Positions 1 to 64,000 of a stretch of DNA of 64,000 nt are shown in pieces; position 1 is the stretch's first letter, and each line of letters starts with the position of its first letter. Source of the stretch: Marinobacterium sediminicola (GTDB lineage: Bacteria > Pseudomonadota > Gammaproteobacteria > Pseudomonadales > Balneatricaceae); the NCBI RefSeq assembly GCF_022343685.1, contig NZ_CP092123.1, forward strand, positions 3,410,001 through 3,474,000. Reading direction: 5' to 3'. The notes under the pieces are model-generated. The model was not told the origin of the DNA and searched no databases. It saw nothing but the letters and a program-made list of their open reading frames with translations. The position numbers and the translations under genes are program-made.

Positions 1-1
1 T

Positions 2-484
2 ACAGAATCCTCCCGGCAAGCGGACGGATATTTCATTGCCATTCACGACCGCCTGTACTGTTCCAACCGACTAAGTACCTATACGCCCTACAAGCCTGTG
101 CGTCTCTACCGTAAATCCAAAGGGCGCTATAGTACCAGCACTGTCCATGACCGGGTTCATATGCTGCCCGGAAGCAAAACAGCTGAACTAAAGGGGCGCA
201 TGGCACATGACTCCCTCCGTTCTTTCCATCAGCGTATTGAGAAAATGAACGAATATACTGAGGCTCAGTCCGATGACATGCTGGCACGTGGTCGCAAGCC
301 ATCGACATTTCGTATCCTGACAGAGCTCTGGATATACTTTATCGTTGGCTATTTTTTCAGGGGATATTGGCGCGGAGGGTTAATGGGCTATATCTATGCG
401 GTAAACTTCGCATATAGCCGCTTCTTGAGACAGATAAAACTTTTCGAGAAAGAACACAAGAAAAAAAATAGCATATTATACTAA
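2..484 (+). CDS. Family 2 glycosyltransferase, C-terminal part (5' end outside window)
   Basis: The reading frame is open from the left edge to the TAA at 482-484, so only the C-terminal 160 residues are visible. A GTG in this frame at 98 is not the true start, because coding sequence continues upstream of it. The fragment resembles the C-terminus of WaaE/KdtX-type GT2 enzymes that add sugars to the LPS inner core: a basic 'VRLYRKSKGRY' stretch, a 'VHDRV' motif, then an HDSLRSFHQRIEKMNEY segment like the 'H-S-R-s-y-l-K-n-Y' tail of that family, and a hydrophobic membrane-associated end. The catalytic Rossmann half is missing from the window. Base composition falls toward AT at the 3' end, where the AT-rich block begins. 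Exact sugar specificity cannot be read from this piece. Confidence 0.75.
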   Translation, partial: TESSRQADGYFIAIHDRLYCSNRLSTYTPYKPVRLYRKSKGRYSTSTVHDRVHMLPGSKTAELKGRMAHDSLRSFHQRIEKMNEYTEAQSDDMLARGRKPSTFRILTELWIYFIVGYFFRGYWRGGLMGYIYAVNFAYSRFLRQIKLFEKEHKKKNSILY

Positions 485-539
485 AGCATCAATCCAGCAA
501 ACCAATATAAGCCTATATAAAATTCGTTAAGGATCTACA

Positions 540-2498
540 ATGTCATACCGTCGGGACATAGATGGACTTCGTGCAATCGCGGTTTTATCTGTCATAGCTT
601 ATCATTTGGGTATATCTTACTTTCAAGGGGGCTTTGTTGGTGTAGATGTTTTCTTTGTAATTTCGGGCTATGTCATTTTTAAAGGTACACTGCCCTCTAT
701 TGAAGAGGGTAGCTTTTCTTTCAAGGATTTTTTCAAAAGAAGACTTTATCGCATACAACCTGCTCTTCTCGTACTTTTGGCTGCCACGTTCATACCTGCA
801 CTGTTTATCTTAACACCTTCTGAGTTAACCAATTTCTCAAAATCAGCCCTTTCTGCTGCATTGAACCTGTCGAACTTTCACTTCAATGATTTGTCAGGAA
901 ATTATTTTGCTCCACTTTCAGAGTCATCTCCTCTTCTACATACATGGTCACTGGGTGTGGAGGGGCAGTTTTATCTTATTGCCCCATTGATGCTTCTGAT
1001 CGCAAGTAGGAAGAAATCCATCGAACTCATTTCCAAGATACTGTTTTTTACTTTAGTGGGAAGCTTCATCCTAAATGTATCTTCCATATACTTGTCTGGC
1101 GATCAGGGTGATGCTTTCTATTTACCCACACACCGATTCTGGGAATTTTCGGTCGGTGCACTTATTGCCATTTTGGAGCGAAAAAGTTACTTCACATGGA
1201 GGGAAAGATATTCATCGATGTCCTACATCGGCATGGCCGGCATTTTGTTTTCAACTATTTGCGTCGAAAACAATGGATTTTTCCCCGGTTTTTTTGCATT
1301 GATTCCAGTCTTAAGCACTACGCTTATTATTGCTTTTAACCATGAAAATTCATATCTCAGCAAGGTTTTATTATCAAAACCACTCGTTTTTGTTGGTAAA
1401 ATATCCTTCTCGTTATATCTGACACATTGGCCAATTATCGTTTTTTATGAGTTACATTCTGGCTCTGAGATCACAACCCCTGTCGAACAGGCCTTAATTT
1501 TCTCATTATCATTTGTCAGCGCCATTGTACTTTTCAAGTTTGTGGAGCTTCCTGCACGTAAACTAGGCAAATCTAAAGAGACCAGAACACTTTTGCATTT
1601 TGCTGTTCCACTTTCGTTAGTGTTCATGGCATTTATTGTCATCAAGCAAACGAAAGGCCTGCCCGAACGATTGAATGAGGAAGCATTAGCAATTTATTCT
1701 GACACCGTAAATGTTAGTAGTCACCCATGCCCTGCAATTGAGGGTTGGTCGCAGAGAAAAGCGTCTGTATGTGGAGAAATACTAAATAAATCACAGTTTG
1801 ATTTCCTCGTCTGGGGTGACTCGCACGCAGGAATGCTCGGATCAACACTGCGTCCACAGCTTGCCGCAATGGATCAGTCCGTTGTCTTTGCAACTATGGC
1901 CGACTGCCCACCACTTATAGGTGTTTATACTTCAAAGCGGAAAAATAGAGAGGAGTGTGCCGAGCTCGCACAAGGGATACTAGAGCGCATAGAACAGGGC
2001 ATTATAAGAAACATAGTACTGGTGAGTCGATGGGCAACTCTTGCATCGCCGGTCCCCGCACCAAGTGACGGACAGAGCAGCAAAGAGATATTTAGCCGTG
2101 CAACAGGTGAGAAGACCTCTTTTGACCAGGCACTAAAGTACACGGTATCCATATTAAAAGAAAAAGGAGCTCAGGTTATTGTTGTAGGACCAGTGCCTGA
2201 AGTCGATTTTGATGTTCCGGAAACCATGATTAGATCAATTTATAACGGGTTTTCGCTCCCAGTTTCGAAGCGCTCTGATTTTGACATACGCCAAAGAGAT
2301 GTTTTAGATACCATATCGAGCATAGAGAGAGAAAACATGGCTAAAGTGGTTTTACCGCACACTATTTTGTGCGATCAACATTCATGCACTACGCACTTTG
2401 GCAAGCGCCCACTTTATTCAGACGATGACCACCTTAATGAGTATGGAAGCAGTATCATAACCCCCCTTATAATTAAAGCATCCATAGATTATCTCTAA
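540..2498 (+). CDS. Acyltransferase 3 (OafA/YrhL-type) with C-terminal SGNH domain
   Basis: This 652-residue inner-membrane protein probably O-acetylates a surface glycan such as O-antigen or LPS core. It opens with the family hallmark YRRDIDGLRA and a histidine at residue 22, followed by about ten hydrophobic segments (acyltransferase-3 domain, roughly residues 1-360). The C-terminal third is a periplasmic SGNH-hydrolase-like domain: GDSH near residues 426-429 provides the nucleophile block and DDDH near 629-632 the Asp/His block. In OafA-like two-domain enzymes the membrane part passes acetyl groups across the membrane and the SGNH part transfers them to sugar; that mechanism is family knowledge. 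The start has an AAGGA ribosome site 8-12 bases upstream. Codon use is strikingly AT-rich compared with genes after 4.7 kb, a sign of transfer. Substrate is unknown. Confidence 0.9.
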   Translation: MSYRRDIDGLRAIAVLSVIAYHLGISYFQGGFVGVDVFFVISGYVIFKGTLPSIEEGSFSFKDFFKRRLYRIQPALLVLLAATFIPALFILTPSELTNFSKSALSAALNLSNFHFNDLSGNYFAPLSESSPLLHTWSLGVEGQFYLIAPLMLLIASRKKSIELISKILFFTLVGSFILNVSSIYLSGDQGDAFYLPTHRFWEFSVGALIAILERKSYFTWRERYSSMSYIGMAGILFSTICVENNGFFPGFFALIPVLSTTLIIAFNHENSYLSKVLLSKPLVFVGKISFSLYLTHWPIIVFYELHSGSEITTPVEQALIFSLSFVSAIVLFKFVELPARKLGKSKETRTLLHFAVPLSLVFMAFIVIKQTKGLPERLNEEALAIYSDTVNVSSHPCPAIEGWSQRKASVCGEILNKSQFDFLVWGDSHAGMLGSTLRPQLAAMDQSVVFATMADCPPLIGVYTSKRKNREECAELAQGILERIEQGIIRNIVLVSRWATLASPVPAPSDGQSSKEIFSRATGEKTSFDQALKYTVSILKEKGAQVIVVGPVPEVDFDVPETMIRSIYNGFSLPVSKRSDFDIRQRDVLDTISSIERENMAKVVLPHTILCDQHSCTTHFGKRPLYSDDDHLNEYGSSIITPLIIKASIDYL

Positions 2499-2548
2499 CA
2501 GAAAGACTTGTGTTAAAAGGGTAGGCACTTACCCTGCCCCTTTGACGC

Positions 2549-3598
2549 CTACTGTGTCCGTCCATCATTGACCGCCCGTTCCAGCAACTGCTGTAACCGT
2601 GGTAACAATGCGTCCATACTGTACCTGCGCGCTCGCTCGTGGGCCTTGCCCACCACATTCGGCCAATCTGTATAGCTTTCTATTGCATATTGCAGAGTCT
2701 CAGCGAGCGATTCAGCACTATTGACTTCTGCCAGCCAACCATCTTGGTCATGAGTAATTTGACTCGCTGGCCCATCAGTTTTGGTCGAGACCACAGGGCA
2801 TCCATATGCTGCGGCTTCCAGCACCACTATTCCAAACGACTCATACCGAGAAGGAAAAACGGCCAAATCGATATTCTGCAGCCAGTCTGCGATGTCATCA
2901 ACCCAGCCATCAAAAACAACCACCTCGCTGATCCCCAGAGCTTCCGTAAGCTCCCGAATCTCGCTTTCACTATCACCGGTTCCAGCGATATGTAACCGCA
3001 GTTCTAAACCACGCCGCTTGAGCCACTTCAGGGCTTCCAGCAATAGATCTATTCCTTTTTCCGGGTTGACCCGACCTATAAATCCCAACTTAACCGGATC
3101 AGGCGGCTCCAGCCCACTTCTCCTTATTGATAGCTCAGGCACATGCCAAATCATGTTAGGAAATATCGCAACCCGACTTGCATCAAAACCCTCGCGCAGG
3201 CTGTTTTGCCTCATCTTCTCGGTGAGAACAACTAAAGTATCAACCCCTTGCATGCGCTTAAGCTTATCACTGTGAGAGAACCCCAAAACGGGGAAGGGTA
3301 ACCCCCACCGACTCCGAACCAGTATGCTCGTCGCACGGGAGTTATGAGTGATAATCAGATCTGGTGCTGACCGTAGCAGCTGTCGCCTGGCTTTCAGCAT
3401 AGCCAAAACGTCATAAAAGCCTTTAGCAGAAAAAGGTACTATTTCAACCGTCTCGTCCAAAGCACTTTGATACGGCGCATCTTCAGGTATCCAGGCTTCC
3501 ACCTTATGACCCAATACGACTAAACTGTTGGATACATTAACAAAAGCTTGCTCCAAGCCACCTTTTTTATTAGATACCAGTACATTAATAATTTTCAT
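2549..3598 (-). CDS. GT4 family glycosyltransferase
   Basis: The 349-residue product is a GT-B fold glycosyltransferase that probably transfers a nucleotide-activated sugar to an LPS or capsule intermediate at the cytoplasmic face. The N-terminal GGLEQAFVNVSNSL segment is the usual GT4 'GG.e....l...L' acceptor-side motif. The C-terminal half begins at LGFIGRVNPEKGID (about residues 172-185) and contains FPSRYESFGIVVLEAAAYG, the E-x7-E nucleotide-sugar motif of GT4 enzymes. It is oriented against the acetylase upstream; the two stop codons are about 50 bases apart. Base composition is intermediate between the AT-rich neighbours and the rest of the window. The ATG at 3598 has only a weak ribosome site. 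Sugar donor and acceptor cannot be deduced. Confidence 0.88.
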   Translation of the reverse strand: MKIINVLVSNKKGGLEQAFVNVSNSLVVLGHKVEAWIPEDAPYQSALDETVEIVPFSAKGFYDVLAMLKARRQLLRSAPDLIITHNSRATSILVRSRWGLPFPVLGFSHSDKLKRMQGVDTLVVLTEKMRQNSLREGFDASRVAIFPNMIWHVPELSIRRSGLEPPDPVKLGFIGRVNPEKGIDLLLEALKWLKRRGLELRLHIAGTGDSESEIRELTEALGISEVVVFDGWVDDIADWLQNIDLAVFPSRYESFGIVVLEAAAYGCPVVSTKTDGPASQITHDQDGWLAEVNSAESLAETLQYAIESYTDWPNVVGKAHERARRYSMDALLPRLQQLLERAVNDGRTQ

Positions 3599-3684
3599 CT
3601 AAACAGTATCTTCGTATGGCTGCAAAAGATCTTACGCCAATATTTGTTATAGGATTACTTAATATCTAAAAGCACTGCAATATC

Positions 3685-4491
3685 TTAAGAACCATTAAGA
3701 TATTCAAAGAATCGTTTCAGTCCTCTTTTCCTTACATTATTAGAAAATGAAAAATTTCTTTTATTATCAGGATCTATCGAGCTTTCAATATCTCCTTCTT
3801 GATAAAAAAGACCGGGTACGACATAGGTAATATCCATTTTACAAATCTCTTTAATTCGTCCCCAATCATCTGCTAAGAAGCCCTGATCAAAACATCTAAT
3901 ATATCTTTTCGCAGCCTCCCTGCTAATTATATAAGCATGAGCCAACCACAAAGATCTTTTCTTATCCACATGCTTATGAAAGCTTATTTTATATTTATGA
4001 TGCCTCACCGTGAAAATCTTTTCTGAGGCTGCTTTTTTCCACTGATTTCCTCGCGGACCTAAATGACATATAAAAGCACCTCCTTTTATTGCCTCCTCAT
4101 ATAAGAAAGGAGCAATTTTTTCCAAGCAACCATCCTTGTATGCCTCAGAAGAGGTAACATCATCTTCCAAGATCATAAGCAAGGGTGACTCTGTCTCTTT
4201 AAAAAACCACTCTATAACTTTAGCATGTGATTGTAAGCATCCGATTTCTCCTGGAAGTATATCTCTAGAATAGAACTCTTTCATTTTTATGTATAAGTCA
4301 GAGCTATTCAGTTCCTCAAAGGGAATATACCTCATATCTGAAGCAGGCCAATAGTCCTCAACCCACTCAGAAGGAAATTTCTTTTCCAATAGAATATTCC
4401 TTCGATCTCGCGCACCAGCAAGAGATATAATAGCTACTGGAATTTCACACTCACCATTCTGAGCTCTTTTCCAAGAAACAAAACGACACAT
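3685..4491 (-). CDS. GT25 family glycosyltransferase (LPS biosynthesis type)
   Basis: The 268-residue product matches GT25, the family of LPS galactosyl/glucosyltransferases such as LgtB/Lex2B. Visible hallmarks are IPVAIISLAGARDRR near the N-terminus, the conserved GEIGCLQSHAKVIEWF block, the LMILEDDV metal/donor motif, HAYIISREAAKR and ADDWGRI toward the C-terminus. The start was set at ATG 4491, which has GGAG five bases upstream; a GTG one codon earlier is also possible. About 17 residues precede the usual family start, so the N-terminus is slightly extended. This is the most AT-rich gene of the window, with many ATA, TTA and AGA codons, in strong contrast to its neighbour beginning at 5652. 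It was probably acquired separately. Its acceptor sugar is unknown. Confidence 0.87.
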   Translation of the reverse strand: MCRFVSWKRAQNGECEIPVAIISLAGARDRRNILLEKKFPSEWVEDYWPASDMRYIPFEELNSSDLYIKMKEFYSRDILPGEIGCLQSHAKVIEWFFKETESPLLMILEDDVTSSEAYKDGCLEKIAPFLYEEAIKGGAFICHLGPRGNQWKKAASEKIFTVRHHKYKISFHKHVDKKRSLWLAHAYIISREAAKRYIRCFDQGFLADDWGRIKEICKMDITYVVPGLFYQEGDIESSIDPDNKRNFSFSNNVRKRGLKRFFEYLNGS

Positions 4492-4554
4492 CACAACTCC
4501 ATTTTCAACTCAAATTCAAATAACATATAAATGAACCATTACACAATTATAATA

Positions 4555-5652
4555 TCAACAACACTCTAAGCCTTCATAAAGCCAGATTGTTTTATTAATC
4601 ATATTGCTGAGGACATATGGATTTTCCCTGATTTCATCTCGGCTGCTTAGCAAACTGCTGACCCGCTGAACCGCACCCTCGACATCCCCGACAACCACCT
4701 TTCCTTGCGGATAGATAGCCGTAAGCGTCTCCGCAACTGCCCCATAGGCATACCCGACCACTGGCGTGCCAATCGACAGACACTCCACCACCGTTCTGCC
4801 AAAGGCCTCCGCCGTCGTGGATGTCAGCGACAGCATCACATCCGAGATGGCATACAGGTTTTTCATGTCCGAGCGCGTGCCAAGGAAGGAGAAATACGCC
4901 TCCAGACCCGCTTCTGTGATCGCCGCTCTCACCTCATGGATAAACTTGTCCTTGGGATCGCTGCCCACAATCAGCACATGAAAGTCCTGACGCTGCTGAC
5001 TCAGTCGAGCAACGACATTGACCAGATCCAGATGCCCCTTCCAGCGCGTGATGCGTCCAGGAAAACAAACAAGACGCTTGCCCTGTGCCTGCGGATAATC
5101 GCTGTAGAACTGCTGTTTCCACTCATCAGACGGCTGGTAACCGCGAGGAAACTCGTCAGGATCGATCCCTCGATGGATCACGGTCACTTTGGCAGGATCA
5201 ACCTCAGGGTAGTTTTCCAGCAGGTACTGTTTCGCCGTCTCGGATACGGCTATCACCTTCTCCCCCTTGCCCATCACCGCGCTGTAGCGGTTTACCGAAT
5301 GCATCCCGTGCAGTGTGGTGACGAATCGGGGACGCGTCGCCGGGTCCATTTTGCGCCAGGCCAGCCAGACCACCCAGGCAGGCATGCGTGAGCGCACGTG
5401 GACGATGTCGGGCTTCTCCTCGGCCAGCCAGCGGCGAAACTTCGGTGCTTGCAGGAAAGTCAGCAACGATTTTCTGCCCAACTCCCAGGACACATGGCGG
5501 CTGCCTTCACGTTCCAGCTGCTCGACCAGGCGTCCACCGGCAGACACCACCACTGACTCATGACCGGCCGCCACCAGGCCTCGAGCAATCTCCAGCGTTC
5601 CTCGTTCAACGCCACCCAGCTCCAGCGCGGGCAAAACCTGTACAACTTTCAC
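4555..5652 (-). CDS. GT4 family glycosyltransferase, LPS core type
   Basis: The 365-residue GT-B enzyme begins MKVVQVLPALELGGVERG, the acceptor-side GGVERG motif of GT4 transferases common in LPS core clusters of Pseudomonas relatives. The C-terminal domain has FPGRITRWKGH for donor phosphate binding and AEAFGRTVVECLSIGTPVVG, the E-x7-E motif. The start was placed at GTG 5652 because AGAGG lies six bases upstream and the GTG overlaps the stop of the ELM1-like gene as GTGA, a translational-coupling arrangement; a TTG two codons earlier (5658) is the alternative. The body is GC-rich like the chromosome, but the last 25-30 codons (about 4555-4640) become AT-rich and end in a CC dipeptide. This suggests that a recombination boundary lies inside the 3' end. 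Confidence 0.88.
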   Translation of the reverse strand: MKVVQVLPALELGGVERGTLEIARGLVAAGHESVVVSAGGRLVEQLEREGSRHVSWELGRKSLLTFLQAPKFRRWLAEEKPDIVHVRSRMPAWVVWLAWRKMDPATRPRFVTTLHGMHSVNRYSAVMGKGEKVIAVSETAKQYLLENYPEVDPAKVTVIHRGIDPDEFPRGYQPSDEWKQQFYSDYPQAQGKRLVCFPGRITRWKGHLDLVNVVARLSQQRQDFHVLIVGSDPKDKFIHEVRAAITEAGLEAYFSFLGTRSDMKNLYAISDVMLSLTSTTAEAFGRTVVECLSIGTPVVGYAYGAVAETLTAIYPQGKVVVGDVEGAVQRVSSLLSSRDEIRENPYVLSNMINKTIWLYEGLECC

Positions 5653-6548
5653 AGCCAACCTCTTTTCAAAATTGCTTCTGCACAGCGCTCAGCTTCATTA
5701 AACGGCATCCCGGGCATGCTCAGGCACTCCAGCGTCCAGTCCGGCGCCCGGCTGACAAGCCCCTGTGCCCGCAACTCATCGACGCCCCGGCTGATGCGGT
5801 TGTCGGCCTGCTCATCGAGCGTCAGCACTCCAACCTTGCAACCCGCTGTCAGAGCCTCATACACCATTGACGCGCTATCCTGCGTCACCCAGCAGACCTC
5901 GGCACGTCCCAGCTGCTGAGGCAGCCAGTCCGGACCGGTCTCGGCCGCAGGCACAAAGCGGCCTCCTGCCAGCGCTGCCAGTGCCTGTTCGGTACTGGCT
6001 GGCGTGCGGCGCGAAGAACCGATCAGCCACTGACGTGGTTCGGCCGCCAGCAGAGCTTCAACCTGACTCAGCACCGCCGTCTCGTCCCAGTCAAAATGCT
6101 TTGACGGTCCCCCGATCAACACCACACCGCTGCCCGGCACTTTCTCTCCCGGCTGCATGCGGTTCAGCGCTCCGCGTGTAGTGATGATGTTGGGTCGCTT
6201 GTGCGGCTGGTCGTGCTCGGGGATCAGACACAGATCGAAGAAGCCGGTCGAGAGGGACGGCTGCATCAGCACCACGGCCGGCGCCCGATAGAACCGCCGC
6301 AGCGCCAGAAGCGTCAGGTGAGTGGCATGGCCGGCGCCAATGATCAGCGTAGGCTTTTCGTCCATCCGGGGCAAACCGGCACTGAAACAGAGCCGTAGCG
6401 CCTGAAGTTTTCCCATCGGCGGCTGTTCGCTGATGCAGACATCACACCGGCGTGCGATCGCCTCGGCCAGTCCCCGGGACTGGTTCAGATGCCCGGGCTT
6501 GCCATCGCTGACGATCCAGATCTGTTTGCTGTTATCGCTGCCGCTCAC
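5649..6548 (-). CDS. ELM1/GtrOC1 family protein, putative nucleoside-diphosphate-sugar enzyme
   Basis: The product (299 residues from GTG 6548) belongs to the ELM1-like family (PF06258, formerly DUF1022), found in plant mitochondria and in bacterial LPS loci. Visible family features are IWIVSDGKPGHLNQSRGLAEAI at the N-terminus, a central VVLIGGPSKHFDWD block and the late VTQDSASMVYEAL segment, which resembles the donor-sugar site of GT-B glycosyltransferases. No reaction is established for the bacterial members known to me; a glycosyltransferase role is inferred from fold and context. The start at 6548 was preferred over GTG 6572 because GGAG lies about seven bases upstream. Its stop overlaps the GTG of the following GT4 gene by four bases, so the two proteins are probably made together and may act on the same LPS intermediate. 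Confidence 0.8.
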   Translation of the reverse strand: MSGSDNSKQIWIVSDGKPGHLNQSRGLAEAIARRCDVCISEQPPMGKLQALRLCFSAGLPRMDEKPTLIIGAGHATHLTLLALRRFYRAPAVVLMQPSLSTGFFDLCLIPEHDQPHKRPNIITTRGALNRMQPGEKVPGSGVVLIGGPSKHFDWDETAVLSQVEALLAAEPRQWLIGSSRRTPASTEQALAALAGGRFVPAAETGPDWLPQQLGRAEVCWVTQDSASMVYEALTAGCKVGVLTLDEQADNRISRGVDELRAQGLVSRAPDWTLECLSMPGMPFNEAERCAEAILKRGWL

Positions 6549-6777
6549 ATCGGTCTCCGCAACCGGCGGCACATATAACCCCTAATGTCTGCCGCCAAAA
6601 CGACAATGGTACCACCGGCATGGGGTTGCATCGAAGCGCGCAACACTATTTCTGCGTCTGGGTCATTCCATTTTTGTCATGAATGCATACAATCTATGAT
6701 TGCTGCAGCTCTCCGCGCCATGCACCTGCGGTTTCACCTCCTCGAACTCTTTCAAACCAGCTTGTTAGGAAGGTTTT

Positions 6778-7773
6778 ATGTCTGCTTTTGGTTCCGTTTT
6801 CATGCCTGAAATGGCGATCTCCTGGTTCGACGGCTCTCAGTGGAGCGACGCCGAGGTGGTATCGAGCGACAGTCTGCAGCTGCACCCGGGGGCTCACGTC
6901 CTGCATTACTCCAGCACCTGCTTCGAAGGCCTGAAGGCCTTTCGCCACGAAGACGGTTCGGTGAAGATTTTCCGCATGGACAAAAACATCCGCCGCTTGG
7001 CACAGAGTTCCGAACTGCTGGCCCTGCCGGCGTTCGATGAGGCCATGATGGAATCCATGATCCGTGACATCGTTGCCCGCTTTGCCGATGAAGTACCGGC
7101 GCCTCCGGGCTCCATGTACATTCGCCCGACTCATATCGGTACCGAACCGGCGATCGGCAAGGCAGCCGTACCCTCACTGACATCCTGCCTGTACGTGCTG
7201 CTGTCTCCGGTCGGGGATTACTTCACCGGTGGCGACAAGGCTCTGCGTTTGTTGCTGGACGACGAAGGCATGCGCTGCCCACCGCACATGGGCGTGGTCA
7301 AATCCGGCGGCAACTATGCCGGCGCCCTGCAGCCGATTATGAAAGCACGCGCCGAATACCAGGCCGATCAGGTACTGTTCTGCCCGGGCGGTGACGTTCA
7401 GGAAACCGGTGCTGCCAACTTCCTGCTGATCGACGGTAACGAAATCATCACCAAGGCGCTGGACACCACCTTCCTGCACGGCGTCACCCGTGACTCAATC
7501 CTGACCCTGGCTCGCGACATGGGTATGGATGTTCAGGAGCGTGAACTGACCGTGGAAGAACTGCTCGAGCGCAGCGCTCGCCCGGGCTGCGAGGCAGCAC
7601 TCTCCGGCACAGCCGCCGTACTGACGGCCGTTGGCACACTGATCTACAAGGGCAAGGAATATCAGGTCGGCAACGGCGGTGTCGGTGAAACCACCCTGCG
7701 CCTGCGCCGCGCGCTGAACGACATTCAGTGGGGCAAGGCAGCCGACACCCATGGCTGGCTGACCAGCCTGTAA
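6778..7773 (+). CDS. ilvE: Branched-chain amino acid aminotransferase
   Basis: The 331-residue fold-type IV PLP enzyme catalyses the last step of valine, leucine and isoleucine synthesis, exchanging the amino group with glutamate in the cytoplasm. HYSSTCFEGLKAFR near residues 43-56, the PLP lysine in VVKSGGNYAG (Lys175) and the ETGAANFLL phosphate-binding stretch are visible, and the order identifies the longer 'group II' IlvE type. The ATG at 6778 follows GGAAGG with good spacing. The gene is divergent from the LPS cluster and ends in a strong bidirectional hairpin shared with glnE. Neighbouring an LPS core cluster on one side and glnE on the other matches Pseudomonas gene order, from memory. 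Confidence 0.96.
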   Translation: MSAFGSVFMPEMAISWFDGSQWSDAEVVSSDSLQLHPGAHVLHYSSTCFEGLKAFRHEDGSVKIFRMDKNIRRLAQSSELLALPAFDEAMMESMIRDIVARFADEVPAPPGSMYIRPTHIGTEPAIGKAAVPSLTSCLYVLLSPVGDYFTGGDKALRLLLDDEGMRCPPHMGVVKSGGNYAGALQPIMKARAEYQADQVLFCPGGDVQETGAANFLLIDGNEIITKALDTTFLHGVTRDSILTLARDMGMDVQERELTVEELLERSARPGCEAALSGTAAVLTAVGTLIYKGKEYQVGNGGVGETTLRLRRALNDIQWGKAADTHGWLTSL

Positions 7774-7791
7774 CCCTTCCTTGGCGACACA

Positions 7792-7822
7792 AAAAAGCCG
7801 ACGTTTTCGTCGGCTTTTTGCT
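7792..7822. terminator. Bidirectional intrinsic terminator between ilvE and glnE
   Basis: A perfect 12-bp stem (7792-7803 with 7808-7819) encloses a TTTT loop. It has an A-tract on the left arm and a T-tract on the right, so it can stop transcripts of ilvE rightward and glnE leftward. It lies in the 67-bp gap between the two convergent stop codons. Confidence 0.93.
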
Positions 7823-7840
7823 TTCAGCATCCCGCGAAAC

Positions 7841-10753
7841 TCAGGCGCCCAGTAAGCGCTGCCAGATCGCGGCCACACCTTCACGATACTCGCGCATCTC
7901 CTCTTCACCGAGCACACCGGACAGGTTCTGCAGTGTCAGACGATGCCCGGCAGCACGGTAAGCCTTGTAGGCTTCACGCAACAACTCAGCTTCATCCGAG
8001 GTCAACAGACCTGCTGCCTCGATGCTGTCGAGGATACGGATATTGTCCGTCCAGCGCAGCAGCTCCGGCAGGTCTGCCGCATGACGCAGCACCAGATACT
8101 GCACCATGAACTCGATATCGACGATACCACCGCGATCCTGCTTCAGATTGAACACCGAAGGGGCGTCTTCGGGTAAGGGTTTGCTGCCCAGATGCTCACG
8201 CATTTTGGCTCGCATCTCGGCCACTTCGGTACGCAACTGCTCCACCTCACGCGGCTTCGACAGTATAGCTCGACGCTCCTGTTCGAAGCGCTCGGCAAGT
8301 GCCGGGCTGCCGGCCACCACCCGCGCCCGCACCAGCGCCTGATGCTCCCAGGTCCAGGCGTCCTTTTCCTGGTACTCGCGGAAGGCGCTCAATGAGCTGA
8401 CCAGCAGGCCCGAGTTGCCGGAAGGACGCAGGCGCATATCCACCTCGTAGAGAATGCCTGACGGCGTGAAGGTATTGAGGATATGGATGATGCGTTGCCC
8501 CAGACGGTTGAAGAAGACGCTGTTTGCGATCGGGCGGTCACCATCGGTTTCGAGGTTGGCAGCCGCATCGTGCAGGAAGACCAGGTCCAGGTCAGAGCCG
8601 TAGGACAGCTCGATCCCACCCACCTTGCCATAACCGACAATGATGAAGTCCGGGTCACAGGGGATACCGGGGCTTCTCTGTGGCGTGCCATGTTTCTCGG
8701 TCAAGTTGCGCCAGGCGATCTCCAGCACCGCTTCCAGCACTGCTTCCGCCAGCCAGGTCAGGTAGTCGCTGACCTTCATCAACGGCAACACGCCGGTGAT
8801 ATCGGAAGCCGCCACTTTCAGCATGTGGGCATGCTTGAAGTAGCGCAACGTCTCCATCAGTTGCTCGATATCATCTTCGGGAATGCGCAGCAGCTGCTGG
8901 CGCAGCTCGGTTCTCAACGCCGACAGATCCGGTGGCGAATACAGCGTCCGCGGGTCGATCAGTTCATCCAGCAACACCGGCTGCCTGGACAGCTGTTCGG
9001 CGAACCAGGCACTGGCCGAGCACAAGCGCACCAGCTGTTTCAGTGCCGCCGGGTTTTCGGCCAACAGTACGAAGTAGGCTGAACGACGCAGAACCGCCTG
9101 TACCAGCACCAAGACACGTCCCAGTGTGACCTCGGGGTTGTCACACTGCCCCGCCTGTTCCAGCAGCGCCGGCAATACGGCCTCAAGCCGTTCCAGCGCC
9201 ACCTGCTGAAGCATCTGTACCGTGCGCAGTCCCTTCAGGTCCTGCAGAGCCTTCAATGCGACCTGAGGCTGGCCATAACCCTGTTCGGCGAGGAAGGCCT
9301 GTGCCGACTCGTCGTCCATCATCCCCTGCCACAGTGCCAACCACTCGGTCCGCAGATCATCGTCCTGGGCTTCAGACTCTTCGGAGGGTGCAATGACGTC
9401 CGCAAAATGGCGAGACACGGTCGCACGATAGCGGTCCAAAGCATCGGCCAGGGCATTCCAGTCGGCGTAGCCCTGAGCAAAAGCCAAACGGGCGCGTCCC
9501 TCTTCGTCTGCCGGCAGTTCCTGTGTCTGCTTGTCGGCGATCGCCTGGATACCGTGCTCTACGTTGCGCAGGAAGGTATAAGCCTCGGTCAGTTCGGCCA
9601 CCGCTTCCTCCGGCATACCGACCTTGTCCGGCAGCAGCGGCAGGATCTTCAGCAGTTCCCGCTGTTGCAGCTCGGCATCACGCCCGCCCCGTATCAACTG
9701 GAAGGCCTGAGCAATGAACTCCACCTCGCGAATACCGCCGGCACCAAGCTTGACGTTCTGATCCAGCCCCTTGCGCCGAACCTCCCGGTTGATCATGGCT
9801 TTCATATCGCGCAACGACTCAAAGGCACTGAAGTCGATGTACTTGCGGTAGACGAAAGGACGCAACAGCTGCGTCAACTCCGCACCTGCTACCTTGTCAC
9901 CCGCCACCACGCGTGCCTTGATCATGGCGTAGCGCTCCCAGTCGCGCCCCTGATCCTGATAGTAGCTTTCCATCGCCGCAAAACTGCACGCCAGAGGACC
10001 TGCCGAACCGAAGGGGCGCAGACGCATATCGACACGGAAGACGAAGCCATCCACGGTCAGGTTATCCAGCGCCTGAATCAGCTTCTGCCCCAATCGAATG
10101 AAGAAATCCTGGTTATCGAGATTCTTGCGTTCACCGTCCGTTTCACCATTGGCCGGGAAGGAGAAGATCAGATCGATGTCGGAGGAAAGGTTCAGCTCGT
10201 CGGCACCGAGCTTGCCCATACCCAGTACCACCATCCGCTGCGGGTGGCGTAGACCATTGGCATCGGGGCGAGAATGCGGCACACCCCAGCGCTGACACGC
10301 CTGCTCATACAGCCAGTCCAGTGTCCGGTCGATACAGGCATCGGCCAGGCGGGACAGTTCGCGCGTTGTGCCCCTCATGTCAGTGAGCCGATTCAGGTCA
10401 CGCCAGATCAGGCGTACCATCTCGCGCTGGCGGAACAGGCGCAACTGGCGGTGCAGTTCTTTCTCATCGGTAATCGTACTCAGCCGCGCCTGCAGACGTT
10501 CAGCATAGGTCGAATCCGCATAGGCCTGCTGCAGGTCGCCACTGCTGATCAGCTCGGCCAGCCAGTCGGGGTGACGCTGCAATTGTTCCGCCACATAGTC
10601 ACTGCCGACCAATACTCGGGCCAGCTGGGCATGCAACTCCTCAGGCAGCGCCTGCATGCTGGCCAGCGCGGACTCAACGCGGGCCAGGTTTCGCTCCAGC
10701 AGCGGGTGCAGAGCTGCCGGTACGGAGGTAAAACATTGATCTGCCTGTTGCAT
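7841..10753 (-). CDS. glnE: Glutamine synthetase adenylyltransferase/adenylyl-removing enzyme
   Basis: The 970-residue bifunctional enzyme attaches AMP to glutamine synthetase when nitrogen is plentiful and removes it when PII-UMP signals limitation. Two nucleotidyltransferase domains are visible: the N-terminal deadenylylating one with GMGKLGADELNLSSDIDLIF and the C-terminal adenylylating one with GYGKVGGIELSYGSDLDLVF. Each is followed by an R-LRPFG/RLRPSG element and a helical linker. The start at ATG 10753 has AAGGGGAAGG just upstream and gives the family's usual length; an in-frame ATG at 10801 would overlap the upstream gene and lacks such a site. It lies 10 bp after the CYTH gene, as ygiF lies upstream of glnE in Escherichia coli. 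It links functionally to the glnK-amtB-glnK unit at 49-51 kb. Confidence 0.97.
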   Translation of the reverse strand: MQQADQCFTSVPAALHPLLERNLARVESALASMQALPEELHAQLARVLVGSDYVAEQLQRHPDWLAELISSGDLQQAYADSTYAERLQARLSTITDEKELHRQLRLFRQREMVRLIWRDLNRLTDMRGTTRELSRLADACIDRTLDWLYEQACQRWGVPHSRPDANGLRHPQRMVVLGMGKLGADELNLSSDIDLIFSFPANGETDGERKNLDNQDFFIRLGQKLIQALDNLTVDGFVFRVDMRLRPFGSAGPLACSFAAMESYYQDQGRDWERYAMIKARVVAGDKVAGAELTQLLRPFVYRKYIDFSAFESLRDMKAMINREVRRKGLDQNVKLGAGGIREVEFIAQAFQLIRGGRDAELQQRELLKILPLLPDKVGMPEEAVAELTEAYTFLRNVEHGIQAIADKQTQELPADEEGRARLAFAQGYADWNALADALDRYRATVSRHFADVIAPSEESEAQDDDLRTEWLALWQGMMDDESAQAFLAEQGYGQPQVALKALQDLKGLRTVQMLQQVALERLEAVLPALLEQAGQCDNPEVTLGRVLVLVQAVLRRSAYFVLLAENPAALKQLVRLCSASAWFAEQLSRQPVLLDELIDPRTLYSPPDLSALRTELRQQLLRIPEDDIEQLMETLRYFKHAHMLKVAASDITGVLPLMKVSDYLTWLAEAVLEAVLEIAWRNLTEKHGTPQRSPGIPCDPDFIIVGYGKVGGIELSYGSDLDLVFLHDAAANLETDGDRPIANSVFFNRLGQRIIHILNTFTPSGILYEVDMRLRPSGNSGLLVSSLSAFREYQEKDAWTWEHQALVRARVVAGSPALAERFEQERRAILSKPREVEQLRTEVAEMRAKMREHLGSKPLPEDAPSVFNLKQDRGGIVDIEFMVQYLVLRHAADLPELLRWTDNIRILDSIEAAGLLTSDEAELLREAYKAYRAAGHRLTLQNLSGVLGEEEMREYREGVAAIWQRLLGA

Positions 10754-10763
10754 CGCCTTCCCC

Positions 10764-11399
10764 TTATTGCATCTGCTCTTGGCACTTCCGAAACAGCTCA
10801 TATCCCCGCTGAGCCTTGCTTGGATCGAACGGACGCAACGTCAGGCTGCGTCCCAGCTCATCGGCCAACGCCAACAGGGAGGCTGTTTCGCCAGACTTGA
10901 GTTCCAGTTCCACTTCCAGGATTTCGTCCTGCAGGGCACCGCCCTCAGGGCAATCGCAGCGGATATGACCCTGATCCAGCGCCACCTCAATCTCGGCTCC
11001 CTGAAAACAGACCTGCCAGGTTTCACGCTCGAAATCGGTGGTGAATACCGGCAACAGCTGCAGCTGCTCTGCAGGCGGCAGACTCTTCGGCCAGATTTCA
11101 CCACTCAGCTTCTGCATATCCAGCACAGGCTGCACCAGCTCCCATTCCCACTCACCACGCTGGTGAAGACCGTTGACGCTATGTCCGCTGGTTTTCAGGG
11201 TTTGGATAATCCGCTCACCCTGCCTGCGCAGGCGCAGCGCGACCCTAGCCCCGGCCAGTAAAAGGTCGGCACTGTCATAATAAGTATTGAGCAGCACACT
11301 GGGCTCTGAAGCCGTGACAGCCTTCAACAGGGAGTGATTGCGGAAAGCATCCACATCTGCAGCATTCAGCTGCAGTTTCAGTTCGGTTTCTGTTGCCAT
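10764..11399 (-). CDS. CYTH domain protein (inorganic triphosphatase-like)
   Basis: The 211-residue product carries the CYTH signature ExExK at residues 4-8 (ETELK), then alternating charged strands such as LRLRRQGERIIQTLKTSG, RGEWEWEL and the LEVELELKSGE strand that build the triphosphate tunnel. CYTH proteins bind a triphosphate with a divalent metal; the E. coli relative YgiF hydrolyses inorganic tripolyphosphate. YgiF also has a C-terminal CHAD domain (about 433 residues), which is absent here, so this is a CYTH-only form. It is 10 bp upstream of glnE on the same strand and probably co-transcribed. A polyphosphate-linked substrate is plausible beside phosphate-uptake genes but is inference. 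Confidence 0.85.
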   Translation of the reverse strand: MATETELKLQLNAADVDAFRNHSLLKAVTASEPSVLLNTYYDSADLLLAGARVALRLRRQGERIIQTLKTSGHSVNGLHQRGEWEWELVQPVLDMQKLSGEIWPKSLPPAEQLQLLPVFTTDFERETWQVCFQGAEIEVALDQGHIRCDCPEGGALQDEILEVELELKSGETASLLALADELGRSLTLRPFDPSKAQRGYELFRKCQEQMQ

Positions 11400-11552
11400 A
11401 TTCCAGCACCGGTAAATTTTTTACCAGTGTACCCAAGGATTTGCGCTGATGGACGTCAGATTTCGGCTTTTTTTGTGACGACATCACTACAGATATATGA
11501 CATCAACACGTATACTTGCGCCGAATTTTCCACCTGCAACAGGAACCGCAAC

Positions 11553-12230
11553 ATGGTAAACAGCCCAATTCTGCAAATGTTTGCTCGTTCCCCGTTCAAG
11601 CCGATGCAGGAACACATCGTAAAGGCACAGGCAAGCGCCGCGGAACTGATCCCCTTTTTCGAGGCGGTGATCAAGAACGACTGGAACACTGCAACCGAAT
11701 GCCAGCAACGCATCGCCGTGCTGGAGAACGAAGCAGACGACCTGAAACGTGACATCCGACAGCGCCTGCCCGCCAGCCTGTTCCTGCCGGTGCCCCGCAC
11801 CGATCTGCTGGACCTGCTGCGCATGCAGGACAAGATCGCCAACCGCGCCAAGGACATCGCCGGCTTGATGCTGGGACGTCAGATGCAGATTCCTCAGCCG
11901 ATTCAGGAAGAGTTGCTCGAGCTCCTGCGTACCACACTGCTGGCCATCGAACAGGCCGTACTGGCGCTGAGCGAACTTGACGAGCTGCTGGCGGCCGGTT
12001 TCCGCGGTCACGAAGTCGACATCGTCGAACGTCTGATCACCGAACTGGACCAGCTGGAGCACAAGGCGGACGAACATGAGCGCAAGCTGCGTTCATCCCT
12101 GTTCGCGGTCGAGCGTGAGCTCTACCCGATCGACGTCATGTTCCTCTACCAGATCATTCAGTGGGTTGGCGACCTGGCCAACCGTGCCCAGCAGGTTGGT
12201 AACCGCCTGCAGCTGCTTCTCGCTCGATAA
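11553..12230 (+). CDS. DUF47/TIGR00153 PhoU-like phosphate transport regulator
   Basis: The 225-residue protein is almost entirely helical and belongs to the DUF47 (PF01865, TIGR00153) family of PhoU-like proteins encoded beside PiT transporters. Sequence evidence includes the opening MVNSPILQMFARSPFKPMQEH, repeated E/D-rich helices such as LENEADDLKRDIRQRL and QLEHKADEHERKLR, and the closing YQIIQWVGDLANRAQQVGNRL. The acidic E-x-D-x3-D/E-H-x2-D clusters resemble metal-binding sites of PhoU. The start at ATG 11553 follows AGGA; the frame is open further upstream but that stretch looks non-coding. Only 23 bp separate it from the PiT gene, so one operon is likely. In this family the protein is thought to modulate transport through its partner permease. 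Confidence 0.92.
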   Translation: MVNSPILQMFARSPFKPMQEHIVKAQASAAELIPFFEAVIKNDWNTATECQQRIAVLENEADDLKRDIRQRLPASLFLPVPRTDLLDLLRMQDKIANRAKDIAGLMLGRQMQIPQPIQEELLELLRTTLLAIEQAVLALSELDELLAAGFRGHEVDIVERLITELDQLEHKADEHERKLRSSLFAVERELYPIDVMFLYQIIQWVGDLANRAQQVGNRLQLLLAR

Positions 12231-12253
12231 ACTCAAACGACCAAGGCTAAACA

Positions 12254-13519
12254 ATGGATATCATTGCTCAGTACGGCAACATCATGGTCATCATGGCCTG
12301 TGTCTTCGGCTTTTTCATGGCCTGGGGTGTAGGCGCCAACGATGTCGCCAACGCGATGGGGACCTCCGTCGGTTCTCGTGCCCTGACCCTGAAGCAGGCG
12401 ATCCTGATCGCTATCCTGTTTGAATTCGCCGGTGCCTATCTGGCCGGTGGTGCCGTAACGGCCACCATCCGCAAGGGCATCATTGAACCCTCCCTGCTCG
12501 CTGGCACCCCGGAACTGCTGGTCTTCGGCATGATGGCCTCGTTGCTGGCAGCGGGTATCTGGCTGCTGGTAGCGACTCATTTCGGCTGGCCGGTTTCCAC
12601 CACCCACTCCATCGTTGGCGCCATCGTCGGCTTTGCTGCGGTGGGTGTTTCGATGGAAGCGGTCCACTGGTCCAAAGTCAGCACCATCGTCGCCAGTTGG
12701 GTGGTCTCGCCCGTCACTGCAGGCCTGATTGCGTTCTTCCTGTTCAGGAGTGTGCAGAAGCTGATTCTGGATACCGAGAACCCCTTCGCCAACGCCAAGC
12801 GTTACGTGCCTTACTACATCTTCCTGGTCGGCTTCATCATCGCCATGGTGACCTTCACCAAGGGCCTGAAGCACATCGGCCTGCACCTAACCTGGTTCCA
12901 GAGCGCCGGCATCTCCATCATCATCGGCCTGCTCACCATGGCCGTAGGTGTGTTCATGCAGCGCAAAATCAAGGTCGACCCCAATGCCGACCGTGATTTC
13001 CACTTCACCAGCGTGGAAAAGGTGTTCGGTATCTTGATGATGTTCACCGCCTGCGCCATGGCATTTGCACATGGCTCCAACGACGTGGCCAACGCTGTAG
13101 GCCCGCTGGCCGCTATCGTCGGCGTCGTCAGTGCAGGGGGTGAAGTCGCACAGAAGACCGCCATGCCGGCGTGGATTCTGTTGCTCGGCGGTGGTGGTAT
13201 CGTTGCCGGTCTGGTGATGTACGGCCACAAGGTCATCGCTACCGTGGGTCAGAACATTACCGAACTGACGCCCAGCCGTGGCTTTGCCGCAACCCTGGCC
13301 GCTGCGACGACGGTCGTGGTCGCCTCAGGCACAGGTCTGCCGATCTCCACCACGCATACGCTGGTCGGTGCCGTACTGGGTGTCGGTCTCGCCCGCGGCA
13401 TGGCCGCCCTGAACCTGAAGGTAGTCGGAACCATCTTCATCTCCTGGATCGTGACCCTGCCGGCCGGTGCCATCCTGGCCATCATGTTCTTCTTCATGCT
13501 CAAGGGCATGTTCACCTGA
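12254..13519 (+). CDS. PiT family inorganic phosphate permease
   Basis: The 421-residue inner-membrane protein is a low-affinity, ion-coupled phosphate importer. Both halves of the PiT inverted repeat carry the signature: GVGANDVANAMGTSVGSRAL near residues 25-44 and AHGSNDVANAVGPLAAI near 275-291. Each is followed by a GWPVSTTHSI/GLPISTTHTL block. About ten to eleven hydrophobic segments are visible with a charged cytoplasmic loop after residue 155. It follows the DUF47 gene by 23 bp. No Pho box was seen upstream of the pair, fitting constitutive uptake, in contrast to the PhoB-controlled pst genes at 28-34 kb. Confidence 0.95.
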   Translation: MDIIAQYGNIMVIMACVFGFFMAWGVGANDVANAMGTSVGSRALTLKQAILIAILFEFAGAYLAGGAVTATIRKGIIEPSLLAGTPELLVFGMMASLLAAGIWLLVATHFGWPVSTTHSIVGAIVGFAAVGVSMEAVHWSKVSTIVASWVVSPVTAGLIAFFLFRSVQKLILDTENPFANAKRYVPYYIFLVGFIIAMVTFTKGLKHIGLHLTWFQSAGISIIIGLLTMAVGVFMQRKIKVDPNADRDFHFTSVEKVFGILMMFTACAMAFAHGSNDVANAVGPLAAIVGVVSAGGEVAQKTAMPAWILLLGGGGIVAGLVMYGHKVIATVGQNITELTPSRGFAATLAAATTVVVASGTGLPISTTHTLVGAVLGVGLARGMAALNLKVVGTIFISWIVTLPAGAILAIMFFFMLKGMFT

Positions 13520-13623
13520 GCCTGACAGCAGGAGCCGGTGCCCATCCGGCTCCTGCACGATCGGCATAGACCCCTTTCACGAAAGGTTGCACAATGAGGG
13601 CAAATAACGGAGCCCTCACAATC

Positions 13624-14775
13624 ATGCCCGCACCCTTACCCGATACGCTGACGATGCTGCACCGATTGATTGCAGCCCCGTCCATCAGTTCTGCCACCCG
13701 TTCGCTTGATCAGAGCAATCTGACCGTGATCGAGCACCTGCACGAATGGCTTGAACAACTGGGTTTCCAGACCGAGGTCATGCACATCCCCGGCCACGCC
13801 GGCAAGGCGAACCTGATCGCTACGCTGGGCACGGGACCCGGAGGGCTGGTTCTGGCCGGACATACGGATACTGTTCCATGCGATCCGGAACTCTGGCGCT
13901 CAGACCCGTTTTTCCTGACCGAGCGGGACAACCGCCTCTACGGACTGGGCACCTGTGACATGAAAGGGTTCTTCCCCCTGGCGATCGAAGCGGCACGCCA
14001 GTTTGTCGACCAGAAGCTGAAGCAGCCCCTGATTATTCTCGCGACGGCGGACGAGGAGAGCTCCATGTCCGGCGCACGAGCGCTGGTGGAGGCCGGTCGG
14101 CCGCTGGCCCGTGCGGCAGTCGTTGGGGAGCCGACCAGCCTGAAACCGATCCGGATGCACAAGGGCATCCTGATGGAAGGCATTCGCATTCAGGGACGCT
14201 CCGGTCATTCGTCCGACCCTTCGCTGGGCGCCAATGCCATGGAAGCGATGCATGCCGCGATTGGTCAACTGTTGCAGCTGCGCCAGGAACTGCAACAGCA
14301 GTACCGTAACGAGCAATTCGCCGTATCAGTCCCGACCCTGAATCTGGGCTGCATTCACGGCGGTGACAGCGCCAATCGAATCTGCGGCAGCTGCGAGCTG
14401 CAATATGACCTGCGCCCCCTGCCCGGCATGACGCTGGACGGGCTGCGCAACGCCATCGGCGAGCGCCTGCGCCCGCTCAGTGACCGCTTCGGTGTGCAGA
14501 TCGAAACCGAATCGCTGTTCCCGGGCATTCCGCCCTTTGAAACCCCTGCGCAGTCGGAACTGGTCCGTCTGAGCGAGAAGCTGACCGGCCACCGCGCCGA
14601 GGCCGTGGCCTTCGGCACCGAAGCGCCTTTCCTCGACGCGCTGGGCATGGATACCATCGTGCTGGGACCCGGCAGCATCAATCAGGCCCATCAACCGGAC
14701 GAGTTCCTGGCACTGGACCAGATCAAGCCCACGGTTGAGCTGCTGCGCAGCCTGATAGCCCATTACTGTCTCTGA
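13624..14775 (+). CDS. argE: Acetylornithine deacetylase
   Basis: The 383-residue M20 family metallohydrolase releases ornithine from N-acetylornithine in arginine synthesis. Metal and catalytic motifs are LAGHTDTVP (about residues 77-85), LGTCDMKGFF with the bridging Asp, and TADEESS with the catalytic glutamate pair. The dimerisation domain starts at MHKGILMEGIRIQGRSGHS. The start at ATG 13624 aligns with the family N-terminus 'MPxPLPD'; an ATG at 13594 in the same frame has an AAAGG site and would add ten residues. The gene runs into argA after 18 bp, so deacetylase and N-acetylglutamate synthase are co-expressed. Confidence 0.94.
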   Translation: MPAPLPDTLTMLHRLIAAPSISSATRSLDQSNLTVIEHLHEWLEQLGFQTEVMHIPGHAGKANLIATLGTGPGGLVLAGHTDTVPCDPELWRSDPFFLTERDNRLYGLGTCDMKGFFPLAIEAARQFVDQKLKQPLIILATADEESSMSGARALVEAGRPLARAAVVGEPTSLKPIRMHKGILMEGIRIQGRSGHSSDPSLGANAMEAMHAAIGQLLQLRQELQQQYRNEQFAVSVPTLNLGCIHGGDSANRICGSCELQYDLRPLPGMTLDGLRNAIGERLRPLSDRFGVQIETESLFPGIPPFETPAQSELVRLSEKLTGHRAEAVAFGTEAPFLDALGMDTIVLGPGSINQAHQPDEFLALDQIKPTVELLRSLIAHYCL

Positions 14776-14793
14776 GCCCACAAGGAGCTGATT

Positions 14794-16134
14794 TTGAGCG
14801 ACGTCACCACCGATTACGTCCACTGGTTCCGCCACTCTGCCCCCTACATCAACGCTCACAGGGGTAAAACCTTCGTGCTGATGCTCAGCGGTGAAGCGAT
14901 CGCGGACACCCATTTCGCCAACACCGTACATGACATCGCCCTGCTCAACAGTCTGGGGGTACGCCTCGTACTGGTTCACGGTGCCCGACCTCAGGCAGAA
15001 CAGCGCCTGCAGGCGCGTGGCCTGGAAACCCGCCTGCACCATGACTTGCGCGTCACCAGCAGCGAAATCCTGGAGTGCGTCATCGATGCAGTCGGCAGCC
15101 TGCGCACCGAGATCGAGGCACGCTTTTCCATGGGCCTGGCCAACACCCCCATGCACGGGGCACGCATTCGGTTGTGCAGCGGCAATTTCGTCACCGCTCG
15201 CCCGGTGGGTGTGCTTGATGGTGTCGATATGGGCCATACCGGAGAGTTGCGCCGAGTGGATCATGAAGGCATTCGCCGGCTGCTGGACCTTAACCAGATC
15301 GTTTTACTGTCGAATCTGGGTTTTTCACCTACCGGTGAGGTATTCAATCTGTCGGTCGAAGAGGTCGCGACCCAAACTGCCATCGCGCTCAAGGCAGACA
15401 AGCTGATCCTGTTCGGCTCCCAGGCTGGTATCCACGACAGTCGCGGCGAACTGCGCAGCGAGCTACTGGCAGAAACCGCCGCACGTCTGGTGCACCAGTA
15501 TTTGGCACGGGTCGAGGATCCGGAACAGCCGTACAGCGAAACCGCCTGCCTGCTGGATGCGGCCGCTACCGCCTGTCAGCAGGGTGTACCGCGTTGCCAC
15601 CTGGTCAGCTATCAGGAAGACGGTGCTCTGTTGGCCGAGCTGTTTACCCGAGACGGTCAGGGCACCATGGTAGTCAGCCACTCCTATGAGCAGGTGCGCC
15701 CCGCCAGCATTGAAGATGTGGGCGGTATTCTGGAGCTGATCGCGCCACTGGAGGAAAAGGGAATTCTGGTTCGCCGCTCACGAGAACGGCTGGAAGGCGA
15801 AATCGAGCAGTTCACGGTCGTCGAGCGTGACGGGGCAATCATCGGCTGCGCCGCACTCTACCCCTTTGCCGACGAAGCGATCGGTGAGCTGGCCTGTGTT
15901 GCCATCGATACCACCTATCGTGGCGGCCAGCGCGGTGACCGCCTGCTGGCGGCCATTGAAGCGCAGGCACGGGCACTGGGCCTGCAGCGCCTCTTTGTAC
16001 TGACCACTCGCACGGCACACTGGTTCGTGGAACGCGGGTTTGCCCCTGCCGAGCTGGAGCAGTTGCCACAGGAGAAAAAGGCGCTGTACAACTTCCAGCG
16101 CAACTCCAAGGTGTTCTTCAAGCCGTTGGCGTAA
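14794..16134 (+). CDS. argA: N-acetylglutamate synthase
   Basis: The 446-residue enzyme acetylates glutamate with acetyl-CoA, the first and arginine-inhibited step of arginine synthesis. It has an amino-acid-kinase-like domain (about residues 1-290; KTFVLMLSGEAI and LVLVHGARPQAEQRL are visible), which binds arginine in this family, followed by a GNAT acetyltransferase domain (about 300-446) with ELACVAIDTTYRGGQRGDRL as the acetyl-CoA loop. The start is a TTG at 14794 with AGGAG eight bases upstream; no ATG fits the family N-terminus, so low translational efficiency may limit this committed step. Its 3' end overlaps the convergent phoQ-like gene by 17 bp. Confidence 0.95.
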   Translation: MSDVTTDYVHWFRHSAPYINAHRGKTFVLMLSGEAIADTHFANTVHDIALLNSLGVRLVLVHGARPQAEQRLQARGLETRLHHDLRVTSSEILECVIDAVGSLRTEIEARFSMGLANTPMHGARIRLCSGNFVTARPVGVLDGVDMGHTGELRRVDHEGIRRLLDLNQIVLLSNLGFSPTGEVFNLSVEEVATQTAIALKADKLILFGSQAGIHDSRGELRSELLAETAARLVHQYLARVEDPEQPYSETACLLDAAATACQQGVPRCHLVSYQEDGALLAELFTRDGQGTMVVSHSYEQVRPASIEDVGGILELIAPLEEKGILVRRSRERLEGEIEQFTVVERDGAIIGCAALYPFADEAIGELACVAIDTTYRGGQRGDRLLAAIEAQARALGLQRLFVLTTRTAHWFVERGFAPAELEQLPQEKKALYNFQRNSKVFFKPLA

Positions 16135-17500
16135 GCTTCTCACCCGGCAGGATCACACGAAAACAGGCACCGCCAAGGTCGGACTCGCTGACCTCCAGCT
16201 CACCGTCATAACTGCTGACGATATCCAGCGCCACCGCCAGGCCAATCCCCTGCCCTGGCGTTTGGGTATCCAAACGGGCACCGCGCTGCAGGATCACCTG
16301 GCGCTGCCGCGGTGCCACGCCATGACCATCGTCGCTGACGGCGATCTGCAGCACCCCTCCGGCCTGTTCCACTTCGACTCTTACATGAGAGTCACCATAC
16401 TTGAATGCGTTGTCGATCAGGTTGCCCAGCAGCTCCATCAGGTCACGCTCGTCTCCCGCGAACCCTGCGGTCGGGTCAAGACGAACCTCCACCTCCTTGG
16501 GCTGACGCGCGTACACCTTCTCCATCACATTCAGCAACCGCTCCACAACCGGCGCCACCAACAGTGCCTGCGCCAGCATCCGCCCTTCGCTTTTCACGGC
16601 CCGGGCCAGCTGATACTGGACAATCTGCTGCATACGTTGCGCCTGCTCATCGACCTGTTGACGATAGGCATCGAAGTCGAGCCCTTCTTCGCCAGCCCCC
16701 CGAATCACCGCCAGTGGCGTTTTCAGACTGTGCGCAAGGTCACCGAGGGTATTGCGATAGCGCTCTCGCTGCTTGCGCTCAGCATCGATCAGACGATTGA
16801 GGCTTGCCGTGACACCCTGCACTTCCATCGGGTATCGGCCGTCCAGCCGATCGGTGTCACCGGCCTCGATCCGCTCCAGATCGCGGGCCATCAGGTCCAG
16901 CGGCCGAAGCCCCCAACGCATGATGAAATACTGGGCCAGCAGAGCAACCAGACACACGCCACTCAGCCATCCCAGCAGCTGCAGGCTGAAGTCCTTCATT
17001 TCGTTGCGAATCTGCTCATCGCTGCGCAGCACGGAGATCAGGAAGCGCATGTCGCCCACGGCCGTTTCCCAGATCACCGGGTACTGAAACAGGTAAAGTT
17101 GCTGGTCCGGCAAATGACTGAACAGCGATTGCCCCGGATTCAACGCGCGACTGGGCAGGCGTTGCACCATCTCGTCCGGCAGTACCAGGCTCGAGTTGGA
17201 ACGCCAGAACAGCCGGCCATCCGGATCGTGAATAAAACCGTAAACACCAGACCCCAGCTGACTGAAACCGGGGTCCAATACTCTGTCAGGCAGACGCAAG
17301 CGCCCCTGATCCACCTCGATCGCGCCAAGCAGCAGATACACTTGCAGGCGAGCCTGGGACGCTTCGGCGTTTTCCAGACTGGAGTGAAAAGCCTTGAGCA
17401 GCGCAAGCCCTGCAAAGACGATAACCAGTGGCAGAATCACCGCCGAGGCGCGCAGCAGGCGCCCTCGGAGTGACAGCGGGACGGCCTTGGACGATCTCAC
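16118..17500 (-). CDS. PhoQ-like sensor histidine kinase
   Basis: The 460-residue sensor has two membrane segments (about 18-36 and 173-195) around a periplasmic domain of roughly 135 residues, a HAMP-like linker, and a kinase core. The phospho-acceptor His257 lies in LAHSLKTPLAVI. The ATP lid region shows ELLGNLIDNAFKY (N box), VSDDGHGV (G1) and GQGIGLAVALDI (G2). The 'HSLKTPL' H-box and the adjacent PhoP-type regulator place it in the PhoQ group, which senses divalent cations, antimicrobial peptides or low pH; the signal here is not shown by sequence. GTG 17500 overlaps the regulator stop as GTGA, so the two are translationally coupled. The 3' end runs 17 bp into argA. Confidence 0.9.
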   Translation of the reverse strand: MRSSKAVPLSLRGRLLRASAVILPLVIVFAGLALLKAFHSSLENAEASQARLQVYLLLGAIEVDQGRLRLPDRVLDPGFSQLGSGVYGFIHDPDGRLFWRSNSSLVLPDEMVQRLPSRALNPGQSLFSHLPDQQLYLFQYPVIWETAVGDMRFLISVLRSDEQIRNEMKDFSLQLLGWLSGVCLVALLAQYFIMRWGLRPLDLMARDLERIEAGDTDRLDGRYPMEVQGVTASLNRLIDAERKQRERYRNTLGDLAHSLKTPLAVIRGAGEEGLDFDAYRQQVDEQAQRMQQIVQYQLARAVKSEGRMLAQALLVAPVVERLLNVMEKVYARQPKEVEVRLDPTAGFAGDERDLMELLGNLIDNAFKYGDSHVRVEVEQAGGVLQIAVSDDGHGVAPRQRQVILQRGARLDTQTPGQGIGLAVALDIVSSYDGELEVSESDLGGACFRVILPGEKLTPTA

Positions 17501-18183
17501 TCCTGATCGGCGCTCTCGAGCGAGAAGCGGTAACCGAGGCCGCGCACAGTCGTGATCGGCTTCAGGCTCTGGTCGGGGTCAAGCTTCTGACGCAAGCGAC
17601 GGATGAAGACCTCCAGCACGTTGCTGTCGCGATCATAGTCCTGGTGGTACAGATGCTCGGTCAGCTCGGCCTTGGAAATGGTCTTGCCGGCATTCAGCAT
17701 GAGGTATTCCAGCGTACGATATTCATAGCTGGTCAAACGCACCTCTTCACCGTTGAGCCTGACCACCCGAGCCGATGTATCCAGTTCCAACGGCCCATAG
17801 CTAAGGACCGGACTGGCATGGCCGGAGGCCCTGCGTACCAAGGCGTTCAGCCGGGCCAGCAATTCTTCGCTGTGAAACGGCTTGGCCAGGTAATCATCGG
17901 CACCTGCTTCCAGCCCTTCCACCTTGTCCTGCCAATCGCCCCGCGCGGTCAACACCAGAACAGGCATGGTGTTGCCATCGGCACGCCAGCCTCGAATCAC
18001 ATCCAGGCCGGACACTTCGGGTAATCCGATATCAACGACCGCTATATCGTATTCGTACTCCTGCCCCAGATAGAGCGCCTCACGGCCATTGCCACTTTCT
18101 TCGACGGTATAGCCACGCTGCTCCAGCTGCTGCTTGAGCTGACGACGCAGGTCGCTGTCATCCTCTACGATCAGTGCCTTCAT
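17497..18183 (-). CDS. PhoP-like OmpR-family response regulator
   Basis: The 228-residue regulator has a receiver domain with acidic pocket EDD at 7-9, phospho-acceptor Asp51 (VVDIGLPE) and Lys101 (LAKPF). A winged-helix DNA-binding domain follows, ending in VFIRRLRQKLDPDQ and TVRGLGYRF. It sits between a PepSY gene and a PhoQ-type kinase, with four-base overlaps at both ends, giving one three-gene operon. PhoP proteins usually control envelope and LPS-modification genes. The LPS cluster 11-18 kb to the left would be a plausible target, but no PhoP box was identified here. Confidence 0.93.
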   Translation of the reverse strand: MKALIVEDDSDLRRQLKQQLEQRGYTVEESGNGREALYLGQEYEYDIAVVDIGLPEVSGLDVIRGWRADGNTMPVLVLTARGDWQDKVEGLEAGADDYLAKPFHSEELLARLNALVRRASGHASPVLSYGPLELDTSARVVRLNGEEVRLTSYEYRTLEYLMLNAGKTISKAELTEHLYHQDYDRDSNVLEVFIRRLRQKLDPDQSLKPITTVRGLGYRFSLESADQE

Positions 18184-18560
18184 TCAATCTTCTCGCTCTG
18201 TCCCGGTGTTAGCATTTCCCCCGTTGCGGCATCCACCAGGGCTTCACGCACCCGACCCTGATCCAGCAGACGGACCATGTAGACATCCATCCCCTGATAA
18301 CGCGTCAGTTCAGCCTTGATAATCTCACCACCCAACTCGCTCCGAGCGATTCGGGAAGCCTGCACCAGGTCAACACGCTGGGAGCTGACCACACTTTCCG
18401 TACGTCGGTCATCTCGGGGCTCGGCAATGGCTGGCTGGGAGATGGCAGCCAACAGGGCAGCCAGTCCCATTGGCAGCCAGAACCGGCTCTGCCGTCTAGA
18501 TCGCGCCTCCAATCCTCGTTCCTCCTTGCGGTGCTGATTTGGTGATGTGGTTGCCAACAA
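18180..18560 (-). CDS. PepSY domain periplasmic protein
   Basis: The 126-residue protein has a basic N-terminus, a hydrophobic stretch with an AIA signal-peptidase-like site (about residues 27-47), and a single C-terminal PepSY repeat (DLVQASRIARSELGGEIIKAEL to VREALVDAATGEML). It overlaps the response-regulator start by four bases and is the first gene of the operon. PepSY proteins encoded with PhoPQ-like systems are thought to modulate a partner in the envelope, possibly the sensor; that role is inferred from context. The N-terminus before the signal sequence is long and basic, so a later non-ATG start cannot be excluded. Confidence 0.85.
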   Translation of the reverse strand: MLATTSPNQHRKEERGLEARSRRQSRFWLPMGLAALLAAISQPAIAEPRDDRRTESVVSSQRVDLVQASRIARSELGGEIIKAELTRYQGMDVYMVRLLDQGRVREALVDAATGEMLTPGQSEKIE

Positions 18561-18608
18561 TATATGAGTTGCGATGCTAGAACCGGTGGTCTGAACAGCG
18601 CATGAACC

Positions 18609-18800
18609 TCAGGCGCTGCGGCGACAGGTGCGAATACCCAGCAGGCTGTACAATGGACAAGTACCCGAAATGGCGATTGCGATAATCGGCACGCCAATCA
18701 GGCCCCACCAGGTTTGGGGTCCGAAGAAAATGAGAATGATGAAAACCAGACCGATCAATACGCGTACCAGCTGATCCAGAATACCGATATTCTTTTCCAT
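18609..18800 (-). CDS. Small DUF2892 inner-membrane protein
   Basis: The 63-residue protein opens with MEKNIGILDQLVRVLIGL, contains two hydrophobic segments and ends with the GTCPLYSLLGI motif typical of DUF2892 (PF11127), the membrane part found on YgaP-type rhodanese proteins and as a stand-alone protein. The two cysteines (in GTCPLY and RTC) lie near the C-terminus. GAGG precedes the ATG. Function is not established for the stand-alone form. Confidence 0.85.
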   Translation of the reverse strand: MEKNIGILDQLVRVLIGLVFIILIFFGPQTWWGLIGVPIIAIAISGTCPLYSLLGIRTCRRSA

Positions 18801-18825
18801 GATTACCTCGTCGACACGCTTTGTT

Positions 18826-19062
18826 TCAGGATTCGGAAGAGGTGCGTTTGGCTCGCTGCATCAGCAGCAGATAACGCACGTTGTAAGCCAGTCCGATCAC
18901 CAGCACCGGCGGCAGGGTCAGAATGAACACCCAGCCCAGCAGGCCGCTGCCGATCCACTGGCCGATCCACAGGCTGAGCACACAGGTCAGTGCCAGTGGA
19001 ATACCCAGCTTCATCATACGCTTGAGCCAGAGATCTGAATGTATCTTGTTCTTTTCGTGCAT
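18826..19062 (-). CDS. Small two-TM membrane protein, unknown function
   Basis: The 78-residue product has two hydrophobic segments (about residues 20-35 and 38-60) and charged ends. A good AGGAG site lies six bases before the ATG at 19062. It is followed by the DUF2892 gene 25 bp later on the same strand, and the two may be co-transcribed. I do not recognise the family; the sequence has no cysteine or obvious catalytic motif. Confidence 0.7.
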   Translation of the reverse strand: MHEKNKIHSDLWLKRMMKLGIPLALTCVLSLWIGQWIGSGLLGWVFILTLPPVLVIGLAYNVRYLLLMQRAKRTSSES

Positions 19063-19114
19063 CAGAAACTCCTCATATGGGAGCCTCCGAGCATAGAGTG
19101 AGCAGCAGCGCGTT

Positions 19115-20236
19115 TCAAGCGCCGCCCAGCTCTTCCTCGGGGGTATACAGCGTCAGATCAAAAGCTTCGGCCACGCCAGCACAGGTCACGCGGCCGGAAT
19201 GAATATTCAGGCCACTGGCAAACCCCGGGACGTCCTGCAACGCTCGACGCCAGCCATGCTGCGCCAGCTGCTCCACATAGGGCAGGGTCGCGTTGGTCAG
19301 CGCCAGCGTTGAGGTCCGTGCGACCGCCCCCGGCATATTGGCTACGCAGTAATGGACGATACCGTCGACATCGAACACGGGATCATCATGGGTGGTGGGG
19401 TGACTGGTCTCGAAACAGCCGCCCTGATCAATCGCCACATCCACCAGCACCGCCCCGGCCTGCATGCTCGCCAGCATATCGCGGGTGACCAGTTTGGGAG
19501 CCGCTGCGCCCGGCAGGAGGACCGCACCGATCACCAGATCAGCCTGTGAAAGCTGCTGCTCTATGTTTTCACGAGTGGAATACAACGTATTCAGCGTGCC
19601 GTTGAAACGCTCATCCAGCTGTTTCAGACGGGGAATCGATTTATCCAGCAGGGTCACTTGCGCCCCCATTCCCAAGGCAATGTAAGCCGCGTTTTCCCCC
19701 ACCACTCCGCCACCAATGATCAGCACCCGTCCGGGACTGACACCGGGAACCCCGCCCAACAGAACGCCTCGACCGCCTTGTGCTTTCTCCAGACAATGGG
19801 CACCGGCCTGCACCGCCATACGACCGGCCACCTCGCTCATGGGCGCCAGCAACGGCAGGCCTCCGTGGCGATCCTGTACCGTTTCATAGGCAATCGCGGT
19901 ACAGCCGCTTGCCAGCAAGGCGTCGGTCAATGCCCGATCAGCCGCCAGATGCAGATAGGTAAACAGCACTTGATCGGCACTGAGCCAGCCACATTCAATC
20001 GGCTGGGGCTCCTTCACCTTGACGATCAGGTCAGCCCAGGAAAACACCGCACGCGGATCATCCACCAGCACGGCTCCCGCCTGTTCATAGGCCTGATCGC
20101 TGAAGCCGGCCGCCACGCCAGCGCTCTGCTCCACCTGCACCTGATGCCCCTGTTCCACAAGCTCCCGAACGCCCATCGGGGTCATGCCGACACGGTATTC
20201 GCGGTTTTTGATCTCTCTGGGCACGCCGACACGCAT
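19115..20236 (-). CDS. ald: Alanine dehydrogenase
   Basis: The 373-residue enzyme reversibly converts L-alanine to pyruvate and ammonia with NAD. The N-terminus [20 protein letters not shown] contains the substrate-binding Arg, and [10 protein letters not shown] holds the catalytic Lys region. The NAD-binding Rossmann motif [20 protein letters not shown] is central, and the C-terminal domain has [21 protein letters not shown] precedes the ATG at 20236. It is divergent from ilvD. By releasing ammonium or assimilating it, the enzyme joins amino-acid and nitrogen metabolism, a recurrent theme here (glnE, glnK, amtB). Confidence 0.96.
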
Positions 20237-20321
20237 GATGATGCTCCTTTTGCCTGAGTTCTCATGCTCAGTGTAGACGAAAATACGGCCTTTCCTTCGG
20301 CCTCGGCGTGCGCCGTTTATC

Positions 20322-20330
20322 TGATATACT
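20322..20330 (+). promoter_or_regulatory. Extended -10 promoter candidate for ilvD
   Basis: TGATATACT is an extended -10 element (TGnTATACT) lying 38 bp before the ilvD start. No convincing -35 hexamer is seen 17 bp upstream, which is acceptable for an extended -10 promoter. The identical nine bases occur upstream of the TRAP permease genes at 41711. Confidence 0.4.
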
Positions 20331-20367
20331 CGAGCTTATTTGAGAACCGGATTCCGAGGGGAGCCCC

Positions 20368-22200
20368 ATGCCTGAGTATCGTTCCAAGACCTCAACCGCC
20401 GGCCGCAACATGGCAGGTGCCCGCGCCCTCTGGCGCGCCACCGGCATGAAGGACGAGGATTTCCACAAGCCGATCATCGCCGTTGCCAACTCCTTTACCC
20501 AGTTCGTGCCCGGTCACGTCCACCTCAAGGACATGGGCCAACTGGTTGCCCGCGAAATTGAAGCCGCCGGTGGCGTCGCCAAAGAGTTCAACACCATCGC
20601 CGTGGATGACGGTATCGCCATGGGCCATGACGGCATGCTGTACTCGCTGCCCAGCCGTGACATCATCGCCGACTCCGTGGAGTACATGGTCAACGCCCAC
20701 TGCGCCGATGCGCTGGTGTGCATCTCCAACTGCGACAAGATCACCCCGGGGATGCTGATGGCGGCGATGCGCCTGAACATCCCGGTGATTTTCGTCTCCG
20801 GTGGCCCGATGGAAGCCGGCAAGACCAAACTGTCCGAGCACAAGCTGGACCTGGTGGATGCCATGGTGCTGGCGGCCGACCCGAACGCGTCCGATGAGGA
20901 AGTGGCTGAAGTCGAGCGCTCTGCCTGCCCCACCTGCGGTTCCTGCTCCGGCATGTTTACCGCCAACTCCATGAACTGCCTGACCGAGGCACTGGGCCTG
21001 TCCCTGCCGGGCAACGGCACCATGCTGGCGACCCATGCCGATCGCGAGCAGCTGTTCAAACGTGCAGGTCGATCCATTGTTGAACTGGCCAAGCGCTACT
21101 ACGACAACAACGAAGAGAGTGTCCTGCCGCGTGCCGTTGGCTTCAAGGCTTTCGAGAACGCCATGACCCTGGATATCGCCATGGGCGGCTCCACCAACAC
21201 CATCCTGCATCTGCTGGCGATCGCCCAGGAAGCGGAGATCGACTTCACCATGAAGGATATCGACCGCCTGTCCCGCGTTGTGCCCCAGCTTTGCAAGGTG
21301 GCGCCGAATACGCAGAAATACCATATCGAAGACGTCCATCGCGCCGGCGGCATCATGGGCATCCTCGGCGAGCTGGATCGCGCCGGCAAGCTGCACACCG
21401 ATGTGCCGACCGTACACAGCGCCACGCTGAAGGACGCGCTGGACGAATGGGACATCATGCGCAACCCGACGCCTGAAGTGATCGAGTTCTTCAAGGCAGG
21501 TCCGGCCGGCATTCCGACCCAGCAGGCATTCAGCCAGGCCACCCGCTGGCCGACACTGGATGGCGACCGTGCCAACGGCTGCATCCGCTCCATCGAGAAC
21601 GCCTTCTCGCTGGAGGGCGGTTTGGCCGTGCTCTACGGCAACATCGCCCTGGATGGCTGCGTGGTGAAATCCGCCGGTGTCGACGAGTCGATTCTGGTGT
21701 TCGAAGGCACTGCCAACGTCATGGAGTCCCAGGACGAGGCCGTTAAAAAGATCCTTAACGATGAAGTGAAAGCCGGTGACGTGGTCGTTATCCGTTACGA
21801 GGGTCCCAAAGGCGGCCCCGGCATGCAGGAGATGCTGTACCCGACTTCCTACCTGAAGTCCAAGGGTCTGGGCAAGGACTGCGCCCTGCTGACCGACGGT
21901 CGCTTCTCCGGTGGTACTTCCGGTCTGTCCATCGGCCACGCGTCTCCGGAAGCCGCCGCGGGTGGTGCCATCGGTCTGGTGAAGAACGGCGATCGCATCC
22001 TGATCGACATTCCCAACCGCACCATCAACGTGCTGGTGTCCGATGAGGAGCTGGCCCTGCGCCGCGCCGAGCAGGACAAGCTGGGCTGGAAACCGGCCGA
22101 AGAGCGCCCGCGCAAGGTCTCTGCGGCACTCAAGGCTTACGCCAAGCTGGCCACCTCGGCTGACAAGGGTGCCGTACGCGACCTGTCTCAGCTCGACTAA
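20368..22200 (+). CDS. ilvD: Dihydroxy-acid dehydratase
   Basis: The 610-residue iron-sulfur enzyme dehydrates 2,3-dihydroxy acids to 2-keto acids, the third step of branched-chain amino-acid synthesis; IlvE at 6.8 kb performs the last step. Cluster ligands are visible in [10 protein letters not shown] and in [19 protein letters not shown], together with the Mg-binding [12 protein letters not shown]. The C-terminal region [21 protein letters not shown] is typical of the IlvD/Edd family. Length equals the bacterial norm (about 612). The start is preceded by GAGGGGAGCC. The opposite strand also carries a very long open frame through this gene, which is a composition artefact. Confidence 0.97.
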
Positions 22201-22226
22201 GCGCTCGCTCCATCCGAACGCCCTCC

Positions 22227-22249
22227 GCCGGCAGGCATCGCCTGCCGGC
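22227..22249 (+). terminator. GC-rich hairpin after ilvD
   Basis: A perfect 10-bp stem (22227-22236 with 22240-22249) closes a three-base ATC loop 27 bp after the ilvD stop. There is no T-tract, so it is either an unusual terminator or a 3'-end stabilising structure. Confidence 0.5.
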
Positions 22250-22374
22250 CCTGATCCAAACCGCCATTCAAGCAGTATCAGTCCCCACAGGATTCGGTCG
22301 GGGGCTTTCATCCAGCGTCCACACCGGCTGTCTATACTCAACTGACTCAAGGTCTCAACCGGGCAGGACTGCAC

Positions 22375-24477
22375 ATGGAACGCTTCTCGCGCACACCAAG
22401 ACTGGATAATACCGACTCGGATACACTGCGCCGTGAAATTCGTGACTATTTCCACGATACCTTCGACCGTTACGAGCAGCTGTTTGAAGTGCTGACCTGT
22501 GACGAAGCCTGGTATGTCAAACCCATCCCGCTGCGCCACCCGTTGATTTTCTACTTCGGTCATACCGCTACCTTCTTCATCAACAAACTGCTGCTGGCCG
22601 GATTGGTAGAAGAACGCATCAACCCTTATTTCGAGTCCATCTTCGCGGTCGGGGTCGACGAAATGAGCTGGGATGACCTCAACGACGAACACTACCACTG
22701 GCCTTCCGTCACCGACGTACGAGATTATCGCAATCGTGTTCGTCAAACGGTGGACAAGGTGATTGCCGAAACGCCGCTGCAGACCCCCATCGGCTGGGAT
22801 CATCCATGGTGGACAATCCTGATGGGCATCGAGCACGAGCGCATCCACCTGGAAACCTCATCGGTGCTGATTCGCCAGCACGATCTCAAGTATGTGCGGC
22901 CCCACCCGGCCTGGACGCCCTGTCGCGATTCAGGACCTGCCCCGGCCAATCAGCTCATCGACATCCCTGCAGGCACTGTTCAACTGGGCAAGTCGCGAGA
23001 CGACAGTCGCTACGGCTGGGACAACGAATACGGCCACCGCGAGGTTGAACTGGCAGGATTCAAGGCCGCGCAGATGCTGGTTTCCAATCAGGAGTTTCTG
23101 GCTTTCGTTGAAGCCGGTGGCTATGCCGATGCACGCTGGTGGAGCGAAGAAGGCTGGAACTGGTGCCGTTTTGCCAACGCTACGCACCCCGAGTTCTGGG
23201 TACGTAGCGAGCACGACTGGGAACTGCGGCTGATGTGCGAACAGGTCTACATGCCCTGGGATTGGCCGGTCGAGGTCAACTGTCACGAGGCAGAAGCCTT
23301 CTGCCGCTGGAAAGCAGAGCAGACAGACCAGCCGATTCGCCTGCCCAGCGAGGACGAATGGTACCGACTCTATGACATCGCCCGCGTCGCCGAGCCCGGG
23401 CCGGGCCAGCTCGTCAATGCCAACCTGCACCTGGATCATTTCGCCTCATCCTGCCCGGTGTATCGCTTTGCACAGGGCGACTTCTTCGATATCAGCGGCA
23501 ATGTCTGGCAGTGGACGCAGACTCCCATCTATCCATTCGAAGGGTTTGAAGTGCACCCCTTCTATGACGACTTCACCACGCCGACCTTTGATGATCGCCA
23601 CAACCTGATCAAGGGCGGCAGCTGGATCTCCTGCGGCAACGAGAGCTTGCGCACTGCCCGCTATGCGTTTCGACGCCATTTCTTCCAGCATGCCGGTTTT
23701 CGCTATGTCGCCGGCGAGTTGCCGGCAGCGGCACCTTCCTCTCGTTACGAGAGCGACGAGCTTGCCTCCCAGTACGCTGAGTTCCACTATGGTGATCAAT
23801 ATTTCGGCGTGGCCAATTTTCCGCAGACACTGGCTCGACTGGCCATTGAGGTTGCTGGCGAGCCTAACGGCAGGGCGCTGGACCTCGGCTGCGCCACCGG
23901 TCGCGCCAGCTTCGAACTGGCCCGTCACTTCCAGCATGTGGACGGCGTCGATTTCTCTGCTCGCCTGATCAATCTGGGCGTACAGCTCCAGCAGCATGGG
24001 CGGCTGCGTTATACATTGGCCGACGAAGGTGAGCTGGTCAGCTACTGTGAACGTGACCTGACTTCACTGGATCTGTCGCACACCGCTGGCCGCGTTCAGT
24101 TCGTTCAGGGTGATGCCTGTAACCTGAAACCGATCCTCAGCGGCTATGACCTGATTCTGGCAGCCAATCTCATCGATCGCCTGTACAGCCCGCACCAGTT
24201 TCTCTCACAGGTACACACTCGCCTGAACCCCGGCGGAGTACTGGTCATTGCGTCACCCTATACCTGGCTCGAAGAGCACACGCCGAAGGAGGAATGGCTG
24301 GGTGGTTTGAAGCGTGACGGCGAAAGCTTCACCACCCTCGATGGTCTGCATGAAGTGCTGGATGCGCACTTCGAGCGGATCCGAGGCCCCGAAGATATAC
24401 CCTTCGTGATCCGGGAAACTCGACGCAAGTTCCAGCATACCCTTTCGGAGGTGACCTGCTGGCGGCTGAAGGACTAG
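22375..24477 (+). CDS. ovoA: 5-histidylcysteine sulfoxide synthase with fused methyltransferase (ovothiol A synthesis)
   Basis: The 700-residue protein joins a DinB-like iron domain, a formylglycine-generating-enzyme-like (FGE) domain and a SAM methyltransferase, the architecture of OvoA. The non-heme iron site HERIHLE (His154, His158, Glu160) is intact. The FGE part spans roughly 195-450 and ends with GGSWISCGNESLRTARYAFRR. The methyltransferase has motif I ALDLGCATGRASFELA near 500-515. OvoA couples cysteine to the histidine ring with oxygen. After C-S lyase cleavage by OvoB or another PLP enzyme, the methyltransferase part makes ovothiol A, an antioxidant thiol. No OvoB-type lyase gene is in the window. 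A weak TATACT at 22333 may be its promoter. Confidence 0.93.
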   Translation: MERFSRTPRLDNTDSDTLRREIRDYFHDTFDRYEQLFEVLTCDEAWYVKPIPLRHPLIFYFGHTATFFINKLLLAGLVEERINPYFESIFAVGVDEMSWDDLNDEHYHWPSVTDVRDYRNRVRQTVDKVIAETPLQTPIGWDHPWWTILMGIEHERIHLETSSVLIRQHDLKYVRPHPAWTPCRDSGPAPANQLIDIPAGTVQLGKSRDDSRYGWDNEYGHREVELAGFKAAQMLVSNQEFLAFVEAGGYADARWWSEEGWNWCRFANATHPEFWVRSEHDWELRLMCEQVYMPWDWPVEVNCHEAEAFCRWKAEQTDQPIRLPSEDEWYRLYDIARVAEPGPGQLVNANLHLDHFASSCPVYRFAQGDFFDISGNVWQWTQTPIYPFEGFEVHPFYDDFTTPTFDDRHNLIKGGSWISCGNESLRTARYAFRRHFFQHAGFRYVAGELPAAAPSSRYESDELASQYAEFHYGDQYFGVANFPQTLARLAIEVAGEPNGRALDLGCATGRASFELARHFQHVDGVDFSARLINLGVQLQQHGRLRYTLADEGELVSYCERDLTSLDLSHTAGRVQFVQGDACNLKPILSGYDLILAANLIDRLYSPHQFLSQVHTRLNPGGVLVIASPYTWLEEHTPKEEWLGGLKRDGESFTTLDGLHEVLDAHFERIRGPEDIPFVIRETRRKFQHTLSEVTCWRLKD

Positions 24478-24670
24478 CCCCGTCACCGACGGTGACAGGA
24501 CGGAGACTCTTGCGTGAACGCGGCTGGCTGCCACCAGGGAAAGCGGCAGCCCAGCCTGGTCCGCAAGGCGCGGCTAATCACGCGTCATCGGCACCTTACA
24601 TCTGCCCTCCGGTGGTCAGACCTTTCTGCGCTCGTTAGAATCGAAGCATGCATTCCACAGGACGTATCCC

Positions 24671-25900
24671 ATGCTGCACCGGATCTGGCTCGGTTTCTTT
24701 CTGATCGCTTTTGTCGCCGCCTGCTGGCAGTGGCTCGGCATGGGTGATTCCGGCGTGTTCCAGCGCATGGTGGAAAGCACCTTCAACATGTCCAAACTGA
24801 CCGTCGAGCTGGCCATTGGCCTGATCGGCACACTTGCCTTCTGGCTCGGCATGATGAAGCTGGCAGAGGCTTCAGGACTGGTCGACGCGCTGGCACGCCT
24901 GCTGGGTCCGGTGTTCACCCGACTGATGCCGGAGGTGCCGCCACGCCATCCGGCAATCGGTTCAATGACCATGAACCTGTCTGCCAATCTGCTCGGCCTC
25001 GATAACGCGGCCACCCCCCTGGGCCTGAAGGCGATGCAGGATCTGCAGACGCTGAATCCTGACAAGCATACCGCCAGCAACGCCCAGATTCTGTTCCTGG
25101 TGCTTAACACGTCCTCGGTGACCCTGTTCCCGATTACCGTATTTCTCTACCGCGCCCAGCAGGGTTCGGCCGACCCTACCGCCGTGTTCATTCCAATCCT
25201 GATCGCTACCAGCTGCTCCACACTGGTTGGCCTGCTGGTGACCTGCTGGGTCCAGAGGATCAATCTGCTGCAGCGGACCCTGCTGCTCTGGTTCGGCATC
25301 GGCATCAGCCTGCTGCTGGCGTTCATCGGCTACTTTGCCACCCTGAGTGTGGACGAGCTCCAGCGACAGTCGGCGCTGGTCGGCAACCTGCTGCTGTTCA
25401 GCGCCATCATGCTTTTCCTGTTGCTGGCGCATCGCCGCCAGGTCAACGTCTACGAAACCTTTATCGAAGGAGCCAAGCAAGGCTTCGAAACCGCCATCAT
25501 GATCATTCCCTACCTGTTGGCGATGCTGGTGGCAATCGGCGTCCTGCGCGAAAGCGGTGCTCTTGAGGGTTTCATCTGGCTGCTGAGGGAAGGCATTGCC
25601 CTGTTCGGTCTGGATACCCGCTTCGCCGACGCGCTGCCCACGGCGCTGATGAAGCCCCTGTCCGGTTCCGGCGCCCGTGCCATGATGCTGGAGACCATGA
25701 ATACCCACGGCGTCGACTCCTTCGCCGCCCAGCTCGCGTCGATCATTCAGGGTTCTACCGAGACCACCTTTTACGTGCTTGCAGTCTATTTCGGCGCCGT
25801 CGGCATCCGCCACACACGCCATGCCCTCTGGTGTGGTCTGAGTGCCGATCTTGCCGGCATTGTGGCCGCCATCTTCTGCGGTTACTGGTTTTTCGGCTGA
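24671..25900 (+). CDS. Fused SpmA/SpmB-like nucleoside-recognition (Gate) membrane protein
   Basis: The 409-residue polytopic protein has two Gate domains. The N-terminal half contains SMTMNLSANLLGLDNAATPLG, the SpmA-like 'N-A-LGL-NAATPLGLKAM' motif. The C-terminal half, after a charged loop near residue 245, resembles SpmB (IIPYLLAMLVAIGVLRESG and IIQGSTETTFYVLAVYFGAVG). SpmA and SpmB are separate spore-maturation proteins in Bacillus; fused versions occur in Gram-negative bacteria that do not sporulate, where the transported or sensed substrate is unknown. It follows ovoA by 193 bp, which hold only a short hairpin (GTCAC-5-GTGAC at 24482), so co-transcription is uncertain. Confidence 0.85.
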   Translation: MLHRIWLGFFLIAFVAACWQWLGMGDSGVFQRMVESTFNMSKLTVELAIGLIGTLAFWLGMMKLAEASGLVDALARLLGPVFTRLMPEVPPRHPAIGSMTMNLSANLLGLDNAATPLGLKAMQDLQTLNPDKHTASNAQILFLVLNTSSVTLFPITVFLYRAQQGSADPTAVFIPILIATSCSTLVGLLVTCWVQRINLLQRTLLLWFGIGISLLLAFIGYFATLSVDELQRQSALVGNLLLFSAIMLFLLLAHRRQVNVYETFIEGAKQGFETAIMIIPYLLAMLVAIGVLRESGALEGFIWLLREGIALFGLDTRFADALPTALMKPLSGSGARAMMLETMNTHGVDSFAAQLASIIQGSTETTFYVLAVYFGAVGIRHTRHALWCGLSADLAGIVAAIFCGYWFFG

Positions 25901-25999
25901 AGCTTTCTACACTGGCTGATAGGACACTCGACCAAAGTAGCCCCTGCAGGGTCAACTGTGTAGAATTCGCGCTCCTTTCAACCTGTTCTGGAGATACTC

Positions 26000-27334
26000 A
26001 TGTCCAGCAAGTGGATCACTTTTCTGCTGGCGGTGCTCAGTGCGGCCGGCATCTGGTTTCTGGCCCCGCTGGAACCCGAGCTGCGTACAGGTCTCGCCAT
26101 TCTGGCGGCCATCGCTATCCTGTGGATGACCGAAACCTTCCACATTACCGTAACCGCACTGCTGGTGCCGGTACTGACCGTGGTGGCGGGTGTGTTTTCG
26201 GTAGCCGATGCGCTGAAGAACTTTGCCAACCCGATCATTTTCCTGTTCCTGGGTGGTTTCGGCCTGGCCGCGGCCCTGAATGCACAGGGGCTGGATAAGC
26301 ACATCGCCGGCCACGTAATCCGTCTTGCGCGTGGACATCTCGGTACGGCATCGATTCTGCTGTTCCTGACCGCAGCCGGCCTGTCGATGTGGATCTCCAA
26401 TACCGCTACCACAGCCATGATGTTGCCACTGGCGCTGGGCCTGCTGCGCCAGCTGCCCTATGAAGACAATCAGCGCACCTACTGGTTCGTATTGCTGGGT
26501 GTGGCCTACTCCGCGAACATCGGGGGCATAGGGACGCTGGTGGGCTCACCGCCCAATGCCATTGCGGCAGCCGAAGTCGGCCTGAGTTTCACCGACTGGC
26601 TCAAGTTCGGTATTCCGACCGTGGTCCTGTCGCTGCCGTTAATGATTATCGCCCTTTACTTCCTGTGTCGCCCGGAGATGAGCCACCGCTTCCCGGCCGT
26701 GCATCGCCATGAGCCGCTTACCGGCAAGCAGTGGATGACGCTGGGCGTATTCGCACTGACCGTGGCCATGTGGCTGTTCAGCAAGCCGCTGTCCGGCCTG
26801 ATCGGCATCAGCAAGGGGCTGGATTCGATCATCGCGCTGAATGCGATTCTGTTGCTGTGCATGTTGCAGCTGGTCAACTGGAAGAAAATCGAGGAATCGG
26901 CAGACTGGGGCGTACTGCTGTTGTTCGGTGGCGGCCTGACCCTTTCGGCCATGCTCAAGGCGACCGGTGCCAGTCTGTTCCTGGCACAGGGCATCAGTGA
27001 TTTCATGGCTGGGGCATCCGCTCCCCTGTTCCTGCTGGTCGTGGCCGCCTTCGTCGTCATGCTGACCGAGATCGCCAGCAACACCGCCAGCAGCGCACTG
27101 CTGGTACCGATCTTTGTGGGTATCGCCGGTACCATGGGACTGCCGAAGGACATCATGGCGGTGGTCATCGCCATTGCGGCCTCCTGCGCCTTCATGCTGC
27201 CGGTGGCAACCCCGCCGAACGCCATCGTATACGGCTCCGGTTATCTGCCACAACGGCAGATGATGCGTGCCGGCGTCGTGCTCAATATCATGATGACCGC
27301 AATTATCGCCGGCGGCGCCGCGATGATGCTTTGA
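26000..27334 (+). CDS. SLC13/DASS family anion symporter
   Basis: The 444-residue inner-membrane transporter has the paired SNT signatures of the divalent anion:sodium symporter family: WISNTATTAMMLPLAL near residues 131-146 and EIASNTASSALLVPI near 353-367. About eleven to twelve hydrophobic segments are visible. Members import C4 dicarboxylates, citrate or sulfate with sodium; the substrate cannot be fixed from sequence. GGAG lies nine bases before the ATG at 26000. It is convergent with the thioesterase gene. Confidence 0.92.
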   Translation: MSSKWITFLLAVLSAAGIWFLAPLEPELRTGLAILAAIAILWMTETFHITVTALLVPVLTVVAGVFSVADALKNFANPIIFLFLGGFGLAAALNAQGLDKHIAGHVIRLARGHLGTASILLFLTAAGLSMWISNTATTAMMLPLALGLLRQLPYEDNQRTYWFVLLGVAYSANIGGIGTLVGSPPNAIAAAEVGLSFTDWLKFGIPTVVLSLPLMIIALYFLCRPEMSHRFPAVHRHEPLTGKQWMTLGVFALTVAMWLFSKPLSGLIGISKGLDSIIALNAILLLCMLQLVNWKKIEESADWGVLLLFGGGLTLSAMLKATGASLFLAQGISDFMAGASAPLFLLVVAAFVVMLTEIASNTASSALLVPIFVGIAGTMGLPKDIMAVVIAIAASCAFMLPVATPPNAIVYGSGYLPQRQMMRAGVVLNIMMTAIIAGGAAMML

Positions 27335-27348
27335 GGCGCTAACGGCAT

Positions 27349-27372
27349 GGCCGGGCCGGTGCACGCCCGGCC
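27349..27372. terminator. Hairpin between convergent SLC13 and thioesterase genes
   Basis: An 8-bp perfect stem (27349-27356 with 27365-27372) lies in the 41-bp gap between the two stop codons. No T-tract follows on either strand, so termination efficiency is uncertain. Confidence 0.45.
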
Positions 27373-27375
27373 GGC

Positions 27376-27777
27376 TCAGCCCTTTTCCGGCAGGGCGCGA
27401 ATATGGCCCTGCTGGTCGATGGCGACCTGCACACACTCTGCGCTGGTTACCTTGCGCAGCTCATTACCGTCAGGACAACGTCCCCAGACCTCGACCTGAA
27501 TCCGCAGCGAGCTGTGTCCGCGCTCCAGAATACGGGTATAAAAGCTCAGCACTGTCCCCCGCATCACCGGCGACATGAACCCCATGCGCCCGACCGATAC
27601 TGTGGCGACGCGCCCCCGCGCTTCCTGACCGGCGCGAATCTCGCTGGCCAGTACCAGCTGGGAAGCAACCCAGCCGCCATAGACATCACCAAACATGTTC
27701 ACTGCCTCGGCCCCTGCTGGCAATTGCAGGCTGAGTTCACCCTCGGGCGTCAGCAGCTGATCTTCACTTGTTGTCAT
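27376..27777 (-). CDS. YciA-type acyl-CoA thioesterase
   Basis: The 133-residue single hot-dog-fold protein matches YciA: NMFGDVYGGWVASQLVLAS contains the catalytic Asp after the N-M-F-G block, followed by GRVATVSVGRMGFMSPVMRGTVLSFYTRI and EVWGRC. Such enzymes hydrolyse acyl-CoA thioesters to free acid and CoA in the cytoplasm. The start at ATG 27777 aligns with YciA proteins; an in-frame ATG at 27834 would add a non-conserved extension. It is divergent from pstS. Confidence 0.88.
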   Translation of the reverse strand: MTTSEDQLLTPEGELSLQLPAGAEAVNMFGDVYGGWVASQLVLASEIRAGQEARGRVATVSVGRMGFMSPVMRGTVLSFYTRILERGHSSLRIQVEVWGRCPDGNELRKVTSAECVQVAIDQQGHIRALPEKG

Positions 27778-27908
27778 TATCGCGATCTCACTGGATGGAA
27801 AGAGCCTCAGGCCCCGGTTTATGCTGCAGTGCATATACTACTAAGGTTGCACCCAAAGGACAGCCCCAAAAACATCCGGTCATCACGGACTGACGGCTAA
27901 TGCCATCA

Positions 27909-27942
27909 CTGTCATCTTAACGTCACAAAGCCTCCCTATAGT
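27909..27942 (+). promoter_or_regulatory. Pho box and -10 element of the pstS promoter
   Basis: CTGTCATCTTAACGTCAC (27909-27926) matches the PhoB consensus of two CTGTMAY repeats around a four-base spacer: the first half is perfect and the second has two mismatches. TATAGT at 27937-27942 lies 10 bp downstream, the standard spacing at which a Pho box replaces the -35 element. pstS begins 44 bp after the -10. This predicts activation by phosphorylated PhoB at low phosphate. Confidence 0.88.
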
Positions 27943-27986
27943 GCGCTCATGTCAATTCACTAACCCGTTTCCTAACTCAGGAGCCG

Positions 27987-28958
27987 ATGATGAAACCGAT
28001 GAAAAAGCTGTTTGCAGCCGTCGCCATGACCGCGACCTGTTTCACTGCTCAGGCAAGCGACTTGCTCGACCCGAACCTGCCGGTATACGAAAAAGCCTCT
28101 GGCGTTTCCGGTAACCTGTCCAGTGTCGGCTCTGACACGCTGGCGAACCTGATGACCCTCTGGGCTGAAGAGTTCAAGCGTAACTACCCGAACGTCAACA
28201 TTCAGATCCAGGCTGCAGGCTCCTCAACTGCGCCGCCAGCACTGACTGAAGGTACGTCCAACATCGGCCCGATGAGCCGTAAGATGAAGGACAAGGAAAT
28301 CGAAGCGTTCGAGAAGAAGTTCGGTTACAAGCCGACTCCGGTCGCTGTTGCCATCGACGCACTGGCGGTCTTTGCACACAAGGACAACCCCATTCAGGGC
28401 ATGAGCATCGACCAGGTTGACGCCGTGTTCTCTTCTACCCGCAAGTGTGGTGCTCCGGAATCAATCACCAAGTGGAACCAGCTGGGTGTCAGCGGCTCTC
28501 TGGCTGATCAGAGCATCCAGCTGTTCGGTCGTAACTCTGTATCCGGCACCTATGGCTACTTCAAGAAAGTGGCTCTGTGTAAAGGCGACTTCCAGAACGG
28601 CGTAAACGAACAGCCGGGTTCTGCCTCTGTTGTTCAGTCCGTTTCCACTTCTGTTAACGCGCTGGGCTACTCCGGCATCGGCTACAAGACCGCATCTGTC
28701 CGCGCTCTGCCACTGTCCAAGTCCGGTACTGACTATGTTGATCCGACCCCGGAAAACGCTGTAACCGGCAAGTACCCGCTGGCGCGCTCTCTGTACGTTT
28801 ACATCAACAAGAAGCCGGGCCAGGACCTGCAGCCGCTGGAGCGTGAGTTCCTGAAGCTGGTTCTGTCCAAGGTAGGTCAGGAAGTGGTCGTAAAGGACGG
28901 CTACATCCCGCTGCCGGCCAAGGTTGTTGAGAAGCAGATGAAGGATCTGGGCCTGTAA
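27987..28958 (+). CDS. pstS: Phosphate ABC transporter, periplasmic binding protein
   Basis: The 323-residue protein begins with a classical signal peptide ([22 protein letters not shown], cleavage after AQA). The mature domain contains [11 protein letters not shown] and [12 protein letters not shown], which contribute to the phosphate-binding pocket, and [12 protein letters not shown]. It captures phosphate in the periplasm and hands it to PstC/PstA. It stands under its own Pho-box promoter and ends in a strong terminator, so it can be expressed at a higher level than the downstream permease genes. The choice between ATG 27987 and ATG 27990 is not resolved. Confidence 0.96.
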
Positions 28959-28980
28959 GGTACCGAACCTGATCTGGAAG

Positions 28981-29005
28981 GGGAGCCCAAGGGCTCCCTT
29001 TTTTT
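28981..29005 (+). terminator. Intrinsic terminator after pstS
   Basis: GGGAGCCC (28981-28988) pairs with GGGCTCCC (28991-28998) and is followed by seven Ts. It lies 22 bp after the pstS stop and should reduce read-through from pstS into pstC. Confidence 0.92.
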
Positions 29006-29007
29006 GC

Positions 29008-29029
29008 TTTTGTTACAGCTGTAACAAAA
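29008..29029. repeat. 22-bp perfect palindrome overlapping the pstC Pho box
   Basis: Positions 29008-29018 and 29019-29029 are exact inverted repeats centred on AGCT. The right arm, CTGTAACAAAA, is the first half of the pstC Pho box, so the left arm offers the same half-site on the opposite strand. It could be an extra PhoB contact, another regulator's operator, or part of a 3' hairpin. Confidence 0.8.
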
Positions 29030-29052
29030 AAGTCATCTATTTGACTTATTGT
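29019..29052 (+). promoter_or_regulatory. Pho box and -10 element of a separate pstC promoter
   Basis: CTGTAACAAAAAAGTCAT (29019-29036) fits the two-repeat PhoB consensus with mismatches at one base of the first half and two of the second. TATTGT at 29047-29052 follows after 10 bp. The element lies immediately after the pstS terminator and 42 bp before the pstC ATG, indicating that pstCAB-phoU has its own PhoB-dependent promoter. Confidence 0.78.
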
Positions 29053-29093
29053 ACCCGCCATATCAAGTTCGACACTTCTCAGGACCCTCGACC

Positions 29094-31358
29094 ATGAGTA
29101 TTGAGCAAACCAACACCGTGCCGGAGCTGGACTTCAACACCCCCGCTCAGCGCCGTCTGCGACAGGCGCGCATGCTGAAGGACAAGTTGGCGGCCAGCGG
29201 CATTGCCATCGGCGGTATCAGCGTCATCCTCGCTGTCGTCATGATCTTTTTCTACCTGCTGTACGAGGTTGCGCCGCTGTTCCGTTCGGCCAGTATCGAG
29301 CCCTGGGGCGGCCAGCAGGAAGTGAGTTATGCCGTGCCCGGTCAGGGCCGTACGCTCTATCTGGCCGTCGAGGAGCAGGCCGAGATCGGTTTCCGTGCCA
29401 CCGACAGAGGTCAACTGGTCTTTTTTGACAGCACCAGTGGCCAGGTATTGAAAGAAGAAACACTGTCACTGCCGGAAGGCGTCACGATCAGCAGCTTTAC
29501 ATTGCTGTCTGAAGCCAGCCAGACCTTCGCGCTCGGCCTCAGCGATGGCGGCGTCAAGGTGATCAAGCACAACTACAAGGCCACCTATCCCAACGGCAAG
29601 CGCGTGCTTATTCCCGAGCTGGTCTATCCCTTGGGCGAAGACGCCCTGCAGGTCGCGGACGGGCCCATCGAACAGCTGGCGGTCAACCGCGACAGCGACG
29701 AATGGAGCCTGATTGCCCTGAGTCAGGGCCAGCTGGTCGAGCTGGCCCTGTCCATGAGCGAGAACTTCCTCACCGGTGAGGTTGAAATCGAACAGAGCAG
29801 CCGCACCCTGCCCAACATCGGTGTCAAACCGAACAAGCTGCTGCTGACCCCGGACAGACGCTGGCTGATGGCCAGTCTGCCGCAGGGCAAGGTTGCGGTC
29901 ATGGCACTGGGACGCAACCCGGAAGTCACGCAGCTGGTCGAGGTCTCCAAAACCGAGATCACCAGCATTGAACTGCTGCTGGGCGGCAACTCGCTGATCA
30001 TCGGCGACGCCAAAGGAAAGCTGTCGCAGTGGTTTTTCGTGCGCGATGAAGCCAACCAGTTCCAGCTGACCCATATCCGCAGCTTTGAACACAACAGCAG
30101 CCCCGTTATCAACCTGACCACCGAGCAGCGCCGCAAGGGCATCGTTACCCTGGCCGCTGACGGCACCCTGAACCTGTACAGCAGCACCGCCAACCGTCAG
30201 GCACTCAGCGAGCCCCTGTTCAGCGGAGCAGCCGACGCCATCGCTCTGGCACCGCGTGCCGATGCCCTGCTGGTTCAGCACGGCGACCGCCTGAGCTTCT
30301 GGCACGTCGACAACGAACATCCAGAAATTTCCTGGAGCGCCTATTGGGAGAAGGTCTGGTATGAAGGCTACGAGGAGCCGGAGTACGTATGGCAGTCTTC
30401 CGCGTCCAACAACGACTTCGAACCCAAATACAGCCTGATGCCGCTGGCATTCGGCACCCTGAAAGCGGCGTTCTACGCCATGCTGCTGGCGACGCCGCTG
30501 GCCATCTGTGGCGCGATCTATACCGCCTACTTCATGGTGCCGGCGATGCGTCGCAAGGTGAAGCCGTTCATCGAGCTGATGGAAGCCCTGCCAACCGTTA
30601 TTCTGGGCTTCCTCGCCGGCCTCTGGCTGGCTCCGTTCATGGAAGCCAATCTGGCGGGCATCTTCGTCTGTCTGTTGATCATCCCGGTGGCAATCGTGCT
30701 ATTCGGTTTTGCCTGGAACAACATGCCCAACAAGATCCGCTTCCTGCTGCCGGAAGGCTGGGACGCTGCCCTGCTGATTCCGGTCGTAATTCTGGCGACC
30801 TGGGTGGGACTTGGTTTGGCAAGCCCCATTGAAGATGCTCTGTTCGGTGGCCACATGCCGACCTGGCTGAGCAACGAAGTCGGCATTCCCTACGACCAGC
30901 GCAACGCTCTGGTAGTCGGTATTGCCATGGGCTTTGCGGTCATTCCGACCATCTTCTCGATCACCGAGGACGCCATCTTCGCTGTACCCAAGCACCTGAG
31001 CTACGGCTCTCTGGCTCTGGGCGCCACTTCCTGGCAGACCCTGACCCGCGTGGTGCTGCCGACTGCCAGCCCGGGTATCTTTTCCGCGCTGATGATCGGC
31101 ATGGGCCGTGCCGTCGGCGAAACTATGATCGTACTGATGGCCACCGGTAACACCCCGATCATGGACGTCAACATTTTCGAGGGCATGCGTACTCTTGCCG
31201 CCAACATCGCGGTGGAAATGCCGGAGTCAGAGGTCGGCAGTACCCACTACCGCACCCTGTTCCTGGCCGCCTTCGTGCTGTTCCTGTTCACCTTCGTGGT
31301 GAATACCCTGGCCGAAGCGATCCGCCAGCACCTGCGCAAGAAATACGGTTCCCTGTGA
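29094..31358 (+). CDS. pstC: Phosphate ABC transporter permease PstC, long form
   Basis: The 754-residue protein is more than twice the E. coli PstC length. One membrane segment near residues 34-58 is followed by about 400 extracytoplasmic residues with repeated strand-like units (TVLSEASQTFALGLSDGGVK, LTPDRRWLMASLPQGKVAVM, LLLGGNSLIIGDAKGKLSQW) suggestive of a beta-propeller. The permease core then starts near residue 450 with EALPTVILGFLAGLWLAP and the EAA loop SYGSLALGATSWQTL. Long PstC proteins of this kind occur in Pseudomonas and marine gammaproteobacteria, from memory. The start at ATG 29094 has AGGA upstream; the frame is open earlier but into the promoter. Confidence 0.94.
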   Translation: MSIEQTNTVPELDFNTPAQRRLRQARMLKDKLAASGIAIGGISVILAVVMIFFYLLYEVAPLFRSASIEPWGGQQEVSYAVPGQGRTLYLAVEEQAEIGFRATDRGQLVFFDSTSGQVLKEETLSLPEGVTISSFTLLSEASQTFALGLSDGGVKVIKHNYKATYPNGKRVLIPELVYPLGEDALQVADGPIEQLAVNRDSDEWSLIALSQGQLVELALSMSENFLTGEVEIEQSSRTLPNIGVKPNKLLLTPDRRWLMASLPQGKVAVMALGRNPEVTQLVEVSKTEITSIELLLGGNSLIIGDAKGKLSQWFFVRDEANQFQLTHIRSFEHNSSPVINLTTEQRRKGIVTLAADGTLNLYSSTANRQALSEPLFSGAADAIALAPRADALLVQHGDRLSFWHVDNEHPEISWSAYWEKVWYEGYEEPEYVWQSSASNNDFEPKYSLMPLAFGTLKAAFYAMLLATPLAICGAIYTAYFMVPAMRRKVKPFIELMEALPTVILGFLAGLWLAPFMEANLAGIFVCLLIIPVAIVLFGFAWNNMPNKIRFLLPEGWDAALLIPVVILATWVGLGLASPIEDALFGGHMPTWLSNEVGIPYDQRNALVVGIAMGFAVIPTIFSITEDAIFAVPKHLSYGSLALGATSWQTLTRVVLPTASPGIFSALMIGMGRAVGETMIVLMATGNTPIMDVNIFEGMRTLAANIAVEMPESEVGSTHYRTLFLAAFVLFLFTFVVNTLAEAIRQHLRKKYGSL

Positions 31359-31382
31359 TCGGTGAGAGTGAGGATTAGATAG

Positions 31383-33071
31383 ATGCGTTATTCAGTAAGC
31401 GAATGGACCAAGTCCGGCTCTCCCTGGGTCTGGTTGAATGCCGGCGCTGTGGCGATCTGTGTCATCATGGTGGTCGGCCTGCTGGGCCTGATCGCCGTAC
31501 GCGGCCTGGCCCACTTCTGGCCTGCCGACGTGATCCAGGCCACCTACACTCAGGGCGAGCAAAGCCGCCGCATCATGGGTGAGATGGTGCAGCAGGAGAT
31601 GGTACCGGCCGAGCAGCTGCGGGGCGCCGGCGTTGAGGTTCCGGAAGGCGTGGAAGCGATGCGCCGTGACCTGCTCAAGGTGGGCAACCGTGATTTCGGT
31701 TCAGCCGACTTCGTCTGGGCGATGGACCACCTGATTACGGACAAGACCTACCCCGAAATGATCATGGCGGCAGAGCGCCTGGAATGGGGCAACTTCTACG
31801 GTTATCTGCGCGAAATCCGTGAAAACGGTGAAACCGTTACCCGTTACGAAGGCCATGCCAAGTCGGATGAGTACCTCAACCTCTGGGCAACGTTCCAGGA
31901 TCGACTTGATCGTGTACTGGAGATCCGTGAGCAGATCCTGGAGATCGAGAAGCACAAGATCGGCAGCATCAACTACGAGCTGGAACGCCTGCGCCTGAAA
32001 GAGCGTTCGCTGGAGCTGAAACAGTCCACCGACGCTCAGGCCTATGCCGACATCGAAGCTCGCCGCGCCGAGCTGAATGCCGACTATGAAGTGCTGCAGC
32101 AGGATCTGATCGACCTCTACACCCAGATCAACCGTGACAGCTTCGTGGCCGAGATCGCTGATGGTCGTGAAGTCGAAATCAGTCTGGCAAAGGTTGTCCG
32201 TGCCTTCCTGCCCAACAACATGGGTACCGGTGACAAGCTGATGCATTATGCGGCCAAGCTGTGGGAGTTCCTCTCCGACGAGCCGCGTGAAGCCAATACC
32301 GAAGGCGGCATCTTCCCGGCGATCTTCGGCACCGTGATGATGGTGATCCTGATGTCCGTACTGGTCACCCCGTTCGGTGTCATTGCCGCCGTCTACCTGC
32401 GCGAATACGCCAAGCAGGGTTTTGTGACCCGCCTGATTCGCATTGCGGTGAACAACCTGGCCGGTGTACCGTCCATTGTATACGGGGTATTCGGCCTCGG
32501 CTTCTTCGTCTACTTCCTGGGTGGCACCATTGACGACCTGTTCTTCCCGGAAGCCAAGCCGGCACCGACCTTCGGTACCGGTGGCCTGATGTGGGCCTCC
32601 ATCACCCTGGCACTGTTGACTGTACCGGTGGTGATCGTGGCGACTGAAGAGGGCCTGGCCCGAATCCCGCGCTCGGTCCGTGAAGGCTCCCTGGCACTGG
32701 GTGCGACCAAGTTCGAAACCCTGATGAAAGTGGTGCTGCCGATGGCCAGCCCGGCAATGATGACCGGCGTGATTCTGGCGATTGCCCGTGCGGCCGGTGA
32801 AGTGGCACCGCTGATGCTGGTGGGTGTGGTCAAGCTGGCCCCGAGCCTGCCACTGGACGGCAACTACCCGTTCCTGCACCTGGATCAGAAATTCATGCAC
32901 CTGGGCTTCCACATCTATGATGTTGGTTTCCAGAGCCCGAACGTGGAAGCGGCCCGTCCGCTGGTCTATGCCACCGCGTTCCTGCTGGTGGTGGTGATCG
33001 CCCTGCTGAACTTCTCGGCCATCGCGATCCGCAACCACCTGCGCGAAAAATACAAAGCGCTTGAGATGTAA
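31383..33071 (+). CDS. pstA: Phosphate ABC transporter permease PstA, long form
   Basis: The 562-residue permease has a membrane segment near residues 17-40, then about 250 added residues. The latter part of these (roughly 170-250) is rich in Glu, Leu, Arg and Gln in heptad-like pattern (EIREQILEIEKHKIG, LERLRLKERSLELKQ), a likely coiled coil. The transport core begins near residue 310 and contains AVNNLAGVPSIVYGVFGLGF and the EAA loop REGSLALGATKFETLMKVVLP. E. coli PstA has only about 296 residues. The paired enlargement of PstA and PstC suggests that their extra domains contact each other. It follows pstC after 24 bp and precedes pstB by 38 bp. Confidence 0.94.
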   Translation: MRYSVSEWTKSGSPWVWLNAGAVAICVIMVVGLLGLIAVRGLAHFWPADVIQATYTQGEQSRRIMGEMVQQEMVPAEQLRGAGVEVPEGVEAMRRDLLKVGNRDFGSADFVWAMDHLITDKTYPEMIMAAERLEWGNFYGYLREIRENGETVTRYEGHAKSDEYLNLWATFQDRLDRVLEIREQILEIEKHKIGSINYELERLRLKERSLELKQSTDAQAYADIEARRAELNADYEVLQQDLIDLYTQINRDSFVAEIADGREVEISLAKVVRAFLPNNMGTGDKLMHYAAKLWEFLSDEPREANTEGGIFPAIFGTVMMVILMSVLVTPFGVIAAVYLREYAKQGFVTRLIRIAVNNLAGVPSIVYGVFGLGFFVYFLGGTIDDLFFPEAKPAPTFGTGGLMWASITLALLTVPVVIVATEEGLARIPRSVREGSLALGATKFETLMKVVLPMASPAMMTGVILAIARAAGEVAPLMLVGVVKLAPSLPLDGNYPFLHLDQKFMHLGFHIYDVGFQSPNVEAARPLVYATAFLLVVVIALLNFSAIAIRNHLREKYKALEM

Positions 33072-33109
33072 TCGCCCGCTAAAGACTGATAATTTGAAGG
33101 TTTACCGAT

Positions 33110-33943
33110 ATGACTAGCGAAGCCAAAACCCACGCCATCGATATTGCCTCCATGCAGCGCGGCGAGAGCAACCTGAACCTGGCCGACGAGCAGATCACAC
33201 TGCAGGTTCAGGACCTGCGCCTGAGCTACGGCGACAAGGAAGCCCTCCACGGCATTAACATGGATATCCCGAAGAACCGCGTGACTGCGTTCATCGGTCC
33301 GTCCGGCTGCGGTAAGTCCACGCTGCTGCGTTGCTTCAACCGCATGAACGATCTGGTCGACAGCTGCAACATCACTGGCAAGATCCTGCTCGACGGTGAC
33401 AATATCTACGATCGCACCGTCAACGTTGCGGACCTGCGCCGCCGTGTCGGCATGGTGTTCCAGAAACCGAACCCCTTCCCCAAATCAATCTACGAAAACG
33501 TGGCTTATGGCCTGCGTATCCAGGGGATCAACAAGAAGCGCGTGATCGACGAAACCGTTGAGTGGGCACTGCGTTCCGCTGCCCTCTGGGATGAGGTCAA
33601 GGACCGCCTGCACGAGAGCGCACTGGGCATGTCCGGTGGCCAGCAACAGCGTCTGGTCATCGCCCGTACTGTCGCGGTGAAGCCGGAAGTGCTGCTGCTG
33701 GACGAACCGGCTTCAGCTCTGGACCCGATCTCAACACTGAAAATCGAGGAACTGATCCACGAACTCAAGGATAACTTCACCATCGTTATCGTGACCCACA
33801 ACATGCAGCAGGCGGCCCGCGTCTCCGACTACACCGCTTTCATGTACATGGGCGATCTGATCGAGTTTGGTGCTACCGACGCACTGTTCACCAAACCGGA
33901 AAAGAAACAGACTGAAGATTACATCACCGGCCGTTACGGTTAA
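33110..33943 (+). CDS. pstB: Phosphate ABC transporter ATP-binding protein
   Basis: The 277-residue cytoplasmic ATPase powers the PstCA channel. Walker [10 protein letters not shown], signature [11 protein letters not shown], Walker [14 protein letters not shown] and the switch histidine in VTHNMQQA are all intact. An N-terminal extension of about 25 residues precedes the usual first strand. Ribosome site GAAGG precedes the ATG. phoU starts 32 bp after its stop. Confidence 0.97.
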
Positions 33944-33975
33944 TGTGGCCCGTGCCAGCAACGGAGAAACCGATC

Positions 33976-34734
33976 GTGGAACTCGAAAACGCTAATTACT
34001 CGACCCATATCTCCCAGCAGTTCAACGAAGAGCTGGAGAAAATCCGCACACAGATGCTGACCATGGGTGGCATCGTTGAACGTCAGGTGAGCGATGCCAT
34101 TGAGGCACTGCTGAACGGTGATGTGGAACTGGCCGAACAGTCCCGCCGCATCGACCAGCAGACCAATGCCATGGAACTGATGATCGACGAGCAGTGCACC
34201 ACCACCATCGCCCGTCGCCAACCGGCCGCCAGCGACCTGCGCCTGATCGTATCGATCAGCCGTGCAGTCGCCGATCTGGAGCGCATCGGTGATGAAGCCA
34301 CTCGCATCTGCAAGATGGCGATCGAACTGGCCGACAGCGGCGCCAACCAGCGCGGCTTCCAGGAAGTCCGCCATATCGGCAACCTGGTACGCGACATGGT
34401 CAAGGACGTGCTCACTGCATTTGCCCGTAATGACCTGGAAATGGCTTACCGCGTGGCCAAGCAGGACAAGAACGTCGATCAGGAATACCGGACCGCCATG
34501 CGTTCCCTGGTCACCTACATGATGGAGGATGCCCGTGCCATCTCCAACGTGCTCAACGTGATCTGGGTACTGCGCAGCCTGGAGCGTATCGGCGACCATG
34601 CCCGCAACCTGTCCGAGCACCTGATCTATCAGGTCAGTGGTACCGACGTGCGCCACCAGAGCCTCAAGCAGATGAAGCAGACGGTACAGGAAGAAGCCGA
34701 GGGCAGCCTTCAGGATGAGGGCAACGAAGAGTAA
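33976..34734 (+). CDS. phoU: Phosphate signalling regulator PhoU
   Basis: The 252-residue all-helical protein carries two three-helix repeats with the metal-binding E/D-x-x-x-D motifs in RQPAASDLRLIVSISRAVADLERIGDEA and LRSLERIGDHARNLSEHLIY. PhoU links the Pst transporter to PhoR so that PhoB stays off when phosphate is sufficient, and prevents toxic over-uptake. The start was placed at GTG 33976 with GGAG nine bases upstream, giving MELENANYSTHISQQFNEEL; an ATG at 33943 overlapping the pstB stop would add 11 residues. It closes the pst operon before a long hairpin. Confidence 0.95.
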   Translation: MELENANYSTHISQQFNEELEKIRTQMLTMGGIVERQVSDAIEALLNGDVELAEQSRRIDQQTNAMELMIDEQCTTTIARRQPAASDLRLIVSISRAVADLERIGDEATRICKMAIELADSGANQRGFQEVRHIGNLVRDMVKDVLTAFARNDLEMAYRVAKQDKNVDQEYRTAMRSLVTYMMEDARAISNVLNVIWVLRSLERIGDHARNLSEHLIYQVSGTDVRHQSLKQMKQTVQEEAEGSLQDEGNEE

Positions 34735-34760
34735 GCCCTTGCCCGCTGGTCTTACAGCAC

Positions 34761-34789
34761 AACTGCTGACGTTTTTATCGTCAGCAGTT
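34761..34789 (+). terminator. Long hairpin after phoU
   Basis: An 11-bp perfect stem (34761-34771 with 34779-34789) encloses a seven-base T-rich loop 26 bp after the phoU stop. No T-run follows, so it may be a weak terminator or a processing barrier between the pst operon and ubiC. Confidence 0.6.
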
Positions 34790-34834
34790 GTCGCTGCCTG
34801 ATGCTACACTCTCACCTTTCGTTTTCTGGAATCG

Positions 34835-35383
34835 GTGGACGTGTCAGCCCGTAGTGCCCTTCTCAATCCGCTTAAACTGAATCGCTGGACGTGCGCCGAT
34901 GGTGTCCATGATGCACCCCATCATTGGCGTCCATGGTTGCAGGACACCGGCTCCTTGACCCAACGCCTGACCCGTGCCGCTGGCGGCGAGTTTGCCGTGC
35001 GCGTGCTGTCACAGCGCTGGGCGACGCCCTCCCGCGATGAAGCCCGTGCGCTGAACATGCCACCACGTCAGCTGGCCCTGATCCGCGAAGTGGAACTGCT
35101 GGGCCGTAACGGCACCCCCTGGGTCTACGCACGTTCCGTGCTGCCCGCCACGACCTTGACCGGCCGCGAGCGACGTCTGGCCCTGCTCGGCAATCGATCC
35201 CTGGGGTCGTTGATGTTCAGTGATCCCAGCCTGGCACGCGGCCCGCTGATGGCCTGCTGCCTGCAGGATGATGACGGCAGCCAGCTCTGGGCCCGGCGCT
35301 CCGTATTCCGACTGCACAACAAGCCTTTGCTGGTATGTGAGGTTTTTCTCCCGGCGATGGAGCACGTACAATACCCGCTCTGA
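34835..35383 (+). CDS. ubiC: Chorismate pyruvate-lyase
   Basis: The 182-residue protein removes pyruvate from chorismate to give 4-hydroxybenzoate, the first committed step of ubiquinone synthesis. Family features are W-P-W-L near the N-terminus (HHWRPWLQDTGSLT), LIREVELLGRNGTPWVYARSVLP and the late LWARRSVFRLHNKPLLVCEVFLP. The start is GTG, either 34835 or the second GTG at 34841. It precedes ubiA, which uses its product, by 21 bp. Confidence 0.92.
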   Translation: MDVSARSALLNPLKLNRWTCADGVHDAPHHWRPWLQDTGSLTQRLTRAAGGEFAVRVLSQRWATPSRDEARALNMPPRQLALIREVELLGRNGTPWVYARSVLPATTLTGRERRLALLGNRSLGSLMFSDPSLARGPLMACCLQDDDGSQLWARRSVFRLHNKPLLVCEVFLPAMEHVQYPL

Positions 35384-35404
35384 TTTACCGAGCAGGAGTA
35401 ACCC

Positions 35405-36286
35405 GTGCAAGCTTCAGCCGAACGCCCTTTGAAAGAGCGCCTGCAGGCCTATATCCATCTGATGCGTGCCGACAAGCCTATTGGCACCTACCTGCTGCTG
35501 TGGCCTACGCTCTGGGCATTGTGGATTGCCGCGCAAGGCACACCTTCGCTGGAGCTGTTGCTCATCTTCAGCCTTGGCGTATTCCTGACCCGCTCTGCCG
35601 GCTGCGTAATCAACGACTTTGCCGATCGCCATATCGACGGACACGTGAAACGCACGCATCAACGTCCCCTGCCATCGGGCCGGGTCACTGAGCGTGAAGC
35701 GATAGGCCTGTTCATCGGCCTGATGCTGATCTCATTTCTGCTGGTGCTGCTCACCAATACCCTGACCATCCTGATGTCCTTCGGCGGTCTCGCGCTGGCC
35801 TTTGTCTACCCGTTCATGAAACGTTATACCCATTTGCCACAGGTAGTGCTCGGTGCGGCCTTCGGCTGGGCGATTCCTATGGCCTTTACCGCCGTGCAGG
35901 CACAGCTGCCACTGACCGCCTGGCTGTTGTACGCAGCCAAGATACTGTGGACCGTGGCCTATGACACTCAGTACGCCATGGTGGACCGTGACGACGACCT
36001 GAAAATAGGCGTCAAATCCACCGCTGTGCTGTTCGGCCAACATGACAAGCTGATCATTGGCCTGTTGCAGCTGGCCGCACTGGTCATCCTGATCTGGGTA
36101 GGGCAATTAGAGCAGATGGGCCTTTGGTTCCACTTGGGACTGGTGGGCGCTCTGGGCTTCTTCATGTATCAGCAGTGGCTGATTCGCCACCGTGAACGCA
36201 TGCCCTGTTTCCGCGCCTTTCTCAATAACCATTATGCCGAACTGGTCGTGCTGATCGCGATTATTCTGGACTACACCAGCCGCTAA
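35405..36286 (+). CDS. ubiA: 4-hydroxybenzoate polyprenyltransferase
   Basis: The 293-residue inner-membrane enzyme attaches an octaprenyl-type chain to 4-hydroxybenzoate. The two magnesium-diphosphate motifs are visible as [15 protein letters not shown] and [13 protein letters not shown], with eight to nine hydrophobic segments. It starts with GTG at 35405 after CAGGAG. The ubiC-ubiA pair sits between phoU and phoB, as in Pseudomonas from memory; no functional tie to phosphate is known. Confidence 0.95.
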
Positions 36287-36336
36287 GCGCAGGAAATTGC
36301 TGATCTTTTATGACAGATACCCGTTTATGCAGGTCT

Positions 36337-36370
36337 GTGTCATATTAGTGTAACGGAAACGTCTTGTAAT
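36337..36370 (+). promoter_or_regulatory. Pho box and -10 element of the phoB promoter
   Basis: GTGTCATATTAGTGTAAC (36337-36354) differs from the ideal PhoB repeat pair only at the first base of each half. TGTAAT at 36365-36370 follows after 10 bp and matches TATAAT at five of six positions. This predicts positive autoregulation of phoB-phoR. Confidence 0.87.
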
Positions 36371-36409
36371 AGAGGCCTCCGATAACACCTGTAGATGAGG
36401 CAGAAAACG

Positions 36410-37105
36410 ATGTCTGCATCAAAACGCGTGCTGATCGTCGATGACGAAGCACCTATCCGTGAGATGATCGCCGTTGCCCTGGAAATGGCCGGCTACGAAT
36501 GTAGCGAAGCCGACAATGCCCAGGACGCTCATGCCCAGATCGTGGACAACAAGCCGGACATGGTGCTGCTGGACTGGATGATGCCCGGCACCAGCGGAAT
36601 CGAGTTTGCACGTCGCCTGCGCAAGGAAGAAGTGACCGCCGATATCCCGATCATCATGCTGACGGCCAAGACGGATGAAGACAACAAGATCAAGGGACTG
36701 GAAGCGGGTGTTGATGACTACATCACCAAGCCCTTTTCACCCCGTGAACTGGTTGCTCGCCTCAAGGCGGTCCTGCGCCGCACAACCCCCAAGGGTGTGG
36801 AAGAACCCGTCACTGTCGACGGCCTGACACTGGACCCGGTTTCTCATCGCGTGACCGCCGATGACCTGCCGGTCGATCTGGGACCCACCGAGTTCCGCCT
36901 GTTACAGTTCTTCATGACCCATCCGGACCGCGCCTATTCCCGCAGCCAGCTGCTGGATATGGTCTGGGGCGGCAACGTCTACGTCGAAGAGCGCACCGTG
37001 GATGTGCATATCCGTCGCCTGCGCAAGGCGCTGGGTGAGCGTCATGACTATCTGGTCCAGACTGTACGGGGCACCGGTTACCGCTTCTCGGCCAAGGTCG
37101 CTTGA
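36410..37105 (+). CDS. phoB: Phosphate regulon response regulator
   Basis: The 231-residue OmpR-type regulator has acidic residues at 11-12 (VDDE), phospho-acceptor Asp55 (LLDWMMPG) and Lys107 (ITKPF). The winged-helix domain holds the PhoB-type recognition region [17 protein letters not shown] and ends [10 protein letters not shown]. The start at ATG 36410 has GAGG upstream and gives the standard length; ATG 36395 is an alternative. Its predicted sites lie upstream of pstS, pstC and itself. phoR follows by 48 bp. Confidence 0.97.
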
Positions 37106-37153
37106 ACTTGTCGGTCCCCACCGGCATGATCGACCACAGGATGGAGCCTCTCG

Positions 37154-38455
37154 ATGCATGTATCACGACACGCCCTGATTATCAGTCTGATGGCACTGGC
37201 CTCCACCGGCTTGCTGGTTGGCCTTCTATTCGGCTATCCGATGGCAGGGCTCAGCCTGGGACTTCTGCTGTGGAGCCTGAAGCAGGTTCGTCAGTTTAAT
37301 CGACTCAGTGACTGGCTACAGCGCGAGGATGGCTCAGAACCCCCGGAAGCGGATGGCGCCTGGGGCGATCTGTTCGACGAGCTGTCGCGCCTGCAGAAGC
37401 GCAGTCGTTCGCGCGAGCAGTATTTGCGCGGCATCATCTCCCGCTTTCAGCAGTCCTCGGCCGCGCTCAACGACGCCATTGTCATCATCGACAACCAGAA
37501 CAATCTGGAGTGGTGGAACCGCTCTGCCGATCGCCTACTGGGGTTAAAAGCGACCTCTGACCGCGGCAAACCGCTGATGAATCTGCTGCGTGATCCCCGT
37601 TTTGTGCGCTACTTCCGCAAGGGGCATTATCAGGAACCATTGGAACTGCCATCTCCGATCAATGGCGATATTCAGCTGCAATACCAGATTACCAAGTTCG
37701 GGGAAGGCGACCGCCTGCTGGTGGCGCGTGACATCACCCGTCTGATGCGTCTTGAGCAGACGCGACAGGACTTTGTCGCCAATGCATCCCATGAGTTGCG
37801 CACACCACTGACAGTCATTCGGGGTTATCTGGAAACTTTTCTCGATCAGGCGCTGCCACGCCCGCTGGAACGCGGCCTTGAACAGATGCAGCAGCAGGCC
37901 GGACGCATGGAAGGTCTGGTTACCGACCTGTTACTGCTGTCGCGCCTTGAGGCCAGCCACCATATCAGCGATGAACATCCAATATTGATCCATGATCTGA
38001 TTCAGCGCATGCATGAAGACGCCGAAGCCCTGGCCGCTGGCCGTGGTCACAGCTTCAGTCTGGATGTGGACAAGGAATACGACCTGCTGGGTCAGGCCAA
38101 CGAGCTTCAAAGCGCCTTCTCCAACCTGGTGTTCAACGCCGTACGCTATACCCCGGACAACGGTCATATCACGCTGCGCTGGTGGGTCGATCACAAGGGC
38201 GGCCACTTCTCCGTCAGTGACGACGGGATCGGCATCGAGGCCATGCATATCCCGCGCTTGACCGAACGCTTCTATCGCATCGACGAAAGCCGCTCCTCTG
38301 CCAGCGGTGGTACCGGCCTGGGGCTGGCCATCGTCAAACATGTGCTGGTCCGCCACGATGCCCATCTGAGCATCGACAGCATACCGGGCAAGGGCAGCAC
38401 CTTTACCTGCCACTTCCCGCCCGACATGGTCGTCCCGGTCAACGACGGGGAGTGA
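37154..38455 (+). CDS. phoR: Phosphate regulon sensor histidine kinase
   Basis: The 433-residue kinase has a membrane hairpin within residues 8-40, no sizable periplasmic domain, a basic linker, a PAS domain (about 100-200) and the kinase core with His213 in NASHELRTPLTVIRGY. N box SNLVFNAVRYTPDN and G boxes VSDDGIGIE and GGTGLGLAIVKH are intact. It phosphorylates PhoB when Pst and PhoU report low phosphate. The stop overlaps the convergent cysZ end by 17 bp. Confidence 0.96.
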   Translation: MHVSRHALIISLMALASTGLLVGLLFGYPMAGLSLGLLLWSLKQVRQFNRLSDWLQREDGSEPPEADGAWGDLFDELSRLQKRSRSREQYLRGIISRFQQSSAALNDAIVIIDNQNNLEWWNRSADRLLGLKATSDRGKPLMNLLRDPRFVRYFRKGHYQEPLELPSPINGDIQLQYQITKFGEGDRLLVARDITRLMRLEQTRQDFVANASHELRTPLTVIRGYLETFLDQALPRPLERGLEQMQQQAGRMEGLVTDLLLLSRLEASHHISDEHPILIHDLIQRMHEDAEALAAGRGHSFSLDVDKEYDLLGQANELQSAFSNLVFNAVRYTPDNGHITLRWWVDHKGGHFSVSDDGIGIEAMHIPRLTERFYRIDESRSSASGGTGLGLAIVKHVLVRHDAHLSIDSIPGKGSTFTCHFPPDMVVPVNDGE

Positions 38456-39194
38456 TATCTCGCGCTTCGCTGGCGTATTCTTCGACCCAGAAGATAGTGG
38501 CACCCACCACAGCCGCCGGCATCAGGATCAGGTTGATCACCGGGACCAGCATACCCAGCTGCACCAGACCGCCAAAGCCGATCGACGTCACGCGGCGCGC
38601 TTTCATCAACTGTTTCATCTGCCGAAAGCTGACCTTGTTGTTATCCATCGGGTAGTCACAGTACTGAATCGACATCATCCAGGCACCAAACAGGAACCAG
38701 AGCACTGGCGCGATCAGGTTCACCCCCGGGATAAAGGTGATAATCAGGACCAGCAGAAAGCGCGGCAGGTAATAGGCCAGCTTGTGCAACTCCCGCTGCA
38801 AGGCCCGTGGAATCATCGCCAGCATTTCCGCCCAGCCTTCGTCGGTCACCGGCGCGCCACGCAACTTCTTTTCAACCTTTTCGGACAGAAAGCCGTTGAA
38901 CGGCGCCGCAATCAGATTGGCCACGATACTGAAACCGTAATAGACGGTCACCAGCACCAGCAAGGCAAAGACCGGCCAGAACAGCCAGGTCAGAAAATCG
39001 GCCCAGCCAGGCAGAAAACTCAGCCAGTAGTCGACCCAAACGCCGAACTGTTCGATCAACAGCCAGATAGCGCCGATGAACAGCAGCACATTGACCATCA
39101 AGGGGACCAGCACAAAGTGCCGAATACCGGGCTGAGGCAGCATGGCAGCACCACGCAGCAGATAGCTGGCGCCACGAACAGGGTTACCTTTCAT
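38439..39194 (-). CDS. cysZ: Sulfate transporter CysZ
   Basis: The 251-residue membrane protein shows the CysZ pattern: basic N-terminus GASYLLRGAAMLPQPGIRHFVLVPL, a TM helix pair, the conserved NLIAAPFNGFLSEKVE segment, a central helical stretch with ELHKLAYYLPRFLLVLI, and WFLFGAWMMSIQYCDYPMDNN. CysZ imports sulfate for cysteine synthesis. Neighbouring genes offer no cysteine-synthesis context. Confidence 0.93.
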   Translation of the reverse strand: MKGNPVRGASYLLRGAAMLPQPGIRHFVLVPLMVNVLLFIGAIWLLIEQFGVWVDYWLSFLPGWADFLTWLFWPVFALLVLVTVYYGFSIVANLIAAPFNGFLSEKVEKKLRGAPVTDEGWAEMLAMIPRALQRELHKLAYYLPRFLLVLIITFIPGVNLIAPVLWFLFGAWMMSIQYCDYPMDNNKVSFRQMKQLMKARRVTSIGFGGLVQLGMLVPVINLILMPAAVVGATIFWVEEYASEARDITPRR

Positions 39195-39305
39195 CTATTC
39201 TCCTTGTAACAACGTTTGCCAGATCAGTGGAGATCACTTTACTCTTGCTGTCAGTAGATGACTGTTACCGGCCTGTGAATGGACCGAGAAACCGGGGAGA
39301 TTAAC

Positions 39306-40244
39306 ATGAAAGCGATACGCATCCATGCCTTTGGCGGCCCTGAGAACCTGCAGCTGGACGACATCGACAAGCCCGTTCCGGGGCCGGGTGAAGTGTTGAT
39401 CCGCAACCGTGCAGCGGGCGTCAACCCGATCGACTGGAAGACCTGTTCAGGGGGCGGTGCCAGTGCCTTCATCGAGTCGCTGCCCTTCTGCCCCGGTTGG
39501 GAGTTCGCCGGCACCATCGAATCCCTGGGAGAGGGGGTGACGGCGTTCAGGGCCGGAGAAGAGGTGCTGGGCTTCGTCAATTTCCCCAAGGAAACCGGCT
39601 GCTATGCCGAATACCTGATCGCCCCCGCTGATCAGATCGCACACCGCCCTGCCGCTCTCGATCCCCAGTCAGCTGCCGGTCTGGGACTGGCGGGTCTGAC
39701 CGCCTGGCAGGCCCTGTTCGAAGAGGGTCAGCTCAAGCCCGGCCAGTCGGTACTGGTGCTGGCGGCAGCCGGGGGTGTGGGTCATCTGGCGGTGCAGTTG
39801 GCCAAGTGGAAAGGAGCCTATGTGATCGGCACGGCATCGTCCGGCAACAAGAGTTTTCTGCAGAGCCTCGGCTGTGACGATGTCATCGACTACGGCCGTC
39901 AGCAGGTCGAGAACCTGATCCACGACGTGGATCTGATCATTGACGGTGTCGGGGGTGAAACCGCGATTCGGGCGCTGGCATGCCTGACACCTCAGGGCCG
40001 CATGGTCACCCTGCCATCGGTCACTGCGGCTGAGGTGATCGCCGCCGGGGAAGCTCAGGGGCTGAATGTCAGCGGCATTCGCGCCCGTCCAGATGGACAG
40101 CAGCTGCAGGAGCTTGCCAAGCTGGCCTCGTCCGGCAAGGTTCTGCTTAATCTGGCCGACAGCCTGCCACTCAGTGAAGCGGCCAGGGCCCATCAGCTGA
40201 GCGCCAAGGGGCATATCCGCGGCAAGCTGGTCCTGACGATCTGA
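39306..40244 (+). CDS. Zinc-independent quinone oxidoreductase-like MDR protein
   Basis: The 312-residue medium-chain dehydrogenase/reductase has the NAD(P) fold motif VLVLAAAGGVGHLAVQLAKWKGAYVIGTAS and the N-terminal GroES-like domain (RAAGVNPIDWKTCSGG, PGWEFAGTIESLG). Zinc-ligand cysteines are absent, which points to the quinone-oxidoreductase branch. Substrate is unknown. The start at ATG 39306 follows GGGAG; the frame is open upstream to an ATG at 39279. Its stop abuts the stop of the convergent gene with no intervening base. Confidence 0.88.
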   Translation: MKAIRIHAFGGPENLQLDDIDKPVPGPGEVLIRNRAAGVNPIDWKTCSGGGASAFIESLPFCPGWEFAGTIESLGEGVTAFRAGEEVLGFVNFPKETGCYAEYLIAPADQIAHRPAALDPQSAAGLGLAGLTAWQALFEEGQLKPGQSVLVLAAAGGVGHLAVQLAKWKGAYVIGTASSGNKSFLQSLGCDDVIDYGRQQVENLIHDVDLIIDGVGGETAIRALACLTPQGRMVTLPSVTAAEVIAAGEAQGLNVSGIRARPDGQQLQELAKLASSGKVLLNLADSLPLSEAARAHQLSAKGHIRGKLVLTI

Positions 40245-40730
40245 CTAGCCCTTATCTCCACCGGCCGTGACATTGGCGCCGGTGGAACTGCAAAACAGCT
40301 GCTGCTGACGCATGAGCAGGCGGCAGCCTTCACCACGGATGTTGCGGTCCCAGCAGGCGTGCTTGGCCCAGCTTTTATCATCTTCGGTCGGCTCTTCGCG
40401 AAACGCAGGTACGTCATTGCAGAACCCTTCGTCAGGCTCGGCTGCTTCCAGGCAGGCCCTGAGGAAACGACCGTGATTGACGGTACACTCAAAGCCGGTG
40501 CAACCATCGAAGTCACTGAGCGCCTTTTCCAGACACGCCGTCTGACCGTTGCCCCGTGCGAATGCCTGCCCCTGATCGCGCCAGAGTTCGGCCTGCTCGG
40601 CCCGCTCGGCATTGAAGTCCGCGAGCCATTCCGCCTGCATTGCCTGCCACCAGGCGGGCTGTACCTGCCACAAAAACAGTCCCATCAGCACCGGTATCAA
40701 CACCAGCGCCAGGATGATCTTTTTCAGCAT
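40245..40730 (-). CDS. Cysteine-rich, probably exported protein of unknown function
   Basis: The 161-residue protein starts with a hydrophobic helix (residues 5-22) that is a signal peptide or membrane anchor, followed by a charged helical stretch. Eight cysteines lie at about 66, 77, 82, 93, 104, 126, 136 and 147. An even number in a predicted periplasmic domain suggests disulfides. I do not recognise the family. It is the third gene of a leftward run after a YjaG-type gene and a small two-TM protein, with a 19-bp gap. No catalytic motif is apparent. Confidence 0.75.
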   Translation of the reverse strand: MLKKIILALVLIPVLMGLFLWQVQPAWWQAMQAEWLADFNAERAEQAELWRDQGQAFARGNGQTACLEKALSDFDGCTGFECTVNHGRFLRACLEAAEPDEGFCNDVPAFREEPTEDDKSWAKHACWDRNIRGEGCRLLMRQQQLFCSSTGANVTAGGDKG

Positions 40731-40749
40731 TGAAAACTCCGTATCGGTC

Positions 40750-41010
40750 TCAGCGACGGCGGTACAATCCGGCCATGCAAATCAGCAACCCGACGACCGA
40801 CAGCAACATGCCACCGTTCACCCAGAGCGGGTGACGGACCATAAAGGGCACAAAGGGGTGATCCTTCCCGGCATCATCACACTCAGTGGTGAGATAGTTC
40901 CAGGAGCCGCCCTGATCCAGGCAGGCATCGGCCAGCGAAAGGTCAAACATGTAGCCAGCCATCAACAACACGGCCGGCACCACCAGCAATATCAGTCCCA
41001 AGCGCAACAT
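40750..41010 (-). CDS. Small two-TM membrane protein of unknown function
   Basis: The 86-residue product has hydrophobic segments near residues 3-20 and 64-82, joined by a loop with two cysteines in DACLDQGGSWNYLTTEC, which would lie outside the cytoplasm if both ends face inward. The start was put at ATG 41010, two bases after the YjaG-type stop; a TTG two codons earlier overlaps that stop. Family not recognised, though 'C-x-GGSW-Y-x4-C' loops recur in small proteobacterial hypothetical proteins. Confidence 0.7.
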   Translation of the reverse strand: MLRLGLILLVVPAVLLMAGYMFDLSLADACLDQGGSWNYLTTECDDAGKDHPFVPFMVRHPLWVNGGMLLSVVGLLICMAGLYRRR

Positions 41011-41012
41011 GA

Positions 41013-41618
41013 TCAATCGTCGTCACTGATGCCGATGTTACTGACCCCTTCATTGCGTGCCAGTTCACGCAGGGCCGCGATGAAATCGGGCTTGGCGTGT
41101 TTCAGGCTGCGCAATCGCTCAATCACCTCGTCACGAAAGGCGTCTTCTGCCTGCATCAGGTCGTGGGTATTGATCAACTTGACCAGCTCTTCGTCGGACA
41201 TCTGGTCATCACCCTCGCTCACTTCGAGGAAGGTCGCCACACACTCACGGGACAGCTGACCGATACTGGCCGCGACCGATGCATCCTTCTCCAGAATGCA
41301 GTTCAGCGTGGCATTCAGCGCCACCACGGCGTCCAGCGCCGGCAGCGCACCGTACATGTCAAATTCGTCCAGATCCGGCATGTTGGCCTCGACTGCGTCG
41401 AGCTGCACCTCGAAGTTCATCTTCGCGCCCTGGCCGGACAGGCTATCCCATACGCCGTCGAGGATCTGGCGCAGCTTGGCTGCATCACCAAACTCGACCA
41501 AACGTGCGAAGAGCGCAAAATTGGGGAACATACGCTCGGTCAGCGCTGCCGAAAAGGCTGTCAGCTGCCAGGGCTCGAAAGTCTCCAGCTCGGGCTCCAG
41601 ATTGAGCAGTTCAGTCAT
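41013..41618 (-). CDS. YjaG/DUF416 family protein
   Basis: The 201-residue cytoplasmic protein matches DUF416 (E. coli YjaG): WQLTAFSAALTERMFPNFALF, the KMNFEVQLDAVEANMPDLDEFDMYGALPALDAVVAL block and the C-terminal ALRELARNEGVSNIGI. Its function is not established. The start at ATG 41618 has GGAG eight bases upstream; an in-frame start at 41651 would add 11 unconserved residues. It heads a three-gene leftward unit and is divergent from the TRAP permease genes. Confidence 0.88.
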   Translation of the reverse strand: MTELLNLEPELETFEPWQLTAFSAALTERMFPNFALFARLVEFGDAAKLRQILDGVWDSLSGQGAKMNFEVQLDAVEANMPDLDEFDMYGALPALDAVVALNATLNCILEKDASVAASIGQLSRECVATFLEVSEGDDQMSDEELVKLINTHDLMQAEDAFRDEVIERLRSLKHAKPDFIAALRELARNEGVSNIGISDDD

Positions 41619-41710
41619 GGGAAGTCTCCACCTTGGTGTCTGTTCGACCATTGTACGGTTTTGACGGCCCGATCTGTAGTCATGAGGCGTGCCGCCCTGC
41701 CGGTTTTTGC

Positions 41711-41719
41711 TGATATACT
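41711..41719 (+). promoter_or_regulatory. Extended -10 promoter candidate for the TRAP permease genes
   Basis: TGATATACT, 35 bp before the small-permease start, is identical to the element upstream of ilvD and fits an extended -10. No clear -35 hexamer was found. Confidence 0.4.
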
Positions 41720-41753
41720 TTTGACCGTTTGTCCACTCTGAATGAGAACAAAA

Positions 41754-42305
41754 ATGAATCTATCCCCCACTGCTGCCGCTCTGGTCAGGCTGCTGGACGG
41801 CTTCAGCGAATGGACCGGCCGCCTGATCGCCTGGCTGACGCTGCTGATGGTCGTGGTTACCTTTGTCGTCGTCGTCATGCGCTACGTCTTCGAACAAGGC
41901 AACATCGCCCTTCAGGAGTCCGTGATCTACATGCACAGTTTCGTGTTCCTGCTCGGGGCTGCCTATACCCTCAAGCATGACGGACACGTTCGTGTCGATA
42001 TCATCTACCGCCCACTCAGCGAGAAGGGCAAGGCCTGGATCAACCTGTTCGGAACCCTGTTCCTGCTGTTGCCGGTCTGCATTTTCCTGTTCTGGATCTC
42101 CTGGGAATATGTCGCTACCTCATGGGAACTGCAGGAAGGCTCTCAGGAAGCCGGCGGTATCGCCTATCGCTATATCCTGAAGTCGGCCCTGCTGGCAATG
42201 CCGGCCATGATGGTTCTGCAAGGAATCGCCGAGCTGCTGCGCAGCCTGCTGGTCCTGAGCGGAAATGCCCACCTGCCTCCTGCTGAAGAGGAGCATGCCC
42301 TGTGA
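41754..42305 (+). CDS. TRAP transporter small permease subunit (DctQ type)
   Basis: The product (183 residues from ATG 41754) has four hydrophobic segments and the DctQ signature region MRYVFEQGNIALQESVIYMHSFVFLLGAAYTLKHDGHVRVD. With the large subunit it forms a sodium-driven uptake system, usually for organic acids. ATG 41742, four codons earlier, is also possible. Its stop overlaps the GTG of the large permease gene. Its substrate-binding partner is not encoded on either side. Confidence 0.9.
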   Translation: MNLSPTAAALVRLLDGFSEWTGRLIAWLTLLMVVVTFVVVVMRYVFEQGNIALQESVIYMHSFVFLLGAAYTLKHDGHVRVDIIYRPLSEKGKAWINLFGTLFLLLPVCIFLFWISWEYVATSWELQEGSQEAGGIAYRYILKSALLAMPAMMVLQGIAELLRSLLVLSGNAHLPPAEEEHAL

Positions 42306-43681
42306 TCGAACTTTTGCCCCTGCTGCTGTTCGTTGGTGCGATTATCATTCTGCTGATGGGCTACTCGGTGGCCTTTTCACTGGCCGGTACCGGTCTGTTG
42401 TTTGCCGCCATCGGTACCCTGACCGGTCACTTCGACAGCGTCTTTCTGGAAGCAGTCCCCAACCGCATTTTCGGCGTGATGAACAACGAAGTGCTGATCG
42501 CCGTTCCCCTGTTCGTATTCATGGGGGTGATGCTGGAGAAATCGCGCATCGCCGAGGAACTGCTTGACACCATGGCCGCCCTGTTCGGCTCCATGCGCGG
42601 AGGCCTGGGGATTTCCGTTACTCTGGTGGGCATGCTGCTGGCGGCCAGTACCGGCATCGTCGGTGCGACCGTGGTCACCATGGGCCTGCTGTCGCTGCCG
42701 ACCATGCTCAAGCGCGGTTATGATCCGGCCATTGCCACCGGCACCATCTGCGCGTCCGGTACGCTGGGCCAGATTATCCCGCCATCGATCGTGCTGGTAT
42801 TGCTGGGCGATGTAATCTCCTCTGCCTACCAGCAGTCTCAGATCGACCAGGGCATCTTTTCGCCGGAAACCGTTACCGTTGGCGACCTTTTCCTCGGCGC
42901 ACTGATTCCGGGCATGCTGCTGGTGGTGGCCTATATCGGCTATATGGTGTTCATCGCCATTACCCGCCCGCAGGCAGTGCCGGCCATTCCTGAAGAAGAG
43001 CTGAGCCAGATCACCAACCTCTGGATACGCGCACTCAAGGCACTGGTTCCCCCCGTGGTGCTGATCGGTCTGGTGCTGGGTTCGATTCTGGGCGGTTTTG
43101 CCACCCCGACCGAGGCGGCGTCCGTGGGTGCCGTAGGTGCCATGGCGCTGGCTGCCATGCGAGGAGCCTTCAGTCTGAAGACGCTAAACGAAGTGATGCG
43201 CTCCACGACCCAGGTCAGCTCCATGGTGTTCATCATTCTGGTTGGCGCTTCCATTTTCGCCCTGGTGTTCCGTGGCTACGGCGGCGATGACCTGGTACGC
43301 GATTTCCTTCATGACCTGCCCGGTGGTGTCGTGGGCGCCATGGCGATTGTGATGCTGATCGTGTTTCTGCTCGGCTTCTTCCTCGATTTCATCGAGATCA
43401 CCTTTGTGGTCGTTCCGATTGTTGCTCCCATCCTGCTCAGCATGGGGCTGGACCCGATCTGGCTGGGCGTGATGCTGGCGATCAACCTGCAGACGTCCTT
43501 CCTCACCCCGCCCTTCGGCTTTGCCCTGTTCTACCTGCGTGGGGTGGCCCCGGCACATATCTCTACCGGGCAAATCTACAAGGGTGTGATTCCGTTCATC
43601 CTGATCCAGCTGGCTATTCTGGGCCTGCTGGCCTGGCAAACCGGTCTGGCGACCTGGCTGCCGGAGCTGGTATATGGATAA
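42302..43681 (+). CDS. TRAP transporter large permease subunit (DctM type)
   Basis: The 459-residue membrane protein with about twelve hydrophobic segments carries the DctM marks ASTGIVGATVVTMGLLSLPTML, GQIIPPSIVLVLLGDV and GFFLDFIEITFVVVPIVAPIL. It starts with GTG in a GTGA overlap with the small subunit stop, so the two are translationally coupled. Its size and the 'FLDFIEITFV' stretch resemble the group of TRAP systems annotated for mannitol/chloroaromatic or 2-keto acid transport, but specificity depends on the missing binding protein. Confidence 0.92.
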   Translation: MIELLPLLLFVGAIIILLMGYSVAFSLAGTGLLFAAIGTLTGHFDSVFLEAVPNRIFGVMNNEVLIAVPLFVFMGVMLEKSRIAEELLDTMAALFGSMRGGLGISVTLVGMLLAASTGIVGATVVTMGLLSLPTMLKRGYDPAIATGTICASGTLGQIIPPSIVLVLLGDVISSAYQQSQIDQGIFSPETVTVGDLFLGALIPGMLLVVAYIGYMVFIAITRPQAVPAIPEEELSQITNLWIRALKALVPPVVLIGLVLGSILGGFATPTEAASVGAVGAMALAAMRGAFSLKTLNEVMRSTTQVSSMVFIILVGASIFALVFRGYGGDDLVRDFLHDLPGGVVGAMAIVMLIVFLLGFFLDFIEITFVVVPIVAPILLSMGLDPIWLGVMLAINLQTSFLTPPFGFALFYLRGVAPAHISTGQIYKGVIPFILIQLAILGLLAWQTGLATWLPELVYG

Positions 43682-43707
43682 CGCCTGTTGAAAAACCGGT
43701 GACAGTC

Positions 43708-43739
43708 GCCGGGGCGGGAACCTGATATTTCGCCCCGGC
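43708..43739. terminator. Hairpin between convergent dctM-type and rep genes
   Basis: A perfect 9-bp GC-rich stem (43708-43716 with 43731-43739) with a 14-base loop lies between the two stop codons. No T-tract is seen on either strand. Confidence 0.5.
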
Positions 43740-43746
43740 AATGTCC

Positions 43747-45762
<2,016 letters not shown>

Positions 45763-45903
45763 GACACCTCAAAAACACTAAACCTGGTCAGAAAACGGTC
45801 GATAAGGAAGAAAGTGGCTGTATCTGGAGCCGTATTCTTGCCCTTGAAGCTTCCGCTGCACCACACTGTTTCTGGACACTGAAAAACCGTGGTAATCTCC
45901 TCG

Positions 45904-45928
45904 GGCGATGAACGCCATCGCCTATTAT
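45904..45928 (+). promoter_or_regulatory. Inverted repeat next to a -10-like element upstream of the EAL gene
   Basis: GGCGATG (45904-45910) and CATCGCC (45916-45922) are perfect inverted repeats with a five-base spacer. TATTAT at 45923-45928 follows directly and may be a -10 element for the EAL gene at 46000. An operator overlapping the promoter is possible; no regulator can be named. The rest of the 237-bp rep-EAL interval shows no other clear signal. Confidence 0.35.
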
Positions 45929-45999
45929 GACATGGCCCCCTGATGAAATTCAGTTCCCGCTGAATGGAATTTATTCAGGTGTGACGGGGAAGCAGTACC

Positions 46000-47229
46000 A
46001 TGCAGGTAGATACAGCGAACACAGAATCAGTTGTTGCCCAGCCGCCGCTGGTGCTGATCAGTACCTCTGAAGCACTGGAAGTATGCTGGCAGGACTGGCT
46101 ACAACCCTGGTGGAGCGGCCGCTTTTGCCGTTGCCATTCGGTTGATGCTGCCCTTCCGGTGCTGCAGCACCTGGATGCGCCTATCGTGCTTCTGGATGTG
46201 GAAAGTCCCGAGCAGGCCCGGCAGCTTATGGAGCAGCTACGCAGTCAACTGAGCCGGCTGCCCGTCGTTCTGTTGAGCTCCTCACCGCAACAGTTGGACT
46301 GGCAACCTCTGCTGACTGACCCCTGGAACGATTACCTCTATCTGCCTGGCAGCAGTCTGGATACCATTCGCCGCATCCTGAGGTACTGTCAGCAACTGCT
46401 GCACAACGACCACACCGATGCGTCCATACCGCCGATCGACACCAGCCTGATGAACGGCTACGACCCCGAGCTCTGGCGTGCTCTGCAACGGGAAGAGTTC
46501 GAGCTCTTCTATCAGCCACGTATCGACCTGCGCCGCGGCTCCATCTGCGGTGCCGAAGCCCTGATCCGCTGGCAGCACCCCGAGCGCGGCCTGCAGACAC
46601 CGGACAGTTTCATCCCCTCCTGTGAGGCATCGGGACTGATCGTGCCCCTGGGCTACTGGATCATCCAGGAGGTAGGCAAGACCCTGCCGGCGATGAAAGA
46701 GGCCGGTCTGGACGGGCGTATTGGTGTCAACCTGTCATTCCGTCAGTTTCAGGACCGCCACCTGGCACCCACCATCGAGCGCTTGATGCAACAACACCTG
46801 ATGGACACCCGTACGCTGGAATTTGAACTCACCGAGACCGCGCTGTGCAGCGACGAAGAGCATGTACGCTCAACCATCCGCCAGCTGAGCAGCCAGGGGG
46901 TGGAGTTCTCGCTCGATGACTTCGGCACCGGCTACTCCTCGTTCAGCCTGCTGCAGAAGCTGCCGATCACGACTCTGAAAATCGACAAGTCCTTCGTCGA
47001 TGGTATCCCCGGCAACCCGGATGACGAAGAGATCGTGCGCGCCATCATCAACCTCGCTCACAATCTCAATAAACAGGTGATTGCCGAAGGCGTCGAGAAC
47101 CGCGCTCAGCTGGAATTCCTGATTCGTCATGATTGTGACCAGGTCCAGGGGTACTTCTTCAGCCGCCCGGTTTGCCTTGAGCAGTTCCTCAGTCTGCTCA
47201 ACACCAACCGCCGCCAGCAAGCCCTCTGA
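46000..47229 (+). CDS. EAL-domain cyclic-di-GMP phosphodiesterase with degenerate receiver-like N-terminus
   Basis: The 409-residue protein has an N-terminal alpha/beta segment (about 15-135) laid out like a receiver domain, with VLLDVES at 63-69 but no lysine at the expected position. The EAL domain covers about 155-405. Catalytic motifs are intact: EAL at 186-188, NLS at 244-246, ELTE at 276-279, DDFGTG at 306-311, KIDKSF at 327-332 and EGVE at 363-366. An active c-di-GMP hydrolase is therefore likely. There is no GGDEF domain. Placement next to rep recalls an EAL gene adjacent to rep in Pseudomonas aeruginosa (from memory). The 3' end overlaps convergent comM by 32 bp. Confidence 0.9.
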   Translation: MQVDTANTESVVAQPPLVLISTSEALEVCWQDWLQPWWSGRFCRCHSVDAALPVLQHLDAPIVLLDVESPEQARQLMEQLRSQLSRLPVVLLSSSPQQLDWQPLLTDPWNDYLYLPGSSLDTIRRILRYCQQLLHNDHTDASIPPIDTSLMNGYDPELWRALQREEFELFYQPRIDLRRGSICGAEALIRWQHPERGLQTPDSFIPSCEASGLIVPLGYWIIQEVGKTLPAMKEAGLDGRIGVNLSFRQFQDRHLAPTIERLMQQHLMDTRTLEFELTETALCSDEEHVRSTIRQLSSQGVEFSLDDFGTGYSSFSLLQKLPITTLKIDKSFVDGIPGNPDDEEIVRAIINLAHNLNKQVIAEGVENRAQLEFLIRHDCDQVQGYFFSRPVCLEQFLSLLNTNRRQQAL

Positions 47230-48712
47230 ACGCCAACGCCTCCAGCAACTGCTCACGCCCGACATCCGCCTGTCCCGCCAGATCGGCCAGGGTACGGGCG
47301 ACTCGCAACAACCGATGACAGCCCCGAGCCGATAGCTGACTCTGCTGCATCACTCTGACCAGCAGAGCCTCAGTTGCACTGTCCAGCCTGCATACCTGTT
47401 CCAGTTCTGCCCCCGACAGCTCGCGGTTCATGCAACCCTGCCGCTCAAGTTGACGCTCCAGTGCAATGATCACACGTTGCCGCACAGCGGCACTGGACTC
47501 CCCCGCCGTTGCCGATTGCAGCAGGGTTTCGACTGGCAACGCCGGCACCTGAAGTTGCAGATCAATGCGGTCGAGCAAGGGCCCCGAAATCTTCATCTGG
47601 TATCGACGAATCTGATCCGGCGTGCAGATACAGCGGTCACTGCCATCATCGTGGTAGCCGCAAGGGCAGGGATTCATGGCCGCTATGAGCTGGAACCGAG
47701 CCGGATAGCGGGTCTGTCGTGCCGCCCTTGAAATCAGAATCTCGCCGGTTTCCAGAGGCTCACGTAACACTTCCAGCACCCTGCGAGGAAACTCGGGGAG
47801 TTCATCAAGAAACAGCACGCCCTGATGGGCCAAAGAGATCTCGCCTGGCCGAGGGTGACTGCCACCGCCAACCAGGGCGATGGCCGATGCGGTATGGTGC
47901 GGGCTACGGAAAGGCCGAACCCCGGCACAGGCCGGGGCCACACTCTGACCCGAAACGGATGCGATTGCCGCCACTTCCAGTCGCTGTGCCACATCCAGTG
48001 GCGGTAACAGGCTTGGCAAACGCGAAGCCAGCATGCTCTTACCGCTCCCCGGAGGCCCTGAAAAAAGCAGGTTATGCCCACCCGCGGCCGCCACTTCCAA
48101 GGCCCGACGGGCCTGCAACTGGCCTTTGACATCCGCCAGGTCCGGCACCGAATGCACTCTTTCAGTGCATTCACCGGCAACCACAGCAGCCAGCGGCTGT
48201 TGCCGCGTCAGGTGAGCGACCAGTTCCAGCAGATGACTGGCTGCAAATATCTCTGTACCTTCTGCCATCACCGCTTCATCAGCATTTTCCCTGGCGACGA
48301 CCAGCGAGCGACCGATCCGACCGGCAGCAACGGCGGCAGGCAGAATGCCGCGCACCGGACGGATATCACCGGACAGCGCCAGCTCACCGATCACCTCCAC
48401 GGTTGTGCTCGCCTTCCAGCCCTTCAGCTGACCGGACGCCGAGAGGATACCAATGGCAATGGCCAGATCATAACGACCACCCTCCTTGGGCAGGTCCGCC
48501 GGTGCCAGGTTGATGGTGACGCGGCGTTGCGGAAAGTCGAAACCTGCGTTGATGAGCGCGCTACGCACCCGCTCACGACTTTCCTTGACTGCGGTTTCAG
48601 GCAGCCCCACGATCGACATGGAGGGCAAGCCTCCGGACAGATGCACCTCAACTGCAACGGGAGGTGCTTCGATACCGAGCTGAGCCCGGGTATGAATTAC
48701 GGCAAGCGACAT
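47198..48712 (-). CDS. comM: ComM/YifB family AAA+ Mg-chelatase-like ATPase
   Basis: The 504-residue protein has the YifB order: N-terminal Lon-like domain (IEAPPVAVEVHLSGGLPSMSIVGLPETAVKESRERVRSAL), a central AAA+ module with Walker A GPPGSGKSM and Walker B GVLFLDELPEF, a zinc-finger-like insert NPCPCGYHDDGSDRCIC, and a C-terminal Mg-chelatase domain (SARGCHRLLRVARTLADL). ComM is a hexameric helicase that promotes branch migration during integration of transforming DNA in naturally competent species. It follows ubiK by 38 bp. Confidence 0.93.
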   Translation of the reverse strand: MSLAVIHTRAQLGIEAPPVAVEVHLSGGLPSMSIVGLPETAVKESRERVRSALINAGFDFPQRRVTINLAPADLPKEGGRYDLAIAIGILSASGQLKGWKASTTVEVIGELALSGDIRPVRGILPAAVAAGRIGRSLVVARENADEAVMAEGTEIFAASHLLELVAHLTRQQPLAAVVAGECTERVHSVPDLADVKGQLQARRALEVAAAGGHNLLFSGPPGSGKSMLASRLPSLLPPLDVAQRLEVAAIASVSGQSVAPACAGVRPFRSPHHTASAIALVGGGSHPRPGEISLAHQGVLFLDELPEFPRRVLEVLREPLETGEILISRAARQTRYPARFQLIAAMNPCPCGYHDDGSDRCICTPDQIRRYQMKISGPLLDRIDLQLQVPALPVETLLQSATAGESSAAVRQRVIIALERQLERQGCMNRELSGAELEQVCRLDSATEALLVRVMQQSQLSARGCHRLLRVARTLADLAGQADVGREQLLEALAFRGLAGGGWC

Positions 48713-48750
48713 ATGGCCATCCTTGGCTCAGATGCAGGGAAGAGGAAAAA

Positions 48751-49056
48751 TCAGTTATTGCGGGCGTCGGCAGCCTCATCAGCCTCACTGGCGGGCGCTT
48801 CTGCGGCGGCCATGCCCTCAGACTCAAGCGCAGCCAGACGCGCTTCCAGCTGCTCCAGGCGCTCACGGGTGCGCATCAGCACCGCCTGTTGGGCATCGAA
48901 TTCATCCCGTGTCACCAGATCCAGACGGGCAAAGCTGCTCTGCAGCATGCTCCGAATCTGCCCCTGCAGCTCCTGCTGCCCCGGCATTTCAGGGCGATGG
49001 CTCAACAGCTGGCTGAACTGGCTGGACAGGCTGTCGATCAGTTTTTGGTGAATCAT
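48751..49056 (-). CDS. ubiK: Ubiquinone biosynthesis accessory factor UbiK (YqiC, BMFP domain)
   Basis: The 101-residue protein has the BMFP pattern: an amphipathic N-terminal helix (MIHQKLIDSLSSQFSQLL), an RSMLQSSFARLDLVTRDEFDAQ core and a C-terminal coiled coil (RTRERLEQLEARLAALE), ending in an Ala/Glu-rich tail. UbiK assists the ubiquinone assembly complex under oxic conditions. The start at ATG 49056 has GGAG eight bases upstream. It is divergent from glnK. Confidence 0.9.
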   Translation of the reverse strand: MIHQKLIDSLSSQFSQLLSHRPEMPGQQELQGQIRSMLQSSFARLDLVTRDEFDAQQAVLMRTRERLEQLEARLAALESEGMAAAEAPASEADEAADARNN

Positions 49057-49130
49057 CCGGGTCTCCACATTCAATAGGTTCTCAGCCGTCACTATAAACC
49101 AGAACGCCAGTCAGGTCAGACTGGATGCCA

Positions 49131-49147
49131 CGCACCCATGCGGTGCA
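49131..49147. promoter_or_regulatory. NtrC-type site, distal copy
   Basis: CGCACCCATGCGGTGCA matches the NtrC dyad GCACC-N5-GGTGC exactly in both half-sites. It abuts the second site with no gap and lies about 115 bp upstream of the sigma-54 core element. Confidence 0.85.
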
Positions 49148-49164
49148 TGCACTATACTGGTGCA
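49148..49164. promoter_or_regulatory. NtrC-type site, proximal copy
   Basis: TGCACTATACTGGTGCA resembles closely the high-affinity NtrC sites known from enterobacterial glnA enhancers. Together with the site at 49131 it forms a 34-bp tandem enhancer in which the two dimers would be offset by 17 bp. Confidence 0.88.
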
Positions 49165-49261
49165 TGAAATCACCTCTCTGATGCCCGTTTAAGTGCCATG
49201 TGCCAGGCCTCAATCACACCTTCTCCTCATAACCAGCTGTTTTAAAAAGATAAAAACAAGT

Positions 49262-49276
49262 TGGCACAACCTTCGC
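49262..49276 (+). promoter_or_regulatory. Sigma-54 (-24/-12) promoter of glnK-amtB
   Basis: TGGCACAACCTTCGC has the invariant GG (-24) and GC (-12) of sigma-54 promoters with correct spacing and one deviation in the TTGC block. It lies 72 bp before the glnK start and downstream of the tandem NtrC sites, predicting expression under nitrogen limitation. Confidence 0.87.
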
Positions 49277-49291
49277 TTATACCGGGCATAA

Positions 49292-49687
<396 letters not shown>

Positions 49688-49730
49688 CCCCGTCTGAACA
49701 CGATTCCATTTATCTCTGGAGGATACAACA

Positions 49731-51005
49731 ATGGAAGAACTGCTGAACTCAACAGCCGGGGATCTGACCCAGCTGAAATATGCGGTCGATACCTTCTACT
49801 TCCTGGTGTGTGGTGCGCTGGTGATGTGGATGGCGGCCGGTTTCGCCATGCTTGAGGCAGGTCTGGTGCGTGCCAAGAACACGACCGAGATCCTGACCAA
49901 GAACGTCGCTCTCTATGCCATCGCCTGTACCATGTACCTGCTGTGTGGCTACTACATCATGTACAGCTCCGATGCCGGTGGTGTACTGCCAAGCCTGGGC
50001 GCCCTGATCGGTGACGAGAACGGTGTCGATGCCGTGCTTGCTGGCGGTGATGACGCACCCTACTACTCGGCTCGTTCCGATTTCTTCTTCCAGGTGGTGT
50101 TCGTGGCAACCGCCATGTCCATCGTCTCCGGTGCCGTGGCTGAACGCATGAAGCTCTGGGCTTTCCTGGCCTTTGCTGTTGTCATGACCGGTTTCATCTA
50201 CCCGACTTCAGGTTACTGGACCTGGGGTGGTGGCTTCCTGAGCGAAGCAGGCTTTTCCGACTTTGCCGGTTCAGGTATTGTGCACATGGCAGGCGCATCC
50301 GCCGCTCTGGCAGGTGTTCTGATCCTGGGCGCTCGTAAGGGCAAATACGGCAAGAATGGCGAAATCAACGCGATTCCGGGTGCCAACCTGCCGCTGGCCA
50401 CACTGGGTACCTTCATCCTGTGGATGGGCTGGTTCGGTTTCAACGGTGGTTCCGAACTGAAGCTGTCTGACGTCGGTGAAGCCAACGCTGTTGCTGAAGT
50501 GTTCGTCAACACCAACGCAGCTGCCGCTGGTGGTGTCATCGCCGCGCTGATCGTGGCCCGCCTCTGGTTCCGCAAGGCCGACCTGACCATGGCGCTGAAC
50601 GGTGCACTGGCTGGTCTGGTAGCCATCACGGCTGACCCGCTGTCGCCGAGCGCGCTGGCTTCCACCCTGATCGGTGCAATCGGCGGTGCCCTGGTGGTCA
50701 TTTCCATCGTCACTCTGGACAAGCTGCGCATCGACGACCCAGTCGGCGCCATCTCCGTTCACGGTGTTGTGGGTATCTGGGGTCTGCTGGCAGTACCGCT
50801 GAACAATGCGGACGCAACCTTCGGCGCACAGCTGCTGGGTATCGTCTCCATCTTCGGTTGGGTATTCGTGGCAAGCCTGATTGTCTGGCTGATTCTGAAA
50901 GCCGTCATGGGTATTCGCGTCAGCGAAGAAGAAGAATACGAAGGGGTCGACCTGGCTGAGTGCGGTATGGAAGCCTACCCCGAATTTACCGGCGGCAAGA
51001 AATAA
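49731..51005 (+). CDS. amtB: Ammonium transporter AmtB
   Basis: The 424-residue trimeric channel has about eleven hydrophobic segments. The twin pore histidines are visible in GSGIVHMAGASAAL and AISVHGVVGIWGLL, and the N-terminal MWMAAGFAMLEAGLVRAKN and central GYWTWGGGFL are family marks. The mature N-terminus is extracytoplasmic in this family; here no long cleavable signal precedes the first helix. It lies between two PII genes and ends before a strong terminator. Confidence 0.96.
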   Translation: MEELLNSTAGDLTQLKYAVDTFYFLVCGALVMWMAAGFAMLEAGLVRAKNTTEILTKNVALYAIACTMYLLCGYYIMYSSDAGGVLPSLGALIGDENGVDAVLAGGDDAPYYSARSDFFFQVVFVATAMSIVSGAVAERMKLWAFLAFAVVMTGFIYPTSGYWTWGGGFLSEAGFSDFAGSGIVHMAGASAALAGVLILGARKGKYGKNGEINAIPGANLPLATLGTFILWMGWFGFNGGSELKLSDVGEANAVAEVFVNTNAAAAGGVIAALIVARLWFRKADLTMALNGALAGLVAITADPLSPSALASTLIGAIGGALVVISIVTLDKLRIDDPVGAISVHGVVGIWGLLAVPLNNADATFGAQLLGIVSIFGWVFVASLIVWLILKAVMGIRVSEEEEYEGVDLAECGMEAYPEFTGGKK

Positions 51006-51028
51006 TTCCCTGCCTTCGGACAACATTC

Positions 51029-51056
51029 AGGCTGCGCATAATATGCGCAGCCTTTT
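51029..51056 (+). terminator. Intrinsic terminator after amtB
   Basis: An 11-bp perfect stem (51029-51039 with 51043-51053) with a three-base loop is followed by TTTT, 24 bp after the amtB stop. It separates amtB from the second glnK. Confidence 0.9.
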
Positions 51057-51143
51057 GATTATGGGTATACTGGCGCCAATGGTTTCTCCACCGGCCTTCC
51101 GGCTGGAGCGAAGTGGGACAGCCACAGATCTATGAGGACTTGA

Positions 51144-51485
<342 letters not shown>

Positions 51486-51494
51486 TACATCCGC

Positions 51495-51522
51495 CCGGCC
51501 CGTGTCACCATGACCGGGCCGG
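51495..51522. terminator. Hairpin after the second PII gene
   Basis: An 8-bp perfect stem (51495-51502 with 51515-51522) lies 10 bp past the stop, between convergent genes. No T-tract follows. Confidence 0.45.
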
Positions 51523-51538
51523 TGCCGGCTGCACGGGA

Positions 51539-51694
51539 TCAGTCGCTCGCGTTACGCGCCGCGTCCCGAATCGCTTCACCCGCCTTTTCGATATCCTTGC
51601 CTGCGCCTTCTATGGTGCTGCAGCCGCTGACAGCGGTCCCCAACCCCAGCATTACCAGCGCGCTGAACACTAGACTGACCAGTTTTTTGTGCAT
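51539..51694 (-). CDS. Entericidin-like small lipoprotein
   Basis: The 51-residue precursor has a lysine-containing start, a hydrophobic core and the lipobox AVSGC with Cys25 as lipidation site. The mature peptide STIEGAGKDIEKAGEAIRDAA resembles entericidin A/B (EcnAB family), tiny envelope lipoproteins of proteobacteria. E. coli EcnA/EcnB were described as an antidote/toxin pair; here only one copy is present. The start at ATG 51694 has GAGG/AGAAAC-type purines upstream; the frame is open further back. Confidence 0.85.
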   Translation of the reverse strand: MHKKLVSLVFSALVMLGLGTAVSGCSTIEGAGKDIEKAGEAIRDAARNASD

Positions 51695-51811
51695 CGTTTC
51701 TTCCTCAATGACAACCTGTTGCAAATCATACCTCTGTGCTGCAACGCCTGTCATTATGCCAAGGCCGCCTATACTCTAAGCTGAATGTTATTGCAGCAGG
51801 AGGCAGACGGC

Positions 51812-52849
51812 ATGTTACGCGTACGTCCGATTACCACCAGGGATAATGACCTGCTGAAAACGATCGCCATCGAATCCGGCACCGGCTTCACCTCACTGCC
51901 TGACGACGAGGCATTACTCGAACACAAGATCGAACAGTCGATCAGTTACCTGTCCCGCCCGGCCGAAGGCCCCTCACCGGTCACCTATCTGTTTGTTCTG
52001 GAGGAAACCGACACAGGCGAGGTACTGGGCACCTGCGGTATCACCTCGGCCGTTGGCCTTGATGCCCCCTGGTACCACTACCACATCGGCACCATCGTGC
52101 ATGCGTCACACCAGTTGGGAATTTATAACGAGTTCCGCACTCTCTATCTGTGTAACGACTACACCGGCAGCAGTGAGCTCTGTTCGCTCTACCTGCGTCC
52201 GGCCTATCGCGGCAGTGGCGGCGGTGGTCTGCTGTCCCGTGCCCGCTTCCTGTTCATGGCCGAGCACCGGCAGCGATTTGCCGACCGCATTATCGCCGAA
52301 ATGCGCGGCTTTACCGACCAGCACGACAGTAACCCCTTCTGGGAAGGGTTGGGCCAACACTTTTTCTCCATGCACTATCAGCAGGCGGATTTCCTGACCG
52401 GCTCCGGCAACAAGGTGGTCATCGCTGAACTGATGCCCAAGCACCCGATCTATATCCACCTGCTGCCTCCGGAGGCACAGGCCATCATCGGCCGGGTCCA
52501 TCCCAACACTGAACCCGCCTGTCGATTGTTGCAGACACAGGGCTTCCGCTTCGAAAACTATGTCGATATCTTCGATGCAGGCCCCACCCTGGCGGCACGA
52601 CCCGACGAGGTTGATGCGATCCGCCGCAGCCGGCGCGTTGAAGCCGTGGTCGACCCCACACCTGCCCCCGAAGATGCCCGCAGTTATCTGGTGAGTAACA
52701 CCGGCAGCAGCGACTTCCGCTGTATTCAGGCCAGGCTTCAGCCGACCCTGACCCGGGTCAGGGTTACCCCCGAACTGGCAAACGCGCTTGAGATTAACAG
52801 CGGTGACCCGGTAAGGCTGGTCAGCCTGCCGGGGGCAACAACAGCCTGA
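51812..52849 (+). CDS. astA: Arginine N-succinyltransferase
   Basis: The 345-residue GNAT-related enzyme transfers a succinyl group from succinyl-CoA to arginine, the first step of the AST pathway for arginine use as nitrogen source. Diagnostic stretches are RVRPITTRDNDLL, GTGFTSLPDDEALLEHKIEQS, YNEFRTLYLCNDYTGSSELCSLYL and FWEGLGQHFFSM. The start at ATG 51812 has AGGAGG eight bases upstream. The other ast genes are not adjacent, unlike the usual cluster. The 3' end overlaps the convergent sensor gene by 29 bp. Confidence 0.94.
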   Translation: MLRVRPITTRDNDLLKTIAIESGTGFTSLPDDEALLEHKIEQSISYLSRPAEGPSPVTYLFVLEETDTGEVLGTCGITSAVGLDAPWYHYHIGTIVHASHQLGIYNEFRTLYLCNDYTGSSELCSLYLRPAYRGSGGGGLLSRARFLFMAEHRQRFADRIIAEMRGFTDQHDSNPFWEGLGQHFFSMHYQQADFLTGSGNKVVIAELMPKHPIYIHLLPPEAQAIIGRVHPNTEPACRLLQTQGFRFENYVDIFDAGPTLAARPDEVDAIRRSRRVEAVVDPTPAPEDARSYLVSNTGSSDFRCIQARLQPTLTRVRVTPELANALEINSGDPVRLVSLPGATTA

Positions 52850-54095
52850 GTTCCAGTCCACCTTCCGGCCGGTTGTGTGCGCTGATCTCTCCTCCCAGCT
52901 GCCGTACGGCGCGACGCGCAATACTCATGCCCAGACCAAAGCCATCACCGCCAGCGTGTTCGTCCCGCACAAAGGGCTCGAAAAGCCTCGGCAACACCTC
53001 GGGATCAACACCGGGCCCCGCATCACTGAGCCGCAACAACAGACGCCCATCGGCCAATGGCTGCACGCTCAGACAGGCCGCAGTCTGCTCTGAGGTATGG
53101 CGAAGAATATTTTCAATGCCGTTCTGCAATGCGCAACGCAGCAGCTCAGGCACCCCGTGATAGCACACTTCGCTGGAGGGCAATTCAAGGCTGAAGCGGC
53201 GCTCTGGCTGACGCAGGCGCACCTCTTCTTGCAACTCGAGACACAGTTCGGTCAACGAAAAGTCGGTCGCACTCTGATCACGCTGCTGACGGCTGAAACT
53301 GAGAATCTCGCCGATCAGTGCGTCCAGGCGATCGCATTCCCGATTGATCCTGTCCATCATCGAGTCATCCGGTGCCAATCGCTGCTCAATCAGACCGGCC
53401 GCCGCCTGCAGGCGTGCCAGTGGAGCCCTTAGCTCATGAGAGACATCCTGCAACAAGCGTTGCTGGGCCAGCAGCGTCTGCTCCACCGATCCCACCAATC
53501 GATCAAATTCACGGGTCAACTCACCGATTTCATCCTGCCGCCGGCTCAGGCCTGCATCCGCTCTGAGGGTAAGATCCTGCGCCTGATGCAACTCTCGTAC
53601 ATGTTCACGTAAACGCTGGATGGGTCTGACGACCAGCGCCCCCAGAACCAGCCCCGATAGTGCCGAGATAATCAGAATCAGGACCATCTGCAATGAGAAC
53701 AGCCTGCCCAGCAGGCGCTCGGCATGGAAAGCCTCTCGGGGCAGCGCCACTCGTGCACGGTACTCCCGCCCACTGTCCGTGGTCAGCGTCAGCTTCAGCG
53801 TTTTGCGTGGCGGCTCAGGCAACCAGGGCATCAAGGGCATGCGGCTATCGCCTTCATACAACCAAAGAGGAACCGGGCGGTGCCGCCCAGGCAGCATATG
53901 CCAGTTGGCCACTCCGGCTTCAAAACGTTCCAGCATCAACGTGGCCTGCCCACGTGCCCGGGCTTCCAGCAGCTCCAGACGATGCTCCTGGTCGTAACGG
54001 TTGCTGACCAGAAGAAACACGCCGCTCATGCCCAGAAGGCTGACCAGCCAGATCACCAGGAACATTTTCCAGAACAGTCGCTTATACCATCTCAT
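52821..54095 (-). CDS. cpxA: CpxA-like envelope-stress sensor histidine kinase
   Basis: The 424-residue kinase has TM segments near residues 11-31 and 133-156 enclosing a periplasmic domain of about 100 residues, a HAMP linker (RPIQRLREHVRELHQ), and the kinase core with His220 in DVSHELRAPLARLQ. An N box-like ALQNGIENILRHT and G boxes SDAGPGVD and GFGLGMSIARRAV follow. ATG 54095 overlaps the cpxR stop and has GGAG upstream. Assignment to Cpx rests on kinase type, the regulator, the divergent Spy/CpxP gene and the CpxR box. Confidence 0.88.
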   Translation of the reverse strand: MRWYKRLFWKMFLVIWLVSLLGMSGVFLLVSNRYDQEHRLELLEARARGQATLMLERFEAGVANWHMLPGRHRPVPLWLYEGDSRMPLMPWLPEPPRKTLKLTLTTDSGREYRARVALPREAFHAERLLGRLFSLQMVLILIISALSGLVLGALVVRPIQRLREHVRELHQAQDLTLRADAGLSRRQDEIGELTREFDRLVGSVEQTLLAQQRLLQDVSHELRAPLARLQAAAGLIEQRLAPDDSMMDRINRECDRLDALIGEILSFSRQQRDQSATDFSLTELCLELQEEVRLRQPERRFSLELPSSEVCYHGVPELLRCALQNGIENILRHTSEQTAACLSVQPLADGRLLLRLSDAGPGVDPEVLPRLFEPFVRDEHAGGDGFGLGMSIARRAVRQLGGEISAHNRPEGGLELRLLLPPAG

Positions 54096-54817
54096 ATGAG
54101 GCTCCGGATGAACTGATAACCCTGCCCGCGCACGGTCTTGATCAGCTCGCACTCATCACCCGATACAACCGCCAGCTTCTGGCGTACTCGACTCACATGG
54201 ACATCGATAGCACGGTCATAGGCACCCAGCTCTCGGTGCAAAACCCACCGAGTCAGTTCGGCCTTGCCCAGCACACGGCCTGCATGCTGCATCAGGTAGG
54301 CCAGCACATTGAACTCGGCACTGGTCAGCTGCAGCATTTGACCCTGAAAGCGCACCTCTCGCTGCCCGGGATCGAGCGTTAAGCCCTCTAATGCCAACGG
54401 CTGCGTTGGAAAGGCTCCTGCAGGCATCTCATCGGCTGTTCTGCCCCCCGTATCACAGCGGCGCAGGATTGCCTTGATCCGTGCTGACAGCTCACGAGGA
54501 TGGCAAGGCTTTGACAGATAATCGTCCGCCCCCATTTCCAGCCCCAGAATGCGGTCGATCGCCTCACCCCGGCCGGTCAGCATCAGCACCGGCACCTCGC
54601 TGTGAGGGCGCAGCAGCTGCAGCAGCTCCAGCCCACTCATACCCGGCATCATGATATCCAGCACCAGCAAGTCCGGAGTACTCCGCTGCAGCGCCGCCAG
54701 CGCCGCCTCCCCGGAGTATGCTGTCTCGACCTGATAGCCCTCATGCCCCAGATACTCGGCCAACATGGCGCAGAGCTCGCGGTCATCATCCACCAGCAGC
54801 AATGTCTTGTTCTGCAT
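54092..54817 (-). CDS. cpxR: CpxR-like response regulator
   Basis: The 241-residue OmpR-type regulator has acidic residues at 10-12, Asp54 (LVLDIMMPG), Lys103 (LSKPCHP) and a winged-helix domain with YDRAIDVHVSRVRQKL and TVRGQGYQF. A Cys replaces the usual Phe in the 'KPF' motif. It heads the cpxRA operon; the stop overlaps cpxA by four bases. A perfect CpxR box lies 54 bp upstream, implying autoregulation. Confidence 0.9.
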   Translation of the reverse strand: MQNKTLLLVDDDRELCAMLAEYLGHEGYQVETAYSGEAALAALQRSTPDLLVLDIMMPGMSGLELLQLLRPHSEVPVLMLTGRGEAIDRILGLEMGADDYLSKPCHPRELSARIKAILRRCDTGGRTADEMPAGAFPTQPLALEGLTLDPGQREVRFQGQMLQLTSAEFNVLAYLMQHAGRVLGKAELTRWVLHRELGAYDRAIDVHVSRVRQKLAVVSGDECELIKTVRGQGYQFIRSLI

Positions 54818-54870
54818 CTACCTTCCTCCTGCGACCATTCTAGCCCGAGCCCCTGCAGCCTCGGTCAGGC

Positions 54871-54885
54871 TTTACCTAACTTTAC
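54871..54885 (-). promoter_or_regulatory. CpxR box between divergent cpxR and cpxP
   Basis: TTTACCTAACTTTAC on the plus strand reads GTAAAGTTAGGTAAA on the minus strand, a perfect GTAAA-N5-GTAAA CpxR consensus. It is placed to control both the cpxRA operon (54 bp away) and the Spy/CpxP gene (70 bp away). Confidence 0.9.
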
Positions 54886-54955
54886 TCCCTGTGCACACAA
54901 CTTTGCGCACCGCTTGGCCATACTGGCCAGCAGATCAACACAGAAGGAATTCCCG

Positions 54956-55432
54956 ATGAAAACACGCAAGATGATCGTATCCGCACTGGCCATTACGCTG
55001 GTCGCAGGCAGCAGTGCATTGGCTTATGCTGGACAACAGGGTGGCTGCAGCGCAGCCGACCGGGCCGATAAGCGGGTCGAGCGAATGACGCGTCAGCTGC
55101 AACTGGATGAAGCACAGCAGGCATCAGTACGAGCACTGTTCGCTGACCAAGCTGACCGTATGCAGGGTCAACCCCCGAAGCGGCATGCGCTGCTGGCCGA
55201 ACTGGACCCCAACGCTCCTGACTACCAGCAGCAGGTGAAACAGCATATCGTTCGGATGCAACAGCAGCTGGCGGAAAAGATGCAGGCGCAGGCCGACTTC
55301 AAGGCATCCCTCTATGCCATCCTGACGCCGGAACAGGAACAGAAGCTGGCCGAGATGCGTGATCACCGAGGCGACCGGCATGACCACAAGGGTCAAGGTC
55401 ATCACCGGGATGGCGGGCACGAGCGCTGGTGA
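54956..55432 (+). CDS. cpxP: Spy/CpxP family periplasmic stress protein
   Basis: The 158-residue protein has a signal peptide ending near AYA (about residue 22) and a helical mature domain with an LDEAQ repeat and a true LTxxQ motif (AILTPEQEQKLAEM), the hallmark of Spy/CpxP. The C-terminal tail is rich in His, Asp and Arg, suggesting metal binding. In E. coli CpxP dampens CpxA and helps clear misfolded proteins. The start has GAAGGA eight to ten bases upstream. The divergent position across a CpxR box matches the E. coli layout. Confidence 0.88.
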   Translation: MKTRKMIVSALAITLVAGSSALAYAGQQGGCSAADRADKRVERMTRQLQLDEAQQASVRALFADQADRMQGQPPKRHALLAELDPNAPDYQQQVKQHIVRMQQQLAEKMQAQADFKASLYAILTPEQEQKLAEMRDHRGDRHDHKGQGHHRDGGHERW

Positions 55433-55441
55433 GGTCAGCGC

Positions 55442-56356
55442 TCAGGACTGAACCGCCAGTTCGGCTCGCACCCGACGCTCATGGTGCTGGCTCAGCAATG
55501 CCTGAGCCACACCAGAGCCCAGTATCAGGCCGCATCCGGTCAGTTGCTGCGGGCTGAGCGACTGATCGAAGAGAACCCAGCCAAAGCTCACCACGGCGAT
55601 CGGCTCCATATAGGCCAGAGTACCAAAGGTGGCCGCCGGTAGTTCTCTGAGTGCAATGACGGCAAACAGGATCGCCAAAAAGCCCGGCAACAGACCGGCC
55701 AGCAACAGCCACCCCCACTGCTCCAGATGAATGCTCTCACCTTGCTGCAGCATCAACGGGAGCATGCACAACGCACCAGCCAGCAACTGGTACCAGCAAC
55801 GGGTATAGGCATGCAGGTGTGTCGGCATCACTCGGTTCAGCAGGATGAATCCGGCGTAGGCCAGCATCGCCACCGCCGCAAATGCCATGCCGGTCGCATC
55901 CTCGGCGTTTTCAAAGCTCAGCTCGAACTCCATCATCGTGGCAAAGCCGAAGAGTGCCAGCAGAATCAGGCCAACGCCGGCAGCGGTCAGGCGCTCCCCC
56001 ATGGCAAAATGGGCCACGACCGACGCCATCACCGGTGACAGATAGACCATCATGATCGCATTGGCCATGCTGGTATAGAGCATCGCCTGAACGTAGCAGA
56101 CGATAAAGGCGGCGAGCAGACCGCCGTTGGCCAGCACCCGCCAGGAGGGCCAGACCCGCAGCAGACCGACCTGCCCCACCAGCAGCAGATAACCCAGCAT
56201 CAGTGCCGCCCCGAATCCGAGACGGTAGAAGGTCAGAGTCTCGGCGCTGAGCCCGGCATATTGCGAGATCACACCGATGGTGCCCATCAGCACGGCGGAG
56301 ACAACCGCCATAAACAGAAAGGGGGCTGAACCAGCCCCCTGTGTGTGCTTGCTCAT
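55442..56356 (-). CDS. EamA/DMT superfamily transporter
   Basis: The 304-residue protein has ten hydrophobic segments in two EamA repeats (SAVLMGTIGVISQYAGLSAETLTFYRLGFGAAL and AGLLPGFLAILFAVIALRELPAATFGTLAYMEPIAVV). Members export amino acids or other small metabolites; no substrate can be assigned. It is the last gene of a leftward run and starts 8 bp after the GlcG/HbpS gene. Confidence 0.88.
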   Translation of the reverse strand: MSKHTQGAGSAPFLFMAVVSAVLMGTIGVISQYAGLSAETLTFYRLGFGAALMLGYLLLVGQVGLLRVWPSWRVLANGGLLAAFIVCYVQAMLYTSMANAIMMVYLSPVMASVVAHFAMGERLTAAGVGLILLALFGFATMMEFELSFENAEDATGMAFAAVAMLAYAGFILLNRVMPTHLHAYTRCWYQLLAGALCMLPLMLQQGESIHLEQWGWLLLAGLLPGFLAILFAVIALRELPAATFGTLAYMEPIAVVSFGWVLFDQSLSPQQLTGCGLILGSGVAQALLSQHHERRVRAELAVQS

Positions 56357-56364
56357 CAGCCGGT

Positions 56365-56802
56365 CTAGTCCACGAGAACGCCCAGCGCCGCCAGTGCCGC
56401 TTCAGCACAGGCAATGTCCTCCGCCTGAGAGGCACCGGAAACGCCGATGGCACCAATACACTCGCCAGCCAGCTTGATCGGCAGCCCTCCGCCCAGCATC
56501 AGCAGATCCGGGTGAGTATCCAGCGCTGCCAGCAGGTGTATGTCTTCAGCGTTGTTGTCACGGAAGAAGTTGCTGGGTACCTTGAAGCCTGCCGAGGTAC
56601 GCGCCTTGCGCAGCGCCAACAATGCCGTCTGGGGCGGTGCATCATTGAGGCTCAGCTGAGCCAGCGGTTGACCAGCCCGTCCTACCACGGCAATGCTGAC
56701 CTTCACGCCCAGGGTTTCAGCCTGCTCGCTGGCTGCTGTCACGGCTTTCAGGGCAGCGCGATAATCCAGCGTCTGCTGTGTTGCTGCCAATGTATCGGTC
56801 AT
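56365..56802 (-). CDS. GlcG/HbpS family protein
   Basis: The 145-residue protein matches the GlcG/HbpS (PF03928) fold: ALKAVTAASEQAETLGVKVSIAVV, ALRKARTSAGFKVPS, LLMLGGGLPIKLAGECIGAIGVSGA and AEDIACAEAALAAL. Some members bind heme or corrinoids, others are of unknown function. No signal peptide is evident, so it is probably cytoplasmic. AGGAG precedes the ATG at 56802. Confidence 0.88.
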   Translation of the reverse strand: MTDTLAATQQTLDYRAALKAVTAASEQAETLGVKVSIAVVGRAGQPLAQLSLNDAPPQTALLALRKARTSAGFKVPSNFFRDNNAEDIHLLAALDTHPDLLMLGGGLPIKLAGECIGAIGVSGASQAEDIACAEAALAALGVLVD

Positions 56803-56822
56803 CGGGCAATCTCCTCTACTGC

Positions 56823-57518
56823 TTATTCAATACGCTCAAACATCAGATCCCAGACGCCATGCCCCAGGCGTTCGCCACGCTGCTGGAACTTGGTGACCGG
56901 GCGCCACTCGGGCTGAGGAGAATACTGCCCTGACCCCGCCTGATTGCGATATCCGTCTGCTGCAGACATCACCTCCATCATGTGTTCAGCGTAGTTTTCC
57001 CAATCGGTTGCCATGTGGAAGCAGCCACCGATGCGGAGCTTCTGGCGGATCTTCTGGGCAAATTCCGGCTGAACAATGCGGCGCTTGTGATGGCGCTTCT
57101 TGTGCCAGGGGTCGGGAAAGAAAAGCTGCAGCGTGTCGAGACTGGCATCGGGAATGCACTGGGCCAGCACCTCAACCGCATCATCACAGTAAACACGGAT
57201 GTTGGTCAGGCCTTCCTCCTCAACCCGGGACAACAGGCGTCCGACGCCTGGAGGGTGCACCTCGATGCCGATGAAGTCCTTTTCCGGTGCACGACGTGCC
57301 ATTTCGATCAGCGAATCGCCCATGCCAAAGCCGATCTCCAGCACAACCGGGGCCTCACGACCAAACACGGTGGCATAGTCGATCTTGCCATCTTTCAACT
57401 CCAGCCCATACTTGGGCCAGTTCTGCTCCATGGCACGCTGCTGGCCTTCGGTCATGCGACCGGCCCTTACCACAAAGCTGCGAATCCGGCGCAAGGGTTT
57501 CTGTTCTTCAGTCATCAT
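56823..57518 (-). CDS. trmB: tRNA (guanine-N7-)-methyltransferase
   Basis: The 231-residue SAM enzyme forms 7-methylguanosine at tRNA position 46. [34 protein letters not shown] (motif I), [15 protein letters not shown] and [20 protein letters not shown] are diagnostic. Start choice between GTG 57521, ATG 57518 and ATG 57515 is open. It follows thiG by 47 bp. Confidence 0.96.
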
Positions 57519-57565
57519 CACATCTGTCAGTTGCTGGAGCCCCTCGGGGCTCCGAATATTTGCGT

Positions 57566-58366
57566 TTAGCGGCCGCTGATCACGCCATCCAGCGGTGAGG
57601 AAGCACTGGCATAGGCACGGCGCGGCATGCGCACGGCCAGGTGGGCCTCACGGCCAGCCTGAACGGCCTTCTGCATCGCTTTGGCCATCAGCACCGGGTT
57701 CTGGGCACCGGCAATCGCCGAGTTGACCAGCACGCCGGCACATCCCATTTCCATGGCCATGGCAGCTTCAGAGGGCGTGCCGATACCGGCATCGACCAGA
57801 ATCGGCACCCGAGCCTCTTCCATGATCAGGCGAATATTGTGCGGGTTCTGAATCCCGAGACCCGAACCGATCAGTGAGCCCAGCGGCATAACCGCCACAC
57901 AGCCGATCTCTTCCAGCCGCTTGGCCACAATCGGATCGTCATTGGTGTACACCATCACTTTGAAGCCGTCCTTGACCAGCGTTTCAGCGGCTTTCACGGT
58001 CTCGATGATGTTGGGGTACAGGGTTTTCTGGTCTCCCAGCACTTCCAGCTTCACCAGATCATGGCCATCCAGCAGCTCTCGCGCCAGTCGGCAGGTGCGA
58101 ACCGCATCTTCGGCCGTATAGCAGCCAGCGGTGTTGGGCAGCAGGGTGTAACGGTCGGGGCTGATCACGTCCAGCAGGTTGGGCTCATCCGGATTCTGGC
58201 CGAGATTGGTTCGGCGGACAGCCATGGTGACGATCTCGGCTCCACTGGCCTCAATCGCAGCACCGGTTTCCGCCATATCCTTGTATTTTCCGGTCCCCAC
58301 CAGCAAACGGGATTTGAAGGACTGTCCGGCAATGATCAGCGGATCGTTGTTCTCTAGCTCTGACAT
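57566..58366 (-). CDS. thiG: Thiazole synthase ThiG
   Basis: The 266-residue TIM-barrel enzyme builds the thiazole phosphate ring of thiamine from a deoxyxylulose phosphate imine, dehydroglycine and ThiS thiocarboxylate. [39 protein letters not shown] with the imine lysine, and [20 protein letters not shown] are characteristic. ATG 58366 gives the family length. It follows thiS by 52 bp. Confidence 0.96.
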
Positions 58367-58418
58367 CATCTGTACCCTGGTATGAATGTGGTTGTATGGT
58401 GCGCCTGGCCGCTGGGCT

Positions 58419-58619
58419 TCAGCCGCCACCGATGGCATGGACAATTTCGACCTGATCACCGGCATTCAGCCGAGTTGATGCGTGCTCGCTGCGCGGGATG
58501 ATTTCCAGATTCAGTTCAATCGCGATCCTTTTGCCGGTCAGTTCGAGCTGATCGACCAGCTCGGCAAGTGTCACGTTCTCGCTGACATCCAGAGCGTCAC
58601 CATTTACCTGAATCTGCAT
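58419..58619 (-). CDS. thiS: Sulfur carrier protein ThiS
   Basis: The 66-residue ubiquitin-like protein ends in IGGG, giving the Gly-Gly tail that becomes the thiocarboxylate sulfur donor for Thi[26 protein letters not shown] is a typical ThiS start. It overlaps the end of the DUF423 gene by 23 bp and has AGGAA before the ATG. Confidence 0.95.
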
Positions 58620-58998
58620 ACTGTTTTTCCTGTTGATAGATCGATACGGCCAGACTCAGCCAGCCGATGATGAAAGCGATGCCGCCCAGCGGCGTAATCA
58701 CGCCCAGCCAGTGTATGCCGCTCAAGGCCAGGACGTAGAGGCTGCCGCTGAAGCAGACAACACCGGTCAGAAACGCCACCGCGCTGATTTGCAGCCCTCG
58801 GCTATTGCCTTTGCGTTGCAGCAGTCCGGTCACCAACAGGGCTCCGACGTGCCAGAACTGATATTCGACACCAGTCTGAAAGACCTCCAGCAGGCGTTCA
58901 CTGAGCACCGTTTTGAGGCCATGGGCGGCAAAAGCCCCTAACGCAACGGCGATGGCGCCCAGCAGGGCGGCTGTTACCAATGTAAAACGGGCGGACAT
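58597..58998 (-). CDS. DUF423 (YgdD-type) small membrane protein
   Basis: The 133-residue protein has four hydrophobic segments and the family motifs LGAFAAHGLK and FQTGVEYQFWHVGALL, followed by FSGSLYVLALSG and TPLGGIAFIIGWLSL. Its function is not known. AGGAG lies before the ATG at 58998. It is the first gene of the leftward thiS-thiG-trmB run. Confidence 0.9.
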   Translation of the reverse strand: MSARFTLVTAALLGAIAVALGAFAAHGLKTVLSERLLEVFQTGVEYQFWHVGALLVTGLLQRKGNSRGLQISAVAFLTGVVCFSGSLYVLALSGIHWLGVITPLGGIAFIIGWLSLAVSIYQQEKQYADSGKW

Positions 58999-59048
58999 CG
59001 TCTCTCCTGGGCAGCATTATAACGGGTTTGCGACCAGCGCCTGAAATG

Positions 59049-59072
59049 AAAAAAGCCGCTCGACGGCGGCTT
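59049..59072 (-). terminator. Intrinsic terminator after rpoH
   Basis: On the minus strand AAGCCGC and GCGGCTT form a 7-bp stem around CGTCGA, followed by six Ts (the A-run at 59049-59054 on the plus strand). It lies 24 bp past the rpoH stop and ends leftward transcription before the DUF423 gene. Confidence 0.85.
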
Positions 59073-59095
59073 CAGTGACGCGGCGGCGCGAAACG

Positions 59096-59953
59096 TCAGG
59101 CTTCCAGCATGGCGCCGCGAATTTTCTTCATGGCGTTTTTTTCCAGCTGGCGGATGCGCTCGGCAGACACATTGTATTCGGCTGCCAGCTCATGCAGCGT
59201 GGCCTTCTCTTCGGCCAGCCAGCGTCGCGCCAGAATGTCACGACTGCGCTCATCCAGCGCATTCATCGCACAGAGCAGTCGACGCTGAGAGTCTTCCTCC
59301 CAGTTGGCCTCTTCCAGCTGCACGGCCGGATCCGCCGAATGATCTTCCAGATAGGCAGAGGGTGACAGGTAGCTGCTGTCTTCATCCTCACCCACCGGTG
59401 CATCGAAGGCGGTATCCGTGGACGCCAGGCGACCCTCCATCTGACGCACGGTCTTGGCATCCACACCAAGATCCTCAGCGACCGCTTCCACCTCTTCATT
59501 GGTCATCCAGCTCAGCTTTTTCTTCTGCGAACGCAGGTTGAAGAACAGCTTGCGCTGGGCCTTGGTAGTGGCAATCTTGACGATTCGCCAGTTGCGCAGA
59601 ATGAATTCATGCATTTCGGCCTTGATCCAGTGTACGGCGAAGGACACCAGACGCACGCCCATGGTCGGGTCGAAACGCTTGACGGCCTTCATCAGGCCGA
59701 CGTTGCCTTCCTGGATCAGATCGCCCAGCGGCAGACCATAGCCGGAATAGCTGCGGGCAATATGAACCACGAAACGCAGGTGCGACATAACCAGCTGGCG
59801 TGCCGCTTCAAGATCGCTCTGGTAATGCAGGCGCTCTGCCAGTTCCCGTTCCTCTTCTGCGGAAAGGATCGGGATGGCACTCACAGTCTGAACATAGGCA
59901 TCGACATTGCGGCCCGGTGATAGCTGTTCAACAACTTGCAAGCTTGTGCCCAT
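59096..59953 (-). CDS. rpoH: Heat-shock sigma factor RpoH (sigma-32)
   Basis: The 285-residue sigma factor directs RNA polymerase to heat-shock promoters. Region 2 shows [39 protein letters not shown], and the RpoH box QRKLFFNLR, specific to sigma-32 proteins, follows. Region 4 ends with [27 protein letters not shown]. It lies downstream of ftsX on the same strand, the order found in E. coli and Pseudomonas. Confidence 0.97.
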
Positions 59954-59984
59954 TCAGGAATGACCTCGCAAAACTCTTTGGTTC

Positions 59985-59999
59985 ACTTGTAACAAGTGT
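59985..59999. repeat. Short perfect inverted repeat upstream of rpoH
   Basis: CACTTG and CAAGTG flank TAA 32 bp before the rpoH start, inside the 181-bp ftsX-rpoH interval where the rpoH promoters should lie. It could be an operator or a 5'-leader hairpin; nothing identifies a ligand. Confidence 0.35.
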
Positions 60000-60134
60000 G
60001 CCGTGGATAAACTCGATGGTTTGACGCCCGAACACGGAAAAAGTTCGCTTCCGGCACCAACCGCCCATCAACGGACAGGAAAACTTAACGTGAATCAGTC
60101 TGCGGGGCAAGTGTTACAAATACCTTACCCTCGC

Positions 60135-61178
60135 CTAGACATCACCCGGGATGGCAGCACCCGGTTCGATTTCCCGCAAATGTCGGGAAACGGCCAGCCA
60201 AGAGCCTGACAGCCCCAACAGGGTTGCAGACGCCAGCATGATCATCGAACCCTGAAAGCCCAGACCCTGCAACTCGAACTCGTTCAAATAGAGATCCGCC
60301 AGTGCCTGTGCCGGTTGAGCCAGCAACATCAGGGCCACCTGGACCAACAACCAGGCCAGCAGGCCGCCCAGCAGGCCGAACCAGAAACCGCTGTACAGAA
60401 AAGGACGTCGCACCCAGGCATCGGTCGCACCGACCAGTTTGCTTACCAGAATTTCGTCTCGCCGACTTTCGATGGTCATGCGCACCGTATTCCCCACGAC
60501 CAGCAGCACGGCCAGTGCGAGCAATCCTCCCAGCACGTAACTGCCACGCTGGGCCAAGGCCAGCCCGGCCGCCAAGCGCTGCACCCATTCCATATCGAGC
60601 TGAGCCTCATCCACTCCCGGCAGTGCCGCCAGCTCGTTGCGAACCAGCGGCAGCTGCAGCGGATCGCTGTCCTTCGGCAACACCATGATCACCGCCGGCA
60701 GCGGGTTGCTGTCGAAGCGCTCCAGCAGGTCCGCAAATGCGCTGTACTGACGAAACTCTTCCAGTCCTTTCTGGCGACTGATCAGCTCAACGGAGCTGAG
60801 ATCCTCACGCAGCAGCAGCTCGCGACTGAAACTGTCGATTGCGGCATCGCTGAGTTCGGTCTGCATGTATAGCGCAATGCGTGGCTGAGGGTCCCAGCCA
60901 TCGGTCAGAGCCTGCAAATTGCCCAGCGCCGCCAGCAAAAAACCCGGCAACGCCAGTGCAATCGCCAGCACCGCCAGCGTCATCACGGATGCCACCGGGG
61001 TTTGCTTCAGTCGCAACAGTGACTCACGGGCGACATTCAGGTGGTGACGACGCCAGCTTCGGCTGCGGTCCGCGAACAGGATCTGGTGCTGCTGGGCGCC
61101 TCGGCGCGGTGCGGTCGCACCCCGTTCGGTCGAACGCTGCGCCGGAGTTTCCGGCTCCTTGCGTCTTGGTCTAGACAT
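60135..61178 (-). CDS. ftsX: Cell division ABC transporter-like permease FtsX
   Basis: The 347-residue inner-membrane protein has a cytoplasmic Arg-rich N-terminus (about 65 residues), TM1 near 66-88, a periplasmic domain with LQALTDGWDPQPRIALYMQTELSD, and three C-terminal TM segments with LVVGNTVRMTIESRRDEILVSKLVGATDAWVRRPF. With FtsE it governs septal peptidoglycan hydrolase activation. It overlaps the ftsE stop by eight bases. Confidence 0.95.
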   Translation of the reverse strand: MSRPRRKEPETPAQRSTERGATAPRRGAQQHQILFADRSRSWRRHHLNVARESLLRLKQTPVASVMTLAVLAIALALPGFLLAALGNLQALTDGWDPQPRIALYMQTELSDAAIDSFSRELLLREDLSSVELISRQKGLEEFRQYSAFADLLERFDSNPLPAVIMVLPKDSDPLQLPLVRNELAALPGVDEAQLDMEWVQRLAAGLALAQRGSYVLGGLLALAVLLVVGNTVRMTIESRRDEILVSKLVGATDAWVRRPFLYSGFWFGLLGGLLAWLLVQVALMLLAQPAQALADLYLNEFELQGLGFQGSMIMLASATLLGLSGSWLAVSRHLREIEPGAAIPGDV

Positions 61179-61836
61179 CGGCCACCAGCCTCCCGTTCCT
61201 CAGTGTCAGCATGCGATGCTGCATGCGATTGATCAGAGACAGATCATGACTGGCAATCAGCACCGTCGTGCCGATGCTGTTGAACTGGCCAAACAGGCGC
61301 ATGATGTCTTCGGACAGCTCTGGGTCCAGGTTACCGGTTGGCTCATCGGCCAGCAGCAGTTTCGGCTTGTGCACAATGGCCCGGGCGATACCCACCCGCT
61401 GCTGCTCCCCCGTCGACAGGGTGACAGGGTTATGCTTTTCCCGCGCCAGCAGCCCGACCTTATCCAGCGCAGCTCGGGCGCGTCGCGCCGCATCGGCCGG
61501 ATCGTAACCGCTGATCTGCAACGGCAGAGCGACGTTGTCGAAAACCGAGCGATCAAACAACAGCTGGTGATTCTGGAACACGACGCCAATCTGTCGACGC
61601 AAATAGGGGATCTGCGATCGGTGCAGACGGGACAGGTCCTGCTGTCCCACCCAGACCTGGCCACGGCTGGGCCTTTCCATCAACATGATCAGCCTCAACA
61701 GGGTACTCTTGCCAGCCCCCGAATGTCCGGTCAGGAATGCCATCTCACCCGATGCGAGTTCGAAGTTCACTCCCAGCAGGGCATCCTGGCCGCTGGCGTA
61801 GCGTTTAAAGACATTACTGAACCGGATTGCAGCCAT
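61171..61836 (-). CDS. ftsE: Cell division ATP-binding protein FtsE
   Basis: The 221-residue ABC ATPase has Walker [10 protein letters not shown], the signature [14 protein letters not shown], Walker [15 protein letters not shown] and the switch His in [12 protein letters not shown]. It drives FtsX at the division septum. It starts eight bases after the ftsY stop, forming an ftsY-ftsE-ftsX operon. Confidence 0.96.
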
Positions 61837-61844
61837 GCGTCACC

Positions 61845-63665
61845 TCAATCGAACAGCGCCTTGACGAACTCCTCGGCCTCAAAGGGTCGCAGATCGTCGA
61901 CCTGCTCACCCACACCGATAAAGCGAATCGGCAGATCGAACTGTTTGGCGATGGCAAAGATGATGCCGCCCTTGGCAGTACCATCGAGCTTGGTCAGGGT
62001 GATACCGCTGACACCCACCGCGCTCTTGAACTCCTTGGCCTGACTGATGGCGTTTTGTCCGGTACCGGCATCCAGAACCAGCATCACTTCGTGTGGTGCC
62101 TCCGGATCCAGCTTCTGCATCACACGCACCACCTTCTGCAGTTCCTGCATCAGGTTATCCTTGTTCTGCAGGCGACCGGCGGTATCCGCGATCAGCACGT
62201 CGATCCCCTTGGACTGGGCCGACTGCAGCGCATCGAAGATCACCGAAGCAGAGTCGGCACCGGTATGCTGGGCCACCACGGGCACGTTGTTACGCTCACC
62301 CCAGACCTGCAGCTGCTCTACCGCGGCAGCACGGAAGGTATCGCCGGCGGCCAGCATGACCGACTTGCCCTCGGCCTGGAATTTCTTCGCCAGTTTGCCG
62401 ATGGTTGTGGTTTTGCCGACACCATTGACGCCCACCATCAGGATCACTGCCGGCTTTTTCTCCGGCAACTGCAACTGATGCTCAACGTTACCCAGCAGCG
62501 CAGCCAATTCCTGCTGCAGCGCCTCTTTCAGCGCATCAGCATCTTTAAGCTGTTTGCGTTCCACACGGTCCGTCAGACGCTCAATGATTTCAGTGGTTGC
62601 TTCAACTCCCACATCAGCCATCAGCAACGTGGTTTCGATCTCTTCAAGCAGGTCTTCATCGATCTCCTTGGCACCGAGGAAAAGATCACCCAGCTGTTCG
62701 GTCAGGTTGGCCTTGGTGCGACTGAGGCCACTCTTGATACGCGCGAAGAAACCGCCCTTCTTGTCTTCAGTGGCTGCAGCCTGCGCAGCAGCCGCTTCTT
62801 CTGCCGCCTTGCGCTCGGCCGCTTCAGCCTCAGCCTTTTCGGCGGCCTGACGTTCTGCCTCTGCAGCAGCCTTTTCAGCCGCAATTCGTTCCGCCTCTTC
62901 GGCAGCGGCCTGCTCAGCAGCGCGACGTTCCGCTTCTTCCGCGGCCTGGCGTGCAGCCGCTTCTTCGGCTGCAATGCGTTCGGCTTCTTCACGTGCCTGA
63001 CGCTCGGCTTCCTCGGCAGCCCGGCGCGCTGCTTCTTCTGCCACTGCTTTTTCAGCCGCCTGACGCTCCGCTTCCTCACGTACACGACGCTCTTCTTCCG
63101 CCTTCGCCTGACGTTCGCGCTCAGCCGCCTCGGCGGCCTGAACCTCAGCCTCTTGCTTGGCCTTGAGTGCTGCAGCTTCAGCCACTTCTGCGGCCACACG
63201 GGCCGCTTCAGCTTGTGCAGCCTCACGAGCAACAGCTGCGGCCTCAGCCGCCTGACGTTCGGACTCAGCCTGTTCCTGCGCGGCTTTCGCCCGCTGTTCT
63301 GCTTCTGCCTGAACCTGAGCCTGAACCTGACGTTCGGCGGCGGCCTGTTCTGCCGCTACTCGAGCCGCTTTTTCCTCGCTCGCCTTGCGGATGGCTTCCT
63401 GCTCAGCAGCCAGACGTTCGGCTTCCGCCTGCTCCTCAGCCTGACGCCGTGCCGCTGCCTGTTCAGCCTCAGCAGCGGCCTTGCGATCCGCTTCAGCCTG
63501 CAGGCGCGCCTGCTCAGCGGCTTCACGCTCAGCCGCAATACCGGCCTGCCGACGGCTCAGGCGCACGATAACAAGCAGCAGGATCACCAGTATGGCACCG
63601 GCAATATAGGGGAAGGTTGCAGGATCAAGACCTTGTTCAGTCATCCAGGTGTAGAGCGCTTCCAT
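61845..63665 (-). CDS. ftsY: Signal recognition particle receptor FtsY, with N-terminal TM and long coiled-coil A domain
   Basis: The 606-residue SRP receptor GTPase docks ribosome-nascent chain complexes at the membrane. The C-terminal NG domain (about 300-606) contains VGVNGVGKTTTIGKLAKKF (G1), DTAGRLQNK (G3) and TKLDGTAKGG (G4). Unlike E. coli FtsY, the N-terminus has a clear membrane segment (about residues 19-35, FPYIAGAILVILLLVIV) followed by a basic patch. About 250 residues composed almost only of Ala, Glu, Arg, Gln and Lys in heptad-like order follow, predicting a long coiled coil or single alpha helix. The repeats at DNA level reflect this protein repeat. Confidence 0.95.
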   Translation of the reverse strand: MEALYTWMTEQGLDPATFPYIAGAILVILLLVIVRLSRRQAGIAAEREAAEQARLQAEADRKAAAEAEQAAARRQAEEQAEAERLAAEQEAIRKASEEKAARVAAEQAAAERQVQAQVQAEAEQRAKAAQEQAESERQAAEAAAVAREAAQAEAARVAAEVAEAAALKAKQEAEVQAAEAAERERQAKAEEERRVREEAERQAAEKAVAEEAARRAAEEAERQAREEAERIAAEEAAARQAAEEAERRAAEQAAAEEAERIAAEKAAAEAERQAAEKAEAEAAERKAAEEAAAAQAAATEDKKGGFFARIKSGLSRTKANLTEQLGDLFLGAKEIDEDLLEEIETTLLMADVGVEATTEIIERLTDRVERKQLKDADALKEALQQELAALLGNVEHQLQLPEKKPAVILMVGVNGVGKTTTIGKLAKKFQAEGKSVMLAAGDTFRAAAVEQLQVWGERNNVPVVAQHTGADSASVIFDALQSAQSKGIDVLIADTAGRLQNKDNLMQELQKVVRVMQKLDPEAPHEVMLVLDAGTGQNAISQAKEFKSAVGVSGITLTKLDGTAKGGIIFAIAKQFDLPIRFIGVGEQVDDLRPFEAEEFVKALFD

Positions 63666-63869
63666 AATCTGTAATATCCGCTGTAGAGAGCCCCTCGAAG
63701 GGTGTTGAAAAGGTTATTCTGGTAGCCAGATTAACGCTGCGCAGGCTGCACAGTTCTACTTTTCGACAGCCTGTCAGGGCGCCGCTGAAATTCAATGATT
63801 CACTGGGCGGCTATCTTAGCACAGAGCCACCCCGGACAAACCCGGCCAACAACAGGCTGATCTCTGCCC

Positions 63870-64000
63870 ATGACACGACCATTACTCAGCCGCCGCCACC
63901 TCAGCCTGCTGATCCTGTTTTTACCAGGCATCATTCTGCTGCTGTCCCGACTGGGCTCCGACCCCGAGCCTTCGGCCTGGCAAGCGAACCCGGACCTGCG
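63870..64000 (+). CDS. N-terminus of an exported or membrane-anchored protein, probably M16 peptidase (3' end outside window)
   Basis: The frame from ATG 63870 stays open to the right edge and encodes 43 residues: a basic start (MTRPLLSRRH), a hydrophobic stretch (LSLLILFLPGIILLL) and a polar segment, consistent with a signal peptide or anchor. No catalytic motif is included. It is divergent from ftsY across 204 bp. In Pseudomonas, from memory, insulinase-like M16 zinc peptidases occupy this place, which is the only basis for the family guess. Confidence 0.55.
   Translation, partial: MTRPLLSRRHLSLLILFLPGIILLLSRLGSDPEPSAWQANPDL

Follow-up and report, generated by a model that had tools for sequence, protein, structure and literature searches.

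The pstC gene of Marinobacterium sediminicola very likely has a PhoB-dependent promoter of its own directly behind the terminator of pstS, and the Pho box of this promoter is preceded by a conserved element, a PhoB-type half-site in inverted orientation that abuts the first of the two direct half-sites. The site lies in a window of 64,000 nucleotides (the whole stretch of DNA analysed) within a 3.55-Mb Marinobacterium genome, and was compared across the family Nitrincolaceae. The initial annotation had described here a terminator, a palindrome and an independent Pho promoter in close succession. The new part is the left arm of the palindrome, read as a conserved inverted PhoB-type half-site, which would make this a variant Pho promoter architecture. 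The features are collected in Table 1.

Table 1. Features of the pstS–pstC intergenic region and of the surrounding pst and pho genes, with the basis of each assignment
Feature	Position	Strand	Basis or remark
pstS promoter: Pho box CTGTCAT-CTTA-ACGTCAC, −10 TATAGT	27909–27942	+	without strong inverted arm
pstS (phosphate-binding protein)	27987–28958	+	TIGR02136, 284.7 bits (cut-off 206.6)
Intrinsic terminator of pstS, hairpin and T7	28977–29005	+	folding, sequence
22-bp perfect palindrome TTTTGTTACAGCTGTAACAAAA	29008–29029		exact
Left arm GTTACAG, inverted PhoB-type half-site (CTGTAAC)	29012–29018	−	spacer 0 to first direct half-site
First direct PhoB half-site CTGTAAC (palindrome right arm)	29019–29025	+	sequence
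Second direct PhoB half-site AAGTCAT, 11-bp period	29030–29036	+	sequence
pstC −10 element TATTGT, 10 nt after second half-site	29047–29052	+	family comparison
pstC ribosome site AGGA	29081–29084	+	read from sequence
pstC (long PstC permease)	29094–31358	+	TIGR02138, 204.3 bits (cut-off 196.45)
phoB (presumed activator)	36395–37105	+	TIGR02154, 356.9 bits (cut-off 296.2)
phoR	37154–38455	+	TIGR02966, 423.1 bits (cut-off 334.2)

Both PhoB and PhoR are encoded within the window, each above its family cut-off, as is expected where a Pho promoter is to work. The window PhoB matches the DNA-binding domain of E. coli PhoB on DNA (entry 1gxp, 4.6e-43), so that the same half-site preference is expected. 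The closest named relatives by PstC (85–92% identity) are M. marinum, M. halophilum, M. weihaiense, M. stanieri and M. alkalitolerans. A gene for a 4HBT thioesterase (27376–27834) is divergent from pstS, with a homologue next to pstS elsewhere, in no fewer than five loci (L237, L261, L290, L291 and L292). No Rfam element was found in the window at gathering score.

The strong terminator claimed after pstS is borne out. A hairpin of 11 pairs (28977–28987 with 28992–29002), whose GC-rich part is GGGAGCC/GGCTCCC, leads into a run of seven T (28999–29005), as is typical of intrinsic terminators. It folds at −19.6 kcal/mol (z −2.2), and 7 of 200 shuffled sequences fold equally well. Among the six close Marinobacterium the hairpin loop and the sequence 5′ of the terminator vary. 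Terminator-like hairpins are widespread in the family, being present within 110 bp upstream in 61 of 71 regions, a count from our own scan without shuffle control.

The pstC Pho box, CTGTAAC-AAAA-AAGTCAT, consists of two 7-bp half-sites of CTGTMAY type with an 11-bp period, the second departing from consensus at its first two bases, and a −10 element follows at 10 nt; the transcript is expected to start near 29058–29060. When the boxes of 80 family pstC regions were anchored on the two half-sites alone, leaving the −10 out of account, TANNNT followed the box at a distance of exactly 10 nt in all 80, the next commonest distances being found in 13 and 12 regions. The same distance holds at 67 of 71 family pstS promoters. 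A scan of the whole window for a box with TANNNT at 10 nt returned two sites only, those of pstS (27909) and pstC (29019), and returned none in five mononucleotide shuffles of the window. It is because of the spacing at pstC and pstS and of this restriction to two sites that a separate PhoB-dependent promoter for pstC is considered very likely, and the independent promoter with a correctly spaced −10 that had been proposed for pstC is thus upheld. By the combination of box, 10 nt and TANNNT, pstC promoters of Nitrincolaceae can be located in a simple way. Since a pho box at pstC is already known in Pseudomonas aeruginosa, this part of the arrangement is ordinary.

A generic sigma-70 scan called no promoter in the pstC upstream region because it demands a −35 hexamer, which is absent from Pho promoters. 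The phoB promoter of the window, with a box at 36337–36354 (GTGTCAT-ATTA-GTGTAAC), fails the strict rule because the hexamer at its −10 position is TGTAAT. The motif ATGACAG occurs 20 bp upstream of this phoB box; ATGACA lies 14 nt before the TGTMAY core at phoB in two g12 genomes (L241, L243), as does GTTACA, at 11 nt, in one g15 genome (L282). A genome-wide count of Pho boxes with two mismatches was set aside as too noisy (126+131 against 84+87 for the control). Between the pstC box and its −10, where a third direct half-site could be, stands TTGACTT (29041–29047), which does not vary among the six close relatives or the four g5 genomes.

The palindrome is exact and lies just after the terminator, as annotated, and its right arm does double as the first PhoB half-site. 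With up to three mismatches allowed, TTTTGTTACAGCTGTAACAAAA has itself as the sole match in the window, and none of 100 shuffles contains one. The core TGTTACANNTGTAACA has a single exact copy in the whole genome. A generic, multi-copy palindromic operator was rejected on this ground, and because up to two mismatches gave nine places against four for the reversed control. Symmetry is poorly kept among relatives: the palindrome is perfect in only two of six, the window and M. halophilum, the central base or an arm differing elsewhere, whereas a fully symmetric operator should retain it. The left arm fared differently. It is kept in all six Marinobacterium with PstC of at least 85% identity, window included, as GTTACAG in five and as ATGACAG in M. 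alkalitolerans, the latter being the exact reverse complement of CTGTCAT, which is given as the E. coli consensus half-site (PMC4415409). The conserved element, as far as sequence comparison can define it, is an inverted PhoB-type half-site and not the palindrome as such. Since ATGACAG abolishes the symmetry while preserving the half-site, the extra factor that the inverted arm had been proposed to recruit would most simply be another PhoB protomer; the arm itself has held up, and the factor is recast.

Conservation beyond the genus was assessed in a family sample of 116 genomes, of which 95 encode PstC at E≤1e-100 and 80 contributed a region. A genus-weighted half-site matrix was built from the same 80 pstC boxes, and an arm scoring at least 6 was called strong. 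By this measure a strong inverted arm lies 0–3 bp upstream of the first half-site at 35 of the 80 promoters, in 9 of 14 genera. The genus-mean arm score (0–4 bp upstream) is −1.05, compared with −8.60 (sd 1.00) when columns are permuted within genera, and no permutation in 5000 reached it. Leaving out the window's genus gives 29 of 74 promoters and 8 of 13 genera, again with 0 of 5000 permutations. At the same place the direct orientation averages −6.3, which disposes of an additional upstream half-site in direct orientation, also one in the 11-bp register, while the reversed matrix scores −6.6 and the complemented matrix −9.6. Shifting the anchors 4–60 bp upstream gives −7.2 to −11.1. Shifts of 12, 20 and 24 bp downstream also score high (−0.7, −2.4 and −3.6), which may reflect that the half-sites are partly complementary to themselves.

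Strong arms are found at all six promoters of Marinobacterium (g1), all five of g13 (which holds Motiliproteus), 12 of 16 in g15 (which holds Amphritea) and 5 of 11 in g16 (which holds Neptuniibacter), then at 2/5 in g7, 2/6 in g11, 1/4 in g2, 1/3 in g10 and 1/7 in g12. The other 45 promoters do without, and in g3, g5, g6, g8 and g14 no pstC promoter has one. The spacer to the box is 0 bp in seven strong arms, 1 in six, 2 in 17 and 3 in five. In 31 of the 35 the arm is exactly RTKACA with G, A or C as the next base, so that the arms vary where PhoB half-sites vary. Within the window, an inverted half-site with box and −10 and at most one mismatch has one match, and none in 100 shuffles. The idea that the arm compensates for a weak box was rejected: the mean box score is 12.6 with an arm (35 promoters) and 11.8 without (45), and arms are therefore not associated with weak boxes.

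Partial hits, contig ends, a divergent PstC or separate examination account for the 15 genomes outside the 80. Two of them (G048, G095) carry the arm and three (G015, G016, G123), judged by eye, do not; two more, in the window's genus but with PstC only 52% identical (G006, G007), have no intergenic region because pstC nearly abuts the PstS gene, and the other eight enter no arm count. Of 26 loci scored outside the family, 15 reach a box score of 14, and only three of these have the arm. A strict pattern was matched in 23 of 369 genomes of the class, with 6 of 27 rows at spacer 0–3, and one such row (L316) precedes a PstC-like ORF, as judged by eye.

The element also recurs at other genes. When the arm was written as ATGACA, ATTACA or GTTACA and the gap left free from 0 to 20, the 116 genomes gave 100 matches. 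The four gaps that correspond to spacers 0–3 account for 70 of them and the remaining 17 gaps for 30; as a control, the patterns in reverse gave a total of 44, by our own sum. For the matches with an assigned locus, the neighbouring genes identified by BLAST were PstC at 28 loci, PstS or a PstS-like protein at five and PHO4-family transporters at five, and at one armed promoter olsF, an ornithine-lipid synthase gene recognised by NF052615 above its cut-off. Eight of the 63 rows of the neighbour table, olsF among them, have no reference-protein match, and one (L296) resembles PstS only weakly, as a divergent sequence (29.8% over 208 residues). Spacers at the 38 loci next to PstC, PstS or PHO4-family genes are 0 (10 loci), 1 (5), 2 (17) and 3 (6).

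A recognisable pstS ORF is present in 71 of the 80 regions. Four of these lack a box with −10. Of the 67 pstS promoters that remain, 7 bear a strong arm (permutation test, 4/5000), in g5, g7, g8 and g15. The window genome's own pstS promoter has no strong arm. In g8 the arm is found at pstS (2/3) and not at pstC (0/4), which suggests gain and loss of the element at individual promoters. Among the armed sites named above are those at PHO4-family transporter genes and at a PstS-like gene of g4, the latter encoding a protein below its NCBIfam cut-off. The PHO4-family assignment is above the Pfam cut-off (one of five tested), and the best NCBIfam match, below cut-off, is sulfate permease, so that these transporters may not carry phosphate. 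The g4 loci with an armed Pho box before a PHO4-family gene (L229, L230, L231, L266, L268) come from genomes without PstC at E≤1e-100.

An arrangement can be proposed from these elements in which transcripts from the pstS promoter would mostly end at the terminator after pstS. During phosphate starvation, PhoB~P would bind the two tandem half-sites just downstream and start a second transcript for pstC and the later genes, the Pho box replacing the −35. The left arm would be a third PhoB half-site, in reverse orientation and directly against the first, and would most likely be taken by an additional PhoB protomer, placed head-to-head to its neighbour; this protomer would raise or tune how far the site is occupied by the tandem dimer, which makes the contact with sigma70. 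The explanation as a whole, with terminator, separate PhoB promoter and third protomer, is thought to be moderately probable, and occupation of the inverted half-site by PhoB is slightly favoured. Against PhoB on the arm stands the spacer, which varies from 0 to 3 bp between genera and is in this respect unusual for a rigid complex; this argues either that the contact is flexible, the receiver domains being attached by a linker, or that the arm is put to different use from genus to genus.

The occupant of the arm might instead be a different member of the PhoB family. AgrR of Cupriavidus is reported to bind an inverted repeat, ATTACA-N4-TGTAAT, together with in-phase direct repeats, both contributing (PMC7380067). 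All known sites had been stated to be direct repeats (PMC4832192), a generalisation against which AgrR runs. It follows from AgrR that the family can use inverted half-sites, and also that the palindrome could be the box of a second regulator of CopR/AgrR/CusR type laid over the Pho box, in which case pstC would answer to metal as well as phosphate. The same half-sites do occur at copR/copA-type loci of the family: 10 loci next to a CopR-type regulator or multicopper oxidase, representing seven distinct sites, were among the matches, and at least 10 of the 70 matches at spacer 0–3 are copper loci. A regulator above the TIGR01387 cut-off is encoded in five of eight genomes of the window's genus, the window genome included, and at spacer 2, as in 17 of the 35 strong pstC arms and in Amphritea, PhoB and CopR sites are indistinguishable by sequence. 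Yet the copper sites are uniform, 7/7 being at spacer 2 (6-4-6 spacing), whereas those at phosphate genes spread over 0–3, and no copper gene lies at any of the 22 matches that were located at other gaps. The window site, at spacer 0, has 6-2-6 spacing (GTTACA-GC-TGTAAC) and is flanked by pstS and pstC in place of metal-resistance genes. M. marinum and M. stanieri moreover keep the arm with no regulator above the TIGR01387 cut-off, although both assemblies are drafts and weaker, sub-threshold relatives occur. A metal regulator at pstC is thus considered unlikely. Seven copper loci (L224, L239, L244, L254, L276, L277, L279) have inverted half-sites at spacer 2 with a further direct half-site, and in L239 both sides are doubled to give four half-sites in mirror order.

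A regulator of the same family could also bind beside PhoB and oppose it, as TctD does in P. aeruginosa, where PhoB and TctD are reported to share a quadripartite site in six promoters with opposite action (PMC4513871). The window genome has 51 matches to the regulator-family model, many of them receiver domains only. The TctD motif, compared here by its description, is reported as a separate 22-nt extension, and the arm matches the PhoB half-site itself, degenerate positions included; an opposing regulator is judged quite improbable.

That the arm is chance or relic sequence, with the tandem box alone doing the work, would agree with the 45 of 80 family promoters that manage without a strong arm, but it is very unlikely given that no permutation matched the data even without the discovery genus and that the arm recurs at other Pho genes. 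Although the stretch folds as a −7.8 kcal/mol hairpin adjoining the terminator, there is scarcely any likelihood that the palindrome functions through structure in RNA or DNA, forming another hairpin in read-through transcripts, as it is so seldom perfect, M. alkalitolerans breaks the outer pairs yet keeps the half-site, in other genera a spacer intervenes and outer bases fail to match, and arms in g11 and g13 occur with no terminator-like hairpin alongside.

A reversed PhoB protomer on the arm would bear on a puzzle of the PhoB family, whose receiver domains are described as dimerising symmetrically and whose DNA-binding domains as sitting in tandem (PMC4415409). A reversed half-site beside a tandem pair would be a natural place for both halves of the dimer to be symmetric. 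We tentatively suggest, at somewhat less than even chances, that the pst and other Pho promoters of Nitrincolaceae contain a three-part PhoB site in which an activating tandem is accompanied by a reversed protomer paired through the symmetric receiver-domain dimer. If so, this extra protomer might determine in which order the Pho promoters are occupied, or the threshold at which each responds, and the reversed half-site could be gained or lost promoter by promoter. Promoters with and without the arm form a ready set for testing its role. A limited search of the literature found no binding or expression data on these species, and a limited search of open-access papers found no inverted PhoB half-site in print.

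The nearest known systems are other Pho promoters. The P. aeruginosa pstC promoter holds a pho box that is gel-shifted by PhoB (PMC4971064, citing Nikata 1996 and Jensen 2006); there, as in the window, pstC has its own box, and the description, which was compared in place of the sequence, mentions no inverted half-site. Three Pseudomonas pstC regions (L100, L101, L108) have no strong arm, with scores of 3.1, 3.1 and 3.4. For P. fluorescens, the pst genes have been treated as a single operon, the Pho box lying upstream of pstS (PMC2225411). Binding sites of PhoB are reported as head-to-tail in P. aeruginosa by HT-SELEX (PMC8041468) and in E. coli by ChIP (PMC10294691), which counts against a reversed protomer. 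The canonical E. coli Pho box, at phoA, pstS and other genes, shares with the window the 11-bp tandem half-sites and the replacement of the −35, and at phoA TATAGT follows the box at 10 nt, the distance of the window −10. No strong inverted arm was found in nine E. coli regions examined, eight of them with a scored box. By eye, the region upstream of ugpB in E. coli K-12 (L301), CTTACAAATGTAACAAAAAAGTTAT, is strikingly similar to the Marinobacterium pstC site (CTTACAA-ATGTAAC-AAAA-AAGTTAT as against GTTACAG-CTGTAAC-AAAA-AAGTCAT in the window).

Among other regulators, the AgrR box of Cupriavidus metallidurans and the CopR/PcoR boxes are likewise described as inverted ATTACA/TGTAAT with an in-phase direct repeat, bound by a PhoB-family protein; these are metal regulators with 6-4-6 spacing, whereas the window site is 6-2-6 and lies at phosphate genes. 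The PhoB/TctD promoters of P. aeruginosa likewise have extra regulator sites beside the Pho box, there a 22-nt extension for a second regulator and in the window one reversed half-site (PMC4513871). More than two recognition elements are also described for ArcA, with three to five direct repeats, and for ComA, with an inverted repeat and a half-site (PMC3798270). The extra elements of ArcA are direct repeats, unlike the reversed half-site of the window, and ComA provides an earlier example of a three-element site (PMC3798270).
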